From Rhodoflexus caldus (GTDB taxonomy: Bacteria > Bacteroidota > Bacteroidia > Cytophagales > Thermoflexibacteraceae): a DNA stretch of 64,000 bases. Of this stretch, positions 1 through 64,000 are shown piece by piece. The notes beneath the pieces are model-generated. The model had not been told where the DNA came from and searched no databases. It saw only the letters and a list, made by a program, of their open reading frames with translations. A program made the position numbers and the translations under genes. Numbering within the stretch: the first letter of the stretch is position 1; each line of letters opens with the position of its first letter. Location of the stretch: positions 186,001 to 250,000 of the forward strand of contig NZ_JAJPRF010000002.1 in assembly GCF_021206925.1 (NCBI RefSeq). Reading direction: 5' to 3'.

Positions 1-187
1 TTCTTGCGGTTGTACAGTTCCCAACTGGCCAAAAGACCCGATTGCTCCGGGCGAATCAGCAGAAATTAAAGCAACCTTCAATGCGGCTGCGGCAGGTGCT
101 TTCAACAAAACCGTCAGCATTACGGCCAACGTAGAAGGCGGAACAGCCATTTTGACACTGAAAGGCAACGTAGAAGTGAAGCAGTAA
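1..187 (+). CDS. DUF1573 domain protein, C-terminal end (partial)
   Basis: Reading in the frame that starts at base 2, the window opens inside a gene and runs to a TAA at 185-187. The 61 visible residues begin SCGCTVPNWPKDPIAPGES and continue as a short beta-rich module ending in VEVKQ. The SCGCT motif followed by a P-x-x-PGES turn and a final beta-strand pair is typical of the DUF1573 (Ig-like) domain of secreted Bacteroidota proteins. The molecular role of the family is not established. The 5' part, including any signal peptide, lies outside the window. Confidence 0.75.
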   Translation, partial: SCGCTVPNWPKDPIAPGESAEIKATFNAAAAGAFNKTVSITANVEGGTAILTLKGNVEVKQ

Positions 188-261
188 GTAATTACCGTAC
201 ATATTTTGCTCATTGCCGTTTGTTGGTATATATTGCCGACAAACGGCAATTTTGTTTTACT

Positions 262-1617
262 ATGTTCCGAAAAATATCTGTATTTATGGTTGCCTGCTGC
301 TGGGCAACCCTTGTAGCGGCACAAAGCAATTTACCGCGCATTTTATCTTTACAAGAACGTGCAGTTGTTCGCGACCGTTTGCTGGAAGAACGCATGACCA
401 CCGTATTGCCTGCGCTGATGCGCGAAAATGGCATTGACCTGTGGCTGCTGATTGCAGAGGAGTATAACGAAGACCCTGTTATGCGCACCATGCTGCCCTC
501 TACGTGGATTGCCGCGCGCCGAAAAACCATTTTGTTCATTTACGATAAAGGCGGCAATCAGGGGTTGGAACTGCTGGCGGTTGCCCGCTACAATGTCGGT
601 AATTTGTTCAAAGCTGCGTGGATTCCCGAACAAGAGCCCGACCAATGGAAGCGTCTCATGCAACTGATAGAAGAACGCAACCCCAAGCGAATTGCACTGA
701 ACTACTCGGAAACATTTGCTCATGCAGACGGCATCAGTCGCACCGAATATGAGAACTTTATGAGCCGTTTGCCCGAAAAATTCAAGGCCAATGTAGTTTC
801 GGGCGAGCGTTTGGCCGTAAACTGGCTGGAAACCCGCACTCCTTCCGAAATGATGATATTTGAGCAGGCAAGCCGCATTGCGCACCTGATTATTGCCGAA
901 GGACTTTCCGAGAATGTGATTCAGCCCGGTGTTACCACCACCGACGAGGTGGTTTGGTGGTATCGTGAACGCATGGCCGAACTGAAATTGCAGGCATGGT
1001 TTCACCCCACGGTAGATGTGCAGCGCCCCGACCAGCCACTCTACTCTTTTGCTTCCCGCCCCGACGGGCAAACGGTTATTATGCCCGGCGATGTATTGCA
1101 CATAGATTTTGGCTTTGAGTACATCGGTATGCACACCGATACCCAGCAGATGGCATATGTGCTCAAACCCGGGGAAACCGATGTGCCCGAATATCTGAAA
1201 AAAGCACTGGCTGTCGGCAATCGTTTACAGGACATTCTGACCGGCCATTTTAAAGCAGGCAGAACGGGCAACGAAGTGCTGAAACAAACGCTTGCACAGG
1301 CCAAAAAGGAAGGCATCAATCCGCAGGTGTATTCGCATCCGCTGGGTATGCACGGCCACGCCGCCGGCCCTGCCATCGGTATGTGGGACAATCAGGAAAG
1401 CGTGCCCGGCACAGGAGAATATCCGCTGCGCCCCAATACGGCCTATGCCATCGAGCTGAACGTGAAAGTGCCGCTGCCCGAGTGGAACAACAAAGAAATA
1501 CGCATCATGCTGGAACAACCTGCCGTTTTTCAGGACAACGGACAGGTTCGCTACATAGACGGGCGACAAAAAGAATGGCTATTAATTCCAAGAAAAGTAC
1601 AATATTTGAAGCCGTAA
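262..1617 (+). CDS. Secreted M24 family metallopeptidase (Xaa-Pro aminopeptidase-like)
   Basis: This 451-residue protein has the creatinase/aminopeptidase P layout: an N-terminal domain to about residue 190, then a C-terminal pita-bread M24 domain. The five expected metal ligands are visible: D282 (HIDFGF), D293 (HTDTQQ), H366 (GMHGHAAGP), E398 (AIELNV) and E418 (MLEQPAVF). The family removes N-terminal residues that precede proline. I chose the ATG at 262 over an in-frame start at 220 because it puts a signal peptide (MFRKISVFMVACCW..., ending VAAQ) at the N-terminus, so the enzyme probably acts in the periplasm or outside the cell. The exact substrate cannot be read from the sequence. A small barrel protein gene follows after 33 bases. 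Confidence 0.85.
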   Translation: MFRKISVFMVACCWATLVAAQSNLPRILSLQERAVVRDRLLEERMTTVLPALMRENGIDLWLLIAEEYNEDPVMRTMLPSTWIAARRKTILFIYDKGGNQGLELLAVARYNVGNLFKAAWIPEQEPDQWKRLMQLIEERNPKRIALNYSETFAHADGISRTEYENFMSRLPEKFKANVVSGERLAVNWLETRTPSEMMIFEQASRIAHLIIAEGLSENVIQPGVTTTDEVVWWYRERMAELKLQAWFHPTVDVQRPDQPLYSFASRPDGQTVIMPGDVLHIDFGFEYIGMHTDTQQMAYVLKPGETDVPEYLKKALAVGNRLQDILTGHFKAGRTGNEVLKQTLAQAKKEGINPQVYSHPLGMHGHAAGPAIGMWDNQESVPGTGEYPLRPNTAYAIELNVKVPLPEWNNKEIRIMLEQPAVFQDNGQVRYIDGRQKEWLLIPRKVQYLKP

Positions 1618-1650
1618 GAGCAACCGGATACATCCAAACTGCGTATCACT

Positions 1651-2259
1651 ATGAAATTGAACATGCCAGTTTTTATGCAAAAGACCTTGCGCAATATCAT
1701 CATCGTCATCTTATTGATTTTTGCGGTCAGCTATGCCAAAGCGCAAAACGACAGTACTTTTACTCCACGCAAACAGTCTGCAAAGGCCGACGATGGTACG
1801 CGATTTATTGACCGCGTCCGTTTCGGGGGTAATTTCAGCTTTCAGTTTGGTAACGTAACTTTTATTGACGTATCGCCTTTGGCCTTCTACCAGGCAACAC
1901 CACAGTTGCAGGTAGGCGTGGGTGCTACCTATCAGTACATTCGTTTCAGTTTCAGAGGCTTCAATACAACGGCTAACAGCATTTACGGCGGGCGTGTATT
2001 CGGGCGATTTTTCCCGTTTTCCACTTCTCCGTTTTTTGCTCATGCAGAGTACGAAAGCCTGAATGCCGCCTATTTTGACCAATTGGTAGGCGAAGTACGC
2101 CGCGGATGGATTCCGGGCACATTTTTAGGAGCAGGTTACAGCCAGCGGATGGGGCAGCGTGCGGCATTCAACTTTACGGTACTTTACAATTTCTCATGGA
2201 ATCAGTTTCGCTCGCCCTATGCAAGTCCTTGGGTGGTGCGTGCCGGATTCCATTTTTAG
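1651..2259 (+). CDS. Small putative outer-membrane beta-barrel protein
   Basis: The product has 202 residues with an N-terminal hydrophobic signal (IIIVILLIFAVSYAKAQ) followed by alternating polar and aromatic strands such as GGNFSFQFGNVTFIDVSP, and it ends in a terminal Phe (RAGFHF), the usual barrel-assembly signature. I do not recognise a named family. Starts at 1651, 1666 and 1675 are all in frame; the last (MQKTLRNI) gives the most standard signal peptide. It sits 33 bases after the M24 peptidase gene on the same strand and may be co-transcribed. A surface or porin-like role is an inference from the topology only. Confidence 0.6.
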   Translation: MKLNMPVFMQKTLRNIIIVILLIFAVSYAKAQNDSTFTPRKQSAKADDGTRFIDRVRFGGNFSFQFGNVTFIDVSPLAFYQATPQLQVGVGATYQYIRFSFRGFNTTANSIYGGRVFGRFFPFSTSPFFAHAEYESLNAAYFDQLVGEVRRGWIPGTFLGAGYSQRMGQRAAFNFTVLYNFSWNQFRSPYASPWVVRAGFHF

Positions 2260-2378
2260 CACATTGGCAGTCTGACGCCTGCATTGAATCAATCGGGTTG
2301 TCAGAAATATCATAATTTCTGTGTATATTTCGGTAACGTTTGTACGCGGTCAATTTTTTTCAATCAGAATAACAGGCA

Positions 2379-5006
2379 ATGATTTTCAGAAGTAAAAAAA
2401 CGCTGGACAAAAACTATAAGTTCAAAGACTTAAAGGTTTACAGCTCTACCGAATGGCTCGCCGACGGTAAGAAGAAATACCGCACAGTCTTTGAAAACAT
2501 GGAGACTACTTACCTTTACTGCGAGCTTTCGTTTTACAATAAACTGTTTGATGAGGAAGATTGGGAATGTAATATTCTCATCCGCTGCTATCGTCTGACC
2601 GAAAAAAATAAACGCGAAGAAGTCTGTGAAATAAAGTTAGATAATTATAGGGTATCGGCAGAGGACAATATTGTCATGGTACGTGAGGGTTGGGGCAACC
2701 AATCGCCGGGCGTATTTTGGACACGCGGCGACTACCAGTGGGAAGCCAGCATAGACGATGAGATAGTGGGTAAAAAGAAATTTTATGTAGAAAACGGAGG
2801 CCCCGTTTCCGATACAGAGAACCCGTATTTTGAAATTGAGCGCATCAGACTCTACGAAGGCCCCAACAAAGGCGTAAGTGTGGAAGACCGCGTTTATTAC
2901 ACACAGTTTGATGCCAAAGATACCCGTTATGTATGGGCCGAATTTACTTTTCAGAACATGCAAAGTAATTCGTGGTACTGCGAATTGTTTTTCAATTTCT
3001 ACAACGACTCGGCACAACTCAAAGGCGTAACCACCGAATTGCGGCGCATCAACCCCGAAGAAGACACTGTTACCATAACTACCGGCTGGGGCAGTGATAC
3101 GCGCGGTTCTTGGTATGTGGACAAGTACACCTTAGAAGTAATTTTTATGGATCATCTGGTAGCTGTTGTGCCTTTTGCCACCGGCGACAGCTACGTAAGA
3201 GGCGAAAGCCCCCTGCTGCGCGGTAACGACATACATCCGCCGCAGCAAGCCTTTACCGATGAGGAGGTAGATGAGCCGATGGATGTGGTTTTGCAACGCT
3301 TAGACAATCTGGTAGGCTTGCAAAAAATCAAAACCCGCATCCACGACTACATTCATTACTTGAAGTTTTTGCAATTGCGCAAAAGTCGCGGGTTTGATGA
3401 GAGTCGCAAAATCAATCTTCATGCGGTTTTCAAAGGAAATCCGGGAACGGGCAAAACCACTATCGCCAAAATGCTCGGTAAAATCTACAAAAATCTCGGC
3501 CTGCTTTCCAATGGGCGCGTACATGAGGTAGGCAGAGCAGAGCTTGTCGGACAGTATATCGGCCAGACCGCACCGAAGGTAAAAGAACTGATTGACAAAG
3601 CTCGCGGCGGCATCTTGTTTATTGATGAGGCTTATGCACTTGTTCGCAACCCTGAGGATACCAAAGACTACGGGCATGAAGTGATAGAAACGTTGGTGAA
3701 AGAAATGTCCGACGGCCCCGGCGATATTGCCATTATTGTAGCAGGCTATCCCAAAGAAATGGATACCTTTTTGGAGGCTAACCCGGGTCTGAAATCCCGT
3801 TTCGGAATGTATTTTGACTTCCCCGACTACGTTCCGCAGGAAATGCTTAAACTGATAGAAATAGCCTCCGAACAGCGACAGATTAAGTTTAGCAAAGAAG
3901 CCTTTGATTTTCTCTACAAAAAAATTGTAGAAAAATTCCGCAGCCGCGACCGCACTTTTGGCAACGCCCGATTAGTTAATTCGCTGGTTGATGAGGCCAA
4001 AATGAATATGGGGTTGCGTGTGATGCGCCAAAGCAACCATGCAGACGTTACGCACGATATGCTGCAAACCGTAGAACTGGTTGATATTCAGCGCATTTTC
4101 CAGCAAGATTCACGATTGCTGCCCGATATTCAGGAAGACGAAATGATGCTGGAAGAGGCACTCTCCGAGCTCAACAGCATGATTGGCCTGACGGAAATTA
4201 AAAATCAGATTCACGAACTGATAAAGTTAGTCCGTTTTTACAGAGAAACCGGCAGGGACATTCTGAATCGCTTTTCGCTGCATACGGTTTTCAAAGGAAA
4301 TCCCGGTACAGGCAAAACAACTGTTGCAAGAATTATCGCCAAAATCTACAAGGCATTGGGCATTTTGGAACGCGGACAGCTGGTAGAGTGCGACAGGCAA
4401 TCATTAGTGGCAGGTTTTGTCGGCCAAACAGCACTGAAAACCAAAGAAAAAATAGACGAAGCCATCGGAGGCGTATTGTTTGTGGATGAGGCCTATGCAC
4501 TTGCATCTAACGGAATCGGTAACGACTTTGGCCACGAAGCATTAGAAACCATTTTGAAGCAAATGGAGGACAGACGCGGTGAGTTCATTGTTATAGTAGC
4601 CGGCTACCCTGAAAATATGGACAGATTTATTGAATCTAACCCGGGCTTAAAATCTCGGTTCGATAAAACCATGATTTTCCCGGACTACTCCGTAGACGAA
4701 CTGTATCAGATTGCCGTTGCTATGCTGGCTTCGGAAAACCTGCATTTGGCCGATGAGGAAGTGCAGGCATATTTGCGCCGACAGTTGCAACTGATGCATG
4801 AGAAACGCGATAAATATTTCGGCAATGCCCGCTCGGTGCGCAAGTTTATCAGCGAAGTTATTCGCAAGCAACACCTGCGCATGACCACCCTTGACCGAAG
4901 TGCGCGCACCGAAGAAGCACTGCAAACCGTCATCCTGAGCGATATGCAAAACATCAGTGCCGACGAAGAATCGTTGATGGGACAACGGAAAATCGGTTTC
5001 CGATAA
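2379..5006 (+). CDS. Tandem AAA+ ATPase (CbbX/SpoVK type) with duplicated N-terminal domain
   Basis: The 875-residue protein carries two CbbX/SpoVK-type AAA+ modules. Module 1 has Walker A GNPGTGKT at 353-360 and Walker B FIDEAYAL with D416/E417. Module 2 has Walker A at 640-647 and Walker B FVDEAYAL with D703/E704. Both keep VAGYP sensor strands and NPGLKSRF arginine-finger segments, so both look catalytically intact. Residues about 30-275 hold two beta-rich repeats that share WYCEL/YLYCEL and GWG-containing strands. There is no signal peptide or membrane segment, so a cytoplasmic remodelling motor is expected. The family includes Rubisco activase CbbX, sporulation SpoVK and type VII EccA; no Rubisco or secretion gene is near, so the client is unknown. 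Transcription ends at the hairpin at 5027-5062. Confidence 0.8.
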   Translation: MIFRSKKTLDKNYKFKDLKVYSSTEWLADGKKKYRTVFENMETTYLYCELSFYNKLFDEEDWECNILIRCYRLTEKNKREEVCEIKLDNYRVSAEDNIVMVREGWGNQSPGVFWTRGDYQWEASIDDEIVGKKKFYVENGGPVSDTENPYFEIERIRLYEGPNKGVSVEDRVYYTQFDAKDTRYVWAEFTFQNMQSNSWYCELFFNFYNDSAQLKGVTTELRRINPEEDTVTITTGWGSDTRGSWYVDKYTLEVIFMDHLVAVVPFATGDSYVRGESPLLRGNDIHPPQQAFTDEEVDEPMDVVLQRLDNLVGLQKIKTRIHDYIHYLKFLQLRKSRGFDESRKINLHAVFKGNPGTGKTTIAKMLGKIYKNLGLLSNGRVHEVGRAELVGQYIGQTAPKVKELIDKARGGILFIDEAYALVRNPEDTKDYGHEVIETLVKEMSDGPGDIAIIVAGYPKEMDTFLEANPGLKSRFGMYFDFPDYVPQEMLKLIEIASEQRQIKFSKEAFDFLYKKIVEKFRSRDRTFGNARLVNSLVDEAKMNMGLRVMRQSNHADVTHDMLQTVELVDIQRIFQQDSRLLPDIQEDEMMLEEALSELNSMIGLTEIKNQIHELIKLVRFYRETGRDILNRFSLHTVFKGNPGTGKTTVARIIAKIYKALGILERGQLVECDRQSLVAGFVGQTALKTKEKIDEAIGGVLFVDEAYALASNGIGNDFGHEALETILKQMEDRRGEFIVIVAGYPENMDRFIESNPGLKSRFDKTMIFPDYSVDELYQIAVAMLASENLHLADEEVQAYLRRQLQLMHEKRDKYFGNARSVRKFISEVIRKQHLRMTTLDRSARTEEALQTVILSDMQNISADEESLMGQRKIGFR

Positions 5007-5026
5007 AAAAAATCAGCAATCACAAT

Positions 5027-5062
5027 AAAAAGTCCGACGGGAATATTTCCGTCGGACTTTTT
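5027..5062. terminator. Bidirectional intrinsic terminator
   Basis: The arms 5027-5040 and 5049-5062 are perfectly complementary over 14 bp (core AGTCCGACGG / CCGTCGGACT) with an 8-base loop. The stem is bordered by A-run and T-run on either side, so it can end transcription from the AAA+ gene on + and from uvrA on -. The remaining bases to uvrA (5063-5263) show no convincing gene. Confidence 0.9.
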
Positions 5063-5263
5063 ATGTGAAGCAGTTGAGCAAAGTAAAACGCACACACATT
5101 TACGCCGAAGTTACATATGCAAATATCGCAACGCTTATCCGCTGTGATTATATACAAAAGTGCAGCAGATTTTGCGAAAGATTTTTGTGTAAATTATTGA
5201 AAAACAAGGGTTTAAACCTAAATGTTCTATCAGCCCCTTCAGGTTTGTCTATAAATGGCTTCT

Positions 5264-8110
5264 TTACTGAATCCCCATTTCAATTTTGAGGAAATGTCCT
5301 GTGTAGCTGGTCGGATGATGGATGATTTCCTCGGGTGTGCCTTCAAAAATGATATTGCCGCCCTTTTCGCCGCCTTCCGGCCCTAAATCAATCAGGTGGT
5401 CTGCTACTTTAATCATATCCATGTTGTGCTCAATAACCAGTACGGTATTGCCTTTGTCCACCAGTTTATTGAGTACGTCGAGCAGGTGTTGGATATCTTG
5501 AAAATGCAGGCCTGTTGTCGGCTCGTCGAGGATGTAGAGTGTATTACCCGTATCTTTTTTTGACAATTCGGTTGCAAGTTTTACCCGCTGCGCTTCTCCT
5601 CCGGAGAGCGTGGTGGCGTGTTGCCCCAGTGTGATATAACCCAAACCGACATCGTTCAGCGCCTTAACCTTGCGCAAGATAGAAGGCTGAAATTCAAAAA
5701 ATTCTACGGCCTGCTCTACGGTCATGTCCAGCACATCGGCAATAGATTTACCTTTGAAACGTACTTCCAATGTTTCGCGGTTGTAGCGCTTGCCCTTACA
5801 AGTTTCGCAGTCCACCAATACGTCGGGTAAAAATTCCATCACAATTGTTTTTTTACCTGCCCCTTCGCAAGTTTCGCAGCGCCCGCCCTTAACGTTAAAC
5901 GAAAAGCGCCCGGGCTTGTAGCCCCTGATTTTAGACTCGGGCAACTCGGCGAATAAACTCCGAATGTCGGTGAACATGCCTGTGTAGGTCGCCGGATTGG
6001 AACGCGGGGTGCGCCCAATGGGAGTTTGGTCTATTTCAATAACTTTGTCGATGTGTTCCAGCCCTTCAATGGCTTCATAGCTGAGCGGTTCTTTTTTGGC
6101 ATTGAAAAAGTGGCGATTCAGAATAGGGTAGAGGGTTTCGTGAATTAACGACGATTTACCGCTGCCCGAAACGCCTGTTACGCAAATCATTTTGCCCAGA
6201 GGCAGTGTTAGCGTTACGTTTTTCAGGTTATGACCTTTTGCGCCCCTCAATACCAGCGAATGGCCTGAGCCTTTGCGCCGCTTTTCGGGCAAGACTATTT
6301 GCAGGCGATTGCTCAGAAAATCGGCTGTCAGACTTTTTTGTGCCAAAAATTCTTTCGGGCTGCCTGCTGCTACCACTCTGCCGCCATGAATACCCGGCCC
6401 GGGGCCTATGTCAATTATATAATCCGACTCGAGCATCATGTCCTTGTCATGTTCTACCACAAGTACGGTATTGCCCAAATCGCGCAGGTCTTTCAGAGCC
6501 TTGATGAGTTTCATGTTGTCGCGCTGGTGCAGGCCGATGCTTGGCTCATCCAAAATGTACAATACACCGACTAACTGCGTGCCTATTTGCGTAGCCAGAC
6601 GAATCCGCTGGCTTTCACCCCCTGAAAGCGTGCGCATGGTGCGGTTCAGCGTCAGGTATTCCAGCCCTACATCCTTCAAAAAGCCTATGCGCTTGTTAAT
6701 TTCTTTGAGTACCTCGGCGGCAATGACGCGCTGCCGTTCGGAAAGACGAGGGGGCAGCTCTGCAAACCATGCCGACAGTTCGCGAATATCCATTTCGGCC
6801 AGTTGCGCAATATTTTTATCGGCAATGCGGAAATGCAGCGACTGAATTTTCAAGCGCGCACCGTTGCAGGTAGGGCAGGTTTTAGACTCCATAAATTCTT
6901 TCACCCATTCCGAGGTGCTTTCTCCGCCGTGTTCTAATTGCTTTTGCAAAAATGTGATGATACCCTCAAACTTTGTGTACCAGTCCTGCCCCGGGTATTT
7001 GACCGATTTGACGGGAATTTCTTCGCCCGTACCGTAAAAAATAGCCTGAATTACTTCCTCGGGCAGCTTGTAGAAGGGTGTGCTGATGCTTTGTTTGTAC
7101 TTTTTCAGGATGCTTTCCAACTGTTTAAAAATCCAGATGTCGCGATATTCGCCCAGAGGAGCAATAGCACCTTGGCTGATACTCAGCGTTTCATCGGGAA
7201 CAACGGAATTGCGGGTAAATTCTTCAATTACACCCAACCCGTTGCAGGTTTCACATGCGCCGTAGGGCGAATTGAAGGAAAACATGTTGGGCGCGGGCTC
7301 GTCGTAGGCAATCCCCGATTCAGGATCCATCAGGTATTTGGAATAGAAACGGGTTTGACCGTTCTCGTCCAGTGTCATCACAATGCCTTTGCCTTCTTTC
7401 AGTGCTGTTTTCAGCGACTGTGTGATGCGGAAACGGTCGGCTTCACGAACAATTACGCGGTCTATAATAATTTCTATATCGTGAATTTTGTAGCGGTCAA
7501 GCTGCATTTTTGGCGTAATGTCCATCACTTCACCATCCACACGAACTTTGTTATAGCCCATTTTGCTAATCTGAACAAACAGCTCGCGATAGTGCCCTTT
7601 GCGGCCTTTGACTACGGGGGCTAAAATGCTCAACTTTTTATCGGCAAATTCGGAAAGCAACAGTTCGATAATCTGGTCTTCCGTTTGCCGAATCATTTTA
7701 TTGCCTGTAACGTAGGAGTAGGCTTCTCCTGCACGGGCAAACAGCAGACGCATAAAATCATAAATTTCGGTAGTAGTACCGACTGTACTGCGCGGATTGC
7801 GCGAGGTTGTCTTTTGCTCAATTGAGATTACAGGGCTTAATCCGTTGATTTTATCAACATCGGGACGCTCCATATTGCCAATAAAACTGCGCGCGTATGC
7901 CGAAAAACTCTCCATATAACGGCGCTGCCCCTCTGCGTAAATAGTATCGAAGGCAAGGGATGATTTCCCGCTGCCGCTGATGCCTGTAATGACAACCAGT
8001 TGATTGCGAGGGATGGTTACGTCAATATTTTTCAGATTATGCTCGCGTGCGCCGTAGATTTCAATCAGTTCTTCTTTGCTACCGGAGGGCTTACCATTTT
8101 GTGCCGACAT
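5264..8110 (-). CDS. uvrA: Excinuclease ABC subunit A
   Basis: This 948-residue protein is the damage-recognition ATPase of nucleotide excision repair, which loads UvrB onto distorted DNA. It has two ABC-type ATPase modules: Walker A GISGSGKSS near residue 43 and GVSGSGKSS in the C-terminal half, with signatures LSGGESQR and LSGGEAQR. The zinc-binding cysteine pairs are present (CETCNGLG, CPTCNGAR, CETCEGAG, CETCKGKR). The early motif AYARSFIGNMERPDVDKI is characteristic of UvrA. The length is the family norm. The start ATG at 8110 is 22 bases from a good -7 element on the minus strand (8133-8140). It is a single-gene unit, with no uvrB or uvrC in the window. Confidence 0.98.
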   Translation of the reverse strand: MSAQNGKPSGSKEELIEIYGAREHNLKNIDVTIPRNQLVVITGISGSGKSSLAFDTIYAEGQRRYMESFSAYARSFIGNMERPDVDKINGLSPVISIEQKTTSRNPRSTVGTTTEIYDFMRLLFARAGEAYSYVTGNKMIRQTEDQIIELLLSEFADKKLSILAPVVKGRKGHYRELFVQISKMGYNKVRVDGEVMDITPKMQLDRYKIHDIEIIIDRVIVREADRFRITQSLKTALKEGKGIVMTLDENGQTRFYSKYLMDPESGIAYDEPAPNMFSFNSPYGACETCNGLGVIEEFTRNSVVPDETLSISQGAIAPLGEYRDIWIFKQLESILKKYKQSISTPFYKLPEEVIQAIFYGTGEEIPVKSVKYPGQDWYTKFEGIITFLQKQLEHGGESTSEWVKEFMESKTCPTCNGARLKIQSLHFRIADKNIAQLAEMDIRELSAWFAELPPRLSERQRVIAAEVLKEINKRIGFLKDVGLEYLTLNRTMRTLSGGESQRIRLATQIGTQLVGVLYILDEPSIGLHQRDNMKLIKALKDLRDLGNTVLVVEHDKDMMLESDYIIDIGPGPGIHGGRVVAAGSPKEFLAQKSLTADFLSNRLQIVLPEKRRKGSGHSLVLRGAKGHNLKNVTLTLPLGKMICVTGVSGSGKSSLIHETLYPILNRHFFNAKKEPLSYEAIEGLEHIDKVIEIDQTPIGRTPRSNPATYTGMFTDIRSLFAELPESKIRGYKPGRFSFNVKGGRCETCEGAGKKTIVMEFLPDVLVDCETCKGKRYNRETLEVRFKGKSIADVLDMTVEQAVEFFEFQPSILRKVKALNDVGLGYITLGQHATTLSGGEAQRVKLATELSKKDTGNTLYILDEPTTGLHFQDIQHLLDVLNKLVDKGNTVLVIEHNMDMIKVADHLIDLGPEGGEKGGNIIFEGTPEEIIHHPTSYTGHFLKIEMGIQ

Positions 8111-8132
8111 ACCTGTAAGGTGGTTGAAACCG

Positions 8133-8140
8133 CAAATTTA
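8133..8140 (-). promoter_or_regulatory. Bacteroidota -7 promoter element for uvrA
   Basis: The minus strand reads TAAATTTG, an exact TAnnTTTG match, 22 bases before the uvrA ATG. No TTG was seen at the usual -33 distance. Confidence 0.45.
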
Positions 8141-8206
8141 GCCGATGATTCAGAGTAAAATAAGCCGTGTTTGTTTTTAATTCACCAAAAAGCACGGTAA
8201 CTGTCA

Positions 8207-8214
8207 TACATTTG
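8207..8214 (+). promoter_or_regulatory. Bacteroidota -7 promoter element for the S41 protease gene
   Basis: TACATTTG matches TAnnTTTG exactly, 43 bases before the ATG at 8258. No TTG lies at 17-23 bp upstream. It forms a divergent pair with the uvrA element. Confidence 0.45.
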
Positions 8215-8257
8215 CTTAATTTTAGAGTTATAGCATTATAAGTCTGTTTTTTGCCGT

Positions 8258-9910
8258 ATGAGCGATAGTCGTTATTCCCAATTGATGGTACGAGTTCCTG
8301 TTTTTATAGCCCTTGCCATTTGTGCAGGCATTTTTATCGGCGCAAAAATGTTTGGTTCTCACTCGGGCAAATCCACGGGAGATGTAATCAATAACTCCAA
8401 CAAACTGCGTGAGATACTGAATTACATAGACAAGTACTATGTGGACTCTGCCAACACCAACGACCTGACCGATTATGCCATTAAACGCATGTTGGAAAAA
8501 TTAGACCCGCATACAGTTTACATACCGGCCAAAGACATGAAAATCATGGGCAATCAGTTGAAGAGTCATTTTGAAGGCATCGGCGTTCAGTTCACTATCC
8601 TGCGCGATACGCTTCAAGTAGAACTTCCACTGGCAGGAGGCCCTGCCGAAGCTGCCGGTATCAGGGCAGGAGATAAAATTGTGTATGTGAACGGCGAACG
8701 CATTGCAGGTATCGGGCTTACCAACCGAATGGTATATGACAAATTGCTGGGTAAAAAAGGAAGCCAAGTAAACTTGGCAATTGTGCGCAAAGGGTTTAGA
8801 GATACGCTTAGCTATGTGCTGACACGCGACAAAATTCCGCAATACAGCCTTGAAGTTGCTTACATGATTGCCGATAAAACAGGCTATATACGCCTTGCCC
8901 GCTTTGGTGAGAGTGCTTACGATGAGTTTAAGGTGGCTCTGGAAAAACTGACTGCACAGGGCATGAAACAACTGATATTTGATTTGCGCGGTAACAGCGG
9001 GGGGTATATGGACAGAGCGGTTAAAATTGCCGATGAGTTTATCGGCGGCGATAAACTGCTTGTGTACACAGATGGCCGCGATGACTCACAAGACGAACAG
9101 TTTCATGCTTACCGCAACGGCTTGTTTGAGAAAGGCGCTGTTATTCTGCTCATAAATGAAGAAAGCGCATCCGCATCCGAAATTGTGGCAGGTGCGCTGC
9201 AAGACAATGACCGCGCTTTACTTGTCGGCAGGCGCTCTTTCGGCAAGGGGCTTGTGCAGCGTCCCATCATGCTTTCCGATGGCTCGGAACTGCGCCTGAC
9301 TATCTCCCGCTATTACACACCAAGCGGGCGCTCTATTCAAAAACCGTATGAAGACGGAAAAGCAGAACAATATGCCGACGATTTCTCCCGCAGGCTGGCA
9401 CATGGCGAGTTGTTCGTTGCCGACAGCAACCGATTTGATGAAAAATTGAAGTATAAAACTGCGTTGGGGCGCACCGTTTACGGCGGCGGCGGCATCATGC
9501 CCGATGTCTTCGTACCTTCCGATACTTCTTATCAAACCCCTTACCTGAATAGCATCCTGAGCGCCAATCTGCATCGGGAGTTTACTTCCAACTACATCGC
9601 TAATCATCAGGCAAGTTGGAAAAGCAAGCCGCTTTCTGTTTTCTTAGAACAGTTTAACGTATCTGATGCCATGCTTCAATCGGTTATAGAGGCAGCCGAC
9701 AAAGAAAAGCTGACTTTCAATGCCGCACAGTGGAACAAATCGAAAAAATACTTCACTACGCTGATAAAAGCGCTGATTGCCAGAGGTATATACGGCGAAG
9801 AAGGCTTCTACCGCGTGATGAATCAGCAAGACAAAGTCGTGCAAAAAGCCCTGACACTGTTTGATGTTGCCGGTAAAATAGAGAAAGGTGAACCTGTTGA
9901 AATCAATTAA
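8258..9910 (+). CDS. S41 family C-terminal processing peptidase (CtpA-like)
   Basis: The 550-residue protein begins with a single membrane segment (VPVFIALAICAGIFIGA, about residues 13-29), so it is exported or anchored to the inner membrane. A PDZ domain follows at about 95-185 (GGPAEAAGIRAGDKI). The S41 protease core carries the nucleophile in SASASEIVAG and the lysine base in RSFGKGLVQ; GNSGGYMDRAV is the conserved strand before them. These enzymes cleave C-terminal tails of periplasmic proteins. The C-terminal 150 residues form the helical extension common in the Bacteroidota members. The flavin-reductase-like gene starts 8 bases downstream, which suggests one transcript. Confidence 0.92.
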   Translation: MSDSRYSQLMVRVPVFIALAICAGIFIGAKMFGSHSGKSTGDVINNSNKLREILNYIDKYYVDSANTNDLTDYAIKRMLEKLDPHTVYIPAKDMKIMGNQLKSHFEGIGVQFTILRDTLQVELPLAGGPAEAAGIRAGDKIVYVNGERIAGIGLTNRMVYDKLLGKKGSQVNLAIVRKGFRDTLSYVLTRDKIPQYSLEVAYMIADKTGYIRLARFGESAYDEFKVALEKLTAQGMKQLIFDLRGNSGGYMDRAVKIADEFIGGDKLLVYTDGRDDSQDEQFHAYRNGLFEKGAVILLINEESASASEIVAGALQDNDRALLVGRRSFGKGLVQRPIMLSDGSELRLTISRYYTPSGRSIQKPYEDGKAEQYADDFSRRLAHGELFVADSNRFDEKLKYKTALGRTVYGGGGIMPDVFVPSDTSYQTPYLNSILSANLHREFTSNYIANHQASWKSKPLSVFLEQFNVSDAMLQSVIEAADKEKLTFNAAQWNKSKKYFTTLIKALIARGIYGEEGFYRVMNQQDKVVQKALTLFDVAGKIEKGEPVEIN

Positions 9911-9918
9911 CAACTTGT

Positions 9919-10389
9919 ATGAAGCGCTCCTTGCTTAAATTCAAAAACTATGAAGTCCACTCCGTTACTACCGTTTATGCGGGCAATAAAAATGCAAATA
10001 TTGCCACATGGATGATGCAAAGCGGCATGAAGGGGACTTTTTTAAGCGTAGCTCTCTACAAAGTTGATTACACCATTGAGCTGGTACGGCAAAGTGGCAT
10101 ACTCAATATCAACCTGTTGAGTATGGAGCAAAAAAACTTGATTAACAAATTGGGTAGAAAAAGCGGCCGCAACAGCGATAAGTTCAAAAATCTGCCTCAT
10201 GCAATAGATGAACGCGGTTGTCCGTATCTTACGGAAGCCATCGGTTATGTAGCCTGTGAAGTACACGACACGGCAGACTCCGGCGACCACGAAATTTTCA
10301 CCTGCCGTATCATACGGCAGGTAGTTCTAAACCCTGAAAAAGAGGTACTTACATACAAATATCTGAAAGATGCAGGTTTGATTCGCTAA
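9919..10389 (+). CDS. Flavin reductase-like, FMN-binding split-barrel protein
   Basis: This 156-residue protein has the flavin reductase-like split-barrel pattern: VTTVYAGNKNANIATWMM at the start of the FMN-binding barrel, a TIELVRQSGILNINLLS strand-helix segment, and a CEVHDTADSGDHEIFTCRI segment near the end. Relatives bind FMN and pass electrons from NAD(P)H to partner oxygenases or flavodiiron proteins. No such partner is adjacent, so its acceptor is unknown. It follows the S41 protease gene by 8 bases. Its stop overlaps the stop of the convergent GAF/PAS gene by 4 bases. Confidence 0.75.
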   Translation: MKRSLLKFKNYEVHSVTTVYAGNKNANIATWMMQSGMKGTFLSVALYKVDYTIELVRQSGILNINLLSMEQKNLINKLGRKSGRNSDKFKNLPHAIDERGCPYLTEAIGYVACEVHDTADSGDHEIFTCRIIRQVVLNPEKEVLTYKYLKDAGLIR

Positions 10390-12071
10390 AACTGCATCGT
10401 AACGGGGTAGCAATATTTTATTATTTTGATTATCTCCCTGTTTGTTGGTGAAAAGACAGGCCTGTAGCAGCAGTTAAGTGTGATTTTTTTGCCGCTCTTG
10501 GTTTTTCTGATGGATTTTCCGTTGAAAAACCTGCCTTCTATCAGGCTGTCCCACCACATATCGTACTCCTGTTTTTCATATACATCAAACGGTACGAGGT
10601 CGGCATGAGTCATTTCCAATAATTCTTCTTTGGTATAACCGATTATTTCTGCAAAGTTGTCATTCGCACTCAAAATCCTCTTGTCAATACCTATTTCTAC
10701 CACTCCCAACAAGATATTAACTGCTATACTTTTGTTGGATAATTCATCATTAATACGTGCCATTTCTTCTTGCGTAGCGGCGAGTTCCTCCATATTTTGG
10801 CGCATTTCTTCCTCGCGGGCACGCAGGTCTTCGGTCTGATGCTGGCTTTGCTCGAGGAGTTCTTGTGTACGCTGGTTAATGCGCGTAGTAATGATAATAG
10901 AGGCTGTTATGTTAGCCAATCTTTCCGCCATTTCTACAATTAGCGCATCAAAAGGGCGGAACGAGGCAAATTCCATGACACCGATTACTATGTCATTTTG
11001 GAGCATTGGCACAATAAGCAGATGAGTAGGGGCAAGCTCGCCAAGGCCGGAGGCAATCTGAATATGCTCTTCCGGTATATTATTGGCGATAATATGCGCT
11101 TTTTCCATGAAAACCTGTCCAACCAATCCTTCTGAGGTAGAAAATTTTTTAGAAATGTACTTTCGCTTGCCGTTTGCGTAGCAGGCAATCATTTCTAAGT
11201 AAGAATGGTTGCCTGCCTCTTCGTGCAAAAACAGCGCACCCGCATTGGCATCTATGTAGCGTGTAATCAACGAAATAGCCCTGTCGCAGGCTTTCTCCAA
11301 GTCCTGACTGTAGGCGCGCAGCACATCGGAAAGTTCAGCCTGATGCAGAATACTTTTTTTGCGAATTTCCTCGCTTGCTTGCAGGGTTTTCAACTCTGCA
11401 AGAGAGGCGAGTAGTTCCTGATTGGTTTGTTCGGCCGATGCTTTTTGACGGCTGAGTTCTTTTAGCAGCTTCTCTGCTTTTCTTTTATCGCTTTCATTCA
11501 GGCGCACAAATATCAGCATAGATGCCATGTTGATGATAGCGCTCAGAAATATCAGCAAAAGAAAAAAATATGGTTCTTGCAGGATACTGTTATTTATATC
11601 GGGAATTTCTATCCAATCATTGGAGAAAGGCAGTAGAACAACAGCTGCTACGCCGAATACTGCTGATGTCAATAGTGGCGCTCTCTCTTTGGCATACGAA
11701 AAAATATTCCACGGTAAAATCCAAAAGGCAGTAATAATAATGCCTAATATTGCCAATGGCAATTCATTTTCCTTAACAAGAATTATGTGGATGATAAGTA
11801 TGCTTAAAAAGAAGGCGTTAATAAAGAGTAGCCTGCCTGCCAAATGATAACCTGTAAAGATTATGACATATGACAATATGATGCATAATACATCAAAAGT
11901 AACAACTACTGTTAATTGGGGTATGTAATATGAGGCTATACCTCCTCCAAGCAAATAAGCAAAAAATGAAATAATGATAGAAAAGTTAGCGGTTTTAACC
12001 CGCATGAGGATATCGCTGTCGTCTATGTAGGTTGTGCCTACCTCGGTCAGTTTACTCAGAAAGTTGCTCAT
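10386..12071 (-). CDS. Membrane sensor with GAF and PAS domains, no kinase domain
   Basis: The 561 residues divide into a hydrophobic N-terminal region with about six membrane segments (residues 25-190), a coiled coil (about 195-240), a GAF domain (about 240-395), a long Glu/Gln-rich coiled coil (about 395-445) and a PAS domain (about 450-550) starting GVVEIGIDKRILSANDN. The protein stops right after the PAS core, with no histidine kinase, GGDEF, cyclase or phosphatase output. It may act by pairing through its coiled coils with a separate kinase. No response regulator is beside it. The start at 12071 follows directly on the 3' side of the VOC gene region, with 30 bases between them. Confidence 0.75.
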   Translation of the reverse strand: MSNFLSKLTEVGTTYIDDSDILMRVKTANFSIIISFFAYLLGGGIASYYIPQLTVVVTFDVLCIILSYVIIFTGYHLAGRLLFINAFFLSILIIHIILVKENELPLAILGIIITAFWILPWNIFSYAKERAPLLTSAVFGVAAVVLLPFSNDWIEIPDINNSILQEPYFFLLLIFLSAIINMASMLIFVRLNESDKRKAEKLLKELSRQKASAEQTNQELLASLAELKTLQASEEIRKKSILHQAELSDVLRAYSQDLEKACDRAISLITRYIDANAGALFLHEEAGNHSYLEMIACYANGKRKYISKKFSTSEGLVGQVFMEKAHIIANNIPEEHIQIASGLGELAPTHLLIVPMLQNDIVIGVMEFASFRPFDALIVEMAERLANITASIIITTRINQRTQELLEQSQHQTEDLRAREEEMRQNMEELAATQEEMARINDELSNKSIAVNILLGVVEIGIDKRILSANDNFAEIIGYTKEELLEMTHADLVPFDVYEKQEYDMWWDSLIEGRFFNGKSIRKTKSGKKITLNCCYRPVFSPTNREIIKIIKYCYPVTMQF

Positions 12072-12101
12072 GTCTGTTGTACTGTGTTCATTGACGGCGA
12101 A

Positions 12102-13220
12102 TTATTGCCCGGTAGGCTTAAATTCGCGCTTGGTTTCGGGCTTAAATTTAGTATTTGTTTTCTCAATTATTTGCCACGAAACACCGTCCGGCCCCGTAAA
12201 AACGAAACTGTTTTCGCCAAATTCGTTCTTTTGAATGGGGGAAGATTTAATTTGTTGTTTTTTAATCAGTTCGTAAACCATGTTCAGTTTGGGGGTGTAA
12301 AGCGAATGGAGGGTGATACCTAATTCGCCAATGCGTTGATTTTCGCTGCGGTCGGGCTTAGGGGCACGCGGTACAAAAAATTTGAGTTTGCCGCAAATAT
12401 TATTGGGCGAAACAAAGCCGCGATAGTAATGGCTGTATCCTTGCGGCATATCAAATACACGGCGGGGGCCTTTTTGCCAATCACCGTCTATCACGGGAGC
12501 AGGTTCTTCGGGTTGCAGCCCCAAGGCTTCGCTGTAATAGCGCGTAACTGCCGCCATATCGCCTTTAATAATGAAATCGTGGTGGGTAAATTCGCTGGTT
12601 TGAAGAGGCGCATTGGGGTTAATGGTGCCGTAGCCCGGGATTTGGTAGCCGTAGCGCTGAAAAAATACATGCACAAACCACTCGCCGTAAATAGCCGTTT
12701 CCCGAACGCCTGCGGGACGGTTAAAAAAGCCCGGTTTACCGCTGCTCAGGTTGTAGAGGTCGTCAAAAATAGGTTCTATGGGCAGCCATTTTTCGCCATT
12801 TGCCCGTTCTAACTGATAAATATCTACAATGCGGGTGATGTCTTTGGTCATCATAACAGCCATGCGTTGCCCGATGGTTTCAGGGATACCATAGCCCACA
12901 CCAGGGCCAAGAGGTTTTTCCCATGCCAGCAGCCGCAACAGGCCGTGGCTGTCCACCTCACCATTTTGCAATCTGTAACTTTTTAAAGGTGAATCAACGC
13001 CGTAGATGGCTTTTGCTTGCGCCGCAGTTATTACTGCACTGTCCACCACGCGGAATCCGAATTCGGCAAAGTAGCGAATGTGAAACTGCGGACGGTCGGT
13101 GCCGACCATTACTTCATAAACCCCGCTGATGCCCGTATCGGGCAATTGCATGTTTTGTTGAGCGATGGCCGCATATCCGACCATTAATAGTAAAGTTGTT
13201 GCTGCAAATATTTTTTTCAT
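12102..13220 (-). CDS. Exported VOC (glyoxalase-fold) family protein
   Basis: The 372-residue product starts with a clear Sec signal peptide (MKKIFAATTLLLMVGYAAIA, cleaved before QQN). The mature part shows duplicated vicinal-oxygen-chelate style beta-alpha-beta-beta-beta modules: an N-terminal pair beginning YEVMVGTDRPQFHIRYFAE, and a second beginning HHDFIIKGDMAAVTRYYSE, closing with FVFTGPDGVSWQIIEK. VOC proteins include dioxygenases, isomerases and binding proteins; the metal ligands cannot be assigned with confidence here. It lies 21 bases downstream of the exported FAD dehydrogenase gene on the same strand, so the two probably work on the same compound outside the cytoplasm. The substrate is unknown. 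Confidence 0.7.
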   Translation of the reverse strand: MKKIFAATTLLLMVGYAAIAQQNMQLPDTGISGVYEVMVGTDRPQFHIRYFAEFGFRVVDSAVITAAQAKAIYGVDSPLKSYRLQNGEVDSHGLLRLLAWEKPLGPGVGYGIPETIGQRMAVMMTKDITRIVDIYQLERANGEKWLPIEPIFDDLYNLSSGKPGFFNRPAGVRETAIYGEWFVHVFFQRYGYQIPGYGTINPNAPLQTSEFTHHDFIIKGDMAAVTRYYSEALGLQPEEPAPVIDGDWQKGPRRVFDMPQGYSHYYRGFVSPNNICGKLKFFVPRAPKPDRSENQRIGELGITLHSLYTPKLNMVYELIKKQQIKSSPIQKNEFGENSFVFTGPDGVSWQIIEKTNTKFKPETKREFKPTGQ

Positions 13221-13241
13221 GAGTAGATGTTTTTAAGGTAA

Positions 13242-14771
13242 TCAACTTATTTTTCCCAGTTGTCTTCCAAGAATGCGCCCGAAACTCAGCGCAGGTGTAA
13301 TTAACATGCCGCCACAGAATGCATTGCCGCTGGTTGCCGCTGCTCCGAGTACCTCACCCGCAGCATACAGCCCATTAATAACATTTCCCTGTCTGTCAAG
13401 TACTTGCAGGTTGGCATTGACATGCAGGCCGCCGAAACTTATCAGTGAAGAGGTATAGCTGAGCATAGCATAGAAAGGCGCTTTGCTGATAGCATGTGTG
13501 AGAGTGCTCCTGCCAAACTCAGGGTCATTTTTTTCGGCAACGGCTTTGTTATAAGCCTCTACGCTTTTTTTCAAAGCCTCTGTTGGGATGCCTGTTTTGG
13601 CGGCCAATGTTTCTATGCTGTCGGCTTGTTGAATAAATTTACCATCAAGGGCGGCTTTTCTTATCTGCTCAGGTTTCCAACCGCGAATGACGGGTTCGCC
13701 ATCATCAATAGACGGGTCATCAAAAATAAGCCAAAATTTTTCGCCGGGCTGGCGGGCAATGATTCGTTCGCGTACATCAGGGTCTAATTCATCCTCATTC
13801 AGAAATCTTTTACCTTCCGCATTCACATAAATCTCTCGTGGCGGGCGGTATTTAGAGGTAAACACCATTGCCCATGCGTTCCAATAGTCGGTTCTGCCCG
13901 AGCCGGGCTCCAATTCCACACCTCCTAAACTGGAAATATGTTTTTCGGCCCAGCGGAAAGCAGCACCTGCTTTTTGAGCAACCATAATGCCATCGCCGGT
14001 AGATGTAAGCGCCGCGGTACTCAATAAACGCGGTCTTTCGGGATGTACTTTTGCAAAAAATTCGGGGTTGGATGCATAGCCACCGGTCGTTAGTACTGTG
14101 TTTTTTGCAAAAAAATCAACTTTATTTTTGTTATGGCGCACTCGCACACCCACTACCTGATTTTTATGGACAATCAGGTCGGTTAATTGGTGTTGCAAGC
14201 GCACTTCAATATGGGCAGATTTTACATATTTCTCCCATAGCGGTAATATGGTTTGGAAAATAGAGCGTGCGGCATCCGTTCCCCAATAGGTTCGGGGCGT
14301 TTGGTAGGGGACGTGCCCGAATACCAATTTGGGAGTTGTCGGCTCAAAGGGGAATCCTAAATCTTCCAGCCAGTCAATGGTGTGGGGCGCTTCACGGGTT
14401 GCCAATGCTACCAGCGCGGGGTCGGCGGTATTTTTACACACCCGCATCACATCTTCATAGTGTTTTTCGGGGGAGTCGTCTATGCCCATGGCTTTTTGCC
14501 GCCGCGTTCCTCCGGCGCTCATATGACCTGCCGAAAGGTGCAAAGTCCCGCCAATTTTGTCGGCCTTCTCAATCACCAGTACTTTAGCTCCCTGTTCGGC
14601 TGCCGTAATGGCGCAGGGCATTCCGGCAGTTCCTGCCCCAACAACAATCAAATCGTATTTTTGAGCCGCACATTGGCCAAGCAAGTCAGAAACGTCATTC
14701 ATCGTAACAAGTCCGATAAGGCCTATTTGTTTAATAAAATGCCGCCGCGGATGCGAATTTTCATTTTCCAT
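13242..14771 (-). CDS. Exported FAD-dependent dehydrogenase (fumarate reductase/KstD-like flavoprotein)
   Basis: The 509-residue protein has the FAD_binding_2 fold: the dinucleotide motif VVGAGTAGMPCAI at about residues 43-55, the EKADKIGGTLHLSAGHM segment, and the C-terminal FAD loop GLYAAGEVLGAAATSGNAF. The family covers fumarate reductases, urocanate reductases and 3-ketosteroid dehydrogenases; the sequence alone does not separate them. The N-terminus PRRHFIKQIGLIGL resembles a twin-arginine signal, which would allow export with FAD bound. The hydrophobic stretch is short, so this is probable rather than certain. The VOC gene lies 21 bases downstream. No haem-binding domain is present, so electrons must come from a separate carrier. 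Confidence 0.82.
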   Translation of the reverse strand: MENENSHPRRHFIKQIGLIGLVTMNDVSDLLGQCAAQKYDLIVVGAGTAGMPCAITAAEQGAKVLVIEKADKIGGTLHLSAGHMSAGGTRRQKAMGIDDSPEKHYEDVMRVCKNTADPALVALATREAPHTIDWLEDLGFPFEPTTPKLVFGHVPYQTPRTYWGTDAARSIFQTILPLWEKYVKSAHIEVRLQHQLTDLIVHKNQVVGVRVRHNKNKVDFFAKNTVLTTGGYASNPEFFAKVHPERPRLLSTAALTSTGDGIMVAQKAGAAFRWAEKHISSLGGVELEPGSGRTDYWNAWAMVFTSKYRPPREIYVNAEGKRFLNEDELDPDVRERIIARQPGEKFWLIFDDPSIDDGEPVIRGWKPEQIRKAALDGKFIQQADSIETLAAKTGIPTEALKKSVEAYNKAVAEKNDPEFGRSTLTHAISKAPFYAMLSYTSSLISFGGLHVNANLQVLDRQGNVINGLYAAGEVLGAAATSGNAFCGGMLITPALSFGRILGRQLGKIS

Positions 14772-14906
14772 TATTTTACAGGTATTTATTTAAAAAACTG
14801 TTTGTCAGTAAGTTGCAAGGCGCCGGTTGCAAATAGTTAATCAAGTTAATCAATTTATTCAAACCTGCAATTAAACAACTACTTTTTTAGGTCGGTCTTA
14901 TTTGTA

Positions 14907-14914
14907 TACCTTTG
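14907..14914 (+). promoter_or_regulatory. Bacteroidota -7 promoter element for the deoxynucleoside kinase gene
   Basis: TACCTTTG matches TAnnTTTG exactly. The ATG at 14934 is 19 bases downstream and the preferred ATG at 14988 is 73 bases downstream, so the upstream start should be kept in mind. Confidence 0.45.
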
Positions 14915-14987
14915 CCCTCCTGATGCCAACCCAATGGAGCAGTACTACGAGCTTTTTTTTTGCAAAACCCTGTTAAACAAGCAATTA

Positions 14988-15608
14988 ATGGAATCCATTA
15001 TCTGTATTGATGGTGTCGTAGGCGCCGGAAAGACAACCCTTGGTGAGATTGTTGCCAAAGAATTTGCGCTGGAGTTTTTCCGCGAACCTGTGGACGACAA
15101 CCCGTTGTTAGACAAGTTCTACTATGACCAAAAGCGATACAGTTTTCCTTTGCAGGTGTATTTTCTGAACAAACGTTTTCGCATGTTAAAAGAGGCATCG
15201 CAACTCAGCGGCTGTGTGATGGACAGAAGCATTTACGGCGATGTGATTTTTGCCAAACTGCTGATGCTGGGCGGCAATATGTCGTCGGAAGAGTTTGCAC
15301 TTTACGAAGAACTGCTGCACAATATGCTGGAGCATGTCAGCCGCCCCCGACTGATGGTCTATCTGGATATTACGACGGATAACGCCATTGCACGCATCAA
15401 AGAAAGGGGCAGAGATTTTGAGCAAGTTGTGCCGCGCGACTATTGGGAAGCGCTGAATCAACATTACAATGCATATTTTAAGCATTACAATTTCTCCGAA
15501 CTGCTTACGATTGATGCCAATGATTTGGACTGGCGCAAGAGCAAGGAAGATTTGCGCTATGTGCTCGAGCTGATAGACAGTAAATTAGGCGCGGTAAAAA
15601 CCAAATAG
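14988..15608 (+). CDS. Deoxynucleoside kinase (dGK/dCK/TK2 family)
   Basis: The 206-residue enzyme phosphorylates salvaged deoxynucleosides. It has the P-loop CIDGVVGAGKTTLGEI near the N-terminus, the MDRSIYGD motif that carries the family Asp-Arg pair, and the lid motif RIKERGRDFEQ. These are the three hallmarks of the dCK/dGK family. I prefer the ATG at 14988 because it places the first beta-strand (SIICIDG) directly after the start, as in relatives. An in-frame ATG at 14934 would add 18 residues and lies closer to the promoter-like element at 14907-14914. It is a single gene convergent with the next membrane protein gene, and I see no obvious terminator in the 88-base gap. Confidence 0.88.
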   Translation: MESIICIDGVVGAGKTTLGEIVAKEFALEFFREPVDDNPLLDKFYYDQKRYSFPLQVYFLNKRFRMLKEASQLSGCVMDRSIYGDVIFAKLLMLGGNMSSEEFALYEELLHNMLEHVSRPRLMVYLDITTDNAIARIKERGRDFEQVVPRDYWEALNQHYNAYFKHYNFSELLTIDANDLDWRKSKEDLRYVLELIDSKLGAVKTK

Positions 15609-15696
15609 CCTGCTTGCATTAGAACATGCTGTTTTGCCGCAAAGGATTGCTGCGCGGTTTTAATCCGACATCCCAAATCCGCACTCCGAAATCCTG

Positions 15697-16206
15697 TCAG
15701 GAATCGGTTTTAAACCATTCCAATTGTCGGTTTACCGCGGCAACAAACTCATCGAGGCGGTCATTGCGGCGGTCGGTAAAGTAGTGCAACACATGGTTGC
15801 CCGTCAGTTCAACATTGATTTGCCAACTGCCCAACCAACCGTAGTAAGCCAAAATAAACCCGCTGATAGCCAGCGATGTACCTATCCAATAGCCTAAAAT
15901 ACTTTTGTAGGTAGCCAGTGCAGCAAAACTGCCGACAACAGCCCCGATAATCAGCGGAAAAGTCAGCCGCTTGAATTGCAAATTCAACCCTTTTATCTTT
16001 TGCAAAGGTAAATTCCGCCGAAGCGATTTGGCCTCAATCAGCAGCCGTTTGGCTGTCAGTGAAAGATGTTGCCCGCCGTCGGTGTGATAATCGCTGATAA
16101 CATTTTCATACTGCTGCAACCACGGGTAATAATAGGTATAGTGATACCGCCACTGTCGCGTGGTTTGCCCGCTTGCTACCCTGTATTTAAAGTTTGTAGT
16201 CGCCAT
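15697..16206 (-). CDS. Hypothetical membrane protein with two adjacent TM segments
   Basis: The 169-residue product has a hydrophilic, Tyr-rich N-terminus (about 1-85), two closely spaced membrane segments (LIIGAVVGSFAALATYK and YWIGTSLAISGFILAYYG, about 88-125) and a C-terminal domain ending in a basic-acidic helix (RRNDRLDEFVAAVNRQLEW). I do not recognise the family. Its first 20 bases overlap the end of the leuD-like gene on the same strand, so translation is probably coupled. Nothing in the sequence links it to leucine synthesis beyond this position. Confidence 0.65.
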   Translation of the reverse strand: MATTNFKYRVASGQTTRQWRYHYTYYYPWLQQYENVISDYHTDGGQHLSLTAKRLLIEAKSLRRNLPLQKIKGLNLQFKRLTFPLIIGAVVGSFAALATYKSILGYWIGTSLAISGFILAYYGWLGSWQINVELTGNHVLHYFTDRRNDRLDEFVAAVNRQLEWFKTDS

Positions 16207-16678
16207 GCTTTTGCAGGTAGTTCACCAATCCGCCTTCGGCAAGAATATCCATCATTACTTGCGGCAGAGGGGCTGCACGGTGCAACTTACCCGTAGTTTT
16301 ATTGAGTACGGTTCCTTCGGCCAAGTTAATTTCCAACTCATGCCCCGTTTCGATGTCATGTTTGGGGATTTCCAACAATGGCAACCCGATATTAATGGCA
16401 TTGCGATAGAAAATCCGTGCAAAAAATCGTGCAATTACAGCCGAAACACCTGCCGCCTTAATCGCCACCGGTGCCTGTTCGCGCGAAGAGCCGCAACCAA
16501 AATTATTTCCGCCGACAATAATATCTCCTTTCTGCATACGCGTACGGAAATCAGGGTCGAGGTCTTCTAATACGTGTGAAGCCAACTGGCTGATATCCAG
16601 TGTTTTAGTATATTTACCCGGAATAATTCTGTCCGTATCGATATTATCGCCATAGGCGTGTGCAAATCCTGTTATCAT
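16187..16678 (-). CDS. leuD: 3-isopropylmalate dehydratase/aconitase-family small subunit (short form)
   Basis: The 163-residue protein is the swivel-domain subunit of a LeuCD-type hydro-lyase. It has DNIDTDRIIPGKY near the start, the signature GGNNFGCGSSREQAP in the middle and the helix RIFYRNAINIGLPLLE. At 163 residues it matches the short LeuD/HacB-type form found in archaea and some bacteria rather than the roughly 200-residue enterobacterial LeuD. The large subunit (leuC) is not next to it in this window, so the exact substrate (isopropylmalate or a related acid) is open. A TAAATTTG element on the minus strand lies 32 bases upstream. The next gene overlaps its end by 20 bases. Confidence 0.85.
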   Translation of the reverse strand: MITGFAHAYGDNIDTDRIIPGKYTKTLDISQLASHVLEDLDPDFRTRMQKGDIIVGGNNFGCGSSREQAPVAIKAAGVSAVIARFFARIFYRNAINIGLPLLEIPKHDIETGHELEINLAEGTVLNKTTGKLHRAAPLPQVMMDILAEGGLVNYLQKHGDYKL

Positions 16679-16710
16679 AATCTGTCTGCTGCTGTAAAAA
16701 TGTTTTTTTC

Positions 16711-16718
16711 CAAATTTA
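16711..16718 (-). promoter_or_regulatory. Bacteroidota -7 promoter element for the leuD-like gene
   Basis: The minus strand reads TAAATTTG (exact TAnnTTTG), 32 bases upstream of the ATG at 16678. No -33 TTG was identified. Confidence 0.4.
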
Positions 16719-16792
16719 AGCGGTTTCCCGCAAAAGAAGCATTGTCTGGCTGCTTTTACCTAATTTCGGAACTGAAAAACCCATAAACACGT

Positions 16793-17431
16793 ATGTCTGA
16801 CTTAACAGCTTTTGCTTTATTGTGCTTCACCTCGTTTTTTACCATTCTCAATCCAATTGGGGTGATGCCTGTTTTTATGACCATGACTGCCGATTTGGAT
16901 AGTGCTGCCAAAACCAAAACAGCACGCAAGGCTGCGCTTACCTCATTTATCACCATGGTTACATTTGCATTTACAGGTAAGTTGTTGTTTCAGTTTTTTA
17001 ACATTTCTGCTGATAGTTTTCGAGTAGTAGGAGGGATTATCTTTTTCTCGATGGGCTACGAGATGTTGCAGGCGCGCCTTTCCCGCATGAAAGTCAGTGA
17101 AGAAGATGTGCGGCAGTACGTAACCGATATTTCCATTACGCCACTGGCTATCCCGATGATATGCGGCCCCGGTGCCATTACCAATTCCATTGTGCTGATG
17201 GAAAGCGCCGGTACTTTTGAGAAAAAAGCAGTGCTCATAGGTATGATGGCACTTGTGAATGCTATTGTCTTCGTAGTGCTTTGGGGCTCGGCAGGCATCA
17301 GCAAAGCCCTCGGCGACACAGGCAATAAAATACTGATGCGCCTGATGGGGCTGATAGTGATGGTAATTGCAGTTGAATTTTTCTTCAGCGGCCTGCGCCC
17401 GATTTTACGCAGTATATTTAATGTGGGCTAA
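16793..17431 (+). CDS. MarC family integral membrane protein
   Basis: The 212-residue protein has six hydrophobic segments and the MarC/UPF0056 pattern: LCFTSFFTILNPIGVMPVFM in the first helix, FRVVGGIIFFSMGYEMLQ in the third, and ITPLAIPMICGPGAITN at the start of the second half. The length is the family norm. MarC was once linked to antibiotic resistance, but its function is not established. Upstream, TAATTTCG at 16761-16768 is a 7/8 match to a -7 element with a TTG 16 bases before it. Its stop is 4 bases from the stop of convergent pheA. Confidence 0.9.
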   Translation: MSDLTAFALLCFTSFFTILNPIGVMPVFMTMTADLDSAAKTKTARKAALTSFITMVTFAFTGKLLFQFFNISADSFRVVGGIIFFSMGYEMLQARLSRMKVSEEDVRQYVTDISITPLAIPMICGPGAITNSIVLMESAGTFEKKAVLIGMMALVNAIVFVVLWGSAGISKALGDTGNKILMRLMGLIVMVIAVEFFFSGLRPILRSIFNVG

Positions 17432-17435
17432 AATG

Positions 17436-18515
17436 TCAAACTAATTTTACATAGCTGCCCAATAGTTTGATATGGTCGCCGTGCTTAGCCAAAATAGGTG
17501 CAATTGCTTCATCCTCGCAGTGCCCGTCAAAATCTATGAGGAACCAGTAATTGAACTTTCCTTTTTGCTTGGCAGGGCGGCTTTCTATTTTGGTAAGATT
17601 AACGCCTGCCTCGTTGAAGTCGTTGAGAAAACTTGCCAAAGTACCTGCTTTGGTGTCGTTGTCTAACTTAACAATGAGACTTGTTTTTGAACCTGCTGCT
17701 TTCTGGTTGTTAAAATCTTTGCTGATAATCAGAAAACGGGTGCGGTTATATACGCTGTCTTCAATGTTCTCGAACAACAACGGAAGTTTGTGGATAGTAG
17801 CGGCCACACGTGCGCATATTGCTGCTGCATAGGGCTCTTCCGAGGCTAACTTGGCTGCTTTGGAAGTAGACTCTACGGGGATTAGCTCCACATTGCTATC
17901 GCCAAAATATTCGTCTAAAAAGCGTTTGCATTGCCTAAAAGCAATGTCTTTTGAGTAAATCTTTTTGATATGCGAGAGTCTGTCTTCCATAGAAGCAAAA
18001 GTGAAGTGAATGTCTAACGGCACTTCGGCTACAATTCGCACATCGGAACTGATGAGCAAGTCTATGGTTTCGTGTACAGAACCTTCTCGGTTGTTTTCAA
18101 TCGGGATAACTCCAAATCGCACCCTGCCTGTTTCTACGCTTTCAAAAACCGACTGGATGGTGCTTAAAGAAACATAGTCGCTGAGTGCACCAAAGCGGCT
18201 TTCGGCTGCCTGATGCGTAAAACTGCCTTCCGGCCCCAGATATGCTACCCGTTCGGGCAGTTCGAAGTGTCGGCTGGCTGCAAATATTTCCAAAAAAATG
18301 GCCTCTATTGCTTGTGGAGCAATAGGGCCGGTGTTGATTTTATTGAGTCGGTCTAAAATGGCCTTTTCCCGTTCAGGCCTGTAAATAACAGCGTTGTTGC
18401 TTCGTTTCAGATGCCCTACTTCCCGCACAAGTTCCATGCGCTTGTTAAGCAGGGTGAGCATTTGATTGTCAATAGCATCAATTTGCTCTCTAATTTCTGT
18501 TAATTTCTTTTCCAT
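17436..18515 (-). CDS. pheA: Bifunctional chorismate mutase / prephenate dehydratase
   Basis: The 359-residue protein fuses three domains. Residues 1-90 are an all-helical AroQ-type chorismate mutase (IREQIDAIDNQMLTLLNKRM, then RPEREKAILDRL). Residues about 92-270 are prephenate dehydratase (VAYLGPEGSFTHQAA, VIPIENNREGSVHETIDLL, and NRTRFLII with the catalytic Thr). Residues about 278-355 are an ACT domain (TLASFLNDFNEAGVNLTKIESRP) that should bind phenylalanine for feedback control. The enzyme converts chorismate to phenylpyruvate in phenylalanine synthesis. It is convergent with marC and lies 28 bases downstream of the M23 peptidase gene on the same strand. Confidence 0.95.
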   Translation of the reverse strand: MEKKLTEIREQIDAIDNQMLTLLNKRMELVREVGHLKRSNNAVIYRPEREKAILDRLNKINTGPIAPQAIEAIFLEIFAASRHFELPERVAYLGPEGSFTHQAAESRFGALSDYVSLSTIQSVFESVETGRVRFGVIPIENNREGSVHETIDLLISSDVRIVAEVPLDIHFTFASMEDRLSHIKKIYSKDIAFRQCKRFLDEYFGDSNVELIPVESTSKAAKLASEEPYAAAICARVAATIHKLPLLFENIEDSVYNRTRFLIISKDFNNQKAAGSKTSLIVKLDNDTKAGTLASFLNDFNEAGVNLTKIESRPAKQKGKFNYWFLIDFDGHCEDEAIAPILAKHGDHIKLLGSYVKLV

Positions 18516-18543
18516 GAAAAAATCAGCCGTGCGTATTTAGCTT

Positions 18544-19788
18544 TTATCTGATTCTGATTCTCCTGCCCGGTCTGAGCATTGTTGAGGCCGACAGGCCGTT
18601 AAGTTTCATCAATTGACGCACAGAAGTACGGTATTTTTGTGCAATTCGCGAAAGCGTATCGCCGCGCTTTACAATGTGGGAAACAACCTGCCGTTGATTA
18701 AGCAGGTGTTGGAAATGCTCCGGGCTGAGATGAAAGATGTTGCTAATGATGGTGCCCTTCTCGAAATCGTAGATATATTTAGGGTCAAATGCGTAGCCGT
18801 TGTATCGCACTTCGTAGTGAAGGTGAGGCCCTGTGCTGCGTCCTGTGCTGCCGCCAAGCCCTATGAGCTGTCCAGCGGAAACGGTATCGCCTATTTGCAG
18901 TACTTGTTTACTCAGGTGTGCATAGAGTGTTTCAAGTCCGTTGCTGTGCCGCAATACCACAAAATTTCCGTATCCCCCGCGCTCATAGCGCCTGATGCGC
19001 ACAACGCCGTCAAACGAGGCATAGACGGGGTCGCCTGTGTTCAAGTCCAAATCTACGCCATGATGCCATCGCCAGCCTCTCATACCAAATTCCGACGTAA
19101 GTTTAATGCTTGCCAAGGGCGGCGACCACCGCTGCTCTTTCAGCGAATCGAACAGCACCAGCGGTATCGTATCGCGCAGTTGGCGGATATCAAATTTGTA
19201 GGGATTGATGACCTCTGTATCCCAAATGGAGTAATAGTCGCTGATAGTTACCCATGTGGAATCAATATTGACTTCTTCCGATACGATAACGATGTCTTCT
19301 TCTGCCACGTCGTAGAGGTCGGTTGTATCTTCCCTGAGCAGTGAGCGTTTCATGCCCAAGTCCAGAAAATCAAGTGCGGGGCGATTTTCGTTGAACAAGT
19401 CTTTGATAATCAATGAATCGTTGTCGAAGCCTCGTGTTTGGAGATAGTTGCGAAGTGCTTTTCGCATCTGCTCCGACTGTGCTGCATTGCCGTCTTGTAT
19501 GCCGCTTGAACCACCTGTTGCCAAGTATTTGATTCGTTCACTGCCGTTTCCATTGGCTATCAGCGTATCGGTTACACTGTTTTCGCCCTGTCCTTTTTCA
19601 AAGCCTTTGGTTCGTTTACCGTTAATTAATGCTTCATCAGACGGCTTCCACCGGCTACCGGGTATAGTAAACTCTATAAAATCACCGGAACTTTCTTTCT
19701 TTGTTGCTTTTTTCTGTGCCAGCAGCATTTCTGTTGGCAAGAATAATATCAGCAAAAGATAAAAAGTGATAGTGAAGCTTTTTTTCAT
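18544..19788 (-). CDS. M23 family peptidoglycan endopeptidase with C-terminal LysM domain
   Basis: The 414-residue product has a Sec signal (TITFYLLLILFLPTEMLLAQ), a long poorly conserved middle with a DTTDLYDVAEEDIVIVSEE acidic stretch, an M23 LytM domain at about 225-330 and a LysM domain at about 368-412 (VKRGDTLSRIAQKYRTSV). The zinc ligands are present in HHGVDLD and HLHYE, with the expected GNFVVLRHSNGLETLYAHLS strand pair before the second. It should cut peptide cross-links in the cell wall, or activate other hydrolases, in the periplasm, with LysM holding it on glycan. It is 28 bases upstream of pheA, but functional linkage is doubtful. Confidence 0.9.
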   Translation of the reverse strand: MKKSFTITFYLLLILFLPTEMLLAQKKATKKESSGDFIEFTIPGSRWKPSDEALINGKRTKGFEKGQGENSVTDTLIANGNGSERIKYLATGGSSGIQDGNAAQSEQMRKALRNYLQTRGFDNDSLIIKDLFNENRPALDFLDLGMKRSLLREDTTDLYDVAEEDIVIVSEEVNIDSTWVTISDYYSIWDTEVINPYKFDIRQLRDTIPLVLFDSLKEQRWSPPLASIKLTSEFGMRGWRWHHGVDLDLNTGDPVYASFDGVVRIRRYERGGYGNFVVLRHSNGLETLYAHLSKQVLQIGDTVSAGQLIGLGGSTGRSTGPHLHYEVRYNGYAFDPKYIYDFEKGTIISNIFHLSPEHFQHLLNQRQVVSHIVKRGDTLSRIAQKYRTSVRQLMKLNGLSASTMLRPGRRIRIR

Positions 19789-19855
19789 AAAGCATAATTT
19801 GTAGTGAACAAAACATAGGGTTTGTTAGAGAGGGGCAAATGGATGGGCGCACAGA

Positions 19856-20794
19856 TTAGTGCAAGCCCTTTGCAGCGAGAAAGCGCTCGGCGTCCAGCGC
19901 TGCCATGCAGCCCGTACCTGCCGCAGTTACTGCCTGTCGATATACGTGGTCTTGTGCATCGCCGGCTGCAAAAACGCCTTCTATGTTAGTATGAGTAGAG
20001 CCCGGCTTAGTTTTAATGTAGCCGTTGGCGTCCATATCTATAAAGCCTTTGAAAATATCTGTATTGGGCTGATGACCAATGGCCACGAAGAAGCCCTGAA
20101 TGGGAATATCACGCTCTTCGCCGGTTTGTACATTGCGCACGCGCATGGCCTCTACTTCGTTTTCGCCTAAAATATCGGCAGTTTCCGTATGCCATAATAC
20201 CTCTATGTTGGGAGTATTGAGTACGCGCTCCTGCATAATTTTAGAAGCACGCATTTCGCCTCTGCGCACCAGCAGATATACTTTTTTGCAAAGTTTAGAC
20301 AAGTAAGTGGCTTCTTCTGCGGCCGTATCGCCACCGCCTACTACGGCTACATCTTTGCCTCTGTAAAAATAACCGTCGCAAACAGCACATGCCGATACTC
20401 CGCGACTGTTAAGCCTTTGTTCGGCCGGCAAACCGAGCCATTTGGCAGAAGCACCGGTAGAAATAATAACGGTATAAGCCTCAATCACGTGCGAATCGTC
20501 AATAGTTACCCGATGCGGGTAAACAGAAAAATCAACTTTGGTGGCCATGCCTGAACGAACTTGTGTACCAAAGCGCTCGGCCTGACGCTGAAAATCCATC
20601 ATCATTTCCGGCCCTTGAATACCGTCGGGATAACCCGGGTAATTTTCAACTTCGCTTGTAATAGTCAATTGACCTCCGGGCTGGCTGCCTTGATACAGAA
20701 TGGGGTTAAGTCCGGCTCTGGCTGCATAAATGGCTGCTGTAAATCCCGCAGGGCCTGAGCCGATAATCAGGCATTTAGTAGTTTCTTGGGTCAT
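19856..20794 (-). CDS. trxB: Thioredoxin-disulfide reductase
   Basis: The 312-residue flavoprotein has the FAD-binding motif IIGSGPAGFTAAIYAARAG at the N-terminus, the redox-active site SACAVCDGYFYRG, the NADPH-binding motif VVGGGDTAAEEATYL and the C-terminal FAD motif GVFAAGDAQDHVYRQAVTA. The active-site pair reads CAVC instead of the enterobacterial CATC, a common variant in this phylum. It passes electrons from NADPH to thioredoxin in the cytoplasm. The gene stands alone. A TACCTTTG element on the minus strand at 20849-20856 is 54 bases upstream of the ATG. Confidence 0.96.
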   Translation of the reverse strand: MTQETTKCLIIGSGPAGFTAAIYAARAGLNPILYQGSQPGGQLTITSEVENYPGYPDGIQGPEMMMDFQRQAERFGTQVRSGMATKVDFSVYPHRVTIDDSHVIEAYTVIISTGASAKWLGLPAEQRLNSRGVSACAVCDGYFYRGKDVAVVGGGDTAAEEATYLSKLCKKVYLLVRRGEMRASKIMQERVLNTPNIEVLWHTETADILGENEVEAMRVRNVQTGEERDIPIQGFFVAIGHQPNTDIFKGFIDMDANGYIKTKPGSTHTNIEGVFAAGDAQDHVYRQAVTAAGTGCMAALDAERFLAAKGLH

Positions 20795-20848
20795 AAGTTT
20801 GTTTTCCTAACTATGTTGAAGGGTGTTAAAGTCGCGTAACAATAATTG

Positions 20849-20856
20849 CAAAGGTA
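20849..20856 (-). promoter_or_regulatory. Bacteroidota -7 promoter element for trxB
   Basis: The minus strand reads TACCTTTG (exact TAnnTTTG), 54 bases before the trxB ATG. The nearest upstream TTG is 26 bases away, a little beyond the usual spacing. Confidence 0.45.
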
Positions 20857-20968
20857 AATTTTTTTGGGCATAAAACCGAACGCAATCATTGGCTTACGGT
20901 AACAAATAACCCGTAGGAGTACTTGTAAAGAGCCCTAATGTAAAAAGTTTAACAATTGCTTGCAAAAA

Positions 20969-20997
20969 TGAACAGTGTTTAGTAAAATTGCAGTGTT
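20969..20997 (+). promoter_or_regulatory. Candidate TetR operator region
   Basis: TGAACAGTGTTTA at 20969-20981 is an odd-centred near-palindrome (five of six pairs match), and its CAGTGTT half recurs at 20991-20997, 18 bases downstream. It lies about 85 bases before the tetR-type gene, a plausible place for autoregulation. This rests on pattern alone. Confidence 0.25.
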
Positions 20998-21053
20998 AAA
21001 TATATGTCTTGCGTTTACTTGAAAAACGGCACTAATCATCGGTGCATTGTTTA

Positions 21054-21060
21054 GAGGGAG
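21054..21060 (+). promoter_or_regulatory. Unusual Shine-Dalgarno-like site before the TetR gene
   Basis: GAGGGAG ends 6 bases before the ATG at 21067. Most genes in this window lack such a sequence, so it stands out and supports this start. Confidence 0.5.
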
Positions 21061-21066
21061 ACACAC

Positions 21067-21678
21067 ATGGGTGTATTAGAAAGAAAAGAACGTGAAAAAC
21101 AGGAAATGCGCGAGCTGATTTTGCAAACAGCCACCCGCATGTTTTTGGAAGAGGGCTACGAAAAAACTTCTCTTCGGAATATTGCTGAAAAAATAGAGTA
21201 CAGCCCTGCTACTATTTATCTGTACTTTAAAGACAAAAAAGAACTGTTTTATGCCATCCACGAGCGGGCATTTGAAAACTTTTTTGCTCATATGTCATCG
21301 GCGGAGACAATTGCCAATCCAATGCTGCGACTGCGCCGAATGGGAGAGTTGTACATAGAGTTCGCTTTTCAAAACCCCGAGCTGTACGACCTGATGTTCA
21401 TTATGCGTGCGCCTATGGAAGCCATAAAAGAAAGCCGAGCAGAGTGGGGCTGCGGGCCACGTTCGTTTGAGTTGCTGCGCACCACGATTATCAACTGCAT
21501 GGAAGCTAAATTGATGAAGTCCATGGATGTAGATGTGGCTGCTCTCAGCATATTTTCTTTCATACACGGTTTTACGTCAATGACCATCCGCGACAGACTG
21601 ATTATGTATCCGAAAGAAAGCCTTAGGACACTGCTGGAAAAATCATTGGATAATATGATTGACCTGATGAAAGCGTAA
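21067..21678 (+). CDS. TetR/AcrR family transcriptional regulator
   Basis: The 203-residue protein has a TetR DNA-binding domain at about residues 15-60, with the diagnostic helix-turn-helix GYEKTSLRNIAEKIEYSPAT followed by IYLYFKDKKELF. The rest is helical and should form the ligand-binding and dimer region. It is the first gene of an efflux cluster: tolC-type, adaptor and RND genes follow on the same strand, the first after 48 bases. It is therefore probably the local repressor, released by a substrate of the pump. The palindrome at 20969-20981 is a candidate operator. Confidence 0.92.
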   Translation: MGVLERKEREKQEMRELILQTATRMFLEEGYEKTSLRNIAEKIEYSPATIYLYFKDKKELFYAIHERAFENFFAHMSSAETIANPMLRLRRMGELYIEFAFQNPELYDLMFIMRAPMEAIKESRAEWGCGPRSFELLRTTIINCMEAKLMKSMDVDVAALSIFSFIHGFTSMTIRDRLIMYPKESLRTLLEKSLDNMIDLMKA

Positions 21679-21726
21679 TTTTTTTACTGCTACCCAACAC
21701 TGTTTATTTATTAACACCTATTTATT

Positions 21727-23085
21727 ATGAACCTACACCTTAAAAAGGCTGCATTTACTCTTTGCTTGCTTCAATTGCTTGCAACCGTTGCCGCTGCACA
21801 GGGAAGTATTTTGGAGGAGTACATCAGAGAAGGTTTGCAAAACAACGATGCCGTTCGGCAACAAAACTTTTTATTGGAAAAAAACATGTATGCGCTACAG
21901 GAAGCGCGCGGGCTTTTTCTACCGCAAACTACCATTAACAGCACTTACACAACCGCAACAGGTGGTCGTCGCATTAACTTTCCCGTTGGCGATTTGCTCA
22001 ATCCTGTTTACAGTACGCTCAACAGACTTACTGCCAGCAATCAATTTCCGCAAATTGCCAATGTGAACGAGCAATTTTTTCCGCGTAATTTCTATGATGT
22101 AAAAATAAGAACCATACTTCCGCTTGTCAATGCAGAAATTTATTACAATCGTCTAATAAAAAAGGAACAAATCAGCTTCCAGCAGGCAGAAGTGAACGTG
22201 TATAAGCGTCAGTTGGTAGCCGATATCAAAACCGCCTACTATCGCTACTTGCAGGCGGGGCAGGCAATCGGAATTTATGAAAATGCACTGGCCTTGTTGG
22301 CCGAAAACCGAAGGGTTAATGAAAGTTTGGTGCGCAACGGCATGGTCAATACAAGCGTTTTGGCACGTATAGACAGCGAAATTGCAAAAGTAAAAGCACA
22401 GGCCGAAGAAGTACGAAACAATGAGCGCAATGCAGCAGCTTATTTTAACTTCTTGATTAACAGAAATTTAGATGAAAAGATACTTCGCGATACCTTGCTC
22501 AGCAGCAACCTCACAACGATTGTGGCCTCCGACACGAGCATTGCTGCACGTGAGGAACTTCAAAAACTGCAAAGTGCAATCACCATCAATCAATTTGCGC
22601 TGAGGCTCAACAGAAGTTACTGGCTGCCCAAAGTCGGGGCTGCGTTGGATTTGGGTTCACAGGGCTTCGATTTTGCTTTCAATGACCAAACGCGCTACTT
22701 GTTGTTTAATTTGACAATAGATATTCCCATCTTTTCGGGCTTCCGAAATGTCAATAAAATCAAACAAGCGGAGCGCGATATATCGGCCTTGCAAGCGCAA
22801 CAAAGTTATGCAGAAGACCAACTGCGCCTTCAGTTGCAAACACTCATTAACAGTTATCGGACGGCAGTAGAGGTTTATAAGGCCAATGAAACACAAGTAG
22901 TTAGCGCACGAAGATTCTACGGCGACACCTTCAAACGCTACCGCGAAGGTCAGGCAAACTACATTGAGTTGCTCGATGCACAAACCCAACTTCTCAATGC
23001 TCAATTGCAATTATCCATTGCTCAGGAAAATATTTTAATCAGGCTTGCCGAAATAGAACGTGCGCAGGCTTCCTATCCATTATAA
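21727..23085 (+). CDS. TolC family outer-membrane efflux protein
   Basis: The 452-residue protein has a signal peptide (FTLCLLQLLATVAAAQ) and two OEP repeats: long alpha-helical stretches (VNVYKRQLVADIKTAYYRYL and its counterpart near 350-450, AEDQLRLQLQTLINSYRTAV) separated by strand segments with barrel character. The motif FKRYREGQANYIELLDAQTQ is typical of the last helical hairpin. It should form the trimeric channel through the outer membrane for the pump encoded by the next two genes. The adaptor gene starts 13 bases after its stop. Confidence 0.93.
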   Translation: MNLHLKKAAFTLCLLQLLATVAAAQGSILEEYIREGLQNNDAVRQQNFLLEKNMYALQEARGLFLPQTTINSTYTTATGGRRINFPVGDLLNPVYSTLNRLTASNQFPQIANVNEQFFPRNFYDVKIRTILPLVNAEIYYNRLIKKEQISFQQAEVNVYKRQLVADIKTAYYRYLQAGQAIGIYENALALLAENRRVNESLVRNGMVNTSVLARIDSEIAKVKAQAEEVRNNERNAAAYFNFLINRNLDEKILRDTLLSSNLTTIVASDTSIAAREELQKLQSAITINQFALRLNRSYWLPKVGAALDLGSQGFDFAFNDQTRYLLFNLTIDIPIFSGFRNVNKIKQAERDISALQAQQSYAEDQLRLQLQTLINSYRTAVEVYKANETQVVSARRFYGDTFKRYREGQANYIELLDAQTQLLNAQLQLSIAQENILIRLAEIERAQASYPL

Positions 23086-23098
23086 AAAATTTATTGCC

Positions 23099-24160
23099 AT
23101 GAAAAAAATATTGTATTTACTTGTGCTGTCCTCCATAGCCTTTGCCTGCTCGGATAATAAGGCGGCACAGAAATCAGCCAACGACCACAACGAACCACCT
23201 GCCAAAGGTGAGGTTATTCCCGTAAAACTTGCCGTGGCGCAAGTTCGTGAAATCTCCGAACCCATCAACGCTGCCGGGCTGGTCGCATCGGAGAACGAAG
23301 CGCGCCTTTCATTCAAAACGGGCGGAATCATCCGTAAAATCTATGTAGAAGAAGGGCAGGGTGTACAGGCAGGGCAACTGCTGGCTTCGCTTGACCTGAC
23401 TGAAATTAACGCACAAGCCACGCAAGCGAGCGAAGGACTTGCTAAAGCCGAACGCGACCTGCAACGTATCACACGCCTCTATGCAGACAGTGTGGCAACT
23501 TTGGAGCAATTGCAAAATGTAACCACAGCCTACAATATTGCCCGACAAAACGTGGAAATAGCAAAGTTCAACCAAAGTTATTCCGAAATACGGGCAACTT
23601 CTTCAGGAAAAATTATCCGCAAGCTGATGAATGAAGGAGAGTTAGTAGGCCCGGGTACGCCCGTGCTCTTTTTGCAGGCAGCAGGTTCGCAAAGCTATGT
23701 CATACGTGTAGGCGTTGCCGATAAGGACAGAGTACGCCTGCAAGTAGGCGACCCGGCTGTTGTGCGCTTTGATGCATACCCGGGGCAAGAGTGGAGCGGC
23801 AAGGTCAGCAATTTGGCACAAGCCGCCGACCCTTCCAACAGCCTTTATCAAGTAGAAATAAAATTGACAGCCGGCAATGTTCCTGTATTGGTTACAGGGC
23901 TTTTTGCAACCGTAACCATTACACCGACTATCAATCAGTCGTTGGTCGCCATCCCGATTGATGCCATTATTGAAGGCAGAGGCAATGAGGCTTTTGTGTT
24001 TGTTCCTAAAAATGGCAAAGCACAAAAATTACCCGTTAAGGTTGCTTTTATTCGCAATGCTGAGGCTTTTATCGCAAGCGGCTTGCAGGGTAATGAAAAA
24101 ATTATCACATCAGGTTCAGCATATCTGACCGAAAATGCAAATATTTCTATCAATCCATAA
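23099..24160 (+). CDS. RND efflux periplasmic adaptor lipoprotein (MFP)
   Basis: The 353-residue protein starts with a lipoprotein signal (MKKILYLLVLSSIAFAC, lipobox before Cys17). It then has the membrane-fusion layout: a barrel-sandwich strand (IRKIYVEEGQGVQAGQLLAS), a helical hairpin (about 85-140), a second lipoyl half (YSEIRATSSGKIIRKLMNEG), a beta-barrel domain and a membrane-proximal domain. It bridges the RND pump and the TolC channel. I chose ATG 23099 because the extra N-terminal residues of the longer frame would bury the lipoprotein signal. The pump gene begins 12 bases downstream. Confidence 0.93.
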   Translation: MKKILYLLVLSSIAFACSDNKAAQKSANDHNEPPAKGEVIPVKLAVAQVREISEPINAAGLVASENEARLSFKTGGIIRKIYVEEGQGVQAGQLLASLDLTEINAQATQASEGLAKAERDLQRITRLYADSVATLEQLQNVTTAYNIARQNVEIAKFNQSYSEIRATSSGKIIRKLMNEGELVGPGTPVLFLQAAGSQSYVIRVGVADKDRVRLQVGDPAVVRFDAYPGQEWSGKVSNLAQAADPSNSLYQVEIKLTAGNVPVLVTGLFATVTITPTINQSLVAIPIDAIIEGRGNEAFVFVPKNGKAQKLPVKVAFIRNAEAFIASGLQGNEKIITSGSAYLTENANISINP

Positions 24161-24172
24161 CGTTCGGGCAAG

Positions 24173-27100
24173 ATGAAGATATCAGAATATGCAGTCAAAA
24201 ACTATCAGTTTACGCTGGTAGTATTCTTGGGCGTTTTATCACTGGGTATTTTTACCTTGTTTAATATGCCACGCGGAGAAGACCCGGAGCTGCAAAGCCC
24301 TCAGTTTCCGGTAGTGGTGGTGTATCCCGGCACAAGTCAGGCCGATATGGAAGAATTGGTGGTGAATCCATTGGAAAAACGCATCAGCGAATTAGATAAC
24401 TTGAAGCGGATACAATCCACCATATACGACGGTTTAGCCCTTATCAATGTTGAGTTTCTTTACAGCGAAGACCCTGATACCAAATATCAGGAAATGGTAC
24501 GCGAGGTAGAAGCAACGCGCAAAGATTTACCAAGCGATATTTTCAGCATTGAGGTGCGAAGAATATCGCCTTCAGATGTAAATATTTATCAGTTTGCTCT
24601 TATAAGTGCCAATGCTCCTTACGAGCAATTGCGGGAATGGTCGGAAAAATTGGAAAAACGCTTAGAAAAAATTCCTGCACTCAAAAAAGTCAAAACATGG
24701 GGCTATCCTGCCAATGAGGTGGAGGTAGTACTGAATTTGGAAAAGATGGCACAGCAAAAAATTCCTGTTTCAAGAGTGATTGGTGCCATACAAAGTGAAA
24801 ACCTGAACATCCCCGGTGGCAGCCTGAGTGCAGGAACGCGCAAGTTCAACGTCAAATCCAGCGGTGATTATGAGTCAATAGAGGAAATCAAAAATACCAT
24901 AGTCGGCAGCAACGGCACTAAGGTTATTTACCTGAAAGATATTGCCGATGTTCACACCGACTATGAAGACGAAAAACACCTGACCCGATACAACGGCCAT
25001 CGTTCGGTTTTTGTAACCGCTGCGCAAAAAGACGGCCAAAACATCCTGAAAGTCAGAGATTTGGTAGAACCTATTGTCGCTGAATTTCAAAAAGAATTAC
25101 CGTCCAATATTGCCTTTGCCAAAGTTTTTGACCAAACCAAAAGTGTTGAAAAGCGACTCTCCCGATTTGGAATTGATTTTATGATTGCCATTGGGTTAGT
25201 GCTTATTACCTTGCTGCCGCTTGGCTATCGGGCATCAATAGTGGTAATGATTTCCATTCCGCTTTCGCTTGCCATTGGCTTGATTTTGCTCAACGTCTTT
25301 GGCTTTACCATTAATCAACTCAGCATTGTCGGAATGATTATCGCCTTGGGCATTCTGGTAGACGACAGTATTGTAGTAGTAGAAAATATTGAGCGCTATA
25401 TGCGCGAAGGCCACTCACGTATGGAGGCAGCCATTATGGGTACTAAGCAAATTGGGTTGGCGGTTGTAGGGTGTACGGCTACATTGTGCTTTGCCTTTAT
25501 GCCGTTAATGTTTTTGCCCGAATCTGCCGGAGATTTTATCAGAAGTATGCCTGCGGCAGTAATTTTTACTGTCATTGCATCTTTGATAGTATCCTTAACA
25601 ATCGTTCCCTTCCTTTCGGGCAGGCTGCTTTCGGAGCACCATAGCCAAGGCGGCAACCGATTCATGCGCGGTTTGCAATGGGTAATTTCCGGTTCGTTCA
25701 GCCGTGCGCTGAACTGGGCACTGAAACATCCGGCATTAACCTTATTGGCAGCAGCACTTATTTTTGGCGGCAGCCTGTTGTTAATCCCGTTGGTGGGTTT
25801 CAGCCTGTTTCCCAAGTCGGAAAAGCCCATGTTTCTTATCAATGTAGAAACGCCGGTAGGCACTAATCTGGCAGAAACAGACCGCATCACGCAATATGTG
25901 GACAGCATACTGACAACCTATCCACAGATAAAAAATTTTGCCACTAATGTAGGAAAAGGCAACCCGCGTATTTATTACAATGTAGTTCAGAGAGAAGAAG
26001 CTGAAAATTTTGCCCAAGTATTTGTTCAACTCAATACAACGCGTACAGAGGAAAAAGTAGCGCTAATAGATACTTTGCGGCAGAAACTTGCCAATTATCC
26101 CAATGCACGCATTGAGGTAAAAGATTTTGAACAAGGCCCGCCGTTGGAAGCACCGCTGGCATACCGCATCATGGGCGACAATTTAGACACCTTGCAGTTT
26201 CTGGCAGCACAAATAGAACGAATATTGTTGGAAACCGAAGGCACCATTTATGTCAATAATCCCATCAAAACGATGCCCACAGATTTGCGGGTAGTTGCCA
26301 ATAAGGCCAAAGCGGGAATGTTGGGTGTGCCTGTCAGCGAAATTGACCGCATGATTCGTCTGGGTATTGCGGGCTTAAATATTGGTAAGTTCCGCGATGA
26401 TGCGGGCGAAGAAGCCAATATCAAACTCACGCTTGCCAAAACCGGAAGCGTGCAAGATTTGAGCGTATTTGACCGATTGTACGTGAACAATATTCAGGGA
26501 ACGGCTATTCCTTTGCGACAACTGGCTGACATTCAGATGGAAACATCGCCCAATCAGATTCGCCACTACAACAGGACGCGCTTTGTAACGGTTTCGTCTT
26601 ATCTGACCACCGGTTATCTGACCGATAATGTGAATCAGGAAGTTGTCAAAAAATTGGAAAGTTACCCTTGGCCAAAAGGCTATACCTACATGGTGGCAGG
26701 CGAGCAGGAAAACAAAGAAAAAAGTTTCGGCGGCCTTGGTACTATCATATTGATTACAGCGTTCGGCTTCTTTGGCATTCTGGTGCTGGAATTTAAAACC
26801 TTCAAAAGTACTTTCATTGTGCTTTCGGTCATTCCTTTGGGTATTATTGGTGCTATTATGATACTTTTACTGACCGGTAATACGTTCTCCTTTACAGCCG
26901 TAGTCGGATTAATAGCACTTGTTGGTATAGAGGTAAAAAATTCCATCTTATTGGTTGATTTTACAAACCAACTGCGCGAAGAAGGGCTTCCATTGGATGA
27001 AGCCATCCAGAAAGCGGGCGAGATTCGGTTTGTCCCCATCGTGCTAACCTCATTGACTGCCATCGGCGGCCTTATTCCCTTAGTATTGGAGTACAGCCCT

Positions 27101-27220
27101 TTGTATTCGCCGCTGGCATTGGTGCTGATTGGCGGATTGATTAGCTCTACGCTGCTTTCACGGTTGGTAACGCCCGTTATGTACAAGTTGCTGCCGCCGC
27201 GCATTGTTACAAAAGCCTGA
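24173..27220 (+). CDS. RND family efflux permease (AcrB/HAE1-like)
   Basis: The 1015-residue inner-membrane pump has the 12-helix RND layout with two large periplasmic loops. Helix 1 is YQFTLVVFLGVLSLGIFTLF. Helix 4 carries the proton-relay Asp pair in ALGILVDDSIVVVENIE. The second half repeats the pattern with IALVGIEVKNSILLVDFTNQ. It exports drugs or lipophilic compounds using the proton gradient. The last gene of the tetR-tolC-adaptor-pump operon, it is preceded by a 12-base gap. The drug range cannot be told from the sequence. No fourth component is present downstream. Confidence 0.95.
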   Translation: MKISEYAVKNYQFTLVVFLGVLSLGIFTLFNMPRGEDPELQSPQFPVVVVYPGTSQADMEELVVNPLEKRISELDNLKRIQSTIYDGLALINVEFLYSEDPDTKYQEMVREVEATRKDLPSDIFSIEVRRISPSDVNIYQFALISANAPYEQLREWSEKLEKRLEKIPALKKVKTWGYPANEVEVVLNLEKMAQQKIPVSRVIGAIQSENLNIPGGSLSAGTRKFNVKSSGDYESIEEIKNTIVGSNGTKVIYLKDIADVHTDYEDEKHLTRYNGHRSVFVTAAQKDGQNILKVRDLVEPIVAEFQKELPSNIAFAKVFDQTKSVEKRLSRFGIDFMIAIGLVLITLLPLGYRASIVVMISIPLSLAIGLILLNVFGFTINQLSIVGMIIALGILVDDSIVVVENIERYMREGHSRMEAAIMGTKQIGLAVVGCTATLCFAFMPLMFLPESAGDFIRSMPAAVIFTVIASLIVSLTIVPFLSGRLLSEHHSQGGNRFMRGLQWVISGSFSRALNWALKHPALTLLAAALIFGGSLLLIPLVGFSLFPKSEKPMFLINVETPVGTNLAETDRITQYVDSILTTYPQIKNFATNVGKGNPRIYYNVVQREEAENFAQVFVQLNTTRTEEKVALIDTLRQKLANYPNARIEVKDFEQGPPLEAPLAYRIMGDNLDTLQFLAAQIERILLETEGTIYVNNPIKTMPTDLRVVANKAKAGMLGVPVSEIDRMIRLGIAGLNIGKFRDDAGEEANIKLTLAKTGSVQDLSVFDRLYVNNIQGTAIPLRQLADIQMETSPNQIRHYNRTRFVTVSSYLTTGYLTDNVNQEVVKKLESYPWPKGYTYMVAGEQENKEKSFGGLGTIILITAFGFFGILVLEFKTFKSTFIVLSVIPLGIIGAIMILLLTGNTFSFTAVVGLIALVGIEVKNSILLVDFTNQLREEGLPLDEAIQKAGEIRFVPIVLTSLTAIGGLIPLVLEYSPLYSPLALVLIGGLISSTLLSRLVTPVMYKLLPPRIVTKA

Positions 27221-27261
27221 CCTGCAACGCTCAACAGGTTTCGTTCGTCATTGAAATGAAC

Positions 27262-27269
27262 TAATTTTG
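27262..27269 (+). promoter_or_regulatory. Bacteroidota -7 promoter element for the lipoprotein gene at 27291
   Basis: TAATTTTG matches TAnnTTTG exactly, 21 bases before the ATG. It suggests that this gene is transcribed separately from the efflux operon. Confidence 0.5.
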
Positions 27270-27290
27270 AAACTGTAAAAACAGATACTT

Positions 27291-28004
27291 ATGCGATTTC
27301 AATGGCCGGCCTTTTTGCTGTTTGTTCTGATGATTAGCGCCTGCAAGCCGCGAGAAACTTTTTCTCCCGGCTTTGCTTTGCAGATAAAGGTTGTCAATTT
27401 TAATAACCAACCGATAGAAGGGGCAACGGTTATCCTTTATGCTGACCAAGAAGCCTTTATCAATGACCGGCAGGTGATTCCGCCTAAACAGACTGACAGG
27501 AACGGCACAGCTATATTTACAGGCCTCCCATTCGGCACTTTGGGCTATTACGCAAGCGTTGAGCGGGGTTCGGCCAATAATTGGAGCGACCCTCTAAATG
27601 CCTCCATATCTTTCAATACCCGCGATTTGGAATATACCAGAACGATTCGCATTACCGAATCCACTATTCAAAATGCCCTTGCGGGGAGGTTCAGCCGACG
27701 CTGGCGCAGGGTTTCTTACAATCTCAACGGTACGGTGAATACAACCTGTACGTTTACTCAGGTGCACGAGTTTCGTCGCGACAACTTTATCCATATTTTC
27801 AACGCTCCGGGTTGTCCTAATGCGGGGCAACAAGTCAGTGCCACCGTATGGGCTGTTGCACCCGACAACCGCGGGTTGATTTTGGGTGGAGCTACTACAG
27901 GACGCCAACTTTCCATCACCGACTTAACGGCTACCACCTTACGCACCACCGAAACCCCGCAGGCCGGCCTGATTATCATTGAAGAATATCAACTCATACA
28001 ATAA
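27291..28004 (+). CDS. Hypothetical lipoprotein with carboxypeptidase-regulatory-like domain
   Basis: The 237-residue product has a lipoprotein signal (LLFVLMISAC, Cys near residue 18). Residues about 30-120 look like a carboxypeptidase regulatory or Ig-type beta-sandwich (VVNFNNQPIEGATVILYAD, then TDRNGTAIFTGLPFGTLGYY). Residues about 140-237 form a second beta-rich domain that begins SRRWRRVSYNLNG and has two cysteines that could pair; it resembles the lipocalin-like domains common in this phylum, but weakly. I cannot assign a function. The YheT-type hydrolase gene follows after 5 bases, so the two are probably one transcript. Confidence 0.6.
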   Translation: MRFQWPAFLLFVLMISACKPRETFSPGFALQIKVVNFNNQPIEGATVILYADQEAFINDRQVIPPKQTDRNGTAIFTGLPFGTLGYYASVERGSANNWSDPLNASISFNTRDLEYTRTIRITESTIQNALAGRFSRRWRRVSYNLNGTVNTTCTFTQVHEFRRDNFIHIFNAPGCPNAGQQVSATVWAVAPDNRGLILGGATTGRQLSITDLTATTLRTTETPQAGLIIIEEYQLIQ

Positions 28005-28009
28005 AAGCC

Positions 28010-28975
28010 ATGCCCATACGCATTGTTGAACACTACAAAGCGCCTGCTTATTTTTTCAAAAATCCTCATTTACAAACAGTTATACCAAGCCTTTTCCGAA
28101 AAGTAAAAGGGGTGAATTATCAGCGGGAGCGGATTGAAACGCCCGACGGTGATTTTTTGGATTTGGATTGGGCAGTACAAGGCAGTCGCAAATTGGTTAT
28201 TGTAACCCATGGGCTGGAAGGCAGTTCAGACAGGCATTATGTAAGAGGATTAATTAAGGTAATGTTCCGCGCAGGTTGGGACGGTTTGGGCTGGAACTGT
28301 CGCAGTTGTAGCGGCGAACCTAATCGTTTACCGCGCTTTTATCATCACGGCGATACGCCTGACTTAGATACGGTGGTACAACATGCCATCCGTAAAGGCT
28401 ACGAACAAATTTTGCTTGCCGGCTTCAGTCTTGGCGGCAGCATGACGTTGAAATACCTTGGCGAACGAGGGGAGGCCGTTGCTCCGCAAATTAAAAAAGG
28501 ATTGGCAGTATCTGTTCCTTGTGATTTGGCAAGTTGTGGCGAAGAACTTTCCAAACCGGATAAAATTTTTTATACCAATAAATTTTTGCGACGCTTAGAG
28601 CAAAAAATCAAGTTGAAGTCGCAGATAATGCCTCAATATATCCGCTATGAGGATTTTAAGAAGGTGAAAATTTTTAAAGACTTTGACAACCTGTTTACGG
28701 CTCCGCTGCATGGCTTCCGCGATGCAGACGATTATTACAGCAGTGTGAGTTCCAAAAAATTTCTGGACGGTATTCGCGTACCTACGCTGCTGATTAACGC
28801 GCTGAATGACCCTTTTTTGACAGAAGCGTGTTTTCCCAAGCAACAGGCAGAACAAAACCCGTATTTGCATTTGGAACTAACCACGCAAGGAGGCCACGTA
28901 GGTTTTCAACTGCCCGGCACTAACGAAACTTACGTAGAGCAACGGGCAATTGAATGGGTAAAAGACCTGTTATAA
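28010..28975 (+). CDS. YheT-family alpha/beta hydrolase
   Basis: The 321-residue enzyme has the complete alpha/beta-hydrolase triad: the nucleophile elbow LLAGFSLGGSMTLKYLGE, the acid in LLINALNDPFLTE and the histidine in TTQGGHVGFQLPG. The N-terminus HYKAPAYFFKNPHLQTVIP and the oxyanion region VTHGLEGSSDRHYVRGL are typical of the COG0429/YheT group, which includes putative esterases. There is no signal peptide, so it should be cytoplasmic. The natural substrate is unknown. Its last 6 bases overlap the end of convergent hslV. Confidence 0.9.
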   Translation: MPIRIVEHYKAPAYFFKNPHLQTVIPSLFRKVKGVNYQRERIETPDGDFLDLDWAVQGSRKLVIVTHGLEGSSDRHYVRGLIKVMFRAGWDGLGWNCRSCSGEPNRLPRFYHHGDTPDLDTVVQHAIRKGYEQILLAGFSLGGSMTLKYLGERGEAVAPQIKKGLAVSVPCDLASCGEELSKPDKIFYTNKFLRRLEQKIKLKSQIMPQYIRYEDFKKVKIFKDFDNLFTAPLHGFRDADDYYSSVSSKKFLDGIRVPTLLINALNDPFLTEACFPKQQAEQNPYLHLELTTQGGHVGFQLPGTNETYVEQRAIEWVKDLL

Positions 28976-29503
28976 TACTTCAATAATGAAGTTATGGTTG
29001 GTATAAATACAGATATCGGCGGCAACAGTCAGCGATTCGCGTACCATTTCTTCGGCTGAGAGGTGTGTGGCGTGCTTTTTGAGTGCCAGCGCTGCCGATT
29101 GGGCATACATAGCCCCCGAGCCGATGGCAGCTATCTGATTATCAGGCTCTAATACATCGCCCGTACCTGAAATGATGAGGATTTCATCTTTGCCGGCAGC
29201 AATCATCATTGCTTCCAAGCGGCGAAGAAAGCGGTCGGTGCGCCAATCTTTGGCAAGTTCAATGGCCGCGCGCTTCATATTTCCGCCGTAGGCACTGAGT
29301 TTTTCCTCGAAGCGTTCCAAAAGGGTGAAAGCATCGGCTGTTGAACCTGCAAACCCCGCCACCACGCGCCCTTCGTTGAGCTTGCGGATTTTGCGAACAT
29401 TGTTTTTGGCAACAGTAGCTCCCATGGTTGCCTGACCGTCTGCACCAATGGCGATTTTCCCGTTGTGAGCAATTGCTACTACTGTTGTCGATTTAATACT
29501 CAT
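28970..29503 (-). CDS. hslV: HslV proteasome-like protease subunit
   Basis: The 177-residue protein is the peptidase of the HslUV (ClpQY) complex. With the start at 29503 it begins MSIKSTTVVAIAHNGK; removal of five residues would expose Thr6 as catalytic residue. The following GADGQATMGATVAKNNVRKI, GFAGSTADAF and AAIGSGAMYAQSAALAL segments are HslV hallmarks. An ATG 9 bases further upstream is also possible. The chosen start overlaps the stop of the upstream gene by 11 bases, which suggests coupled translation. Its ATPase partner hslU is not in this window. Confidence 0.94.
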   Translation of the reverse strand: MSIKSTTVVAIAHNGKIAIGADGQATMGATVAKNNVRKIRKLNEGRVVAGFAGSTADAFTLLERFEEKLSAYGGNMKRAAIELAKDWRTDRFLRRLEAMMIAAGKDEILIISGTGDVLEPDNQIAAIGSGAMYAQSAALALKKHATHLSAEEMVRESLTVAADICIYTNHNFIIEVL

Positions 29504-30269
29504 CGTCTGCATTAAGGTCTTGGTTAGAAATGTATGGTATGCGTTTGTTATTTTTGTCAATTTTACTTACCAATGCAATCGATCGCTTGATAAGGTTGGC
29601 ATTACCCGGCTGTCCTTGTCCGGGAATGACTTTCTTGGCATCGGAAAAGCGAAAATACAACTTTTCCAGATTTATTGCCCATTCGCTTAGGGATGTTTTT
29701 GGGTGAATGGCAGGATAGCGGGCTGTTGGAGATACAATAAAATAACCGGCATGTAACAGTTGGCTATCGGGTAAATAAATTGACAAGCCGCTATCGGAAA
29801 AGCCTTTGCCATGTGGAAAAAATGTAATTTGTCGCTTGCCTATTATCAGTGATGTATCGCCGACAATGGTAATAGCTACCCGTATTCGGTAGCTCTGCAT
29901 CAATTCGCAGGCAGTGGCGGAGTCGGCAATGAGGGCTGCTCCTCTGCTTTGCATGTATGCGATAACAGCAATTCGGTCTTCGTTTAATTCATTGATAACA
30001 AGGTACTTAATCGGCTTACCGCCTGCTTTCCTGATGTTCTTTTGCAATCGCTTTGCTTGCTGAATATCCCATGGAATACCGCTGAGGATGCCGCCGTTTC
30101 GTGTTTGAATGTACACCTGATTGGCGGGAACATCGGCTACGGGCAGCCATTTAAAACAGGTGGCAAGGGCTACATCGGGTGTAATGTTTTTCAATGCGAC
30201 ACCGTGTTTTACCCGCTCACTGCTTTGTGCCGATGCGTAGTGGGCGGTTAAAAACAATAAGTAACCCAT
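29493..30269 (-). CDS. Exported metallo-beta-lactamase-fold protein with degenerate active site
   Basis: This 258-residue protein (numbered from ATG 30269) aligns by eye with subclass B1 metallo-beta-lactamases along its length, but the metal site is lost. The HxHxD loop reads NELNEDR (E94, N96, only D98 kept); the GHTxDN loop reads GKGFSDSG (Phe157 for His); the GGC loop reads HAGYF (Tyr176 for Cys); the final GHG reads IPGQGQPG (Gln218 for His). A hydrolase role is unlikely; binding or regulation is possible. GYLLFLTAHYASAQ looks like a signal peptide end, and the true start may lie up to 40 bases further upstream (TTG 30305). It sits between the PPTase gene and hslV. Confidence 0.75.
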   Translation of the reverse strand: MGYLLFLTAHYASAQSSERVKHGVALKNITPDVALATCFKWLPVADVPANQVYIQTRNGGILSGIPWDIQQAKRLQKNIRKAGGKPIKYLVINELNEDRIAVIAYMQSRGAALIADSATACELMQSYRIRVAITIVGDTSLIIGKRQITFFPHGKGFSDSGLSIYLPDSQLLHAGYFIVSPTARYPAIHPKTSLSEWAINLEKLYFRFSDAKKVIPGQGQPGNANLIKRSIALVSKIDKNNKRIPYISNQDLNADDEY

Positions 30270-30279
30270 GAGGAAGCGT

Positions 30280-30900
30280 TTACAGCCAGCAATAAACCAC
30301 GACAAGCTCGCCAAAGTTTTCCCGACGGAGTAGGGGGAAAACAACGCCGTTGTCGTCCTGCACCCTCCCATTGATTTGATTGCCATTTAATGTGATTTGT
30401 AGTTGCGTTCGGAACTCTAATGAGCCAACTCTGTGCCATTTGTAGAGGGCTTCTTTGGCACACCATATGGTAGTAAGCTGTTGCAAATCCGCCGCTTGCC
30501 TGATTTCTTCGGCTGAGAAAACGCGTGGGGCTATTTTACGGATGCGCTCATGCGGCCACTCTATGTCTATGCCGCAGGAGGCGCTGCGGTGGATAATAGC
30601 TGCCGCAAACCCCGTTGTGTGGGAAAGCGATAAGCGAGCGGTTTCATGTTCCCAGAAAGGACAGTCGCAGGCATCTTTCTTGATTGCGCCGCCTTTCAGC
30701 CCGACCATAGTGGCGAGTTGCTGTGCCAAAACACGGGCGGCGATGCTTTCGCTTAGCTTGGTATGAGATTTTCCTTGCGGAATAGGGTAATTAACTTCAT
30801 GCCTTGTCAAAATTTGAAGCAATTCGGGGAGGGTTTCCGTAATTTCCCAAAGCCCCCAAATTGCTTCTTCGCCTATATGACTAATTTTTACGACCGGCAA
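30280..30900 (-). CDS. Sfp-type 4'-phosphopantetheinyl transferase
   Basis: The 206-residue enzyme transfers phosphopantetheine from CoA to a carrier-protein serine. The expected motifs are in order: RLSLSHTTGFAAAI, CGIDIEWPHERI with the Mg-binding Asp/Glu, FSAEE, and WCAKEALYK. The N-terminal half holds the pseudo-duplicated subdomain. Such Sfp-type enzymes serve fatty-acid, polyketide or peptide carrier proteins; no carrier-protein or synthase gene is in the window, so its target is unknown. It starts 7 bases after the PorT-like gene and ends 10 bases before the chosen start of the next gene. Confidence 0.88.
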   Translation of the reverse strand: MPVVKISHIGEEAIWGLWEITETLPELLQILTRHEVNYPIPQGKSHTKLSESIAARVLAQQLATMVGLKGGAIKKDACDCPFWEHETARLSLSHTTGFAAAIIHRSASCGIDIEWPHERIRKIAPRVFSAEEIRQAADLQQLTTIWCAKEALYKWHRVGSLEFRTQLQITLNGNQINGRVQDDNGVVFPLLRRENFGELVVVYCWL

Positions 30901-30907
30901 GGCTGTA

Positions 30908-31492
30908 TTAGTCTAAGCCAAAACTGATACCTACATTGATGCTGAACACGCGGTTATACACATTGCCGCTTGCCTTAGTAACATCGGCAAGCCCCAATCC
31001 GTAGCGGGCATCTAAGTAGAGCCATTTGGCATCGCCAAGGTCATAGTGCAAGCCTCCGCCCAGATTCAGACCAAAGTCGGTGTTGCTGTAAATATCTTTG
31101 GCATTCACTTTGGCATTGCCCACTTGCAGTTCTGAGTTCATCAAAAAGCCCAAATAAGGCCCTGCCATCAGTTTAGGACGCACCTTTCCTTTTCCAAAGA
31201 AATAGGAAAGATGTACGGGTATTTCCAAGTAGTTGATATTCAGCTTACTGTTGGAGGTTTTGGCGCCTTTCTGCGCATAGTTGATTTCGGCAGTGATGCC
31301 AAAAGTTTCTTTTACGCTGTATGTGCCGAAAGCGCCAAAGTTGATACCCGTTCGGCTGTCTGTATTCACATTATCGCCTGCGAAATTTGCGAAGTTCAGG
31401 CCGCCTTTCAGGCCAATTGAAATAGGGCTTTGTGCATAGCCAAAGGTCAGAATACCCATGGCAAGACACAGGAAAAGGATTAGATGTTTCAT
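30908..31492 (-). CDS. PorT-like outer-membrane beta-barrel protein
   Basis: The 194-residue product has a signal peptide (MKHLILFLCLAMGILTFGYA, cleaved before Q) and an eight-strand style barrel: GLKGGLNFANFAGDN as first strand, then TYSVKETFGITAEINYAQKG, YLEIPVHLSYFF and LDARYGLGLADV, ending FSINVGISFGLD. The pattern GLKGGLNFANF...INYAQKGAK is typical of the PorT family barrels of Bacteroidota. True PorT takes part in type IX secretion, but most members have no known role and no other secretion gene is near. Seven bases separate it from the PPTase gene. Confidence 0.8.
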   Translation of the reverse strand: MKHLILFLCLAMGILTFGYAQSPISIGLKGGLNFANFAGDNVNTDSRTGINFGAFGTYSVKETFGITAEINYAQKGAKTSNSKLNINYLEIPVHLSYFFGKGKVRPKLMAGPYLGFLMNSELQVGNAKVNAKDIYSNTDFGLNLGGGLHYDLGDAKWLYLDARYGLGLADVTKASGNVYNRVFSINVGISFGLD

Positions 31493-31520
31493 TGGAAGTG
31501 CTCATTATTGTTGAGCAAAA

Positions 31521-32033
31521 TTAATACTCAACATGATTTTGCACCAAATAAGGTTTCCAACTTTCATCGCCCATACCCGAAAAATCGCGGAGGAAAACTA
31601 CATAAGAAGGACGAAAAGGTGCATAAGGCAGTGGCATATTTGCTTCTTCGGGTGTGTAATCACCTTTTTTGGTGTTACATCTTTTACAGGCCGTTACCAA
31701 ATTTGTCCAAGCGGTTTTTCCGCCGCGCGAACGGGGGATAACATGGTCTAAGGTAAGGTCTTCGCGGGAGCCGCAATACAAACAACGTCCACCGTCGCGT
31801 TTGAAGATATTGTGCCTGTTCAACATTACGTTTTTGAAAGGCACATTTACGTAGTGATATAAGCGAATTACAGACGGTACTTCAAAGGCGCGTGTTACGG
31901 TTCGCAGATAAAGATTTTCAACCTTATTAACTACTTCCGCTTTTTCCGAAAACAGTAAAATAATTGCTTTGTACACGCTGCAAACGGTCAATGCCCGATA
32001 ATCTGCATTCAGTACAAGAACTTTTCTACCCAT
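31521..32033 (-). CDS. HNH endonuclease family protein
   Basis: The 170-residue protein has an HNH nuclease domain at about residues 75-130: RDGGRCLYCGSREDLTLDHV (first Cys pair and HNH His), IPRSRGGKTAWTNLVTAC and CKRCNTKKGDYTPEEA (Asn and second Cys pair). The N-terminal MGRKVLVLNADYRALTVCSV is typical of a widely conserved, stand-alone chromosomal HNH group in this phylum. It is not associated with a restriction methyltransferase or mobile element here. The DNA substrate and role are unknown. A 28-base gap leads to the PorT-like gene. Confidence 0.88.
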   Translation of the reverse strand: MGRKVLVLNADYRALTVCSVYKAIILLFSEKAEVVNKVENLYLRTVTRAFEVPSVIRLYHYVNVPFKNVMLNRHNIFKRDGGRCLYCGSREDLTLDHVIPRSRGGKTAWTNLVTACKRCNTKKGDYTPEEANMPLPYAPFRPSYVVFLRDFSGMGDESWKPYLVQNHVEY

Positions 32034-32109
32034 AATTCAAACGGATAAGAAGCTGATTTTCTGTTTTTTCGTAAGTTACTACACGCGCCCTGAAAACACA
32101 AGTAACTTG

Positions 32110-32427
32110 CTAATATTCTACCGGAAAACCTGCGAAGGAAAGCTCCATAAATCCGCCTGCATTGAAAACATTGGTAAATCCGGCATCCAGCATTAACTGA
32201 GCGGCTTTTCCGCTGCGATTTCCGGAAGCGCAGTAGAGATAATACGTCTTCGATTTATCATATTGTTCAAATTCGGCTGCAAACTGCCCGCCTAAAAAAT
32301 CCACATTAGTAGCACCTTCAATGTGGCCTGCTTCGTATTCGGCAGGTGTGCGCACATCTATGAGTACACCTGCATCCTGTGCACGTTTTTCCCTGAGTTC
32401 GTCAGGAGTCAATCTGATAACAGTCAT
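32110..32427 (-). CDS. Single-domain rhodanese-like sulfurtransferase
   Basis: The 105-residue protein is one rhodanese domain: LIDVRTPAEYEAGHIEGATN, then the active-site loop YLYCASGNRSGKAA with the persulfide-forming Cys, and the C-terminal GFTNVFNAGGFMEL. There is no signal peptide, so it should handle sulfane sulfur in the cytoplasm. The gene lies 28 bases after floA on the same strand, but no functional link is visible. Confidence 0.9.
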   Translation of the reverse strand: MTVIRLTPDELREKRAQDAGVLIDVRTPAEYEAGHIEGATNVDFLGGQFAAEFEQYDKSKTYYLYCASGNRSGKAAQLMLDAGFTNVFNAGGFMELSFAGFPVEY

Positions 32428-32455
32428 TTGTTTGAAATGGTTTTAAAACAAAAAA

Positions 32456-33448
32456 TTATTTAGGGCTTTCAGGTTTTTTTACCCCCATCGGGTTGGCTAT
32501 GGCTTCTCTCATTTCGGTATCGGCCTGTAAATTTTGCAACTTGTAATAGTCCAAAATACCTATTTTGCCGCTTCGGAGTGCTTCTGCCATTGCCAGCGGC
32601 ACTTCCGATTCGGACTCAATCACCTTGGCGCGGGCTGCCTGGGACTTGGCCTTCATTTCCTGCTCTACTGCAACCGCCATTGCGCGGCGTTCTTCGGCCT
32701 TTGCCTCTGCAACTTTCAAGTCAGCGCTTGCTTGGTCTATTTGCAATTTAGCGCCTACATTTTCGCCAACGTCAATATCGGCAATGTCTATGGAAAGAAT
32801 TTCAAAGGCTGTTCCTGAATCAAGACCTTTGGAAAGTACTAACTTGGAAATTTTATCGGGGTTTTCCAATACGTCTTTATGCGATTGGGAAGAGCCGATG
32901 GATGTAACAATGCCTTCGCCTACGCGTGCCAAAATGGTTTCTTCGCCTGCACCGCCTACCAACTGCTCAATGTTTGCCCGCACCGTAACGCGTGCTTTGG
33001 CAATGAGCTGAATACCGTCTTGTGCCACGGCTGCAACGGGAGGCGTATTGATAACTTTCGGGTTTACAGACATTTGCACGGCATCAAATACATTTCTGCC
33101 TGCCAAGTCAATGGCGGCGGCTTGCTTGAAAGTCAATTTGATATTGGCTTTATCTGCCGAAATAAGTGCTTTAATCACCGAGGGCACGTGCCCGCCTGCC
33201 AAGTAGTGGGTCTCCAAATCGCTGGAAGTCAGGTTAAGACCTGCCTTGGTGGAGGTAATCAACGACTCTACAATGATGCGGGGCGGCACTTTGCGTATGC
33301 GCATAAAAACCAAATCCAGCAGCCCCACTCGCACACCGGAGAAGATGGCGGTAATCCACAGATTGATTGGTACAAAGTAGGTAAGAGTGGCGATACCGAT
33401 AATGATAAGCGCCAGAATGGTAGCTAATGAAACTAAATCGAATCCCAT
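32456..33448 (-). CDS. floA: Flotillin-like protein FloA
   Basis: The 330-residue protein has an N-terminal membrane hairpin ([21 protein letters not shown]), then the conserved [20 protein letters not shown] segment, an SPFH-type domain (about 60-220) and an Ala/Glu-rich coiled coil (about 225-310) typical of FloA/YqfA. Flotillin scaffolds organise membrane microdomains and influence secretion and signalling complexes. The ATG at 33448 is preferred over 33499: it gives the family length and puts the hydrophobic segment at the start. The NfeD-type partner that often accompanies flotillins is absent here. Confidence 0.92.
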
Positions 33449-33516
33449 GATATCGTTGTTTGTTTGTGCTATGTTACAACATTCTGTCCGATTAGCCAAC
33501 TATTTACTGCAAAAAA

Positions 33517-34248
33517 CTATTTCCCTGTATTGGCAATAGGGGTGGCGGGGTTAAACAGGCGGGTAGCAAAGGCGTAGTGCCTGCGCCAGTACTCCGAGGT
33601 GATAAAGTCTGTAACAATAACGCCTTTGCTGGTGGTAGAGTGGATAAACTTGTTGTTTCCCAGATAGATACCCACGTGAGTAAGCAGGTTGGAGGTTTGA
33701 TAAGTGTTCGTAAAGAAAACCAAGTCGCCGCGTTGCAACTGATGAGTGCCCAGTACGATTTTACCGTAGTAAGCCTGTTCCTGCGAGCCATGCGGAAAAT
33801 CGCTGATACCCGATTGGCGGAATGATACCGCCACCAAGCCCGAGCAGTCAATGCCTTTTCTGCTCATACCGCTAAAACTGTGAGGCGTGCCTTTGTAGGT
33901 TTCCGCAATACGTATGATTTCTTCGGCAGTTACTTGCCCGATATTGATTTTCTTTCCTAATCGGTTGTTTTTAAATATTTCGGCTTTGTGCTTGGCATCG
34001 GGAAATTTGCTTTGAATAAAACTCAGCGCACTGTCCAAGCTGATATCGTGAAATTCGGGAGGCGTGTCGCTTTTGTTCTCTTTGGGGGCTGCTTCGATTG
34101 GCTGTGCATTTACTTGTTCCTTTTCTTTAACAGGTGCTTTGGCTACTGTTTTCGCTTTTTTGGAAGATGCACCGGTTTTGCCGGAAGGTTTACAGCCGAC
34201 TACGGCTAACAAACCGACAGTTGTTAGTAATACAATGGTACGTAACAT
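33517..34248 (-). CDS. NlpC/P60 family cell-wall hydrolase, lipoprotein
   Basis: The 243-residue protein has a lipoprotein signal (VLLTTVGLLAVVGC), a low-complexity Lys/Ala/Pro linker (about 20-75) and a C-terminal NlpC/P60 domain at about 115-230. The catalytic cysteine is in GIDCSGLVAVSF and the histidine in LTHVGIYLGNNKFIHS. It should cleave peptide stems of peptidoglycan while anchored to a membrane on the periplasmic side. It is the first gene of a long minus-strand run that continues with floA 68 bases downstream. Confidence 0.9.
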   Translation of the reverse strand: MLRTIVLLTTVGLLAVVGCKPSGKTGASSKKAKTVAKAPVKEKEQVNAQPIEAAPKENKSDTPPEFHDISLDSALSFIQSKFPDAKHKAEIFKNNRLGKKINIGQVTAEEIIRIAETYKGTPHSFSGMSRKGIDCSGLVAVSFRQSGISDFPHGSQEQAYYGKIVLGTHQLQRGDLVFFTNTYQTSNLLTHVGIYLGNNKFIHSTTSKGVIVTDFITSEYWRRHYAFATRLFNPATPIANTGK

Positions 34249-34304
34249 AGTGAAGGGATAAAAACAGGGTTACAACTTTGTTACGCAATTTGCAAAAACA
34301 GTTC

Positions 34305-35456
34305 CTATTTTTCCGAAAAGAAGATGAGCAAAAAAGGAATAGCAAAAAAAGTCAGCAGCAGGTATAAGAATCCTGCTAAACGATAACGCATAGCAACTTT
34401 ACCCAGCATTTGTGCCAGCACGAGCGGGAGTTCTTTGACTACGGGAATAAAGAAGAAAATACAAACACCGATTGTATTAAAGAGCAAATGTGCAAATGCA
34501 ATGCTTAACGAGGCATCTACGTTGCTTAAAGAAGCAAATAAGGCTGTAAAAGTTGTACCTACATTAGCACCCATAATGAAAGGAAAAACTTGCCGGAGCG
34601 ATGCTTTTTTACCGGCTACCAAAGGTACTGCAAACGAGGTGGTAACAGAGCTTGATTGGAGCAGCGCCGTAGAAAACACCCCCCAAAAAAGGGATTTATA
34701 ACGCGTTCCAAAAACAATTTGCTCCATTTTTTTGCCAACATTGTAAACAAACAGGCTTTTAAGCGTGAGAACCAACCAATAAATTGACAGAAACAGCAAG
34801 AAAACGGCAGCAATGGCCGTAACCAACGGATAGTTGGGCAACAACTGGGTAACATATTTTGCCGAATACTCTATCCAACCGTGTGTTCGGTTGCCAACAG
34901 TTGCATTAGTGCCGGTTACGAAAAGAGAAGATATCAGTATGCAAAGTTTACTCAGAAAGTGGGTGTAATATTCTAACGGCAGAATAATCGCAGCGGTCAG
35001 AATGTTAAAAAAACCGTTAAGCGTAGCAGCCGACAAAGCGCGTTGAAACTCTTTGCGGCGGATAATGTGGTTAAAAGCTACGACCGTTGCCGTAACGGTT
35101 GTTCCGATATTAGCGCCGATGATAATGGGAATGGCATGTTCAAGGCTGATTGTGCCCGAGGCTACTACTGCTACAGTCATGGAGGTTGTAGTAGAACTGC
35201 TCTGGATAATAGCCGTAGTCAGTAAGCCGATAAAAAGCCCGATAAAAGGATTGCTTGTAGCCGTTAATATACTGTCTATTAGTTCTTTACTTAGCATGTT
35301 ACAGGCCATGCTCAACAGGTCGAGCGAAAACAGGAATAACAGGACAGGGCCGGCCAACCAAAAGATTTTCCAAAAAGAGGTTTTGTAAATCTTATGAATC
35401 AGTGCAGGTGAGGAAACATCCTTTGGTTGTTTGCTTGTTTGTGCTGTAACAGGCAT
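34305..35456 (-). CDS. Na/Pi cotransporter family protein (NptA-like)
   Basis: The 383-residue membrane protein has the inverted repeat of the Na/Pi cotransporter family. The first half carries GLLTTAIIQSSSTTTSMTVA and the second half GVFSTALLQSSSVTTSFAVP; both QSSS motifs are the ion/phosphate-binding signatures. The two halves also repeat PIIIGANIGTTVTA and PFIMGANVGTTFTA. About nine hydrophobic segments are visible. It should import phosphate with sodium. The PhoU-like tail found in longer relatives is missing, which is common for this short form. The gene is monocistronic. Confidence 0.9.
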   Translation of the reverse strand: MPVTAQTSKQPKDVSSPALIHKIYKTSFWKIFWLAGPVLLFLFSLDLLSMACNMLSKELIDSILTATSNPFIGLFIGLLTTAIIQSSSTTTSMTVAVVASGTISLEHAIPIIIGANIGTTVTATVVAFNHIIRRKEFQRALSAATLNGFFNILTAAIILPLEYYTHFLSKLCILISSLFVTGTNATVGNRTHGWIEYSAKYVTQLLPNYPLVTAIAAVFLLFLSIYWLVLTLKSLFVYNVGKKMEQIVFGTRYKSLFWGVFSTALLQSSSVTTSFAVPLVAGKKASLRQVFPFIMGANVGTTFTALFASLSNVDASLSIAFAHLLFNTIGVCIFFFIPVVKELPLVLAQMLGKVAMRYRLAGFLYLLLTFFAIPFLLIFFSEK

Positions 35457-35465
35457 TTCAACTAT

Positions 35466-35492
35466 TTGTCTTACTTTTGTCAGTTACTTTTG
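35466..35492 (+). promoter_or_regulatory. Possible promoter for the RsmI-like gene
   Basis: Two copies of TACTTTTG (35472-35479 and 35485-35492) match TAnnTTTG. The second has a TTG 16 bases before it (35466-35468). They lie 104 or more bases before the chosen start, which leaves room for a long leader. Confidence 0.35.
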
Positions 35493-35596
35493 CAAATGCC
35501 TTCTTACGAAAGACTTTGACTTGCAAAAATATATTGACCTAAAGTTTCGCTGTCTGAAATGGCGTTAATTTATTGTTAAACTCTTCTTGATTGGCT

Positions 35597-36298
35597 GTGA
35601 TATACCTCATTCCGCTTCCGCTGACCGATACCTTAACGACTGACAATCTGTTAATTCCGCAGGCGCGTGAAATTATTGCTTCAACCGATTATTATTTAGT
35701 GGAAAATATGCGGACAGCGCGACGCTTCATCTCATCGCTAAAAACCGGACGGATAATAGAGCAACTGCGTTTTTTTGAGCTCGACAAGCGAACCAATTTG
35801 CAGCAAATGGCCGAATACTTCAAGGAAATTCCGCCGGATGCTGCCGTAGGGGTAATGTCCGAAGCGGGTTGCCCGGGCGTTGCCGACCCCGGGCAGGTGG
35901 CTGTGCAATATGCGCACCGAACAGGTAAAAAGGTAGTACCGCTGGTGGGGCCTTCATCTATCCTGCTTGCGCTGATGGCATCGGGTTTCAACGGGCAATC
36001 GTTTGCATTCAACGGCTATTTGCCCATTCAGAAGCAGGATAAAATAAAAGCACTCAAACATTTAGAAAAAGAAGTCGGCCGCGGGCAAACACAAATTTTT
36101 ATAGAAACCCCTTATCGGAACGATGCACTTGTAAATGATATGTTGGCGCATTTGCAACCACACACACAACTGTGCATTGCCGCGCATCTGACTGCACCCG
36201 ATGAGTTTATCAAAACACAAACAATCAGCGATTGGCAAAAAAATAAGCCGATACTTGGCAAAGTACCGGCTGTGTTTCTTTTAGGAAGCGCATCGTAA
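35597..36298 (+). CDS. RsmI-like SAM-dependent methyltransferase (tetrapyrrole methylase fold)
   Basis: The 233-residue protein belongs to the COG0313 group that contains RsmI, the 2'-O-methyltransferase for C1402 of 16S rRNA. Supporting motifs are LVENMRTARRFISSL, the SAM-binding VGVMSEAGCPGVADPGQ and VPLVGPSSILLALMASG. It lacks the C-terminal extension of the E. coli enzyme (286 residues), as is common for the phylum's shorter paralogue, so the exact target is uncertain. No ATG is available; GTG 35597 puts the first strand (IYLIPLPL) at the start, with TTG 35591 as an alternative. It is convergent with the next gene, 8 bases apart. Confidence 0.85.
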   Translation: MIYLIPLPLTDTLTTDNLLIPQAREIIASTDYYLVENMRTARRFISSLKTGRIIEQLRFFELDKRTNLQQMAEYFKEIPPDAAVGVMSEAGCPGVADPGQVAVQYAHRTGKKVVPLVGPSSILLALMASGFNGQSFAFNGYLPIQKQDKIKALKHLEKEVGRGQTQIFIETPYRNDALVNDMLAHLQPHTQLCIAAHLTAPDEFIKTQTISDWQKNKPILGKVPAVFLLGSAS

Positions 36299-36306
36299 TT
36301 ACTGTC

Positions 36307-37002
36307 TCAGGAAATAACCTTGTGTGCATGGAAATCGTGTGGTTTGTCATTGCTGATTGCAGGCGGCAAATGCACGAAATGTTCCGTGCTGTTGGCTATT
36401 TTCAAATGAAACTTTTCACCGTCATGATGTAACACGTACAAACACAGATTGCCATGGTCGTATTTATCCATTTCCGTCATAGGTGTTTCTAACAATAAAC
36501 TAAGGATGATGCGCATGGCCCTTCCGTGCATACAAACAAGCACACGTTCTTCATGGGTAAACTGCATGATATGACGGATGGCAACCTTCTGTCTTTCAGC
36601 GACTTCCAGCGGACTTTCTCCGCCCGGAACCTTAACGGTAAGGTCGCCGCTGCGCCACGAGTTGAGCATGTCAAAATATTGCAAGTCGTCCTCATTGCTC
36701 AATACTTTACCTTCTTTGTGTCCCCAACTGATTTCGTTCAGGCCGGGTAACACCTGCATCGGAACACCTCTTAGAAAAAAAGGTTCAACGCTTTGCCAAG
36801 TTCTTTTGAGTGCAGACACGTAAATTTTATCAAAATTTACATGGCGGTAATGTTCAAAAAAGGCTTGCGCTTGACGTCTGCCGGTATCGTTCAGGTTGGA
36901 ATCGATACCACTGCCTTGCACGAAACCACGCTTGTTAAATTCGGTTTCTCCGTGCCTTATGATGTAAAGTTCTTTCGTTGCCAAGGGTAAAAATGTTTTC
37001 AA
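36307..37002 (-). CDS. Histidine phosphatase family protein
   Basis: The 231-residue enzyme has the phosphoglycerate-mutase-like core: LYIIRHGETEFNKRGFVQG with the catalytic His in RHGE, KIYVSALKRTWQSVEPFF, the acid residue in LNEISWGHKEGKV, and the second His in RVLVCMHGRAMRIILSLL. It should be a cytoplasmic phosphatase; the substrate is unknown, and members range from sugar phosphates to cobalamin intermediates. The convergent RsmI-like gene ends 8 bases away. A minus-strand TAATTTTG at 37087-37094 is a possible promoter. Confidence 0.9.
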   Translation of the reverse strand: MKTFLPLATKELYIIRHGETEFNKRGFVQGSGIDSNLNDTGRRQAQAFFEHYRHVNFDKIYVSALKRTWQSVEPFFLRGVPMQVLPGLNEISWGHKEGKVLSNEDDLQYFDMLNSWRSGDLTVKVPGGESPLEVAERQKVAIRHIMQFTHEERVLVCMHGRAMRIILSLLLETPMTEMDKYDHGNLCLYVLHHDGEKFHLKIANSTEHFVHLPPAISNDKPHDFHAHKVIS

Positions 37003-37086
37003 ATAAACTCAATTAGGGTGTAAGTGTGTTGTTTTTCATATTAACTTGCTTGGGCATCACTTTGTTAGCCTTCGCAAAAAATTGTG

Positions 37087-37094
37087 CAAAATTA
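37087..37094 (-). promoter_or_regulatory. Possible -7 promoter element for the histidine phosphatase gene
   Basis: The minus strand reads TAATTTTG (exact TAnnTTTG), 84 bases upstream of the ATG at 37002. The distance is longer than for most other genes here. Confidence 0.3.
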
Positions 37095-37134
37095 ACTATC
37101 CTTACACATCTAATAACAACTATTGAGCCACTCT

Positions 37135-37557
37135 ATGACGAAATTCATTAAGCAAGTTACTTTGGAGCAAATAAACGCACACCGCCGTGAGGATATGACC
37201 ACTCATTTGGGGATAGAGTTTACAGAGGTGGGCGAAAATTTTCTTGCAGCCCGTATGCCTGTGGATGACCGCACCCGTCAGCCTATGGGATTGCTGCACG
37301 GTGGGGCATCGGTGGTGCTTGCCGAAACGCTTGGCAGCATGGCGGGTTTTCTTATGTTACCCGAAGGCAAGGCTTGTGTAGGTTTGGAAATTAATGCCAA
37401 TCACATACGCAGCGTGCGCGAAGGATATGTGTATGGCAAAGCAACGCCGCTGCACATCGGTAAAAATACGCATGTGTGGGATATTAAAATACACGACGAG
37501 CATCATCGGTTGGTGTGTGTAAGTCGTTTGACGCTCGCCGTGATTCATGCGGAGTAA
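37135..37557 (+). CDS. PaaI/MenI-type hotdog-fold thioesterase
   Basis: The 140-residue protein is a single hotdog domain: HLGIEFTEVGENFLAARMPV, then RQPMGLLHGGASVVLAETLG with the conserved HGG on the central helix and the catalytic Glu in LAETLG, and GYVYGKATPLHIGKNTHVWD. This pattern is closest to the MenI/PaaI acyl-CoA thioesterases, for example 1,4-dihydroxy-2-naphthoyl-CoA hydrolase of menaquinone synthesis. No menaquinone gene is nearby, so the substrate is not certain. ATG 37135 is preferred to an upstream TTG at 37123. Its stop is one base from the stop of the next, convergent gene. Confidence 0.88.
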   Translation: MTKFIKQVTLEQINAHRREDMTTHLGIEFTEVGENFLAARMPVDDRTRQPMGLLHGGASVVLAETLGSMAGFLMLPEGKACVGLEINANHIRSVREGYVYGKATPLHIGKNTHVWDIKIHDEHHRLVCVSRLTLAVIHAE

Positions 37558-37558
37558 A

Positions 37559-38602
37559 CTATCGGCAGTTTGGCTGCATTTCCGCTATCGTTTGGCGTTC
37601 TCCTTTGGCAAGCGATTGTTTCCACTCATCGCAGGCCGATTTTTTATTGCCTGTTGCAAGATAGGCCAGCCCTAAATAATAGTGAATGTCATCGGTAGCG
37701 GGGTTCATCTGAAAGGCTTTTTGCAATACGGCCAGTGCGCTGTCGGGCTTGTTTTCTTTCAGCGCCAAAATTCCGCCGTTGCGAACAGCCCAACTGTTGT
37801 CGCTGTCATAATAGAGTGAAAGTTGCAGGTCTTCTCGGGCGGCTTTCAGGTTGCCGGTCATCATATGTACAAATGAACGGTTATTGAGGAAATATGCCTG
37901 TCGGGGATTTTTGGCAAGTGCCTGATTGAGTTTTTCAAGTGCTTCGGCATATTTCCCCTGTGCTATTAGAACCGAGGCTATGTTGTTGAGTGCAAAGTCG
38001 TTTGCGGGTTGCAGTTGAAGTGCTTGCTGAAAGTCTTTCATGGCCGCGTCATACTGTTTTTGCGCAAACAACAAGGTGCCGCGGTTGATGTATGCATCTG
38101 TATTGCGGACATCTAACCTGATGGCTTCCGTAAAGTCGGCCAATGCTTTTTCTGGTTGTTTTAGGCGGGCGAAAATAACTCCGCGACTGACAAAAACATA
38201 TGCCGAATCTTTGTAAGCAGGTATCACTTTTTCAATATCGGCCAGTGCTTCCTCCATTTTGCCTGTTTCAAAAAACGCATTGGAGCGGTTGTAATAAGCA
38301 TCGGTAAACGTACTGTCAGCCCTTAGCGCACCCTGATAAGAAAGAATGGCGGCCTCGTGCCTGCCCAGCGCTGCCTCTGCCACCCCCCAGTTGTTCCATG
38401 CATCGGCAAAAGAACTGTCTTTATTGACCGCTTCTTTAAACAATCGGATGGCTTCCTCATAGTTTTTTTGTTGGAGTGCTGCTTTGCCCCGCAGAAAAAA
38501 TTTACCGGCCTCTTGATTGACTTTACCTGCCTCATCGGACGAGCAGGCTGCTGCCAGTGCAAATATTGCAACCGTCAGCATTGGTGCAAGTATTCTTTTC
38601 AT
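37559..38602 (-). CDS. Tetratricopeptide-repeat lipoprotein
   Basis: The 347-residue protein begins with a lipoprotein signal (MKRILAPMLTVAIFALAAAC) and is then built almost entirely of about eight to nine TPR units, seen as repeated A-x-x-x-x-x-A/G-x-x-L...Y...A motifs such as NYEEAIRLFKEAVNKDSSFA and QYDAAMKDFQQALQLQPAN. It probably serves as a membrane-attached protein-protein scaffold in the periplasm. ATG 38623 is an alternative start. The longer reading to 38680 is unlikely because it would overlap the divergent gene and the promoter-like element at 38670-38677. Confidence 0.85.
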   Translation of the reverse strand: MKRILAPMLTVAIFALAAACSSDEAGKVNQEAGKFFLRGKAALQQKNYEEAIRLFKEAVNKDSSFADAWNNWGVAEAALGRHEAAILSYQGALRADSTFTDAYYNRSNAFFETGKMEEALADIEKVIPAYKDSAYVFVSRGVIFARLKQPEKALADFTEAIRLDVRNTDAYINRGTLLFAQKQYDAAMKDFQQALQLQPANDFALNNIASVLIAQGKYAEALEKLNQALAKNPRQAYFLNNRSFVHMMTGNLKAAREDLQLSLYYDSDNSWAVRNGGILALKENKPDSALAVLQKAFQMNPATDDIHYYLGLAYLATGNKKSACDEWKQSLAKGERQTIAEMQPNCR

Positions 38603-38666
38603 CACTTTTTTATGATTTCCCATGGGAGAGTTATTAACTTGAACAGCGAAATAACTACCTAACCGT

Positions 38667-39701
38667 ATGCAAATATACACCCCCCAACAGCGTCTTGCGC
38701 TTCATGTTTCACTAATACTGCTGCTTGGTTGTGCCATTTTGTACGGGCTGCTGGATTACATACCCGCCTTGATAGGAAGCATTATTCTGTATGTATTGTT
38801 CAGAAAAATGAACCTTTTTTTCACACAAAAAAGAAAGTGGAATCCAAGCCTCAGTGCCATTCTGATTATCGTACTGTCGCTGTTTATTATCATTATACCG
38901 CTAATTACCACAAGTGTGATGATAGCCAAAAAAGTGATGGTATATGCGGCTAATACCTCTGCATTGGTTAATTACCTGACAGGATTTCTGAAAAATCCGA
39001 TGATAGTTGAGTTTCAGGAAGTAACCGGCTTAGACTTGCAAAACCCTGAACTGCTTCAGAAAATTGCAGGAAGGGTTGGGGAGTTTGCAACAAGTCTTTT
39101 TACGCCGATTCTTTCCGGAACATTGAATTTATTTGTCGGCATCAGTATTATGTATTTCATCCTTTACTATCTGTTTGTCAATGAGCAGACAGTTATTAAT
39201 GGGGTTTACTACTACCTGCCCTTTGACACAACAACCGTGCGCCAAATGTTCACCGAACTGGAAAACAACGTGAAAACCAATGTTTTAGGGCAAAGTTTGA
39301 TAGCATTTATCCAAGGGGCGTTAGTGTCCATAGGTTTCCTGATTTTTAGCATTCCCGATGCTCTTTTTTGGGGAGTCATCAGTTTTTTCATGGCATTTAT
39401 TCCTGTTTTGGGTACGCCTTTGGTTTGGGTGCCTGCCGGCCTGATAGCTATCAGTCAGGGCAATACTTTTGGCGGTGTAGGTTTGATTATTTATGGCGCA
39501 GTACTTGTAATGAATATTGACAATGTGCTTCGCTTTTCCATAGCACGGCAGTTAGGCGATATACACCCGCTGATTACCATTTTGGGAGTAATATTCGGGG
39601 TTAATTTTTTCGGTATTCTCGGCTTGGTCATAGGCCCTCTGCTGATTTCCTACTTTTTGGTGCTTGTAGAAGCCTACAAGCGGGAATATGCAAAAGATTG
39701 A
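38667..39701 (+). CDS. AI-2E family transporter
   Basis: The 344-residue membrane protein has the AI-2E (YdiK/PerM/TqsA) pattern of about eight membrane segments: an N-terminal pair with IPALIGSIILYVLFRKMN, a long extracytoplasmic loop (about 90-145), ILYYLFVNEQTV, GQSLIAFIQGALVSIGFLIF, and the signature PVLGTPLVWVPAGLIAISQG, then LGVIFGVNFFGILGLVIGPL. Members export autoinducer-2 or act as sodium-linked antiporters; the substrate here is not known. It is divergent from the TPR lipoprotein gene and ends in a strong terminator. Confidence 0.9.
   Translation: MQIYTPQQRLALHVSLILLLGCAILYGLLDYIPALIGSIILYVLFRKMNLFFTQKRKWNPSLSAILIIVLSLFIIIIPLITTSVMIAKKVMVYAANTSALVNYLTGFLKNPMIVEFQEVTGLDLQNPELLQKIAGRVGEFATSLFTPILSGTLNLFVGISIMYFILYYLFVNEQTVINGVYYYLPFDTTTVRQMFTELENNVKTNVLGQSLIAFIQGALVSIGFLIFSIPDALFWGVISFFMAFIPVLGTPLVWVPAGLIAISQGNTFGGVGLIIYGAVLVMNIDNVLRFSIARQLGDIHPLITILGVIFGVNFFGILGLVIGPLLISYFLVLVEAYKREYAKD
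38670..38677 (-). promoter_or_regulatory. -7 promoter element for the TPR lipoprotein gene
   Basis: The minus strand reads TATATTTG (exact TAnnTTTG). It lies within the first codons of the divergent AI-2E gene, 46 bases before ATG 38623 and 67 before ATG 38602. Confidence 0.4.
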
Positions 39702-39768
39702 TAAAGAGGCACTTATATTGTCAGTTTTGCCGATTTGCTTTAAATTGTCCATCAATCATCAGGCAAAC

Positions 39769-39806
39769 AAAAAATCCCTGTCCAAATTAGCCGACAGGGA
39801 TTTTTT
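39769..39806. terminator. Bidirectional intrinsic terminator
   Basis: Arms 39769-39782 and 39793-39806 pair over 14 bp (core ATCCCTGTC / GACAGGGAT) around a 10-base loop, bordered by six A and six T. It separates the convergent AI-2E and yfhO-type genes and can serve both. Confidence 0.92.
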
Positions 39807-39823
39807 ATGGGATGCAGGCCAAT

Positions 39824-42310
39824 TTATTTTTTCCTGTAAAACATTAGCCCGATAGACGTTGCGAGCACTGCTACCAGCACGTAAGAGGCAATCATGGTTA
39901 GCAAGCTGCCTTGGCGATAAATAGCAGGGTCAAACTTGCAAACAATTGTGTGCTTTCCTTTGGGAACAGCTAACCCGCGCAGTACATAATTGACGCGAAC
40001 AAACTCACCCGCATCTTGCCCGTCAATCTTTACTTGCCAGCCATCGGGATAATAGATTTCGGAGAATACAACAAAACCATCGGCAGGGCTGTCATACTCA
40101 TAAGTCAGTTGGTTGGGGGCATAAGCCGTGAGTTTGATGCTTGCACCCGCACGCGGATAGCGTCCGGCCTTTGCCTGTGGAAACTTCGCAATATCAACTA
40201 CTGCCACAGAATCAGGGGAGAGCTTGGCAAGGGCTGCCATTTCTTCATCGGCACTGTTTACGGCTTGCAGTTCGCCAATAAACCACGCATTACCCAATGC
40301 CGCAGGGTTGCGCAGCACACCTTCCGCACTGCCCGGATTCAGAATTAAATACCTTGTATTGAGCATGTTAAGTGCAGGCGTGCGACTGAAATCAGGCATA
40401 CGACCTTTCTGCAAACTGTCTATCAGAAACTTAATTTCTGTTTCTAAACGACGGTTAATCAAATCCTGATAGCGACGGAGTTTAGCGGCAAAATATCCAC
40501 CTACGGACTTGTGGTAGTAAGAGGTTGCCGCATCATTGAAAGGATTGTTCAGGTTCAGCACACGATAGCTGAGGTCTTTGTCTTTCAGAATAGCCTCATC
40601 GGCAGGGCTTGGTGCATGTGCAGCCTCTTTTGCCTGTGGTTGGAAAGAATCATTATTCAGATAGCGCTTGCCTACGCTCCAATTATCAAATATAATCAAG
40701 CCGCCAACAACGGCAGTAACAATAGCCAGTCCTACTTTTTGCTTGATATGCAGATAAATTAGTAAAGCTGCTGCCGAAATAAGCAGGAACGAGCGGATGG
40801 CATCGCTGCGGAACATTGCTTGTCGGTCTGCTTTGACTGCATCAATCAGGCTGCCAAATTGCTCATCGGCAGGGCCGCTGAAACTGAACGAGCCGCTCAT
40901 GATGAAAAACAGCGCACAAAGGCCGCCTGTAAGCCCAAAAGCAATCCCCAGTTTTTTGAACCAGTCAGGATGTTCTTTTTCGGAAAGGAAAAGCGTGCGT
41001 TGCAAGCCCATAGCCGCACCAATAACCATCAGCATAACCGCAAGGCTTAGCGCCATGGAAACGGAGCGGAACTTGTTAAAACCGGGGAAATAGTCAAACA
41101 TGAGGTAGTTGAATGACGCAAAGTTGCTTCCCCATGAAAACATAAACATGAGCAATACTCCCCCCAGCATCCAATAGCGTTGTGGCGGGGTTGCTATCAT
41201 GAGAAACCACACAAACAAAAAACAGATGATAGCACCTGCATATACCGGAGCGTTAGTGAACGGCTGGTCGCCCCAATACATGAAAGGCGAGCGCGTAGTA
41301 AACTGTGTAAACTCTTGATTGCCGATTTGGCCTGAGCGCATCACATCTTCCAGAAAGCGATAAGTTGCGCCTTGTGGGTTGAGTTTCTCGTTGTTGCTGC
41401 CCCCGTAAAAATTGGGCAGTATCAGTGTGAAAGTTTCTGCAATGCCCTGACTCCAACTGAAAGCATAATCGCGGTTGAGGCCGTCTTGCGGATTGGCGGC
41501 CTCCTCGCCGGGCAGTGGCGTGAGTTCCGCTTTGCCTCGTTGCGAATATTTGCCGTAATCTGCTGTCGTAAGCAAGCGGCCTGAGTTAGCTGCTACCGCG
41601 AGCCCTGCGGCCAGCAGCAACACGCCCACAGTTTTGGCAAATGCCGGCAGTTTTTGTTCCTGAACAGCGCGTATCAGTTCGGCTACGCCGTAAACGGCAC
41701 ATACAAAGGCAAGGTAGTAGGTAATCTGCAAGTGGTTGGCGCGAATTTCAAGTGCCAATGCAAGAGCGGTTAATGCAAAGCCTTGCAATAGTTTACCCCT
41801 GAAAGTCAGATAAATACCTGAAAGGACGAGCGGGGCATAAGCAATTGCCCATGCTTTGGTCATATGACCGACTTCAATAATAATAAGGTTGTATGTTGAA
41901 AGCCCGAAAGCCGCCGCTGCTATTGCCGCCACATAAGGGCTCACCCCAAAAACAGCAAGTGCAATAAACATGCACAGCATCGTCTGGAATAACATATGCG
42001 CCGTTTGTCCCGAAAAAAACAAACCTTTGAAAATACGGTCAATCACTGCAATGGGCTGGTCGGGAAATACAGGATTCAGCACATATACGGGCATACCGCC
42101 AAACATGCTATTTGTCCACATGCTCGGCTCGGGGTTTGTTGCGTTAAAATCGCGCACTTCCTTAGAGCCACCTTCGTAGCGGATAATATCATCCTGCGCA
42201 AGGGATTTTCCTTCAAAAACTTCGGGCGAAAAGTAAATGGCAGTTATGGCATAAAAAGCAAGAATGCTGATAATATAGGGCAACACCTTGCCAATCGTGA
42301 GTTGTTTCAT
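39824..42310 (-). CDS. YfhO family membrane protein
   Basis: The 828-residue protein has about 13 hydrophobic segments and a C-terminal extracytoplasmic beta-rich region (about 600-790, ending in VVFSEIYYPDGWQVKIDGQD) followed by a final membrane helix. This layout and the N-terminal PYIISILAFYAITAIYFSPE with ATNPEPSMWTNSMFGGMPVY fit the YfhO family, GT-C-fold proteins that in Bacillus take part in cell-wall polymer glycosylation. The donor and acceptor here are unknown. A TACCTTTG element on the minus strand lies 26 bases before the ATG. Confidence 0.88.
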   Translation of the reverse strand: MKQLTIGKVLPYIISILAFYAITAIYFSPEVFEGKSLAQDDIIRYEGGSKEVRDFNATNPEPSMWTNSMFGGMPVYVLNPVFPDQPIAVIDRIFKGLFFSGQTAHMLFQTMLCMFIALAVFGVSPYVAAIAAAAFGLSTYNLIIIEVGHMTKAWAIAYAPLVLSGIYLTFRGKLLQGFALTALALALEIRANHLQITYYLAFVCAVYGVAELIRAVQEQKLPAFAKTVGVLLLAAGLAVAANSGRLLTTADYGKYSQRGKAELTPLPGEEAANPQDGLNRDYAFSWSQGIAETFTLILPNFYGGSNNEKLNPQGATYRFLEDVMRSGQIGNQEFTQFTTRSPFMYWGDQPFTNAPVYAGAIICFLFVWFLMIATPPQRYWMLGGVLLMFMFSWGSNFASFNYLMFDYFPGFNKFRSVSMALSLAVMLMVIGAAMGLQRTLFLSEKEHPDWFKKLGIAFGLTGGLCALFFIMSGSFSFSGPADEQFGSLIDAVKADRQAMFRSDAIRSFLLISAAALLIYLHIKQKVGLAIVTAVVGGLIIFDNWSVGKRYLNNDSFQPQAKEAAHAPSPADEAILKDKDLSYRVLNLNNPFNDAATSYYHKSVGGYFAAKLRRYQDLINRRLETEIKFLIDSLQKGRMPDFSRTPALNMLNTRYLILNPGSAEGVLRNPAALGNAWFIGELQAVNSADEEMAALAKLSPDSVAVVDIAKFPQAKAGRYPRAGASIKLTAYAPNQLTYEYDSPADGFVVFSEIYYPDGWQVKIDGQDAGEFVRVNYVLRGLAVPKGKHTIVCKFDPAIYRQGSLLTMIASYVLVAVLATSIGLMFYRKK

Positions 42311-42336
42311 GTAATACGCAATGGATACTTAGCGGA

Positions 42337-42344
42337 CAAAGGTA
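42337..42344 (-). promoter_or_regulatory. -7 promoter element for the yfhO-type gene
   Basis: The minus strand reads TACCTTTG (exact TAnnTTTG), 26 bases before the ATG at 42310. It is 15 bases from the divergent hisD element, so the two promoters occupy almost the same DNA. Confidence 0.5.
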
Positions 42345-42359
42345 ATTAAAAAGTAAGTG

Positions 42360-42367
42360 TATATTTG
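42360..42367 (+). promoter_or_regulatory. -7 promoter element for hisD
   Basis: TATATTTG matches TAnnTTTG exactly and lies 19 bases before ATG 42387. This argues against the in-frame GTG at 42357, which would lie upstream of the transcription start. Confidence 0.5.
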
Positions 42368-42386
42368 CACAAACATTTCTTTCAAC

Positions 42387-43712
42387 ATGCAACTGTTTCA
42401 ATTGCCTGCTCGCAGCGAGTGGCCTGATTTAGTGGCAAGACCTGCCTTAGACCTCAAAGCAATAGAAAAAAAAGTAAAGCCGATTATCAAAGAGGTAAGA
42501 AAAAACGGCGATGCTGCTTTGTCTAAATTTACCAAAAAGTTTGACGGTGTTAAGATGAAGCAGTTTGAGGTTTCACAAGCGGAATTTGAGGAAGCCGAAA
42601 ACTTGGTTTCCGATGAATTGAAAGCAGCCATTCGCACCGCACATCAAAATATTCACACTTTTCACTCGCGCCAACACGAACATTTTTCACCGATTGAAAC
42701 CATGCCCGGTGTGCGTTGCTGGCGGAAGAGCGTACCGATTGAAAAAGTAGGGCTTTACATACCCGGCGGCACTGCTCCGTTGTTTTCTACCGTTTTAATG
42801 TTGGCTACTCCTGCTGTTATCGCAGGTTGTCATCACATTGTGATGGTTACTCCTCCGGGACGCGACGGCAAAATCAACCCTGCTATTTTGTTTGCCGCCA
42901 AAGTGGCAGGTGTGCAAAAAGTTTACAAAGTAGGTGGAGCTCATGCCATTGCCGCCCTTGCTTTTGGTACAGAAAGTATTCCAAAAGTAGATAAAATTTT
43001 CGGCCCGGGCAATCAGTTTGTAACTGCTGCCAAACAGTTAGTTGCCAAAAGAGGAACAGCCATTGACATGCCCGCAGGGCCATCGGAAGTGGCTGTTTTG
43101 GCAGACCACACCGCCAATCCTGCTTTCGTAGCTGCCGATTTACTCTCACAGGCTGAGCATGGTATTGACAGCCACGTATTGCTGGTTACAACCCATGAAC
43201 CCCTGATAAGTGCCGTTGTAGATGAAATCCGCGAGCAGTTGAGCGTATTGCCGCGTCGTGCATTGGCTGCCGCATCACTGACGCACAGCAAGTGCATAGT
43301 GGTTGCCGACCAAGAAGAAGCCATTGACCTGTTGAATGAGTACGCCGCCGAGCACCTTATTTTGTCTGTTGCCAATCCTGACGAAGTGGCCAATAAAATC
43401 ATCAACGCCGGTTCCGTATTCTTGGGGCACTACACTCCCGAAGCCGCCGGCGACTATGCTTCCGGCACCAATCACACACTGCCAACCAATGGCTATGCGC
43501 GTGCCATTGCAGGTGTTTCGGTAGATAGTTTTGTAAAGAAAATTACCTATCAGCAGATTTCCGAAGAAGGACTGCGCAACATCGGGCCGATAGTAGAAAC
43601 TATGGCAGAAGCCGAGCAACTGCATGCTCACAGACAAGCCGTAACTATCCGATTGCAACATCTTGCCAATCAGCCTGTTGAGCCTGTTGAAATAATCTCT
43701 TCCGATAACTAA
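42387..43712 (+). CDS. hisD: Histidinol dehydrogenase
   Basis: The 441-residue enzyme does the last two NAD-linked steps of histidine synthesis, histidinol to histidine. Key motifs: VGLYIPGGTAPLFSTVLMLA, KVYKVGGAHAIAALAFGTES, KIFGPGNQFVTAAKQLVAKR, DMPAGPSEVAVLAD, the zinc-site LLSQAEHGIDSHVLLVT and the final TNHTLPTNGYARA. Start ATG 42387 follows a good -7 element. The gene is separate from any other his genes in the window; the next gene, dprA, starts 10 bases downstream and is functionally unrelated. hisS far downstream is the tRNA synthetase and not a biosynthetic partner. Confidence 0.96.
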   Translation: MQLFQLPARSEWPDLVARPALDLKAIEKKVKPIIKEVRKNGDAALSKFTKKFDGVKMKQFEVSQAEFEEAENLVSDELKAAIRTAHQNIHTFHSRQHEHFSPIETMPGVRCWRKSVPIEKVGLYIPGGTAPLFSTVLMLATPAVIAGCHHIVMVTPPGRDGKINPAILFAAKVAGVQKVYKVGGAHAIAALAFGTESIPKVDKIFGPGNQFVTAAKQLVAKRGTAIDMPAGPSEVAVLADHTANPAFVAADLLSQAEHGIDSHVLLVTTHEPLISAVVDEIREQLSVLPRRALAAASLTHSKCIVVADQEEAIDLLNEYAAEHLILSVANPDEVANKIINAGSVFLGHYTPEAAGDYASGTNHTLPTNGYARAIAGVSVDSFVKKITYQQISEEGLRNIGPIVETMAEAEQLHAHRQAVTIRLQHLANQPVEPVEIISSDN

Positions 43713-43722
43713 TCAGGCGATT

Positions 43723-44838
43723 ATGGCTAAACTTTACGAAGTTGCTTTGTCATTCATTCCCCAAATCGGGAGCGTGCTGACAAAGCAACTTGTAAGTTAT
43801 TGCGGCTCTGCCGAGCAGGTTTTTAAAATCAGCAAAGGAAAACTACTCAAAATACCTAACATCGGCGAAAAGACCGCCGCTCTGATTAGCGAACATCAGG
43901 CAGATGCCCTCAAAAAAGCAGAGGCAGTACTGAAACAAGCCGAAAAAGAGCAAGCTAAACTGTTGTTTTATACCGATGCCGATTATCCGCTGAGGCTCAG
44001 GCAGTTTGCAGATACTCCCGCGGTCATCTATTGGCAAGGCAATGCCGATTTGAACGCACCCGTAACAGTAGGCATAGTGGGTACACGCAAGGCAACCAAA
44101 TACGGCAAAGCCATTACCGAGCAAATCATTGCCCAATTGCAGCCGCTGAAAGCAACTGTTATAAGTGGACTTGCCTATGGTATAGACATTGTTGCACATC
44201 GCGAGGCACTCAAATATGACTTGCCGACCATTGGCGTAATGGGAAGTGGTTTAGACCGCATTTACCCGCATGAGCATGCCTCCACAGCCCGTCAAATGAT
44301 TGCCAACGGCGGACTTTTAACAGAATACACCTTCGGAACATCGCCCGCAGCGCCTCACTTCCCCAACCGAAACCGCATTATAGCTGCACTTTCGGATGCT
44401 GTCATAGTGGTTGAAGCTGCTGCCAAAGGAGGGGCGCTTATTACGGCAGAGTATGCCAATCAGTACAACCGCGAGGTATTCGCCGTACCGGGTAATTTGG
44501 GTCAAACCTATTCGGAAGGTTGTAACTACCTGATTCAAAACCACAAAGCGCATATTTTCACCTCTGTGGAAGCGATGGTCGCCGCCATGAACTGGCACAA
44601 TGAAACCCAAGGACAGGCAGGCAAATCAGCCGCAAAATCGCATCAAGTAAGTGTTCTGAATTTAGCCAAAGAAGAGGCAGAAATATACAGCCTGCTGAAA
44701 CAGCATGGCGAAATGCACTTGGACGATTTGGGCTGGCAAAGCGGCCTTGGTGTATCGCAAGCAGCTGTGGCACTGCTCAGCCTTGAATTTCAGGGACTTG
44801 TAAAATCTTTACCCGGGAAAAAGTTTGCTATCAGCTAA
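43723..44838 (+). CDS. dprA: DNA-processing protein DprA
   Basis: The 371-residue protein has a helix-hairpin-helix region at about 10-70 (KGKLLKIPNIGEKTAALISE), the Rossmann-like DprA core at about 75-290 (TVGIVGTRKATKYGKAIT, VISGLAYGIDIVAHREAL, GSGLDRIYPHEHA, FPNRNRIIAALSDAVIVVEA) and a C-terminal winged-helix domain at about 310-371. DprA loads RecA onto incoming single-stranded DNA during natural transformation. It follows hisD by 10 bases and is probably on the same transcript. Confidence 0.95.
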   Translation: MAKLYEVALSFIPQIGSVLTKQLVSYCGSAEQVFKISKGKLLKIPNIGEKTAALISEHQADALKKAEAVLKQAEKEQAKLLFYTDADYPLRLRQFADTPAVIYWQGNADLNAPVTVGIVGTRKATKYGKAITEQIIAQLQPLKATVISGLAYGIDIVAHREALKYDLPTIGVMGSGLDRIYPHEHASTARQMIANGGLLTEYTFGTSPAAPHFPNRNRIIAALSDAVIVVEAAAKGGALITAEYANQYNREVFAVPGNLGQTYSEGCNYLIQNHKAHIFTSVEAMVAAMNWHNETQGQAGKSAAKSHQVSVLNLAKEEAEIYSLLKQHGEMHLDDLGWQSGLGVSQAAVALLSLEFQGLVKSLPGKKFAIS

Positions 44839-44857
44839 ATAAAAAACCGTTAAAGTC

Positions 44858-44887
44858 TTGCATAAATCAAGGTTGATATTAACTTTG
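44858..44887 (+). promoter_or_regulatory. Promoter of the 44907 membrane-protein/regulator operon
   Basis: TTG at 44858-44860, a 19-base spacer and TAACTTTG at 44880-44887 match the Bacteroidota TTG-N(17-23)-TAnnTTTG consensus. The ATG at 44907 lies 19 bases downstream. The end of the -7 element is also the left arm of the palindrome at 44882-44898. Confidence 0.7.
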
Positions 44888-44898
44888 TATTACAAAGT
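44882..44898. promoter_or_regulatory. Palindromic operator, copy 1
   Basis: ACTTTGTATTACAAAGT is a perfect 17-base palindrome: 7-base arms around ATT. The left arm overlaps the -7 element, so bound protein would block transcription. A matching site lies before the gene at 45901. The small winged-helix protein encoded at 45512 is the obvious candidate binder. Confidence 0.7.
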
Positions 44899-44906
44899 AC
44901 TTTTTA

Positions 44907-45515
44907 ATGAACAACAAACAAGATTATATCAACGACCTTGCGCAAATCCGCAGTTTAATGGAGCGTTCTTCGCGCTTTCTGTCGCTTTCGGGCTGGTCGG
45001 GAATCATGGCAGGTATATACGCCCTCACAGGCGCATATCTTGCGCACACGCTTTTTCAGTTTCAGCCTAATACACTGGTTTACAGTATACCTGAAAATTT
45101 TCAACAAGTTGTTGTCATGGCAATACTTGTTTTGCTGCTCACTTTGATTACGGCTGCTGCTTTATCTTACCGAAAAGCTACCGGTAGGGGAGAGCCGTTT
45201 TGGAATATTGCTTTGCGTCGTTTGCTGGAAAATATGGCCGTGCCCTTGGTAGCAGGCGGGCTTGCGATACTTGCCTGCATCAGTAGCGGATTGATAGGTA
45301 TGCTTGCCCCGCTCACACTGATTTTTTACGGCTTGGCACTGCATGGTGCAAGTAACTTCACCTATCGCGAATTGCGGTTGCTGGGCATTATACAAGTAGT
45401 TCTTGGGCTGCTTGCGATGTGGTTTGTAGCATACAGTCTCCTGTTTTGGGCGGTCGGATTCGGCATTATGCACATAGTTTATGGGATTTACATCTATTGG
45501 AAGTACGAACGGTGA
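44907..45515 (+). CDS. Four- to six-helix membrane protein paired with a winged-helix regulator
   Basis: The 202-residue product has a short charged N-terminus (NNKQDYINDLAQIRSLMERS) and about six hydrophobic segments, beginning SLSGWSGIMAGIYALTGAYL and ending LFWAVGFGIMHIVYGIYIYW. I recognise it as a conserved Bacteroidota membrane protein commonly found next to a small HTH regulator, but no function is known to me. Its TGA overlaps the GTG start of the regulator gene (GTGA), so the two are translationally coupled. A complete promoter and a palindromic operator precede it. A signal-transmitting or stress-related role would be speculation. Confidence 0.75.
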   Translation: MNNKQDYINDLAQIRSLMERSSRFLSLSGWSGIMAGIYALTGAYLAHTLFQFQPNTLVYSIPENFQQVVVMAILVLLLTLITAAALSYRKATGRGEPFWNIALRRLLENMAVPLVAGGLAILACISSGLIGMLAPLTLIFYGLALHGASNFTYRELRLLGIIQVVLGLLAMWFVAYSLLFWAVGFGIMHIVYGIYIYWKYER

Positions 45516-45811
45516 AAATATTGATAGATGGATTGCATAAAGCCTTTGAAAGCCGAGTCAGGTTGGGCGTTATGGCTGTGCTTGCAGTAAACGAAAGCAT
45601 GGATTTTAACTCATTAAAGGAATATCTTGACGTTACCGACGGCAATCTGGCAAGCCATCTGAAAGCTCTTGAAAAAGAGGAATTTATCGGTATAGAAAAA
45701 TCTTTTGTCGGTAGAAAGCCCAATACCCGATATTTTATCACACCGCAGGGGCGTAAGGCTTTTGAAGAACATATCAATGCATTGGAAAAACTGATTCAGT
45801 CACAAAAATAA
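45512..45811 (+). CDS. Small winged-helix transcriptional regulator (HTH_34 type)
   Basis: The 99-residue protein is little more than one winged-helix domain: LHKAFESRVRLGVMAVLAVN, then the recognition region LDVTDGNLASHLKALEKEEF and the wing KSFVGRKPNTRYFITPQGRK, ending in a short helix that could dimerise. This is the MarR-related HTH_34 group. I chose GTG 45512 because it starts exactly at the conserved domain and overlaps the upstream TGA; a longer reading from 45419 would run through the upstream gene. It probably binds the two palindromes at 44882-44898 and 45868-45884 and so controls its own operon and the next gene. No ligand-binding domain is present. Confidence 0.88.
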   Translation: MKILIDGLHKAFESRVRLGVMAVLAVNESMDFNSLKEYLDVTDGNLASHLKALEKEEFIGIEKSFVGRKPNTRYFITPQGRKAFEEHINALEKLIQSQK

Positions 45812-45867
45812 GCAGTTGTGAAAATCGTCAATAAGGGATAAGCACGCAATAAAATTTTCACACAATC

Positions 45868-45884
45868 ACTTTGAATTTCAAAGT
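45868..45884. promoter_or_regulatory. Palindromic operator, copy 2
   Basis: ACTTTGAATTTCAAAGT is a perfect 17-base palindrome with the same arms, the same ATT centre and the same following bases (ACTTTT) as copy 1. Its left arm forms the end of TCACTTTG (45866-45873), a 7/8 match to a -7 element, 27 bases before ATG 45901. Confidence 0.7.
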
Positions 45885-45900
45885 ACTTTTAACTAATCAC

Positions 45901-47166
45901 ATGGAAGAATCTATCAAAAACAATCTGAACAGCCCGCATGAGTTGGAAAAACTATATCGGGAAGATAAAATATCCTTCAAAAGGGCGTTTGACAATGTAT
46001 ATCCTGATATTCAGCATCATATGGTTTCACAGGTGTGGTATGAGCGCTTGCGTTTTGGGCAGGAAAAAATTTCGTGGGGCGTGAAAAATGAATTGCCTTT
46101 TGTTATTGTCTTGGCTGCTATTGCCGGAATAGTAGTTAATATACCCGATTGGATAGCCATAATTGATGAAAAGCTGGCCATTGATGACGAATATTTTTAT
46201 ACTCGCCACCTTGGTTTTTTGTTTCTGCCGATGCTCATGGTCTATTTTGCTTGGAAGAAACAATTGCGTTTGCTAAAAAGCATACTGCCGGTGGTCGGAG
46301 TAACTCTTTCAGTAGCATATATGAACCTGCTCCCTGATAATTCGGCAAGCGATACGCTTGGACTTGCCTGTATCCATATGCCTTTGCTCATGTGGGCCTT
46401 ATGGGGCTATTCGTTTATGGGGCAAGATTTAAGAAACTATATTGAGCGAATCAACTTCCTGAGATTCAATGGGGATTTGGTTATTCTTACAACTATTATG
46501 TTGCTTGCCGGAGGTATTCTGTCGGGTATAACTTTCGGCTTGTTTAGCCTGATTGATATCAACATAGCGAATTTTTATTTCCCAAACGTAATGAAGTGGG
46601 GCATAGTGGCAGCGCCTATTATCGGCAGCTACCTCGTGCAGGCGAATCCGCAGTTGGTCAAGAATGTATCGCCTGTGATTGCTAAGGTTTTTACGCCATT
46701 GGTGTTGATAATGCTGGTGGTTTATTTGGCAACAATTGTTTACACGGGTAAAAATCCATACAACGACCGCGATTTTCTAATTATTTTCAATTTATTATTG
46801 ATTGGCGTAATGGCTATTATTTTGTTTGCCGTTACGGAAACGGCCAAAAACAGCGCTGCCCGATGGAATCACCGGTTGCTTTTCATATTGTCTGTCGTAA
46901 CGATTGTAATTAATGCAGTAGCCTTATCGGCTATCATTTTCCGAATTTCCGAATGGGGCATTACCCCCAATCGCTTAGCCGTATTAGGCGGCAATTTGCT
47001 GATATTGACCAACTTAATAGCAGTGGCTTATTGGCTGATGCATACACTTAAAAATCCGCGTGCACTGGAAAAGGTTGACAACAGCATAGCGGCTTTTTTG
47101 CCTGTTTATACTTTGTGGACAATTATCGTAATTTTTATTTTTCCCGTATTGTTTAATTTCAGATAG
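45901..47166 (+). CDS. Multi-pass membrane protein, third member of the regulator locus
   Basis: The 421-residue product has a hydrophilic N-terminus of about 60 residues (HELEKLYREDKISFKRAFDN) and about twelve hydrophobic segments. It resembles the DUF4153-type membrane proteins of this phylum, but I am not certain of the family. ATG 45901 is chosen over 45871 because the latter lies inside the palindrome and -7 region. The operator at 45868-45884 is the twin of the one before 44907, so this gene should be co-regulated with the two genes upstream although it is separated by 89 bases and has its own promoter-like element. Confidence 0.7.
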   Translation: MEESIKNNLNSPHELEKLYREDKISFKRAFDNVYPDIQHHMVSQVWYERLRFGQEKISWGVKNELPFVIVLAAIAGIVVNIPDWIAIIDEKLAIDDEYFYTRHLGFLFLPMLMVYFAWKKQLRLLKSILPVVGVTLSVAYMNLLPDNSASDTLGLACIHMPLLMWALWGYSFMGQDLRNYIERINFLRFNGDLVILTTIMLLAGGILSGITFGLFSLIDINIANFYFPNVMKWGIVAAPIIGSYLVQANPQLVKNVSPVIAKVFTPLVLIMLVVYLATIVYTGKNPYNDRDFLIIFNLLLIGVMAIILFAVTETAKNSAARWNHRLLFILSVVTIVINAVALSAIIFRISEWGITPNRLAVLGGNLLILTNLIAVAYWLMHTLKNPRALEKVDNSIAAFLPVYTLWTIIVIFIFPVLFNFR

Positions 47167-47202
47167 ACCTGTTAAGCAGGTGAGCAGATTAATGCGTTCT
47201 TT

Positions 47203-47309
47203 TTTACCGCAGAGTGCGCAAAAGTTTAACCGCAGTGTACACAAAGAAAAGACTCATCATAAAAGCACTCAGTGCTCTTCGCGTAATACTCAGCGGGCTT
47301 TGCGGTAAA
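47203..47309. repeat. Intergenic inverted-repeat element
   Basis: The 107-base segment is bounded by TTTACCGCA (47203-47211) and its exact inverse TGCGGTAAA (47301-47309). Inside, ACCGCAG occurs twice in direct orientation 23 bases apart (47206 and 47229), and AGCACTCAGTGCT forms a tight hairpin. The CGCAG/GCAAAG style is like short dispersed intergenic repeats known from many bacterial genomes. It has no coding potential that I can see. Confidence 0.55.
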
Positions 47310-47352
47310 TTTGAAAGGTGGTTTTAAATTGCTCACTTACTTAAGTACTTAC

Positions 47353-47394
47353 CACACGACCTGACGGTTTTTTTGTCAATAGTCAGGTCGTGTG
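47353..47394. terminator. Perfect 13-bp stem-loop between convergent genes
   Basis: CACACGACCTGAC (47353-47365) and GTCAGGTCGTGTG (47382-47394) are exact inverse repeats around a 16-base T-rich loop. It lies 7 bases beyond the parE stop. Neither side has a T-run after the stem, so it is an atypical terminator or an RNA-stabilising hairpin. Confidence 0.5.
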
Positions 47395-47401
47395 ATGGAG
47401 G

Positions 47402-49276
47402 TTATGCTGCTTCCTCTTTCACATCGGGCAGAACGGGAGAATCCATTTCAATCCGCAGATTGTCAATGATAAACTGCTGACGCTCAGGACTGTTTTTGCC
47501 CATGTAATAGGCAAGCAATTTATTGATTGGGGTATCTTTTTTGAGGATAATCGGCTCTAAACGCATATCCTCACCGATAAAACGACCAAATTCATCGGGA
47601 GAAATTTCACCTAAACCTTTGAAGCGGGTGATTTCGGGTTTGCCTCCTAATTGCTTGATGGCGGCCTGTTTCTCTTCTTCCGAATAGCAGTAAATGGTTT
47701 TTTGTTTGTTTCGCACGCGAAAAAGTGGCGTTTCCAGAATATAAACGTGCCCGTTTTTCACCAAATCAGGAAAAAATTGAAGGAAGAAGGTAAGCAGCAG
47801 CAGTCGGATGTGCATACCGTCCACGTCGGCATCGGTTGCAATAACGATTTTGTTATAACGCAATCCTTCTAAGCCGTCTTCAATATTCAGTGCGTGTTGC
47901 AACAGGTTAAATTCTTCATTTTCATAGACAATTTTTTTAGTCATGCCAAAGCAGTTGAGCGGCTTACCGCGCAGGCTGAACACTGCTTGGGTCTGCACGT
48001 CGCGGGCTTTGGTTAGGCTGCCGCTGGCAGAATCACCCTCGGTAATGAACAGGGTAGAGTCAAATCGGCGCTCGTCTTTTCCTTCGTTAAAGTGCAGGCG
48101 ACAATCGCGCAGTTTTTTATTGTGCAGGTTAGCTTTTTTAGCCCGCTCATTGGCTAACTTTTTAATGCCCGCAATATCCTTGCGTTCACGTTCGGACTGC
48201 AAAATGCGTTTCAACAAGGCATCGGCTACATCAGGATGCTTGTGGAGGTAGTCATCTAACGCTTTGCTGACAAAATCGTTTACAAATTTGCGAATACTGA
48301 TGCCTTCGGGTGAGATATTTTCGCTGCCAAGTTTGGTTTTGGTTTGCGATTCAAACACAGGCTCTTGTACACGGATGGCAATGGCACCGACAATGGAAGC
48401 ACGAATATCGGAGGCTTCAAACTGTTTTTTGTAAAAATCGCGGAGGGTTTTCACAACGGCTTCGCGGAAAGCGGCCAGATGCGTACCGCCTTGCGTGGTG
48501 TGCTGCCCATTGACAAATGAGTAATACTCTTCCCCGTACTGGCCGGTGTGTGTCATTGCTACTTCTATATCATCACCGCGCAGGTGGATGATGGGGTAGC
48601 GCATATCTTCCTCATTGGTTTTGCGGCTGAGGAGGTCGGCCAAACCATTTTTTGAGAAATATTTTTGACCGTTGTAATTAATGGTAAGACCGGCATTCAA
48701 GAAGGCATAGTTCCAAATTTGGTCTTCCAAAAACTCGGGGATGAAGTGATAATGCTTGAAAATGGTATTATCGGGCTCAAAAATGACCCTTGTACCGTTT
48801 TTTTCTGTGGTTTTAGTAACCTCGTGGTCATGTATCAGTTCACCACAGGCAAATTCTGCCTTTTTTGATTCGCCATCGCGGAACGACTCTACGCTAAAAT
48901 AGGTAGAAAGTGCATTAACGGCCTTGGTACCCACACCGTTTAACCCCACAGACTTCTGGAATGCACCGCTGTCATATTTGCCGCCCGTGTTAATTTTACT
49001 TACGCAGTCAATTACCTTACCCAGCGGAATGCCGCGACCATAATCCCGAACTTCTACGCGCCTGTCGGTGATGGTGATGTCAATTTGCTTGCCATACCCC
49101 ATCATATGCTCATCAATGCTGTTGTCTATAATTTCCTTGACAAGGACATAGATACCGTCGTCGTGTGCCGAGCCGTCGCCCAATTTACCTATGTACATGC
49201 CCGGCCGCAGGCGGATATGTTCGCGCCAGTCTAAGGACTTTATACTGTCTTCGGTATATGCAATTGCTGTTGCCAT
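47402..49276 (-). CDS. parE: DNA topoisomerase IV subunit B
   Basis: The 624-residue type IIA topoisomerase ATPase subunit has the GHKL ATP-binding fold at 1-220 ([46 protein letters not shown]), the transducer domain at about 230-390 ([20 protein letters not shown]) and the TOPRIM region at about 415-530 ([33 protein letters not shown]), ending with [16 protein letters not shown]. Length and the short TOPRIM insert fit ParE rather than GyrB. It unlinks daughter chromosomes together with ParC; parC is not in the window. The promoter on the minus strand has both elements. Confidence 0.92.
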
Positions 49277-49324
49277 GTCTTATATCGGTTGAGCACAAAC
49301 CAATACGGTTTGCTTGCTGCTTTG

Positions 49325-49355
49325 CAAAGGTAACAAATCAGCTACGTACCGACAA
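49325..49355 (-). promoter_or_regulatory. Promoter of parE
   Basis: Read on the minus strand, TTG (49355-49353), a 20-base spacer and TACCTTTG (49332-49325) fit the full Bacteroidota consensus. The ATG at 49276 is 48 bases further. Confidence 0.65.
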
Positions 49356-49401
49356 GAAAAATCACTTAAAATTGATTTTTGATTCATAATTATTAACACC
49401 T

Positions 49402-49430
49402 TTGAGTTTGCCGCGCATTGCTTAACTTCG
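49402..49430 (+). promoter_or_regulatory. Probable promoter of the PfkB kinase gene
   Basis: TTG at 49402-49404, an 18-base spacer and TAACTTCG (7/8 match) at 49423-49430 precede ATG 49459 by 28 bases. Confidence 0.5.
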
Positions 49431-49458
49431 CACCCAAAACTGAAACGTATTCTAATTT

Positions 49459-50370
49459 ATGAGTTTACTTGCTGTAGGCACTGTTGCATTTGATGCCTTA
49501 GAAACACCCTTTGGAAAAGCCGATAAAGTCGTTGGCGGTTCTGCCAGCTATATCACGCTGTCAGCCTCATATTTTGCTCCCAAAGTAAATTTAGTGGCAG
49601 TCGTAGGCTACGATTTTGACCCTGCGGATATTGCCAATTTTCAAAAGCACGGTATTAATACAGAGGGACTGCAAGTAAAACAAGATAAAAAATCATTTTT
49701 TTGGGCAGGCCGCTACCACAACGATATGAATACCCGCGATACGTTGGTAACGGAGCTGAACGTGCTGGAAGATTTTGACCCGATTATTCCCGAAAGTTAT
49801 CAGGATTGCGAAGTGCTCATGTTGGGCAACCTTACACCATCTATTCAGACAACGGTTATCAATCGTCTGAAAAACAGACCTAAACTGATTGTAATGGATA
49901 CGATGAACCTCTGGATGAATATTGCCATGGATGAGTTGCGTCATACCCTGACTTTGGTTGATGTGTTGTCTATCAACGATGAGGAAGCGCGCCAACTGAC
50001 AGGGGAATATTCACTGCGGGTTGCTGCACGTCGCATCCATGAAATGGGGCCTAAGTACGTGATTATCAAGAAAGGAGAGCATGGTGCGTTGCTTTTTGGC
50101 GAGAATAAAATGTTTTATGCGCCGGCTTTGCCGTTAGAAGAAGTGTTTGACCCTACCGGCGCAGGGGATACCTTCGCAGGAGGCTTTGTCGGCTACCTTG
50201 CCAAAATCAAAGACTACTCGTTTGAGAGCATGAAGCGCGGTATTATTTACGGTTCAGCAATGGCTTCTTTCTGCGTAGAAAAATTCGGCCCCGAGCGCAT
50301 CATCGGCTTGTCTTACAACGAAATAGAAGAGCGGGCGGCACAATTTCATGAATTGGTGAGAATTGTTTAG
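49459..50370 (+). CDS. PfkB family carbohydrate/nucleoside kinase
   Basis: The 303-residue kinase has the ribokinase fold: DKVVGGSASYITLSASYF for the substrate pocket near the N-terminus, VLSINDEEARQLTGEYSL in the middle, and the C-terminal signature VFDPTGAGDTFAGGFVGYL, whose GAGD holds the catalytic Asp and anion hole. It phosphorylates a sugar or nucleoside; the substrate is not clear. The next gene begins 6 bases downstream, but its composition is quite different. Confidence 0.9.
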   Translation: MSLLAVGTVAFDALETPFGKADKVVGGSASYITLSASYFAPKVNLVAVVGYDFDPADIANFQKHGINTEGLQVKQDKKSFFWAGRYHNDMNTRDTLVTELNVLEDFDPIIPESYQDCEVLMLGNLTPSIQTTVINRLKNRPKLIVMDTMNLWMNIAMDELRHTLTLVDVLSINDEEARQLTGEYSLRVAARRIHEMGPKYVIIKKGEHGALLFGENKMFYAPALPLEEVFDPTGAGDTFAGGFVGYLAKIKDYSFESMKRGIIYGSAMASFCVEKFGPERIIGLSYNEIEERAAQFHELVRIV

Positions 50371-50376
50371 TAAGTC

Positions 50377-52392
50377 ATGAGAGAAGATATTGCTTTTAAA
50401 AACCAACTGCTTGTATCAGTATTTTGTTACATACTGGCAGTTGGTTTTGTTTTATTCAACATTATTGCCCGAATAGGTTTTACTTTACCTATTCAAGAAT
50501 ATTTTTTGGCAGCAGGTTTAAGTTTTTTCTTATGTAGTTTGGGCATAGGCAGCTTTCTTTTATTAAAAAAAAGTATAGTATTTGAGTTGCCATACTTTAC
50601 ACTAATTATATTATTGAGTATAATTGTTTTATCATTTTTGCCTTCCTATCTCTTTCCTGCCATTGGATACATTATTTCAGCTGTTGGTTGGCTTTCAATG
50701 CTATATGTATGTTATCTGGTATGGATAAATTTTAATTATAAATATAATATTTACTTTGTATTGATTGCAAGTTCTTTTACTTTATGGTGTATTACGGCAG
50801 TTTATTATCACAGCGGCTATGTTACACCGCTATTTCTTGAAGAACTTTCATTAGGTATTGCTCAAATAGATTTACTTTTTCATTTGAGTATTGCACAAAT
50901 GATTAAAACTTACGGTATAGTAAGCACTGGCTTAGATGGGATTCCGTATGTAGCTTATCATTTTGGCAGTCACTGGATTTTTACAAGACTCTCCTTGTTA
51001 TTCAATGCGCCTTTACATCAGGTATACAATATTTTTTATCCTGTATGCTTTATTCCCTTGTTCTATTATTGGCTAATTCAAGCCGCATTAGCCATCAGTT
51101 CTTTTTATGGTAGTTCAATAAACTTATCCCTTGAAGAGTCATCAGGTAAGTTGTTTTGGATGATGATGTTTGTGATTTTTGTAGGCTTTTTGACTATTCA
51201 TGCAGGATATAATTTTGGAATAGATAAATCCTATTTGGTTTCTCAATCCTACCTGTTCAGTTTGATATTTTTGTTTATTATATGTGTCGTATTATTTAGA
51301 TTGGGAAATACCGGGTTAGGGAATGTAATTATTGCTAAGGCTATCGTTGTCACATTAGTCGTTATTGCATACCTGATGAAAATGTCTGTGGGGTTGATGA
51401 TGATTCCTTTATTGGGATATCTGCAATTTAGAAAAGATATTTTCTTTAGATGGGATAATATGTTTTTTTGGACTGTAGGATTGCTTTGTGTATTCTTCAC
51501 TCATAAACTTGTAAGTAGTTCATATCAATTAAATTTTACGCTGTTACATTATTTAAGAAACTTCACAGAAACCTCTTTATGGTATATCACTATACCTATC
51601 TACTTTATTATACCGATACTATTCTGTTTGGTACACTATCATCATAGGACAAATCAATCTAAATCAGGGTTGATTCAAATGCTATCTGAAAATAAAATTT
51701 TGGATATAGAGTTGGTAGCCATATTTATCTTTATGTCAGTAATACCGGGTTCAATTCTGTTAATACCAGGTAATAGTGCCAACTATTTTTCAGATGTCCC
51801 CCGGCAAACAGGTAATGTATTATTATTAGGCAGTACAGTATTACTCTATCAAATCATTAAGGAGTTTTACAAGAGTACATTTTTTAGGTTATTACTACAT
51901 GGATTTATTATCATTATTACTTTATCGGTGTTTAGTAACATCTTCTATCAAGCACGCTGGGTAGCTTCTAAAAATTTTGATGTTCGCTATGGTTTTACAG
52001 GACGAAATGTAAGGATTAGTCAGTCTTACCGTACAATACAACAAAAGTTTCAATCGCGGAAAGAACATGACTATATTGCTGTGCTTGACAGTATGGATCG
52101 GCTGCCCATTAGCCAGAAGAGAGCATATATTTTGAGTATACCGCGTACAGATGCTTACTACAAAAGACTCGGTACATTCACCAGCTCATTTGTTGCACCG
52201 GCACTATCAGGTATTGCACTCATAAATGGTTTACCGGAAGGTAGTGAAAATAGAGGCGATTATAGTTTCTCCGTTTATGCCAAGCGCAACTTACAGTATA
52301 TTGACAGTTCTAATAATCCCGACCTTGTGCAAAGATTACAAAAACTTAATATTTCGGATAAAAAAATCATTACTTTGAATACTGATTTTTGA
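50377..52392 (+). CDS. AT-rich multi-pass membrane protein, possibly GT-C-type glycosyltransferase
   Basis: The 671-residue product has about 13 hydrophobic segments and a soluble C-terminal region (about 550-671). The first large loop holds GIAQIDLLFHLSIAQMIKTY and GIPYVAYHFGSHWIF, which recall the acidic-plus-His loop motifs of GT-C membrane glycosyltransferases; that reading is tentative. Base composition is clearly more AT-rich than its neighbours, with many tta, att and aaa codons, which suggests a different origin, as is usual for surface-polymer genes. It is tightly spaced (6 bases from the kinase gene, 5 bases to the GT2 gene), so it is transcribed with them and may build or modify a lipid-linked saccharide. 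Confidence 0.6.
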   Translation: MREDIAFKNQLLVSVFCYILAVGFVLFNIIARIGFTLPIQEYFLAAGLSFFLCSLGIGSFLLLKKSIVFELPYFTLIILLSIIVLSFLPSYLFPAIGYIISAVGWLSMLYVCYLVWINFNYKYNIYFVLIASSFTLWCITAVYYHSGYVTPLFLEELSLGIAQIDLLFHLSIAQMIKTYGIVSTGLDGIPYVAYHFGSHWIFTRLSLLFNAPLHQVYNIFYPVCFIPLFYYWLIQAALAISSFYGSSINLSLEESSGKLFWMMMFVIFVGFLTIHAGYNFGIDKSYLVSQSYLFSLIFLFIICVVLFRLGNTGLGNVIIAKAIVVTLVVIAYLMKMSVGLMMIPLLGYLQFRKDIFFRWDNMFFWTVGLLCVFFTHKLVSSSYQLNFTLLHYLRNFTETSLWYITIPIYFIIPILFCLVHYHHRTNQSKSGLIQMLSENKILDIELVAIFIFMSVIPGSILLIPGNSANYFSDVPRQTGNVLLLGSTVLLYQIIKEFYKSTFFRLLLHGFIIIITLSVFSNIFYQARWVASKNFDVRYGFTGRNVRISQSYRTIQQKFQSRKEHDYIAVLDSMDRLPISQKRAYILSIPRTDAYYKRLGTFTSSFVAPALSGIALINGLPEGSENRGDYSFSVYAKRNLQYIDSSNNPDLVQRLQKLNISDKKIITLNTDF

Positions 52393-52397
52393 GCTAA

Positions 52398-53396
52398 ATG
52401 AACACAAATAAACTTGATATTTCCGTCGTCATTCCTGCCTACAACGAAGACGAATCCCTGCCGGAATTATGTGCGTGGATTGACAGAGTCATGCAGGCAA
52501 ATCACTTTGCTTATGAAGTGATTATTGTAGACGATGGCAGCACAGACCGTACATGGGAGGTCATTAAGCACATAGGAGAACAGAACTCCCATGTGAGGGG
52601 AATTTCCTTCCGGCGCAACTATGGCAAATCTGCTGCGCTGCATGTGGGTTTCAGAGCAGCCCAAGGCAATGTAGTTATCACCATGGATGCTGATATGCAG
52701 GACAGCCCCGATGAAATTCCCGAGCTTTACGATATGATTGTCAAAGATAAATTTGACATGGTATCAGGCTGGAAAAAGAAACGATACGACCCGCTTAGCA
52801 AAACCATTCCCACCAAACTTTTCAACGCAGCCACACGGCAGGTATCAGGTATTTATTTGCATGATTTTAACTGCGGGCTCAAAGCCTATCGGCAGGCAGT
52901 TGTAAAAAATATTGAAGTGTATGGCGAAATGCATCGCTACATACCATTGCTTGCCAAGTGGGCCGGGTTTAAAAAAATAGGAGAGAAGATAGTAGAACAT
53001 CGCCCCCGAAAATACGGTGTAACCAAGTTTGGTCTGGAACGGTTTATTTACGGCTTTTTGGATTTAATGTCCATTGTCTTTGTGGGTAAATTCCGTAAAC
53101 GACCGATGCACTTTTTTGGTACTATCGGGCTGCTGGTGTTTTTATTGGGCGGTGGTATTGCATTTTTCCTGACAGTTGAAAAGTTTATCAAGTCGCAGCC
53201 GGGTATGCCTCCGCCGCGCGATGTGGTAGACCAACCCTTATTTTTTCTGGCACTGACTGCCGCCATCATCGGTACTCAACTGTTTCTGGCCGGTTTTTTG
53301 GCAGAAATGATATCGCTTGCCTCACCCAACAGAAACGATTATGTAATTGCGGAACGCTCCAATTTTGATTCAGCCGGTAGTCATGCTCAGTATTGA
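52398..53396 (+). CDS. GT2 family glycosyltransferase (polyprenyl-phosphate sugar transferase-like)
   Basis: The 332-residue protein has an N-terminal GT-A domain (ISVVIPAYNEDESLPELCAW, EVIIVDDGSTDRTWEVI, VVITMDADMQDSPDEIPELY with the DxD motif) and two C-terminal membrane segments (about 230-300, FFGTIGLLVFLLGGGIAFFL and PLFFLALTAAIIGTQLFLAG). This matches the DPM1/GtrB/ArnC-like group, which makes polyprenyl-phosphate sugars as donors for GT-C enzymes. That role would fit the membrane protein encoded just upstream. Its last 14 bases overlap the ABC ATPase gene. Confidence 0.9.
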   Translation: MNTNKLDISVVIPAYNEDESLPELCAWIDRVMQANHFAYEVIIVDDGSTDRTWEVIKHIGEQNSHVRGISFRRNYGKSAALHVGFRAAQGNVVITMDADMQDSPDEIPELYDMIVKDKFDMVSGWKKKRYDPLSKTIPTKLFNAATRQVSGIYLHDFNCGLKAYRQAVVKNIEVYGEMHRYIPLLAKWAGFKKIGEKIVEHRPRKYGVTKFGLERFIYGFLDLMSIVFVGKFRKRPMHFFGTIGLLVFLLGGGIAFFLTVEKFIKSQPGMPPPRDVVDQPLFFLALTAAIIGTQLFLAGFLAEMISLASPNRNDYVIAERSNFDSAGSHAQY

Positions 53397-54399
53397 TAAG
53401 GTGTGTATTACGTACCCGAATGCTTCGCAGCCGGCTCTTCGCGAGGTGAGTTTGGAGGTCAGTAGAGGCGAATTAGTAGCCATTATTGGCGAAAGCGGTT
53501 GCGGTAAAACAACTTTGCTCAGATTAATAGCGGGCTTGGAGAAACCGCAAAAAGGCAGCATCAGCATAGGGGGGAGGGTAGTGGCTTCTCCCACCGAGTG
53601 GCTCAAACCCGAAAAGCGAAAAATCGGCATGGTTTTTCAAGATTATGCGCTTTTCCCACACCTGAATGTTGCAGATAATGTGTGTTTTGGACTTTCAGAG
53701 GACAAGTCGCTGCAAAAAAAGCGCATGGGAGAGGTGTTGGAATTAGTTGGCCTGACCGGATACGAAAAGCGATACCCGCATCAATTGTCGGGCGGGCAAC
53801 AGCAAAGAGTAGCCATTGCTCGTGCACTTGCCCCTCGTCCCGAATTGCTTTTGTTGGATGAGCCTTTCAGCAATCTGGATGAACTGTTGAAAGACCAAGT
53901 GCGCGATGAACTGTTTGACTTGCTCAACAATCTGGATATTACAACGCTGTTTGTTACACACGACACGCGCGATACGCTGGCAACTGCTGACCGCATTGCC
54001 GTCCTCAAAGAAGGGATGCTTCAGCAATACGGCAAACCGCAAAGTTTATACTACGAACCTGTAAATGAGTACGTTGCCATATTTCTGGGAAAAGCCAACC
54101 TCATACCGGTACACGATGGAACAGTTTTGCAATCTCCCTTAGGCAACTTTATCAAACCGCCTCATGTAAACTTTCCTGTTGCCAATATATGTATCAGGCC
54201 TGAGAGTATCCACCTCGCGCCGGCATCTCCGTCGCAGGGTGAGGGAGTAGTAAAAAAAATCCGCTTCTTTGGCAGTTATTGCGAATATACCATTGCAGGA
54301 GAGGGCTGGCAACTAATTGCCAAAACCCAATTTATCCCTGATATTCAAGTAGATAACCGTGTGTATGTAACTATTACCCAATATGCTTGCCTGCCCTGA
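53383..54399 (+). CDS. ABC transporter ATP-binding protein (FbpC/PotA type)
   Basis: The 338-residue ATPase has Walker A IIGESGCGKTTLLRL, the Q-loop MVFQDYALFPHL, signature LSGGQQQRVAIARAL, Walker B LLLLDEPFSNLD and the switch His in FVTHDTRDTLAT. The C-terminal 100 residues form a TOBE-like domain (CIRPESIHLAPA). This arrangement belongs to importers of iron(III), polyamine, sulfate or molybdate; no permease or binding-protein gene is nearby, so the cargo is unknown. I chose ATG 53383, which overlaps the GT2 gene by 14 bases, because it starts directly before the first strand (LSIDKVCITYP). Confidence 0.9.
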   Translation: MLSIDKVCITYPNASQPALREVSLEVSRGELVAIIGESGCGKTTLLRLIAGLEKPQKGSISIGGRVVASPTEWLKPEKRKIGMVFQDYALFPHLNVADNVCFGLSEDKSLQKKRMGEVLELVGLTGYEKRYPHQLSGGQQQRVAIARALAPRPELLLLDEPFSNLDELLKDQVRDELFDLLNNLDITTLFVTHDTRDTLATADRIAVLKEGMLQQYGKPQSLYYEPVNEYVAIFLGKANLIPVHDGTVLQSPLGNFIKPPHVNFPVANICIRPESIHLAPASPSQGEGVVKKIRFFGSYCEYTIAGEGWQLIAKTQFIPDIQVDNRVYVTITQYACLP

Positions 54400-54451
54400 A
54401 ACTTGGCGATAAAATTGCACGTAAGTAAAAAGAAACCATATCACTACTGCC

Positions 54452-55270
54452 ATGAGACTCCTAACAAACACTATTGTATTCATATTTCTTTTGATGGCGG
54501 CCTGCCAAACCGTGCCTGTTACAGGTAGAAGGCAACTCAGCCTGATTCCACAGAGTGAACTGCTCGCCATGAGTGCCACCCAATACAGCCAGTTTCTGCA
54601 ACAAAACCGCCTCTCTACCAATGCACAGGCTACTGCAACCGTTAAACGAGTAGGGCAGCGCATCAAGGAGTCCGTAGAAAAGTACATGGCAGAAATGAAC
54701 ATGTCCGACCGTCTGAACGGTTTCAATTGGGAATTTAATCTGGTTGAGAGCGAGCAGGTTAATGCGTGGTGTATGCCCGGCGGAAAGGTGGTTATCTATA
54801 CAGGTATATTGCCTGTATGTAAAGATGAAGACGGGCTTGCCGTAGTAATGGGACATGAAATTGCACATGCAATTGCCGGACACGGCGATGAACGGATGAG
54901 CCAAAGTGTTTTAGCGATGGTTGGTCAGGTTGGTTTAGCCGTGGCACTCAGTAATAAACCGCGTGAAACCCAAGCAGCATGGATGGCAGCTTACGGCATT
55001 GGTACTCAGGTGGGTATCTTGCTACCATTTAGCCGCAAGCAAGAGTCGGAAGCTGATGAAATCGGGTTGATGTTTTCTGCTTATGCAGGCTATGACCCGC
55101 GGGAAGCACCTAAATTTTGGGAGCGCATGGCAGCAACCAACCGCAATGCGCCCCCTGAATTTTTATCTACGCACCCATCCAGCCAGACACGTATCAACCA
55201 CTTAAACTCCTTGATTCCCAAAGCGATGGAGTTCTACAACAAATCGCCTTACAAGGGCAATGCACGTTAA
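54452..55270 (+). CDS. M48 family metallopeptidase, lipoprotein
   Basis: The 272-residue protein has a lipoprotein signal (TIVFIFLLMAAC) and a single M48 domain. The zinc site is MGHEIAHAIAGHGDERM with H135, E136 and H139, and the third ligand is in KQESEADEIGLMFSAYAGYD. It resembles the LoiP/YcaL group of envelope-bound proteases, which degrade misfolded envelope proteins. The mature protein lacks the transmembrane helices of HtpX. The gene is 52 bases after the ABC ATPase gene and 6 bases from the convergent OmpA-family gene. Confidence 0.93.
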   Translation: MRLLTNTIVFIFLLMAACQTVPVTGRRQLSLIPQSELLAMSATQYSQFLQQNRLSTNAQATATVKRVGQRIKESVEKYMAEMNMSDRLNGFNWEFNLVESEQVNAWCMPGGKVVIYTGILPVCKDEDGLAVVMGHEIAHAIAGHGDERMSQSVLAMVGQVGLAVALSNKPRETQAAWMAAYGIGTQVGILLPFSRKQESEADEIGLMFSAYAGYDPREAPKFWERMAATNRNAPPEFLSTHPSSQTRINHLNSLIPKAMEFYNKSPYKGNAR

Positions 55271-55276
55271 AAAGGC

Positions 55277-56533
55277 CTATTCATTGGTAATCAATTGAAA
55301 TTCTACACGGCGATTTTTCTTCCGATTGGCCTCATTGGTATTGGGTACTTTGGGAGAAGATTCGCCGTATCCCTTGGGTTTCAGTTGCTTAGAAGGGACT
55401 CCTATATCTAACAAGTAAGCCACTACGCTTTCAGCTCTTTGTTGGGAGAGTTGCAGATTCATGTCATCATTCCCTTGGTCATCTGTATGTGCACCAATTT
55501 CAAGCATCAGCTTAGGTTTGGATATGAGTAAGCGGGCTAATTTTTCTAAACCCTTTTTTGCAGCGGGGTTAAGCTCTGTGGAGCCACTGGCAAACGTAAG
55601 TTCGCCTAATTGGAAAGGTTCTCCGGTAATATTGTCGTAAATTTTGCCATCATAAATACTCAATCCGCTGAAATCCATTTTTACGGGCAGTTGCGTAGTG
55701 AAAACTTCGCTCTGATTCAGTTTCCCGTCGCCAAGCCTTCGCCAACGAACAAAGTAGAGTATCTTATTTTTAGAAATACTACTCCAACTCTCATCCGCGG
55801 TAGAATTCAGCGAATCTAAACTGACAGGAAATGTCCACTTGCCGTTGGGTTGCAAGGTAGCGGCATACAAATCCCAGCCGCCAACACTCCCCGAGCGATT
55901 GCTTGAAAAAAGCAGCGTTTTTCCATCGTCAAGAATTTTTGGAAAAACATTCATTTCATCAGGATTTTCAGGATTAATGGGGGAGGGCAGCGGCGAAGGT
56001 TTCCCCCATGCACCTTTTGCATCTTTTTTTGCGATAAAAATTTTACCGTTATTTTCAAAATACAATGTTTTGCCGTCAGGACTAACGGAGGGGGAGGCCG
56101 CCAAATCGTTTTTAATCACCTCCGTGTGCTTATTATTCGCTATGTCATATACCCAGATACCTTTGTCGCGGCTTGGCGCTTCATCACTTTTCGGGTCATA
56201 TTCGTAGTAAATTTGCTTGCCGTCATAGGTAATGAACGGCGTACCGGCACGAAAAAGATATTTGCCTTTTTTATCTTTCTGCGAGAAGACAGGCATCAAC
56301 TCAGGTTCGCTGCAAGTAGAGTCCGATAACAATTCGGTGCGAAATAATACGGGTTGTGCTTCCCATTGACGGTCTATTCGCTTGAAAATCAAATATTTAC
56401 CATCAGGACTCACAGCCAACTCAGATGCAGCCAAAGGTTTTCCCGAATTGGCTATTTTCAGTTGACGAATTTGTGCCTGAGTTGTTAACGCAGTACAAAA
56501 CAGCATCACGCCAAATATTGCAGTAAATTTCAT
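55277..56533 (-). CDS. OmpA family protein with PD40 (WD40-like) repeats
   Basis: The 418-residue product has a signal peptide (FTAIFGVMLFCTALTTQA), a beta-propeller built of PD40 repeats (for example AVSPDGKYLIFKRID, VSPDGKTLYFENNGKIFIAK, ILDDGKTLLFSSNRSGSVGG) and a C-terminal OmpA domain (FASGSTELNPAAKKGLEKLA, then LEIGAHTDDQGNDDMNLQLS and KPKGYGESSPKVPN) that should bind peptidoglycan. Such proteins link the outer membrane to the cell wall. I chose ATG 56533 so that the signal peptide is at the N-terminus. It stands alone. Confidence 0.92.
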   Translation of the reverse strand: MKFTAIFGVMLFCTALTTQAQIRQLKIANSGKPLAASELAVSPDGKYLIFKRIDRQWEAQPVLFRTELLSDSTCSEPELMPVFSQKDKKGKYLFRAGTPFITYDGKQIYYEYDPKSDEAPSRDKGIWVYDIANNKHTEVIKNDLAASPSVSPDGKTLYFENNGKIFIAKKDAKGAWGKPSPLPSPINPENPDEMNVFPKILDDGKTLLFSSNRSGSVGGWDLYAATLQPNGKWTFPVSLDSLNSTADESWSSISKNKILYFVRWRRLGDGKLNQSEVFTTQLPVKMDFSGLSIYDGKIYDNITGEPFQLGELTFASGSTELNPAAKKGLEKLARLLISKPKLMLEIGAHTDDQGNDDMNLQLSQQRAESVVAYLLDIGVPSKQLKPKGYGESSPKVPNTNEANRKKNRRVEFQLITNE

Positions 56534-56804
56534 GGTAATAACTTGTTGAGTAGTTGTTATTGGTTGCAACAAATTTTACGCCTTAAATGATAACCCGATG
56601 GATTTCAAACAATTAGGTGCTCATGCAACAACATAAGGCCGAAACTGTAACAGGATGAAATTTGAGCAGATAACCGACAATAGGGCTTTGATTATCATTT
56701 AACATAAGATAAGTTATAATACATTTTTTAATATTTTCTTTTATACTAAATTGCGTTCCGCATTCGTTTAAATATTGCATTTACACGGTGCACAACAACC
56801 CTAT

Positions 56805-58748
56805 ATGACCTGTAAAAAAACTGCATACTTTTTTTTGCTTATTGCTATGGTTGTCTTAGTACGCCACAGAGTTTATGGCGGAGAAACCGATAGCTTGCAA
56901 ACAGCGCTGCAATCAGCTACTTCTGACAGCGTTAAAGGGTTGATATACTTGCAATTAGCTAAGCGAGCATCATTGGCAGAGCCTGTTAAAGGATTTGAAT
57001 ACCTGAACAAAGGTTTGGATTTAGGAGCATCGGTAGGCCGAATAGTACGTGCCGAACTACAGATGGAACTTGGGAACTATCAGCGTTTAACAGGCGACTA
57101 TTCAAATGCCATAAAAAACATTCTGGCTGCTTTGGCAATTTTTGAAGACAGGAAGCATACATATGCAAATAATGCAGAAAAAATCAACGTGCGGCGTAAA
57201 ACAGCCAATTGTTATAATAATCTTGCGATTGCCTATTTTATTTCCGGCAAATCGGATGAAGCCGAACAGATGCTAAAAAAAGCTCTTGCCTTATACGAAC
57301 AACTCAACGACGACTCTAACGTATCAACCGTATTGAATAATATTGGTGAACTGTATCAAAAGCGCGGCAATCCTAAAACAGCCGAAGAGTATTACAAAAA
57401 AGCTTATAATATAGCGCTTTCACAAAACGATTTGCATTTGCAATCGGTTTTGATGAATAACTTTGGCGACACCAATTATAATCTTGGAAAATACTCGCGC
57501 GCCATTTATTTCCAAGGACGTGCCCTTAGAATGGCCAACGACCTGAAAGATGTAGAGGGTATCTCCTACTCCTATCTTGCGCTTGCAAAAGCATATCATA
57601 AGCTATTCAATTATGACTCTGCACTTTATTGCGGACAACGTGGACTTACCCTTGCAAAGGAAAATAAGATTAACTATCTGATAAAAGACGGGTTGTTTAT
57701 TTTAAAAGATATCCACTTTTCCGAAGGTGATTTTGAAAAGGCAATGCGCTATGCCGATTCTGTTATATTCTTAATGGATACTATTTACACTCAAGACAAA
57801 AATAAATTAATTAACCAAAGTCAGCTTCAATATGAGCTTGGCAGGCAGCAAAGTCAGATAGAACTTTTAGAAAAAGAAAGTATTATTAACAATCAAAAAC
57901 TGGTTAATGCAGAGTTGAATAAAAATATTGTCTATACAATTCTGGCAGCGGTTATTATCATTGCTTCTATGCTCTTTTATTATTGGCGTGAGCGTCAAAT
58001 TCAAAATGATAAACTTTCTTATAAAAATCAGGTGCTTGATGCCAAAAATAAAGAATTAAAAATGCTTAATGATACCAAGGACAAGTTGTTTTCTATTATT
58101 TCACACGACTTGCGTGCACCATTAAGCGCTTTGAAAAACGTGTTGGATTTAGTGGACTTTAATTTGCTTTCTCCCTCCGATTTTACTCAACTTGCTACCG
58201 ATGTCAGAAAAAATTTAAAAAATATACTTTACACGCTCAACAACTTACTCGAGTGGTCTTACTCACAGATTAAAACGGGCGATACTATTAACCCTGAAGT
58301 TAATGATTTGAAGGAAATTATTCAAGAGACTATTTTCTTTTACGAGGAGGTAGCGCGTCAAAAAGAAATTGATATTATTGCCAACATTAGCGATAAGGCC
58401 TTGGCCAAAGCCGATAAAAATCATTTGCGATTTGTGCTTCGCAATTTGCTTAATAATGCAATTAAGTTCTCTTATCCGCGCAGTGAAGTGCTTATAGAAG
58501 CTGTTACTCTCCCCGACAACAGGGTTGAAATCGCCGTAAAAGACAAAGGTGCAGGTATTGAAGATACAGTTAAAGAGCAATTATTCTCTCCCAGCGTTCG
58601 CTCTGCCAAAGGAACGGCCGGCGAACAGGGCACCGGCCTTGGCTTATTACTTTGTAAAGATTTTATTGAGAAAAACGGCGGAGAAATCTCTGTTGACAGT
58701 GAAGTAGGAAAAGGTACAACCTTCAAAATTATTTTGTGGCATCAGTAG
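56805..58748 (+). CDS. TPR-containing sensor histidine kinase
   Basis: The 647-residue protein has a signal or first membrane segment (TAYFFLLIAMVVLV), about eight TPR units in the periplasmic part (for example NLAIAYFISGKSDEAEQMLK), a coiled coil, a second membrane segment near 370-390 (IVYTILAAVIIIASMLFYYW), a HisKA domain with phospho-acceptor H434 in ISHDLRAPLSALKNVLD and an HATPase domain with RNLLNNAIKFSY, VKDKGAGI and GTGLGLLLCKDF. It should signal through a response regulator that is not in the window. Its last 20 bases overlap the end of the convergent nhaA gene. No ligand is known. Confidence 0.93.
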   Translation: MTCKKTAYFFLLIAMVVLVRHRVYGGETDSLQTALQSATSDSVKGLIYLQLAKRASLAEPVKGFEYLNKGLDLGASVGRIVRAELQMELGNYQRLTGDYSNAIKNILAALAIFEDRKHTYANNAEKINVRRKTANCYNNLAIAYFISGKSDEAEQMLKKALALYEQLNDDSNVSTVLNNIGELYQKRGNPKTAEEYYKKAYNIALSQNDLHLQSVLMNNFGDTNYNLGKYSRAIYFQGRALRMANDLKDVEGISYSYLALAKAYHKLFNYDSALYCGQRGLTLAKENKINYLIKDGLFILKDIHFSEGDFEKAMRYADSVIFLMDTIYTQDKNKLINQSQLQYELGRQQSQIELLEKESIINNQKLVNAELNKNIVYTILAAVIIIASMLFYYWRERQIQNDKLSYKNQVLDAKNKELKMLNDTKDKLFSIISHDLRAPLSALKNVLDLVDFNLLSPSDFTQLATDVRKNLKNILYTLNNLLEWSYSQIKTGDTINPEVNDLKEIIQETIFFYEEVARQKEIDIIANISDKALAKADKNHLRFVLRNLLNNAIKFSYPRSEVLIEAVTLPDNRVEIAVKDKGAGIEDTVKEQLFSPSVRSAKGTAGEQGTGLGLLLCKDFIEKNGGEISVDSEVGKGTTFKIILWHQ

Positions 58749-60060
58749 GATTAGCGGCGCTTCTCAAAATAATGTAGCCTGTAGCTCCGCTTACTAATGA
58801 GGCAAAAAGCACTCCCAACTTTGCCTTTTTAATCAGTTCAACATCGTTGTAAGCAAGCTCGGTGATAAACAATGACATGGTAAAGCCGATTCCGGCCAAC
58901 AACGCCACTCCCGTCATTTGTTTCCATGTGGTTTGCTGAGGTAGCTCTGCCCAGCCCAATTTAACAAGCAAGCTGCTTGAAAGCATAATGCCGATAAACT
59001 TACCGCCAATAAGACCTACTGCTACTGCCAAAGTAAGCGGTGTAAAGAGTTCTTGCCATAAATTGCCACCTAATTCGATACCTGCATTGGCAAGTGCAAA
59101 AACAGGCATTACTACATAGGCAACAAGCCCGTGCATACTATGTTCCAGTTTTTGCAGAGGTGTTTCGGCTGCCGCACACGTTTGCTTCATAGCTTCCAGA
59201 ATGTGCAACTGCTCTGCGGTCAGCAAAGGGTTGTTGTTCGGGTCAGCCGCGCGAAACTTTTGCAGCAATTCTTCCATCTCATCGCTAAACTCCTCTTCAT
59301 CTACTTTAACGGATGCGGGAATAGCCAATGCTGCCAATACACCTGCAATAGTTGCATGAACGCCCGACAATAAAAACGCCATCCAGAGTCCACCGATACC
59401 AAGCAAGCCGTAAATCAGTGTTTTGCGCACACCCATTACATTGGCAATTACCAAAAGTCCCAAAAAACCTATGCCTGTCATCAGGCTCAGAAAATCTATT
59501 TTAGAAGTGTAAAAAAAGGCAATAACCAACACTGCTCCAAGGTCATCAGCTATGGCGAGGGCTGTCAGAAATACTTTCAGTGCAATAGGTACGCGATTAC
59601 CCAGCAAGGACATGATACCCAACGCAAAAGCAATATCGGTTGCCATCGGAATCCCCCACCCTGCCGTTGCCGAAGGGTCGCTATTCAGCACAATAAAAAT
59701 CAGGGCCGGAATAATCATGCCTCCCAGACCTGCCATTATGGGCAAAACAGCATTTTTCAGATTGGAAAGTTCTCCGCCTACTACTTCCCGTTTCAGTTCA
59801 AGTCCAATAACAAAAAAGAAAACAGCCATTAGGCCGTCATTTATCCAGTGATGCAGCGTTTTATTCACCTCAAAGCCGCCAAACGAGATGCCTAACGGAG
59901 TTTCCCACAAGTGATGATAAGCATCTTTCCATGCCGAATTAGCCCAAATCATCGCAATTAATGCGCTGATAAACAATATGATACCTGCACTTGACTCATT
60001 GCGGATAAACTTATTAATCGGGCGTATCAGGATTTGTGCAATTTTGTTTCCTTTAACCAT
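58729..60060 (-). CDS. nhaA: Na+/H+ antiporter NhaA
   Basis: The 443-residue protein has the NhaA fold, with the ion-binding Asp pair in LTALAIADDLGAVLVIAFFY, the N-terminal FIRNESSAGIILFISALIAM and VFFFVIGLELKREVVGGELS, and the C-terminal VGLIGGKFIGIMLSS and GIGFTMSLFITELAY. It exchanges internal sodium for protons and so helps with salt and alkaline tolerance. The middle holds a charged loop (about 255-305) that is longer than in E. coli (388 residues). Its start overlaps the stop of the upstream gene (TAATG), so translation is probably coupled. Confidence 0.95.
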   Translation of the reverse strand: MVKGNKIAQILIRPINKFIRNESSAGIILFISALIAMIWANSAWKDAYHHLWETPLGISFGGFEVNKTLHHWINDGLMAVFFFVIGLELKREVVGGELSNLKNAVLPIMAGLGGMIIPALIFIVLNSDPSATAGWGIPMATDIAFALGIMSLLGNRVPIALKVFLTALAIADDLGAVLVIAFFYTSKIDFLSLMTGIGFLGLLVIANVMGVRKTLIYGLLGIGGLWMAFLLSGVHATIAGVLAALAIPASVKVDEEEFSDEMEELLQKFRAADPNNNPLLTAEQLHILEAMKQTCAAAETPLQKLEHSMHGLVAYVVMPVFALANAGIELGGNLWQELFTPLTLAVAVGLIGGKFIGIMLSSSLLVKLGWAELPQQTTWKQMTGVALLAGIGFTMSLFITELAYNDVELIKKAKLGVLFASLVSGATGYIILRSAANPTDATK

Positions 60061-61103
60061 TACTGTCTGAAAAGTTTAGAGTAGTATTTAATGAAATGGC
60101 TAATGGCAATATTGAGCAGTTCCTCCTTCGTGATTTGTCCGTTCGTACCTTCAATGACCTCAGCTTTGGGTGGCTGATTTTCCTGGAACGGCAGCAGACG
60201 CGCTCCGGGTACGTACGTCATAACACCTTTGGCTGCATAAAATTTACATTCCAGAAACTGAGACGGATACGGCTGCCACGTAAAACTGTTGGTTTTTTCG
60301 GCAAAATGGATTCGGACAATCCAATCTGCACCATTGCCTACTTTATCATCAATAATCAGATAAGAGGTGAATAGCGTAGAAGTACTGCCTGCATCATCAG
60401 CTTCGTTTTGTTCAACAATTTTGATTTGCACGTCCTGACGGCGATTGGCCGTGTTAATCGCTCCGACATTTATTTTGTAATTAACATTTCCTTCGCTAAC
60501 ATTGAGTGTAGTCGGGAAAACGGCTAATTGGGGTAAAATAGTTAATTTTTTACCCTTTTGTTTAATTATTTCCACAGGGTCGGCAGTAACCACATGCGGT
60601 GCAAAAATTCGATTGTAGTTTACGGCCAAATCTTCTATCACATAGCGCACGGCTGTGGCCATATCAATGGATTGAGGGGTAACATTGTTGGCAACCACTT
60701 CGGCATATTCCTGTGTGCGAAACTGCGCAAAAGAGCCTTTGGAAGAACGGAGTACTTTTTTTTGCGCATAGTCAAAGGTAGTTTCCAGCACACTTTCGCG
60801 ATTAAGCACCCATTTGCCTTTTTCAACAGAAGCACGTAAAACCCTGATAACCAATTTTTTATTGGTAGCTACTTCTCCTGAAATATTAACAAGACTCTGA
60901 TAAACCAGTCGGTTGTCGGGTTGTGGCGGAACTGTATTAATTTGCAAGACATATGTACCTTTCGGTTTGCTGTCCTTCAATTCATATGCGTATTCATATT
61001 CTTGATAAGCAATACTACCGGAGAATTGCGCCCATACAGTGCCCGATAGCAGGTAACAGCAGACAGCAGTCAGCAGGCTGTAAATAACGGGATTAGGTTT
61101 CAT
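60060..61103 (-). CDS. Hypothetical secreted protein coupled to nhaA
   Basis: The 347-residue product has a signal peptide (LLTAVCCYLLSGTVWA) and is rich in beta-strands (FSGSIAYQEYEYAYEL, TYVLQINTVPPQPDNRLVYQ), with a C-terminal helix-rich segment (KEELLNIAISHFIKYYSKLF). I do not recognise the family. The position is notable: its TAA overlaps the nhaA ATG by one base (TAATG). A minus-strand TAATTTTG at 61131-61138 lies 27 bases before the ATG, so it heads a two-gene transcript with nhaA. A link to sodium handling is only inferred from that. Confidence 0.65.
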   Translation of the reverse strand: MKPNPVIYSLLTAVCCYLLSGTVWAQFSGSIAYQEYEYAYELKDSKPKGTYVLQINTVPPQPDNRLVYQSLVNISGEVATNKKLVIRVLRASVEKGKWVLNRESVLETTFDYAQKKVLRSSKGSFAQFRTQEYAEVVANNVTPQSIDMATAVRYVIEDLAVNYNRIFAPHVVTADPVEIIKQKGKKLTILPQLAVFPTTLNVSEGNVNYKINVGAINTANRRQDVQIKIVEQNEADDAGSTSTLFTSYLIIDDKVGNGADWIVRIHFAEKTNSFTWQPYPSQFLECKFYAAKGVMTYVPGARLLPFQENQPPKAEVIEGTNGQITKEELLNIAISHFIKYYSKLFRQ

Positions 61104-61130
61104 TGTGAAAAGTTTTGTATTTTACGAAAT

Positions 61131-61138
61131 CAAAATTA
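61131..61138 (-). promoter_or_regulatory. -7 promoter element for the 61103-58729 operon
   Basis: The minus strand reads TAATTTTG (exact TAnnTTTG), 27 bases before the ATG at 61103. Confidence 0.45.
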
Positions 61139-61150
61139 ACGCACTAAGAT

Positions 61151-61570
61151 ATGAAAATTCGGCTTCTTCTGTCTCTTTTGCTGTGGGTAGTGATCAGTTC
61201 GTCTGATGCCGCAATGGTTGTTCAACCCTCTGCAACCCCGCTGACTATTGCTCCAAAGGCCAAAGGCAAGTTTATTCACGTTGTATGTGTGTGGTTAAAA
61301 CCCGATTTAGACCGTCGGGATATCAAAGACTTTGAGAAGGCCATGAGGGAATTGAAAAAAATTAAAACCGTGCGCTCTATGGAAATCGGCAAACCGGCCG
61401 GCACCAAGCGCGATGTGGTTGATAACACATACAGCTATATGATGGTGTTCTATTTCAACGATGCAACCGGGCACGACCTGTACCAGATAGACCCTATCCA
61501 TCAGGACTTTGTGGATAAACACAAGGCAAAGTGGACGCGCATTCAGGTGTATGATGCCTTGGTTGAATAA
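61151..61570 (+). CDS. Exported Dabb-family (stress-responsive alpha/beta barrel) protein
   Basis: The 139-residue product has a signal peptide (MKIRLLLSLLLWVVISSSDA) and one Dabb domain: HVVCVWLKPDLDRRDIKDFE, the MREL helix, and the C-terminal YQIDPIHQDFVDKHKAKW with its characteristic PxH motif. Dabb domains form ferredoxin-like dimers, and known members are stress proteins or cyclases. The function here is unknown; export to the periplasm is seen in other Bacteroidota members. It is divergent from the nhaA operon with 47 bases between the start codons. Confidence 0.85.
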   Translation: MKIRLLLSLLLWVVISSSDAAMVVQPSATPLTIAPKAKGKFIHVVCVWLKPDLDRRDIKDFEKAMRELKKIKTVRSMEIGKPAGTKRDVVDNTYSYMMVFYFNDATGHDLYQIDPIHQDFVDKHKAKWTRIQVYDALVE

Positions 61571-61614
61571 AATTTTCCTTAAATGGTTTTTTTATATTTC
61601 AGTTAAAAGTTTAG

Positions 61615-61622
61615 TACTTTTG
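61615..61622 (+). promoter_or_regulatory. -7 promoter element for the acidic protein gene
   Basis: TACTTTTG matches TAnnTTTG exactly, 67 bases before ATG 61690. Confidence 0.45.
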
Positions 61623-61689
61623 GCCACTCAGAAATCGTTTAACTGCAATTACAAGAAACAACTCTACAACTATTCAACGTTATAACACA

Positions 61690-62097
61690 ATGGAATTCAA
61701 CGGATTGGAAACCGAATCGGTAGTTGCTGAAGCAATAAAACACATAGCTGCTGACAGGCTTGTATCAACTGCCTCAACGCTTGAAAACATCAACTTATTA
61801 CTCGTTGATCAGCCACATGCGCTGTCGTTTCCTTGGGCTGATGAAATGACAGATATTCATGACATTTCTGCAGCCAAACGCTCAGCCGATGAGGACGACG
61901 ACGATGATTTTGAAGACGACGACTTCGAAGATGATGATTTTGACGATGATTTTGAAGACGACTACGATGAGGATGACTTCGAAGACGAGGACATAGAAGA
62001 AGATTTCTATGAAGAAGATTTTGATTTGGAAGAAGACTTTGACGACGAAGACTTCGAGGATGACTTTGGTGCAGGCGGTTGGGACGACAAGTTCTAA
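61690..62097 (+). CDS. Highly acidic low-complexity protein
   Basis: The 135-residue product has an ordinary N-terminal part (residues 1-65, including ESVVAEAIKHIAADRLVSTA and HALSFPWADEMTDIHD) and a C-terminal part (about 66-135) made almost only of Asp and Glu, with an aromatic or aliphatic residue every four to five positions (DDDFEDDDFEDDDFDDD). It ends GAGGWDDKF. There is no signal peptide. I do not recognise a family; possible roles are binding cations, basic proteins or mimicking DNA. It has its own promoter-like element and its own hairpin terminator, so it is a separate transcript placed before hisS. Confidence 0.75.
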   Translation: MEFNGLETESVVAEAIKHIAADRLVSTASTLENINLLLVDQPHALSFPWADEMTDIHDISAAKRSADEDDDDDFEDDDFEDDDFDDDFEDDYDEDDFEDEDIEEDFYEEDFDLEEDFDDEDFEDDFGAGGWDDKF

Positions 62098-62130
62098 TAA
62101 CCTTCTCTGCTGATAAAATTCTTTTTACAA

Positions 62131-62160
62131 GAGTTTCAGGCTTTGTTAAGCTTGAAACTC
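62131..62160 (+). terminator. Intrinsic terminator after the acidic protein gene
   Basis: A 13-bp stem (one G-T pair) joins GAGTTTCAGGCTT (62131-62143) with AAGCTTGAAACTC (62148-62160) around a TGTT loop, followed by a T-rich stretch (tctttta). Confidence 0.75.
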
Positions 62161-62195
62161 TCTTTTATTTCAATGATTAGCAAAACTTATTCACA

Positions 62196-63536
62196 ATGAG
62201 CCAAAAGCCGGGTATCCCCAAAGGAACACGCGATTTTACACCGGAAGTTCTCCTGAAAAGAAACTATATATTTGATACAATTAAGCGTACTTTTTCCCGA
62301 TTCGGGTTTGCTCCCATTGAAACGCCCGTAATGGAAAACCTCAGCACGCTAACCGGTAAATACGGAGAGGAAGGCGACCAGTTGCTTTTTAAAGTCCTCA
62401 ATTCGGGCGATTTTCTTAAAGATTTAGACCGCAACGAAACTGATTATAAAAAGGTAACACCCAAAATCAGTGAGAAAGGTTTGCGCTATGACCTGACCAT
62501 CCCTTTTGCCCGCTATGTGGTCATGCATCGCAACGATATTGTTTTCCCTTTTAAACGCTACCAAATTCAACCGGTGTGGCGTGCCGACCGCCCCCAAAAA
62601 GGACGCTATCGGGAGTTTTATCAGTGCGATGCAGATGTAATCGGTTCAGAATCTTTGCTTTATGAGGCAGAATTATTGCTCATCTACGACGAGGTATTTA
62701 CTGCCTTGCAGCTTCCGGTACGCATTAAAATGAACAACCGCAAAATTCTGCAAGGGCTTGCAGAAGTAATTGGCCAGCCGGACAAACTGACCGACATTAC
62801 GGTTGCCATTGACAAATTAGATAAAATCGGAGAAGAGGGCGTACAAAAAGAATTACAGGCGCGTGAAGTTTCCGAACAAGGTATCCGACAAATTATGCAA
62901 TATTTGAAAATACCTTTTACCGATTTGGAAGCATTCATGCAAAGCAGTGAGGCAGGGAAAAAGGGTATTGAAGAAATCAGAGAGGTGCAGGCTTTTCTTG
63001 CAAAAACGCCCTTGAAAAATGAATTGGCAGTGGACGTAACGCTCGCACGCGGACTTAATTATTATACAGGCTGCATTTTTGAGGTGCAGGCACTGGGCGT
63101 GCAAATGGGCAGCATCGGCGGCGGTGGCCGATATGACAACCTGACAGGCAGCTTTGGTATGCCGGGGATGTCGGGTGTTGGTATTTCTTTCGGTGCAGAA
63201 CGTATTTATGACGTGTTGGAAGAGCTGCAACTTTTCCCCGACAGCAGTGGCGCAGGCGTGCAATTGCTGTTTGCCTGTTTTGATAAAGATGCACAGTTTT
63301 TTGCAATGCCGCTGCTGCAAAAGGTACGTCAGGCAGGCATTAATGCCGAAGTATATCCCGAGCCGGTTAAAATGAAGAAGCAGTTGGAGTATGCAGACCG
63401 CAAGAAAGTTAATCACGTAGCCATTGTAGGTTCTGATGAGATGACTACGGGAGTACTGACTGTCAAAAATTTGCAAAGCGGCGAGCAACAAAAATTAACT
63501 ATTGAGGCGCTCATTGACTTTTTGAGCGGGCAATAA
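62196..63536 (+). CDS. hisS: Histidyl-tRNA synthetase
   Basis: The 446-residue class II synthetase charges tRNA-His. It starts with the diagnostic KPGIPKGTRDFTPEVLLKRN, has motif 1 (FGFAPIETPVMENLSTL), motif 2 (RYQIQPVWRADRPQKGRYRE and FYQCDADVIG), the histidine-binding LARGLNYYTGCIFEV and motif 3 (GGGRYDNLTGSFG, then GVGISFGAERI), followed by the anticodon-binding domain at about 355-446. Its end overlaps the convergent glycosyltransferase gene by 42 bases. Confidence 0.97.
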   Translation: MSQKPGIPKGTRDFTPEVLLKRNYIFDTIKRTFSRFGFAPIETPVMENLSTLTGKYGEEGDQLLFKVLNSGDFLKDLDRNETDYKKVTPKISEKGLRYDLTIPFARYVVMHRNDIVFPFKRYQIQPVWRADRPQKGRYREFYQCDADVIGSESLLYEAELLLIYDEVFTALQLPVRIKMNNRKILQGLAEVIGQPDKLTDITVAIDKLDKIGEEGVQKELQAREVSEQGIRQIMQYLKIPFTDLEAFMQSSEAGKKGIEEIREVQAFLAKTPLKNELAVDVTLARGLNYYTGCIFEVQALGVQMGSIGGGGRYDNLTGSFGMPGMSGVGISFGAERIYDVLEELQLFPDSSGAGVQLLFACFDKDAQFFAMPLLQKVRQAGINAEVYPEPVKMKKQLEYADRKKVNHVAIVGSDEMTTGVLTVKNLQSGEQQKLTIEALIDFLSGQ

Positions 63537-64000
63537 GCCAAGCAGTTGCTCTGTAAAATAAGGCCACTCGTATTTTTTCTTTTCCTCCGCAATATTTTCC
63601 GCAAACTGTTGTTCACGCATGTTGTCATAAAAATCAACAAGAGCGTCAGCAACGGCTTGCGGGCTTATGGCGGTTACATAACCCACCTTGCCGTGAGGAA
63701 CAATCTCTGAAAGCCCGCCCACATCTGTTACCAATATGGGGCGATTGAAATGATAGGCTATCTGGGTTACTCCGCTCTGGGTGGCAGTCTTGTAAGGTTG
63801 CGCCACGATATCGGCAGCACAAAAATAGGCAGCAACTTCTCCCTGTGGTACAAAATGCCAATGAGCACGCACACGACTTTCTAACTGCAATTGCGCAATT
63901 TGCTGTTGGTACTTCGCCAAATCTTCGTAGGGTTCGCCTGCAATAATTAACTGAACGTTGCGCGTTTGCAGTCGTTGGTCTGCCATAGCAGCCAGCAGAA
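63495..64000 (-). CDS. GT4-type glycosyltransferase, C-terminal part (partial)
   Basis: The reading frame stays open to the right edge, so the gene starts outside the window; the visible residues (about 167) are the C-terminal GT-B half. VQLIIAGEPYEDLAKYQQQI, AAYFCAADIVAQPYKTATQSG with the donor-binding region, and RPILVTDVGGLSEIVPHGKV are typical of the GT4 family. It should transfer a nucleotide sugar to an acceptor in cell-surface polymer synthesis; the acceptor is unknown. An ATG at 63986 is internal, because the sequence upstream still encodes LLAA, matching the family. The 3' end overlaps hisS. Confidence 0.85.
   Translation of the reverse strand, partial: LLAAMADQRLQTRNVQLIIAGEPYEDLAKYQQQIAQLQLESRVRAHWHFVPQGEVAAYFCAADIVAQPYKTATQSGVTQIAYHFNRPILVTDVGGLSEIVPHGKVGYVTAISPQAVADALVDFYDNMREQQFAENIAEEKKKYEWPYFTEQLLGLLPAQKVNERLNS

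Follow-up and report, generated by a model that had tools for sequence, protein, structure and literature searches.

Within the window, a stretch of 64,000 nucleotides of Rhodoflexus caldus DNA, a gene for a small regulator lies between two genes for membrane proteins, and a palindrome stands in front of each of the latter (Table 1). The palindrome reads ACTTTGTATTACAAAGT at site 1 (44882-44898) and ACTTTGAATTTCAAAGT at site 2 (45868-45884). Both are perfect except for the central base and are followed by ACTTTT, so that an earlier note on this DNA was right to describe twin perfect palindromes flanking the regulator gene.

Table 1. Coordinates of the genes and candidate control elements of the locus
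Feature	Position	Strand	Remark
-33-like TTG, gene 1 promoter	44858..44860	+	24 bases upstream of the site 1 palindrome
-7-like element TAACTTTG	44880..44887	+	8/8; TTTG common to the -7 element and the left half-site
Predicted operator element, site 1	44882..44904	+	half-sites 44882-44887 (ACTTTG), 44893-44898 (CAAAGT) and 44899-44904 (ACTTTT); kept upstream of gene 1 in relatives
Gene 1, membrane partner of 202 aa	44907..45515	+	N-terminal helix and six predicted membrane helices; 4-base overlap with the regulator start
HTH_34 winged-helix regulator of 99 aa	45512..45811	+	recognition-helix motif TDGNLASH; PF13601 E 5e-30
A/T tract AAAATTTT upstream of site 2	45851..45858	+	counterpart of the conserved AATTTTTTTA tract
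Predicted operator element, site 2	45868..45890	+	half-sites 45868-45873 (ACTTTG), 45879-45884 (CAAAGT) and 45885-45890 (ACTTTT)
Gene 3, multi-pass membrane protein of 421 aa	45901..47166	+	presumed regulated target

The gene between the palindromes had been read as encoding a 99-residue winged-helix protein, and this is borne out by a PF13601 match of 103.8 bits (cut-off 27) in which residues 16-95 cover profile positions 1-80 of 80. It is the sole HTH_34 match at E<=1e-6 in its own genome, and is related to a protein of solved structure, PH1061 (PDB 1ub9, 100 residues; E 1.6e-7), whose aligned helix is TPGNLDSH. The profiles of other regulator families score the protein under their cut-offs: PadR (PF03551) 20.4 against 27 bits, MarR (PF01047) 19.9 against 24.6, ArsR (PF01022) 21.4 against 22 and the SdpR model 14.1 against 100.

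Both flanking genes do appear to encode multi-pass membrane proteins of unassigned family, with helices predicted in each and no profile above its cut-off. For gene 1, whose protein has invariant residues across 41 homologues, the copy in the window gave no Pfam match at E up to 0.1, no NCBIfam match over the cut-off and nothing at E<=0.001 in a PDB fold search, and at E up to 1 it touches DUF3671, far under its cut-off. In PHROGs and PADLOC the genes of the locus have weak matches, at best E 5e-5 and 3e-5 respectively, which assign them no role. The gene 3 protein likewise gave no Pfam match (E up to 0.1), no NCBIfam match over the cut-off and nothing at E<=0.001 in a fold search (model pLDDT 76.5); at E up to 1 it touches DUF4153 and POPDC1-3, far under their cut-offs. 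Assignment to DUF4153 was considered and rejected, as the window protein scores 9.7 bits (E 0.56) against a cut-off of 27, weak matches occur in 3 of 18 homologues (best E 4e-4), and hhalign against two element-linked DUF4153-type proteins gives a probability of 0.2.

Comparison among genomes places the palindromes within a longer, oriented element, ACTTTG-N5-CAAAGT-ACTTT, in which a third putative half-site, ACTTT, lies on the gene side. Exact ACTTTG-N5-CAAAGT occurs at sites 1 and 2 only in the whole genome of the organism (3,963,705 bases), where the reversed-pattern control has one match. Four further places in this genome have two mismatches, with no convincing target among them, though a 176-codon ORF begins 49 bp after one of these places. 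A window scan at two to three mismatches gave 5 matches where 4.2 and 4.7 were expected, which is not significant, and this equality with the shuffle mean is what could be said for chance palindromes favoured by A+T-rich promoters. Such an origin is refuted by the reversed-pattern and shuffle controls, and we give it a negligible probability: the 17-base element was found in 77 of 194 genomes of the order and 80 of 395 of the phylum, the reversed pattern in none of either set, and exact arms occur at 61 of 79 orthologous loci against 0 of 790 shuffles.

A lack of the palindrome near orthologous HTH_34 genes had been set beforehand as the observation that would refute its proposed role. Conservation was borne out, arms with at most one mismatch lying near 74 of the 79 close orthologous HTH_34 loci, against 8 of 790 shuffles. 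When the 17 fixed bases were searched for without regard to proteins, at least 117 stretches came up; of the 80 of these that were examined, 54 contain an HTH_34-type gene, and in 47 of the 68 from Bacteroidota and 5 of the 12 others such a gene is encoded on the same strand no more than 2.5 kb away. On plasmids (30 loci, from 30 of 32 distinct records), a full-arm palindrome was found upstream of gene 1 at 8 of 21 loci with a GNL helix (shuffle mean 0.11, maximum 2) and at 0 of 9 HTH_34 loci with a non-GNL helix, the prediction as written having specified 200 bp upstream and the scan having covered 300 bp, or a longer stretch if unannotated. The Azospirillum locus of the first plasmid set has no site. 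The 8 loci with a palindrome include Thermomicrobium and three Streptomyces, whose modules are preceded by exact ACTTTG-N5-CAAAGT. The predicted operator looks to be shared with HTH_34 relatives in distant bacterial phyla, and its signature perhaps occurs beside relatives in some archaea.

Promoters of Bacteroidota are described by their -33 and -7 elements. The proposal that the palindromes overlap the -7 elements of both genes holds well at site 1, where 56 of 68 aligned copies have a TTG beginning between -26 and -23 and 58 of 68 have TA or TT immediately before the left arm. Judged by the generally known promoter consensus, the predicted operator lies across the presumed core promoter of the operon to which the regulator belongs. 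The proposal fares poorly at site 2, where the -7-like string TCACTTTG (45866-45873) matches at 7 of 8 positions, no TTG occurs within 45 bases upstream of the palindrome, and the aligned copies have a TTG in 1 of 69, a degenerate -7 and TTT at -11 to -9 in 63 of 69 (10 of 68 at site 1). Plain occlusion of a standard promoter would therefore fit site 1 and not site 2. These features of site 2, together with runs of at least six T before 4 of 7 site-2 copies in a paralogue clade, speak for an activator, or for a mixed regulator that represses at site 1 and activates at site 2 with its missing -33 TTG. We regard this as unlikely, though it is the most serious of the alternatives, since at site 1 the element covers what are presumed to be the -7 and the start region, seldom a position for an activator, and 22 of 42 unlinked copies of the element retain the TTG.

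The element lies upstream of gene 3 orthologues in 29 of 29 regulator-positive genomes and 0 of 7 regulator-negative ones, in a set of 37 orthologues minus an 81-aa fragment (G133) that includes one genome (G065) with only 481 upstream bases and another (G092) scored as negative because its only match is 32% identical (E 4e-11). Gene 3 is exchangeable among relatives and unlinked in some genomes, and the three-gene module proposed earlier is not a fixed one. Copies of the element are found before many unrelated genes. Among candidate targets, 31 of 39 have at least two predicted membrane stretches against 11 of 71 control ORFs, with controls of at least 150 codons and test ORFs of at least 60; the 40 orphan regions were a subset of the order and phylum scan matches, picked by hand before their genes were seen. 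On the best reading, the other copies mark a regulon made up mostly of membrane-protein genes.

Regulator and site appear to go together, and the comparison supports this among relatives that are not independent and in clade groups defined after the sequences were read. The loci compared numbered 102 (62 best-scoring and 40 hand-picked). Regulators with Asp and His in the helix have ACTTTG operators at 74 of 86 loci and AGTTTA at none, and those of a paralogue clade have predicted operators of the form AGTTTA-N5-TAAAC, with AGTTTA-type sites at 8 of 8 loci and ACTTTG at 0 of 8. The AGTTTA-class regulators form one clade (support 100/100); on the same tree locus L208 owes its ACTTTG label to a distant chance match. 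A blind scan for the strict AGTTTA pattern found it in 6 of 194 genomes, every match lying directly behind a paralogue gene.

From these pairings we infer base contacts that would make up a testable recognition code, with exceptions. In the recognition helix, T-X-G-N-L-z-z-Y, X would set half-site position 2 (Asp for C; Ala, Ser or Arg for G) and Y position 6 (His for G; Gln for A). The idea that specificity follows overall relatedness of the regulators only is weakened by an Aminicenantes protein (one MAG contig) with a paralogue-like body (HSQVRL, KKPLTTC), a TDGNLSTH helix and an ACTTTG site. Exceptions include the family f2, with a TDGNLASH helix at 7 of 7 loci and a site within one mismatch at 0 of 7, three of the loci (L205, L206 and L208) having the two-mismatch ACTTTGTTTRTCAAACA. 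ACTTTG occurs without Asp in Microbacterium (TPGNLTTH) and an Anaerolineales MAG (TWGNLATH). Contrary to the code, a Nonomuraea plasmid locus (TAGNLSVH) has A at left-arm position 6, and plasmid loci of Aureimonas and Natronosalvus (TEGNLASH) have mixed arms. Among loci retrieved once the prediction had been written, those of Streptomyces NBC_00503, Natronococcus and Halostagnicola each have one arm that departs from the code, and 3 of 9 GNL-helix loci have no site; nor is there one at the loci of the TAGNLSVQ proteins of Parabacteroides and Phocaeicola. An apparent compensation between the second and third half-sites (16/24 vs 5/44) is confounded by a single set of relatives, all 24 lying in L084-L111, and is given no weight.

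Two further explanations were weighed. Another regulator, for example of the PadR family, might bind the palindrome while the HTH_34 protein merely travels with it. The HTH_34 protein itself has a weak PadR score, and a two-mismatch look-alike, ACCTTG-N5-CAAAGT-ACCTT (G000:C4:224565-224586), lies 113 bp before an opposite-strand gene that we take, from the start of its protein, to be PadR-like. That score is under the PadR cut-off, HTH_34 paralogues have matching altered operators, gene 3 is without the element where HTH_34 is absent, and the association extends to Streptomyces and Thermomicrobium, all of which makes such a binder improbable. Still less probable is that the palindrome acts as an RNA structure or terminator and not as a protein site. 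Inverted repeats are able to fold, and the element would be partly transcribed if the start lies inside it. Against this, there is little variation in the arms and none of it compensatory (an impression exaggerated by preselection of copies at no more than one arm mismatch), in the paralogue clade the third, direct half-site has changed in step with the first and second, an Rfam search of 44700-47300 gave no match, and copies precede many unrelated genes.

The reading that we prefer, with a probability of roughly 0.8, is that the HTH_34 protein is a membrane-partnered autorepressor acting on an ancient operator, with both binding and repression predicted from sequence comparison. Gene 1 and the regulator would form a translationally coupled pair. 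The regulator, as a dimer, would bind ACTTTG-N5-CAAAGT, with half-site centres 11 bp, one helical turn, apart and the adjoining ACTTT contributing a further half-site. At site 1 it would cover the -7 element and the likely transcription start of its own operon, and we propose autorepression on that account; at site 2 and other copies it would control a regulon mostly of multi-pass membrane proteins, including gene 3. The six-helix gene 1 membrane protein, in which an N-terminal helix (IRxxMERSSRF) is conserved, is most likely a sensor of the membrane's state that sequesters the regulator or lets it go.

In Bacillus subtilis, the autorepressor SdpR is sequestered by the polytopic membrane protein SdpI (PMC1626106), a precedent for the membrane sequestration proposed here. 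What the present locus has in common with that system, as judged from the genes, is the pairing of a presumed autorepressor gene with one for a multi-pass membrane protein. The protein families differ, the regulator falling far short of the SdpR model and gene 1 having no Pfam match over the cut-off; here the membrane gene comes first and a regulon of further membrane genes is added. Paralogous regulators with paralogous N5 palindromes are also described in PMC8565304 for two LexA-like clusters of Bacteroidetes with gel-shift-supported motifs GGA-N5-TCC and CTAA-N5-TTAG. Those proteins belong to an unrelated family and function in the SOS response. Among the papers listed in searches of open-access PubMed Central text, none dealt with HTH_34 or with this motif, and no description of an operator or a membrane partner for the family came up; both are proposed here.

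We lean, by a small degree, towards a wider reading, in which a single ancient operator layout, a half-site followed after N5 by its inverted counterpart and in Bacteroidota by a third half-site, would have persisted among membrane-paired HTH_34 regulators across bacterial phyla and into haloarchaea. To this would belong a two-residue code (at position 2, Asp with C and small residues or Arg with G; at position 6, His with G and Gln with A) and a previously undescribed envelope regulon in Bacteroidota comprising CreD, DUF4153, DUF1361, exosortase O, an XrtN-sorted VIT protein and others. A widespread family, undescribed in the literature searched, would in this way gain a predicted operator, a membrane partner and a regulon; the Bacteroidota envelope genes CreD, exosortase O, DUF4153 and DUF1361 may have one common controller, and the two-residue, two-base recognition code is open to direct test.

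The two palindromes that the earlier note had described, each followed by ACTTTT, were confirmed in both position and flank, and a scan of the whole 3,963,705-base genome found exact arms only at these two sites, 986 bp apart. The regulator encoded between them is the sole HTH_34 match of the genome at E<=1e-6. When two or three mismatches were allowed, sites in the window were not in excess over shuffled sequence.

Coordinates of the HTH_34 module and associated features in the Rhodoflexus caldus genome
Feature	Position	Strand	Description
Module	44858-47166		
Site 1	44882-44904		predicted operator before gene 1; palindrome 44882-44898
Gene 1	44907-45515	+	202-aa membrane partner
Regulator	45512-45811	+	HTH_34, 99 aa
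A/T tract	45843-45867		before the site 2 palindrome
Site 2	45868-45890		predicted operator before gene 3; palindrome 45868-45884
Gene 3	45901-47166	+	421-aa membrane protein
Look-alike (L365)	C4:224565-224586		113 bp before a PadR-like gene on the other strand

In orthologous loci ACTTT usually follows the palindrome on the gene side, so that the element is longer than the palindrome and oriented, with two inverted half-sites and a third direct one (ACTTTG-N5-CAAAGT-ACTTT, 17 bases). Searches of 194 genomes from the order and 395 from the phylum found it in 77 and 80, respectively, and the reversed control pattern in none of either set. Among 102 regulator-centred loci, 79 were assigned to a close orthologous group, and the conservation of the palindrome near orthologous HTH_34 genes that the earlier note had anticipated is found there: in a span reaching from 1000 bp before the regulator to 600 bp behind it, the arms are present with no more than one mismatch in 74 of the 79 (exactly in 61), against 8 of 790 shuffled stretches (none exactly). 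The five misses all belong to one family, f10, and three of them have an exact arm pair further upstream. In seven of the eight loci of another family (f22, L212-L219, recognition helix TDGNLSSN), a site whose right arm is altered precedes the regulator itself by 28-40 bp.

A partner-sized ORF precedes the regulator in 93 of the 102 loci, often with a short overlap of a few bases; not all of these ORFs are gene 1. Typically one element lies right before gene 1 and a second 20 to about 280 bp behind the regulator, ahead of a third gene. The proposed three-gene module holds for the pair of gene 1 and regulator with its flanking elements and not for a fixed third gene, which varies by lineage, from the 421-aa protein of the window to a creD-annotated gene in Bacteroides finegoldii. 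The absence of the regulator from three same-genus genomes, the absence of gene 3 from all 12 other family members searched, and a tree that places the regulator mostly among other classes and not with its own family point to a possible horizontal acquisition of the module.

The element of gene 3 follows the presence of the regulator. Homologues of gene 3 were found in 37 of 194 genomes, one being a fragment that was excluded from the comparison. In raw genome counts that ignore kinship, the element (at most one mismatch) lies upstream in 29 of 29 regulator-positive genomes, within 500 bp in 24 and at 0.8 to 1.8 kb in five, and in none of seven regulator-negative ones. The latter belong to f5, f7, f8, f10 and f14, of which only f10 mixes both kinds (12 positive, two negative).

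Eight loci encode a separate HTH_34 clade, fully supported in the tree, with an HSQLRL body, a T[AS]GNLSVQ or SIQ helix and its own partner-sized gene. Here GTTTA-N5-TAAAY with a looser third half-site, in the same register as the first element, precedes the partner gene in all eight and also follows the regulator in seven. ACTTTG occurs in none of the eight; loci with Asp/His helices have ACTTTG in 74 of 86 and the paralogue motif in none. A protein-blind scan of 194 genomes with the strict pattern AGTTTA-N5-TAAACY-AGTTTA, which overlooks four of the eight loci because their third half-site or arms differ, gave six matches and no control matches, and by coordinates all six lie directly behind a paralogue gene.

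Beyond close relatives, the 17-base scan of one genome per species returned at least 117 stretches, and the 80 examined comprise, by title, 68 from Bacteroidota and 12 others (Ignavibacteria among them), though taxon labels of MAG records may be wrong. In 47 of these 68 and five of these 12, a profile built from the 102 regulators matches a gene no more than 2.5 kb away on the same strand; in two more of the 12, an Anaerolineales MAG and Microbacterium, the coordinates put a partner-sized gene about 30 and 45 bp downstream of the site. Unsupported matches may be chance, since about 30 are expected across the collection under even base composition. Thirty HTH_34 plasmid stretches came from Actinomycetota, Thermomicrobiota, Chloroflexota, Alphaproteobacteria, Bacteroidota and haloarchaea; 24 are annotated, 23 of them with a hypothetical protein of about 110 to 280 codons directly upstream. 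A GNL helix is present in 21, and a full-arm TTT-N7-AAA palindrome lies upstream of gene 1 in eight of these (shuffles: mean 0.11, maximum 2), or in 13 at two or more of three outer pairs (mean 0.81, maximum 4), and in none of the nine loci lacking that helix.

A predicted recognition code relating helix residues to half-site bases was set down ahead of retrieving 16 of the 30 plasmid loci, nine of them with a GNL helix. The proposed Asp-C, His-G and Gln-A contacts would be chemically ordinary ones. Four of the nine have a site at two or more outer pairs: two Streptomyces with Asp and exact ACTTTG, Natrinema with Asp and TCTTTG, and Streptomyces NBC_00503 with Ala (left arm GGTTTG, right arm GCTTTG). 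Weaker sites with imperfect right arms occupy the corresponding position in Natronococcus and Halostagnicola (TCTTTG, GCTTTG), and Phocaeicola, Hoyosella and Rhodococcus DN22 show no site. Left arms conform to the code in six of six and right arms deviate in three; among the first 14 loci, the Nonomuraea left arm violates position 6, and Aureimonas and Natronosalvus arms are mixed.

The claim that the palindromes overlap the -7 elements of both genes stood for site 1 and failed for site 2. The bases at site 1 were read against the Bacteroidota promoter consensus, which includes a -7 element. Of 68 aligned copies, 56 have a TTG beginning 23-26 bases ahead of the left arm and 58 have TA or TT immediately before that arm, as would be expected if the TTTG of the left arm formed the end of the -7 element. 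Of the 69 copies of site 2 a single one has the TTG, the -7 is degenerate, and 63 have TTT at -11 to -9 (10 of 68 at site 1) as part of a T-tract immediately upstream. This is the main departure from the earlier note. In the window and its relatives this conserved T-rich A/T tract lies 9-17 bases before the palindrome, with no -33 TTG, and possibly marks an unusual promoter type. Site 2 of the paralogue clade has a run of at least six T in four of seven copies, the other three being A/T-rich.

In the structure model of the gene 1 protein (pLDDT 90), six long helices, presumed to cross the membrane, follow an N-terminal helix; a fold search with the model gave no match. Several residues of its N-terminal IRxxMERSSRF are invariant. 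The regulator is predicted to bind the element and to repress, and the gene 1 protein may bind the regulator at the membrane, by analogy with SdpI/SdpR (PMC1626106). Among the papers listed by searches of the open-access literature, none names the motif or HTH_34. The nearest precedent in method is two Bacteroidetes LexA-like clusters with two N5 motifs and gel-shift support (PMC8565304). The look-alike in the own genome repeats the three-half-site layout with ACCTTG half-sites, which suggests PadR operators of related design.

Elements also occur away from the regulator. In 40 hand-picked regions 42 elements were read, 39 with an ORF start within about 260 bp. By a simple hydropathy scan, 31 of these 39 ORFs have at least two predicted membrane stretches, against 11 of 71 other ORFs (at least 150 codons) of the same regions. 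In G015, G039, G076 and G080 a gene 3 homologue is unlinked to the regulator, yet one or two elements are present. Family searches with thirteen proteins behind such elements gave CreD (two), an XrtN-sorted VIT protein, exosortase O, a YiiX/C92 peptidase, DUF4153 and DUF1361 over the cut-off, MauE and B12-type radical SAM below it, and no name for the remaining four. A membrane protein of 96-192 aa starting [IV]AMQFT recurs behind the element in eight of the 40 regions (L167, L171, L175, L176, L181, L184, L186, L203), the one member scanned having no family match, and a second membrane protein of about 110 aa recurs in L166, L172, L182 and L183. In L200, L202 and L180 the genes directly behind the element encode exosortase O (L200 by family search, L202 by visual resemblance) and the XrtN-sorted VIT protein, and in some Bacteroidota the HTH_34 regulator is thereby linked to protein sorting.
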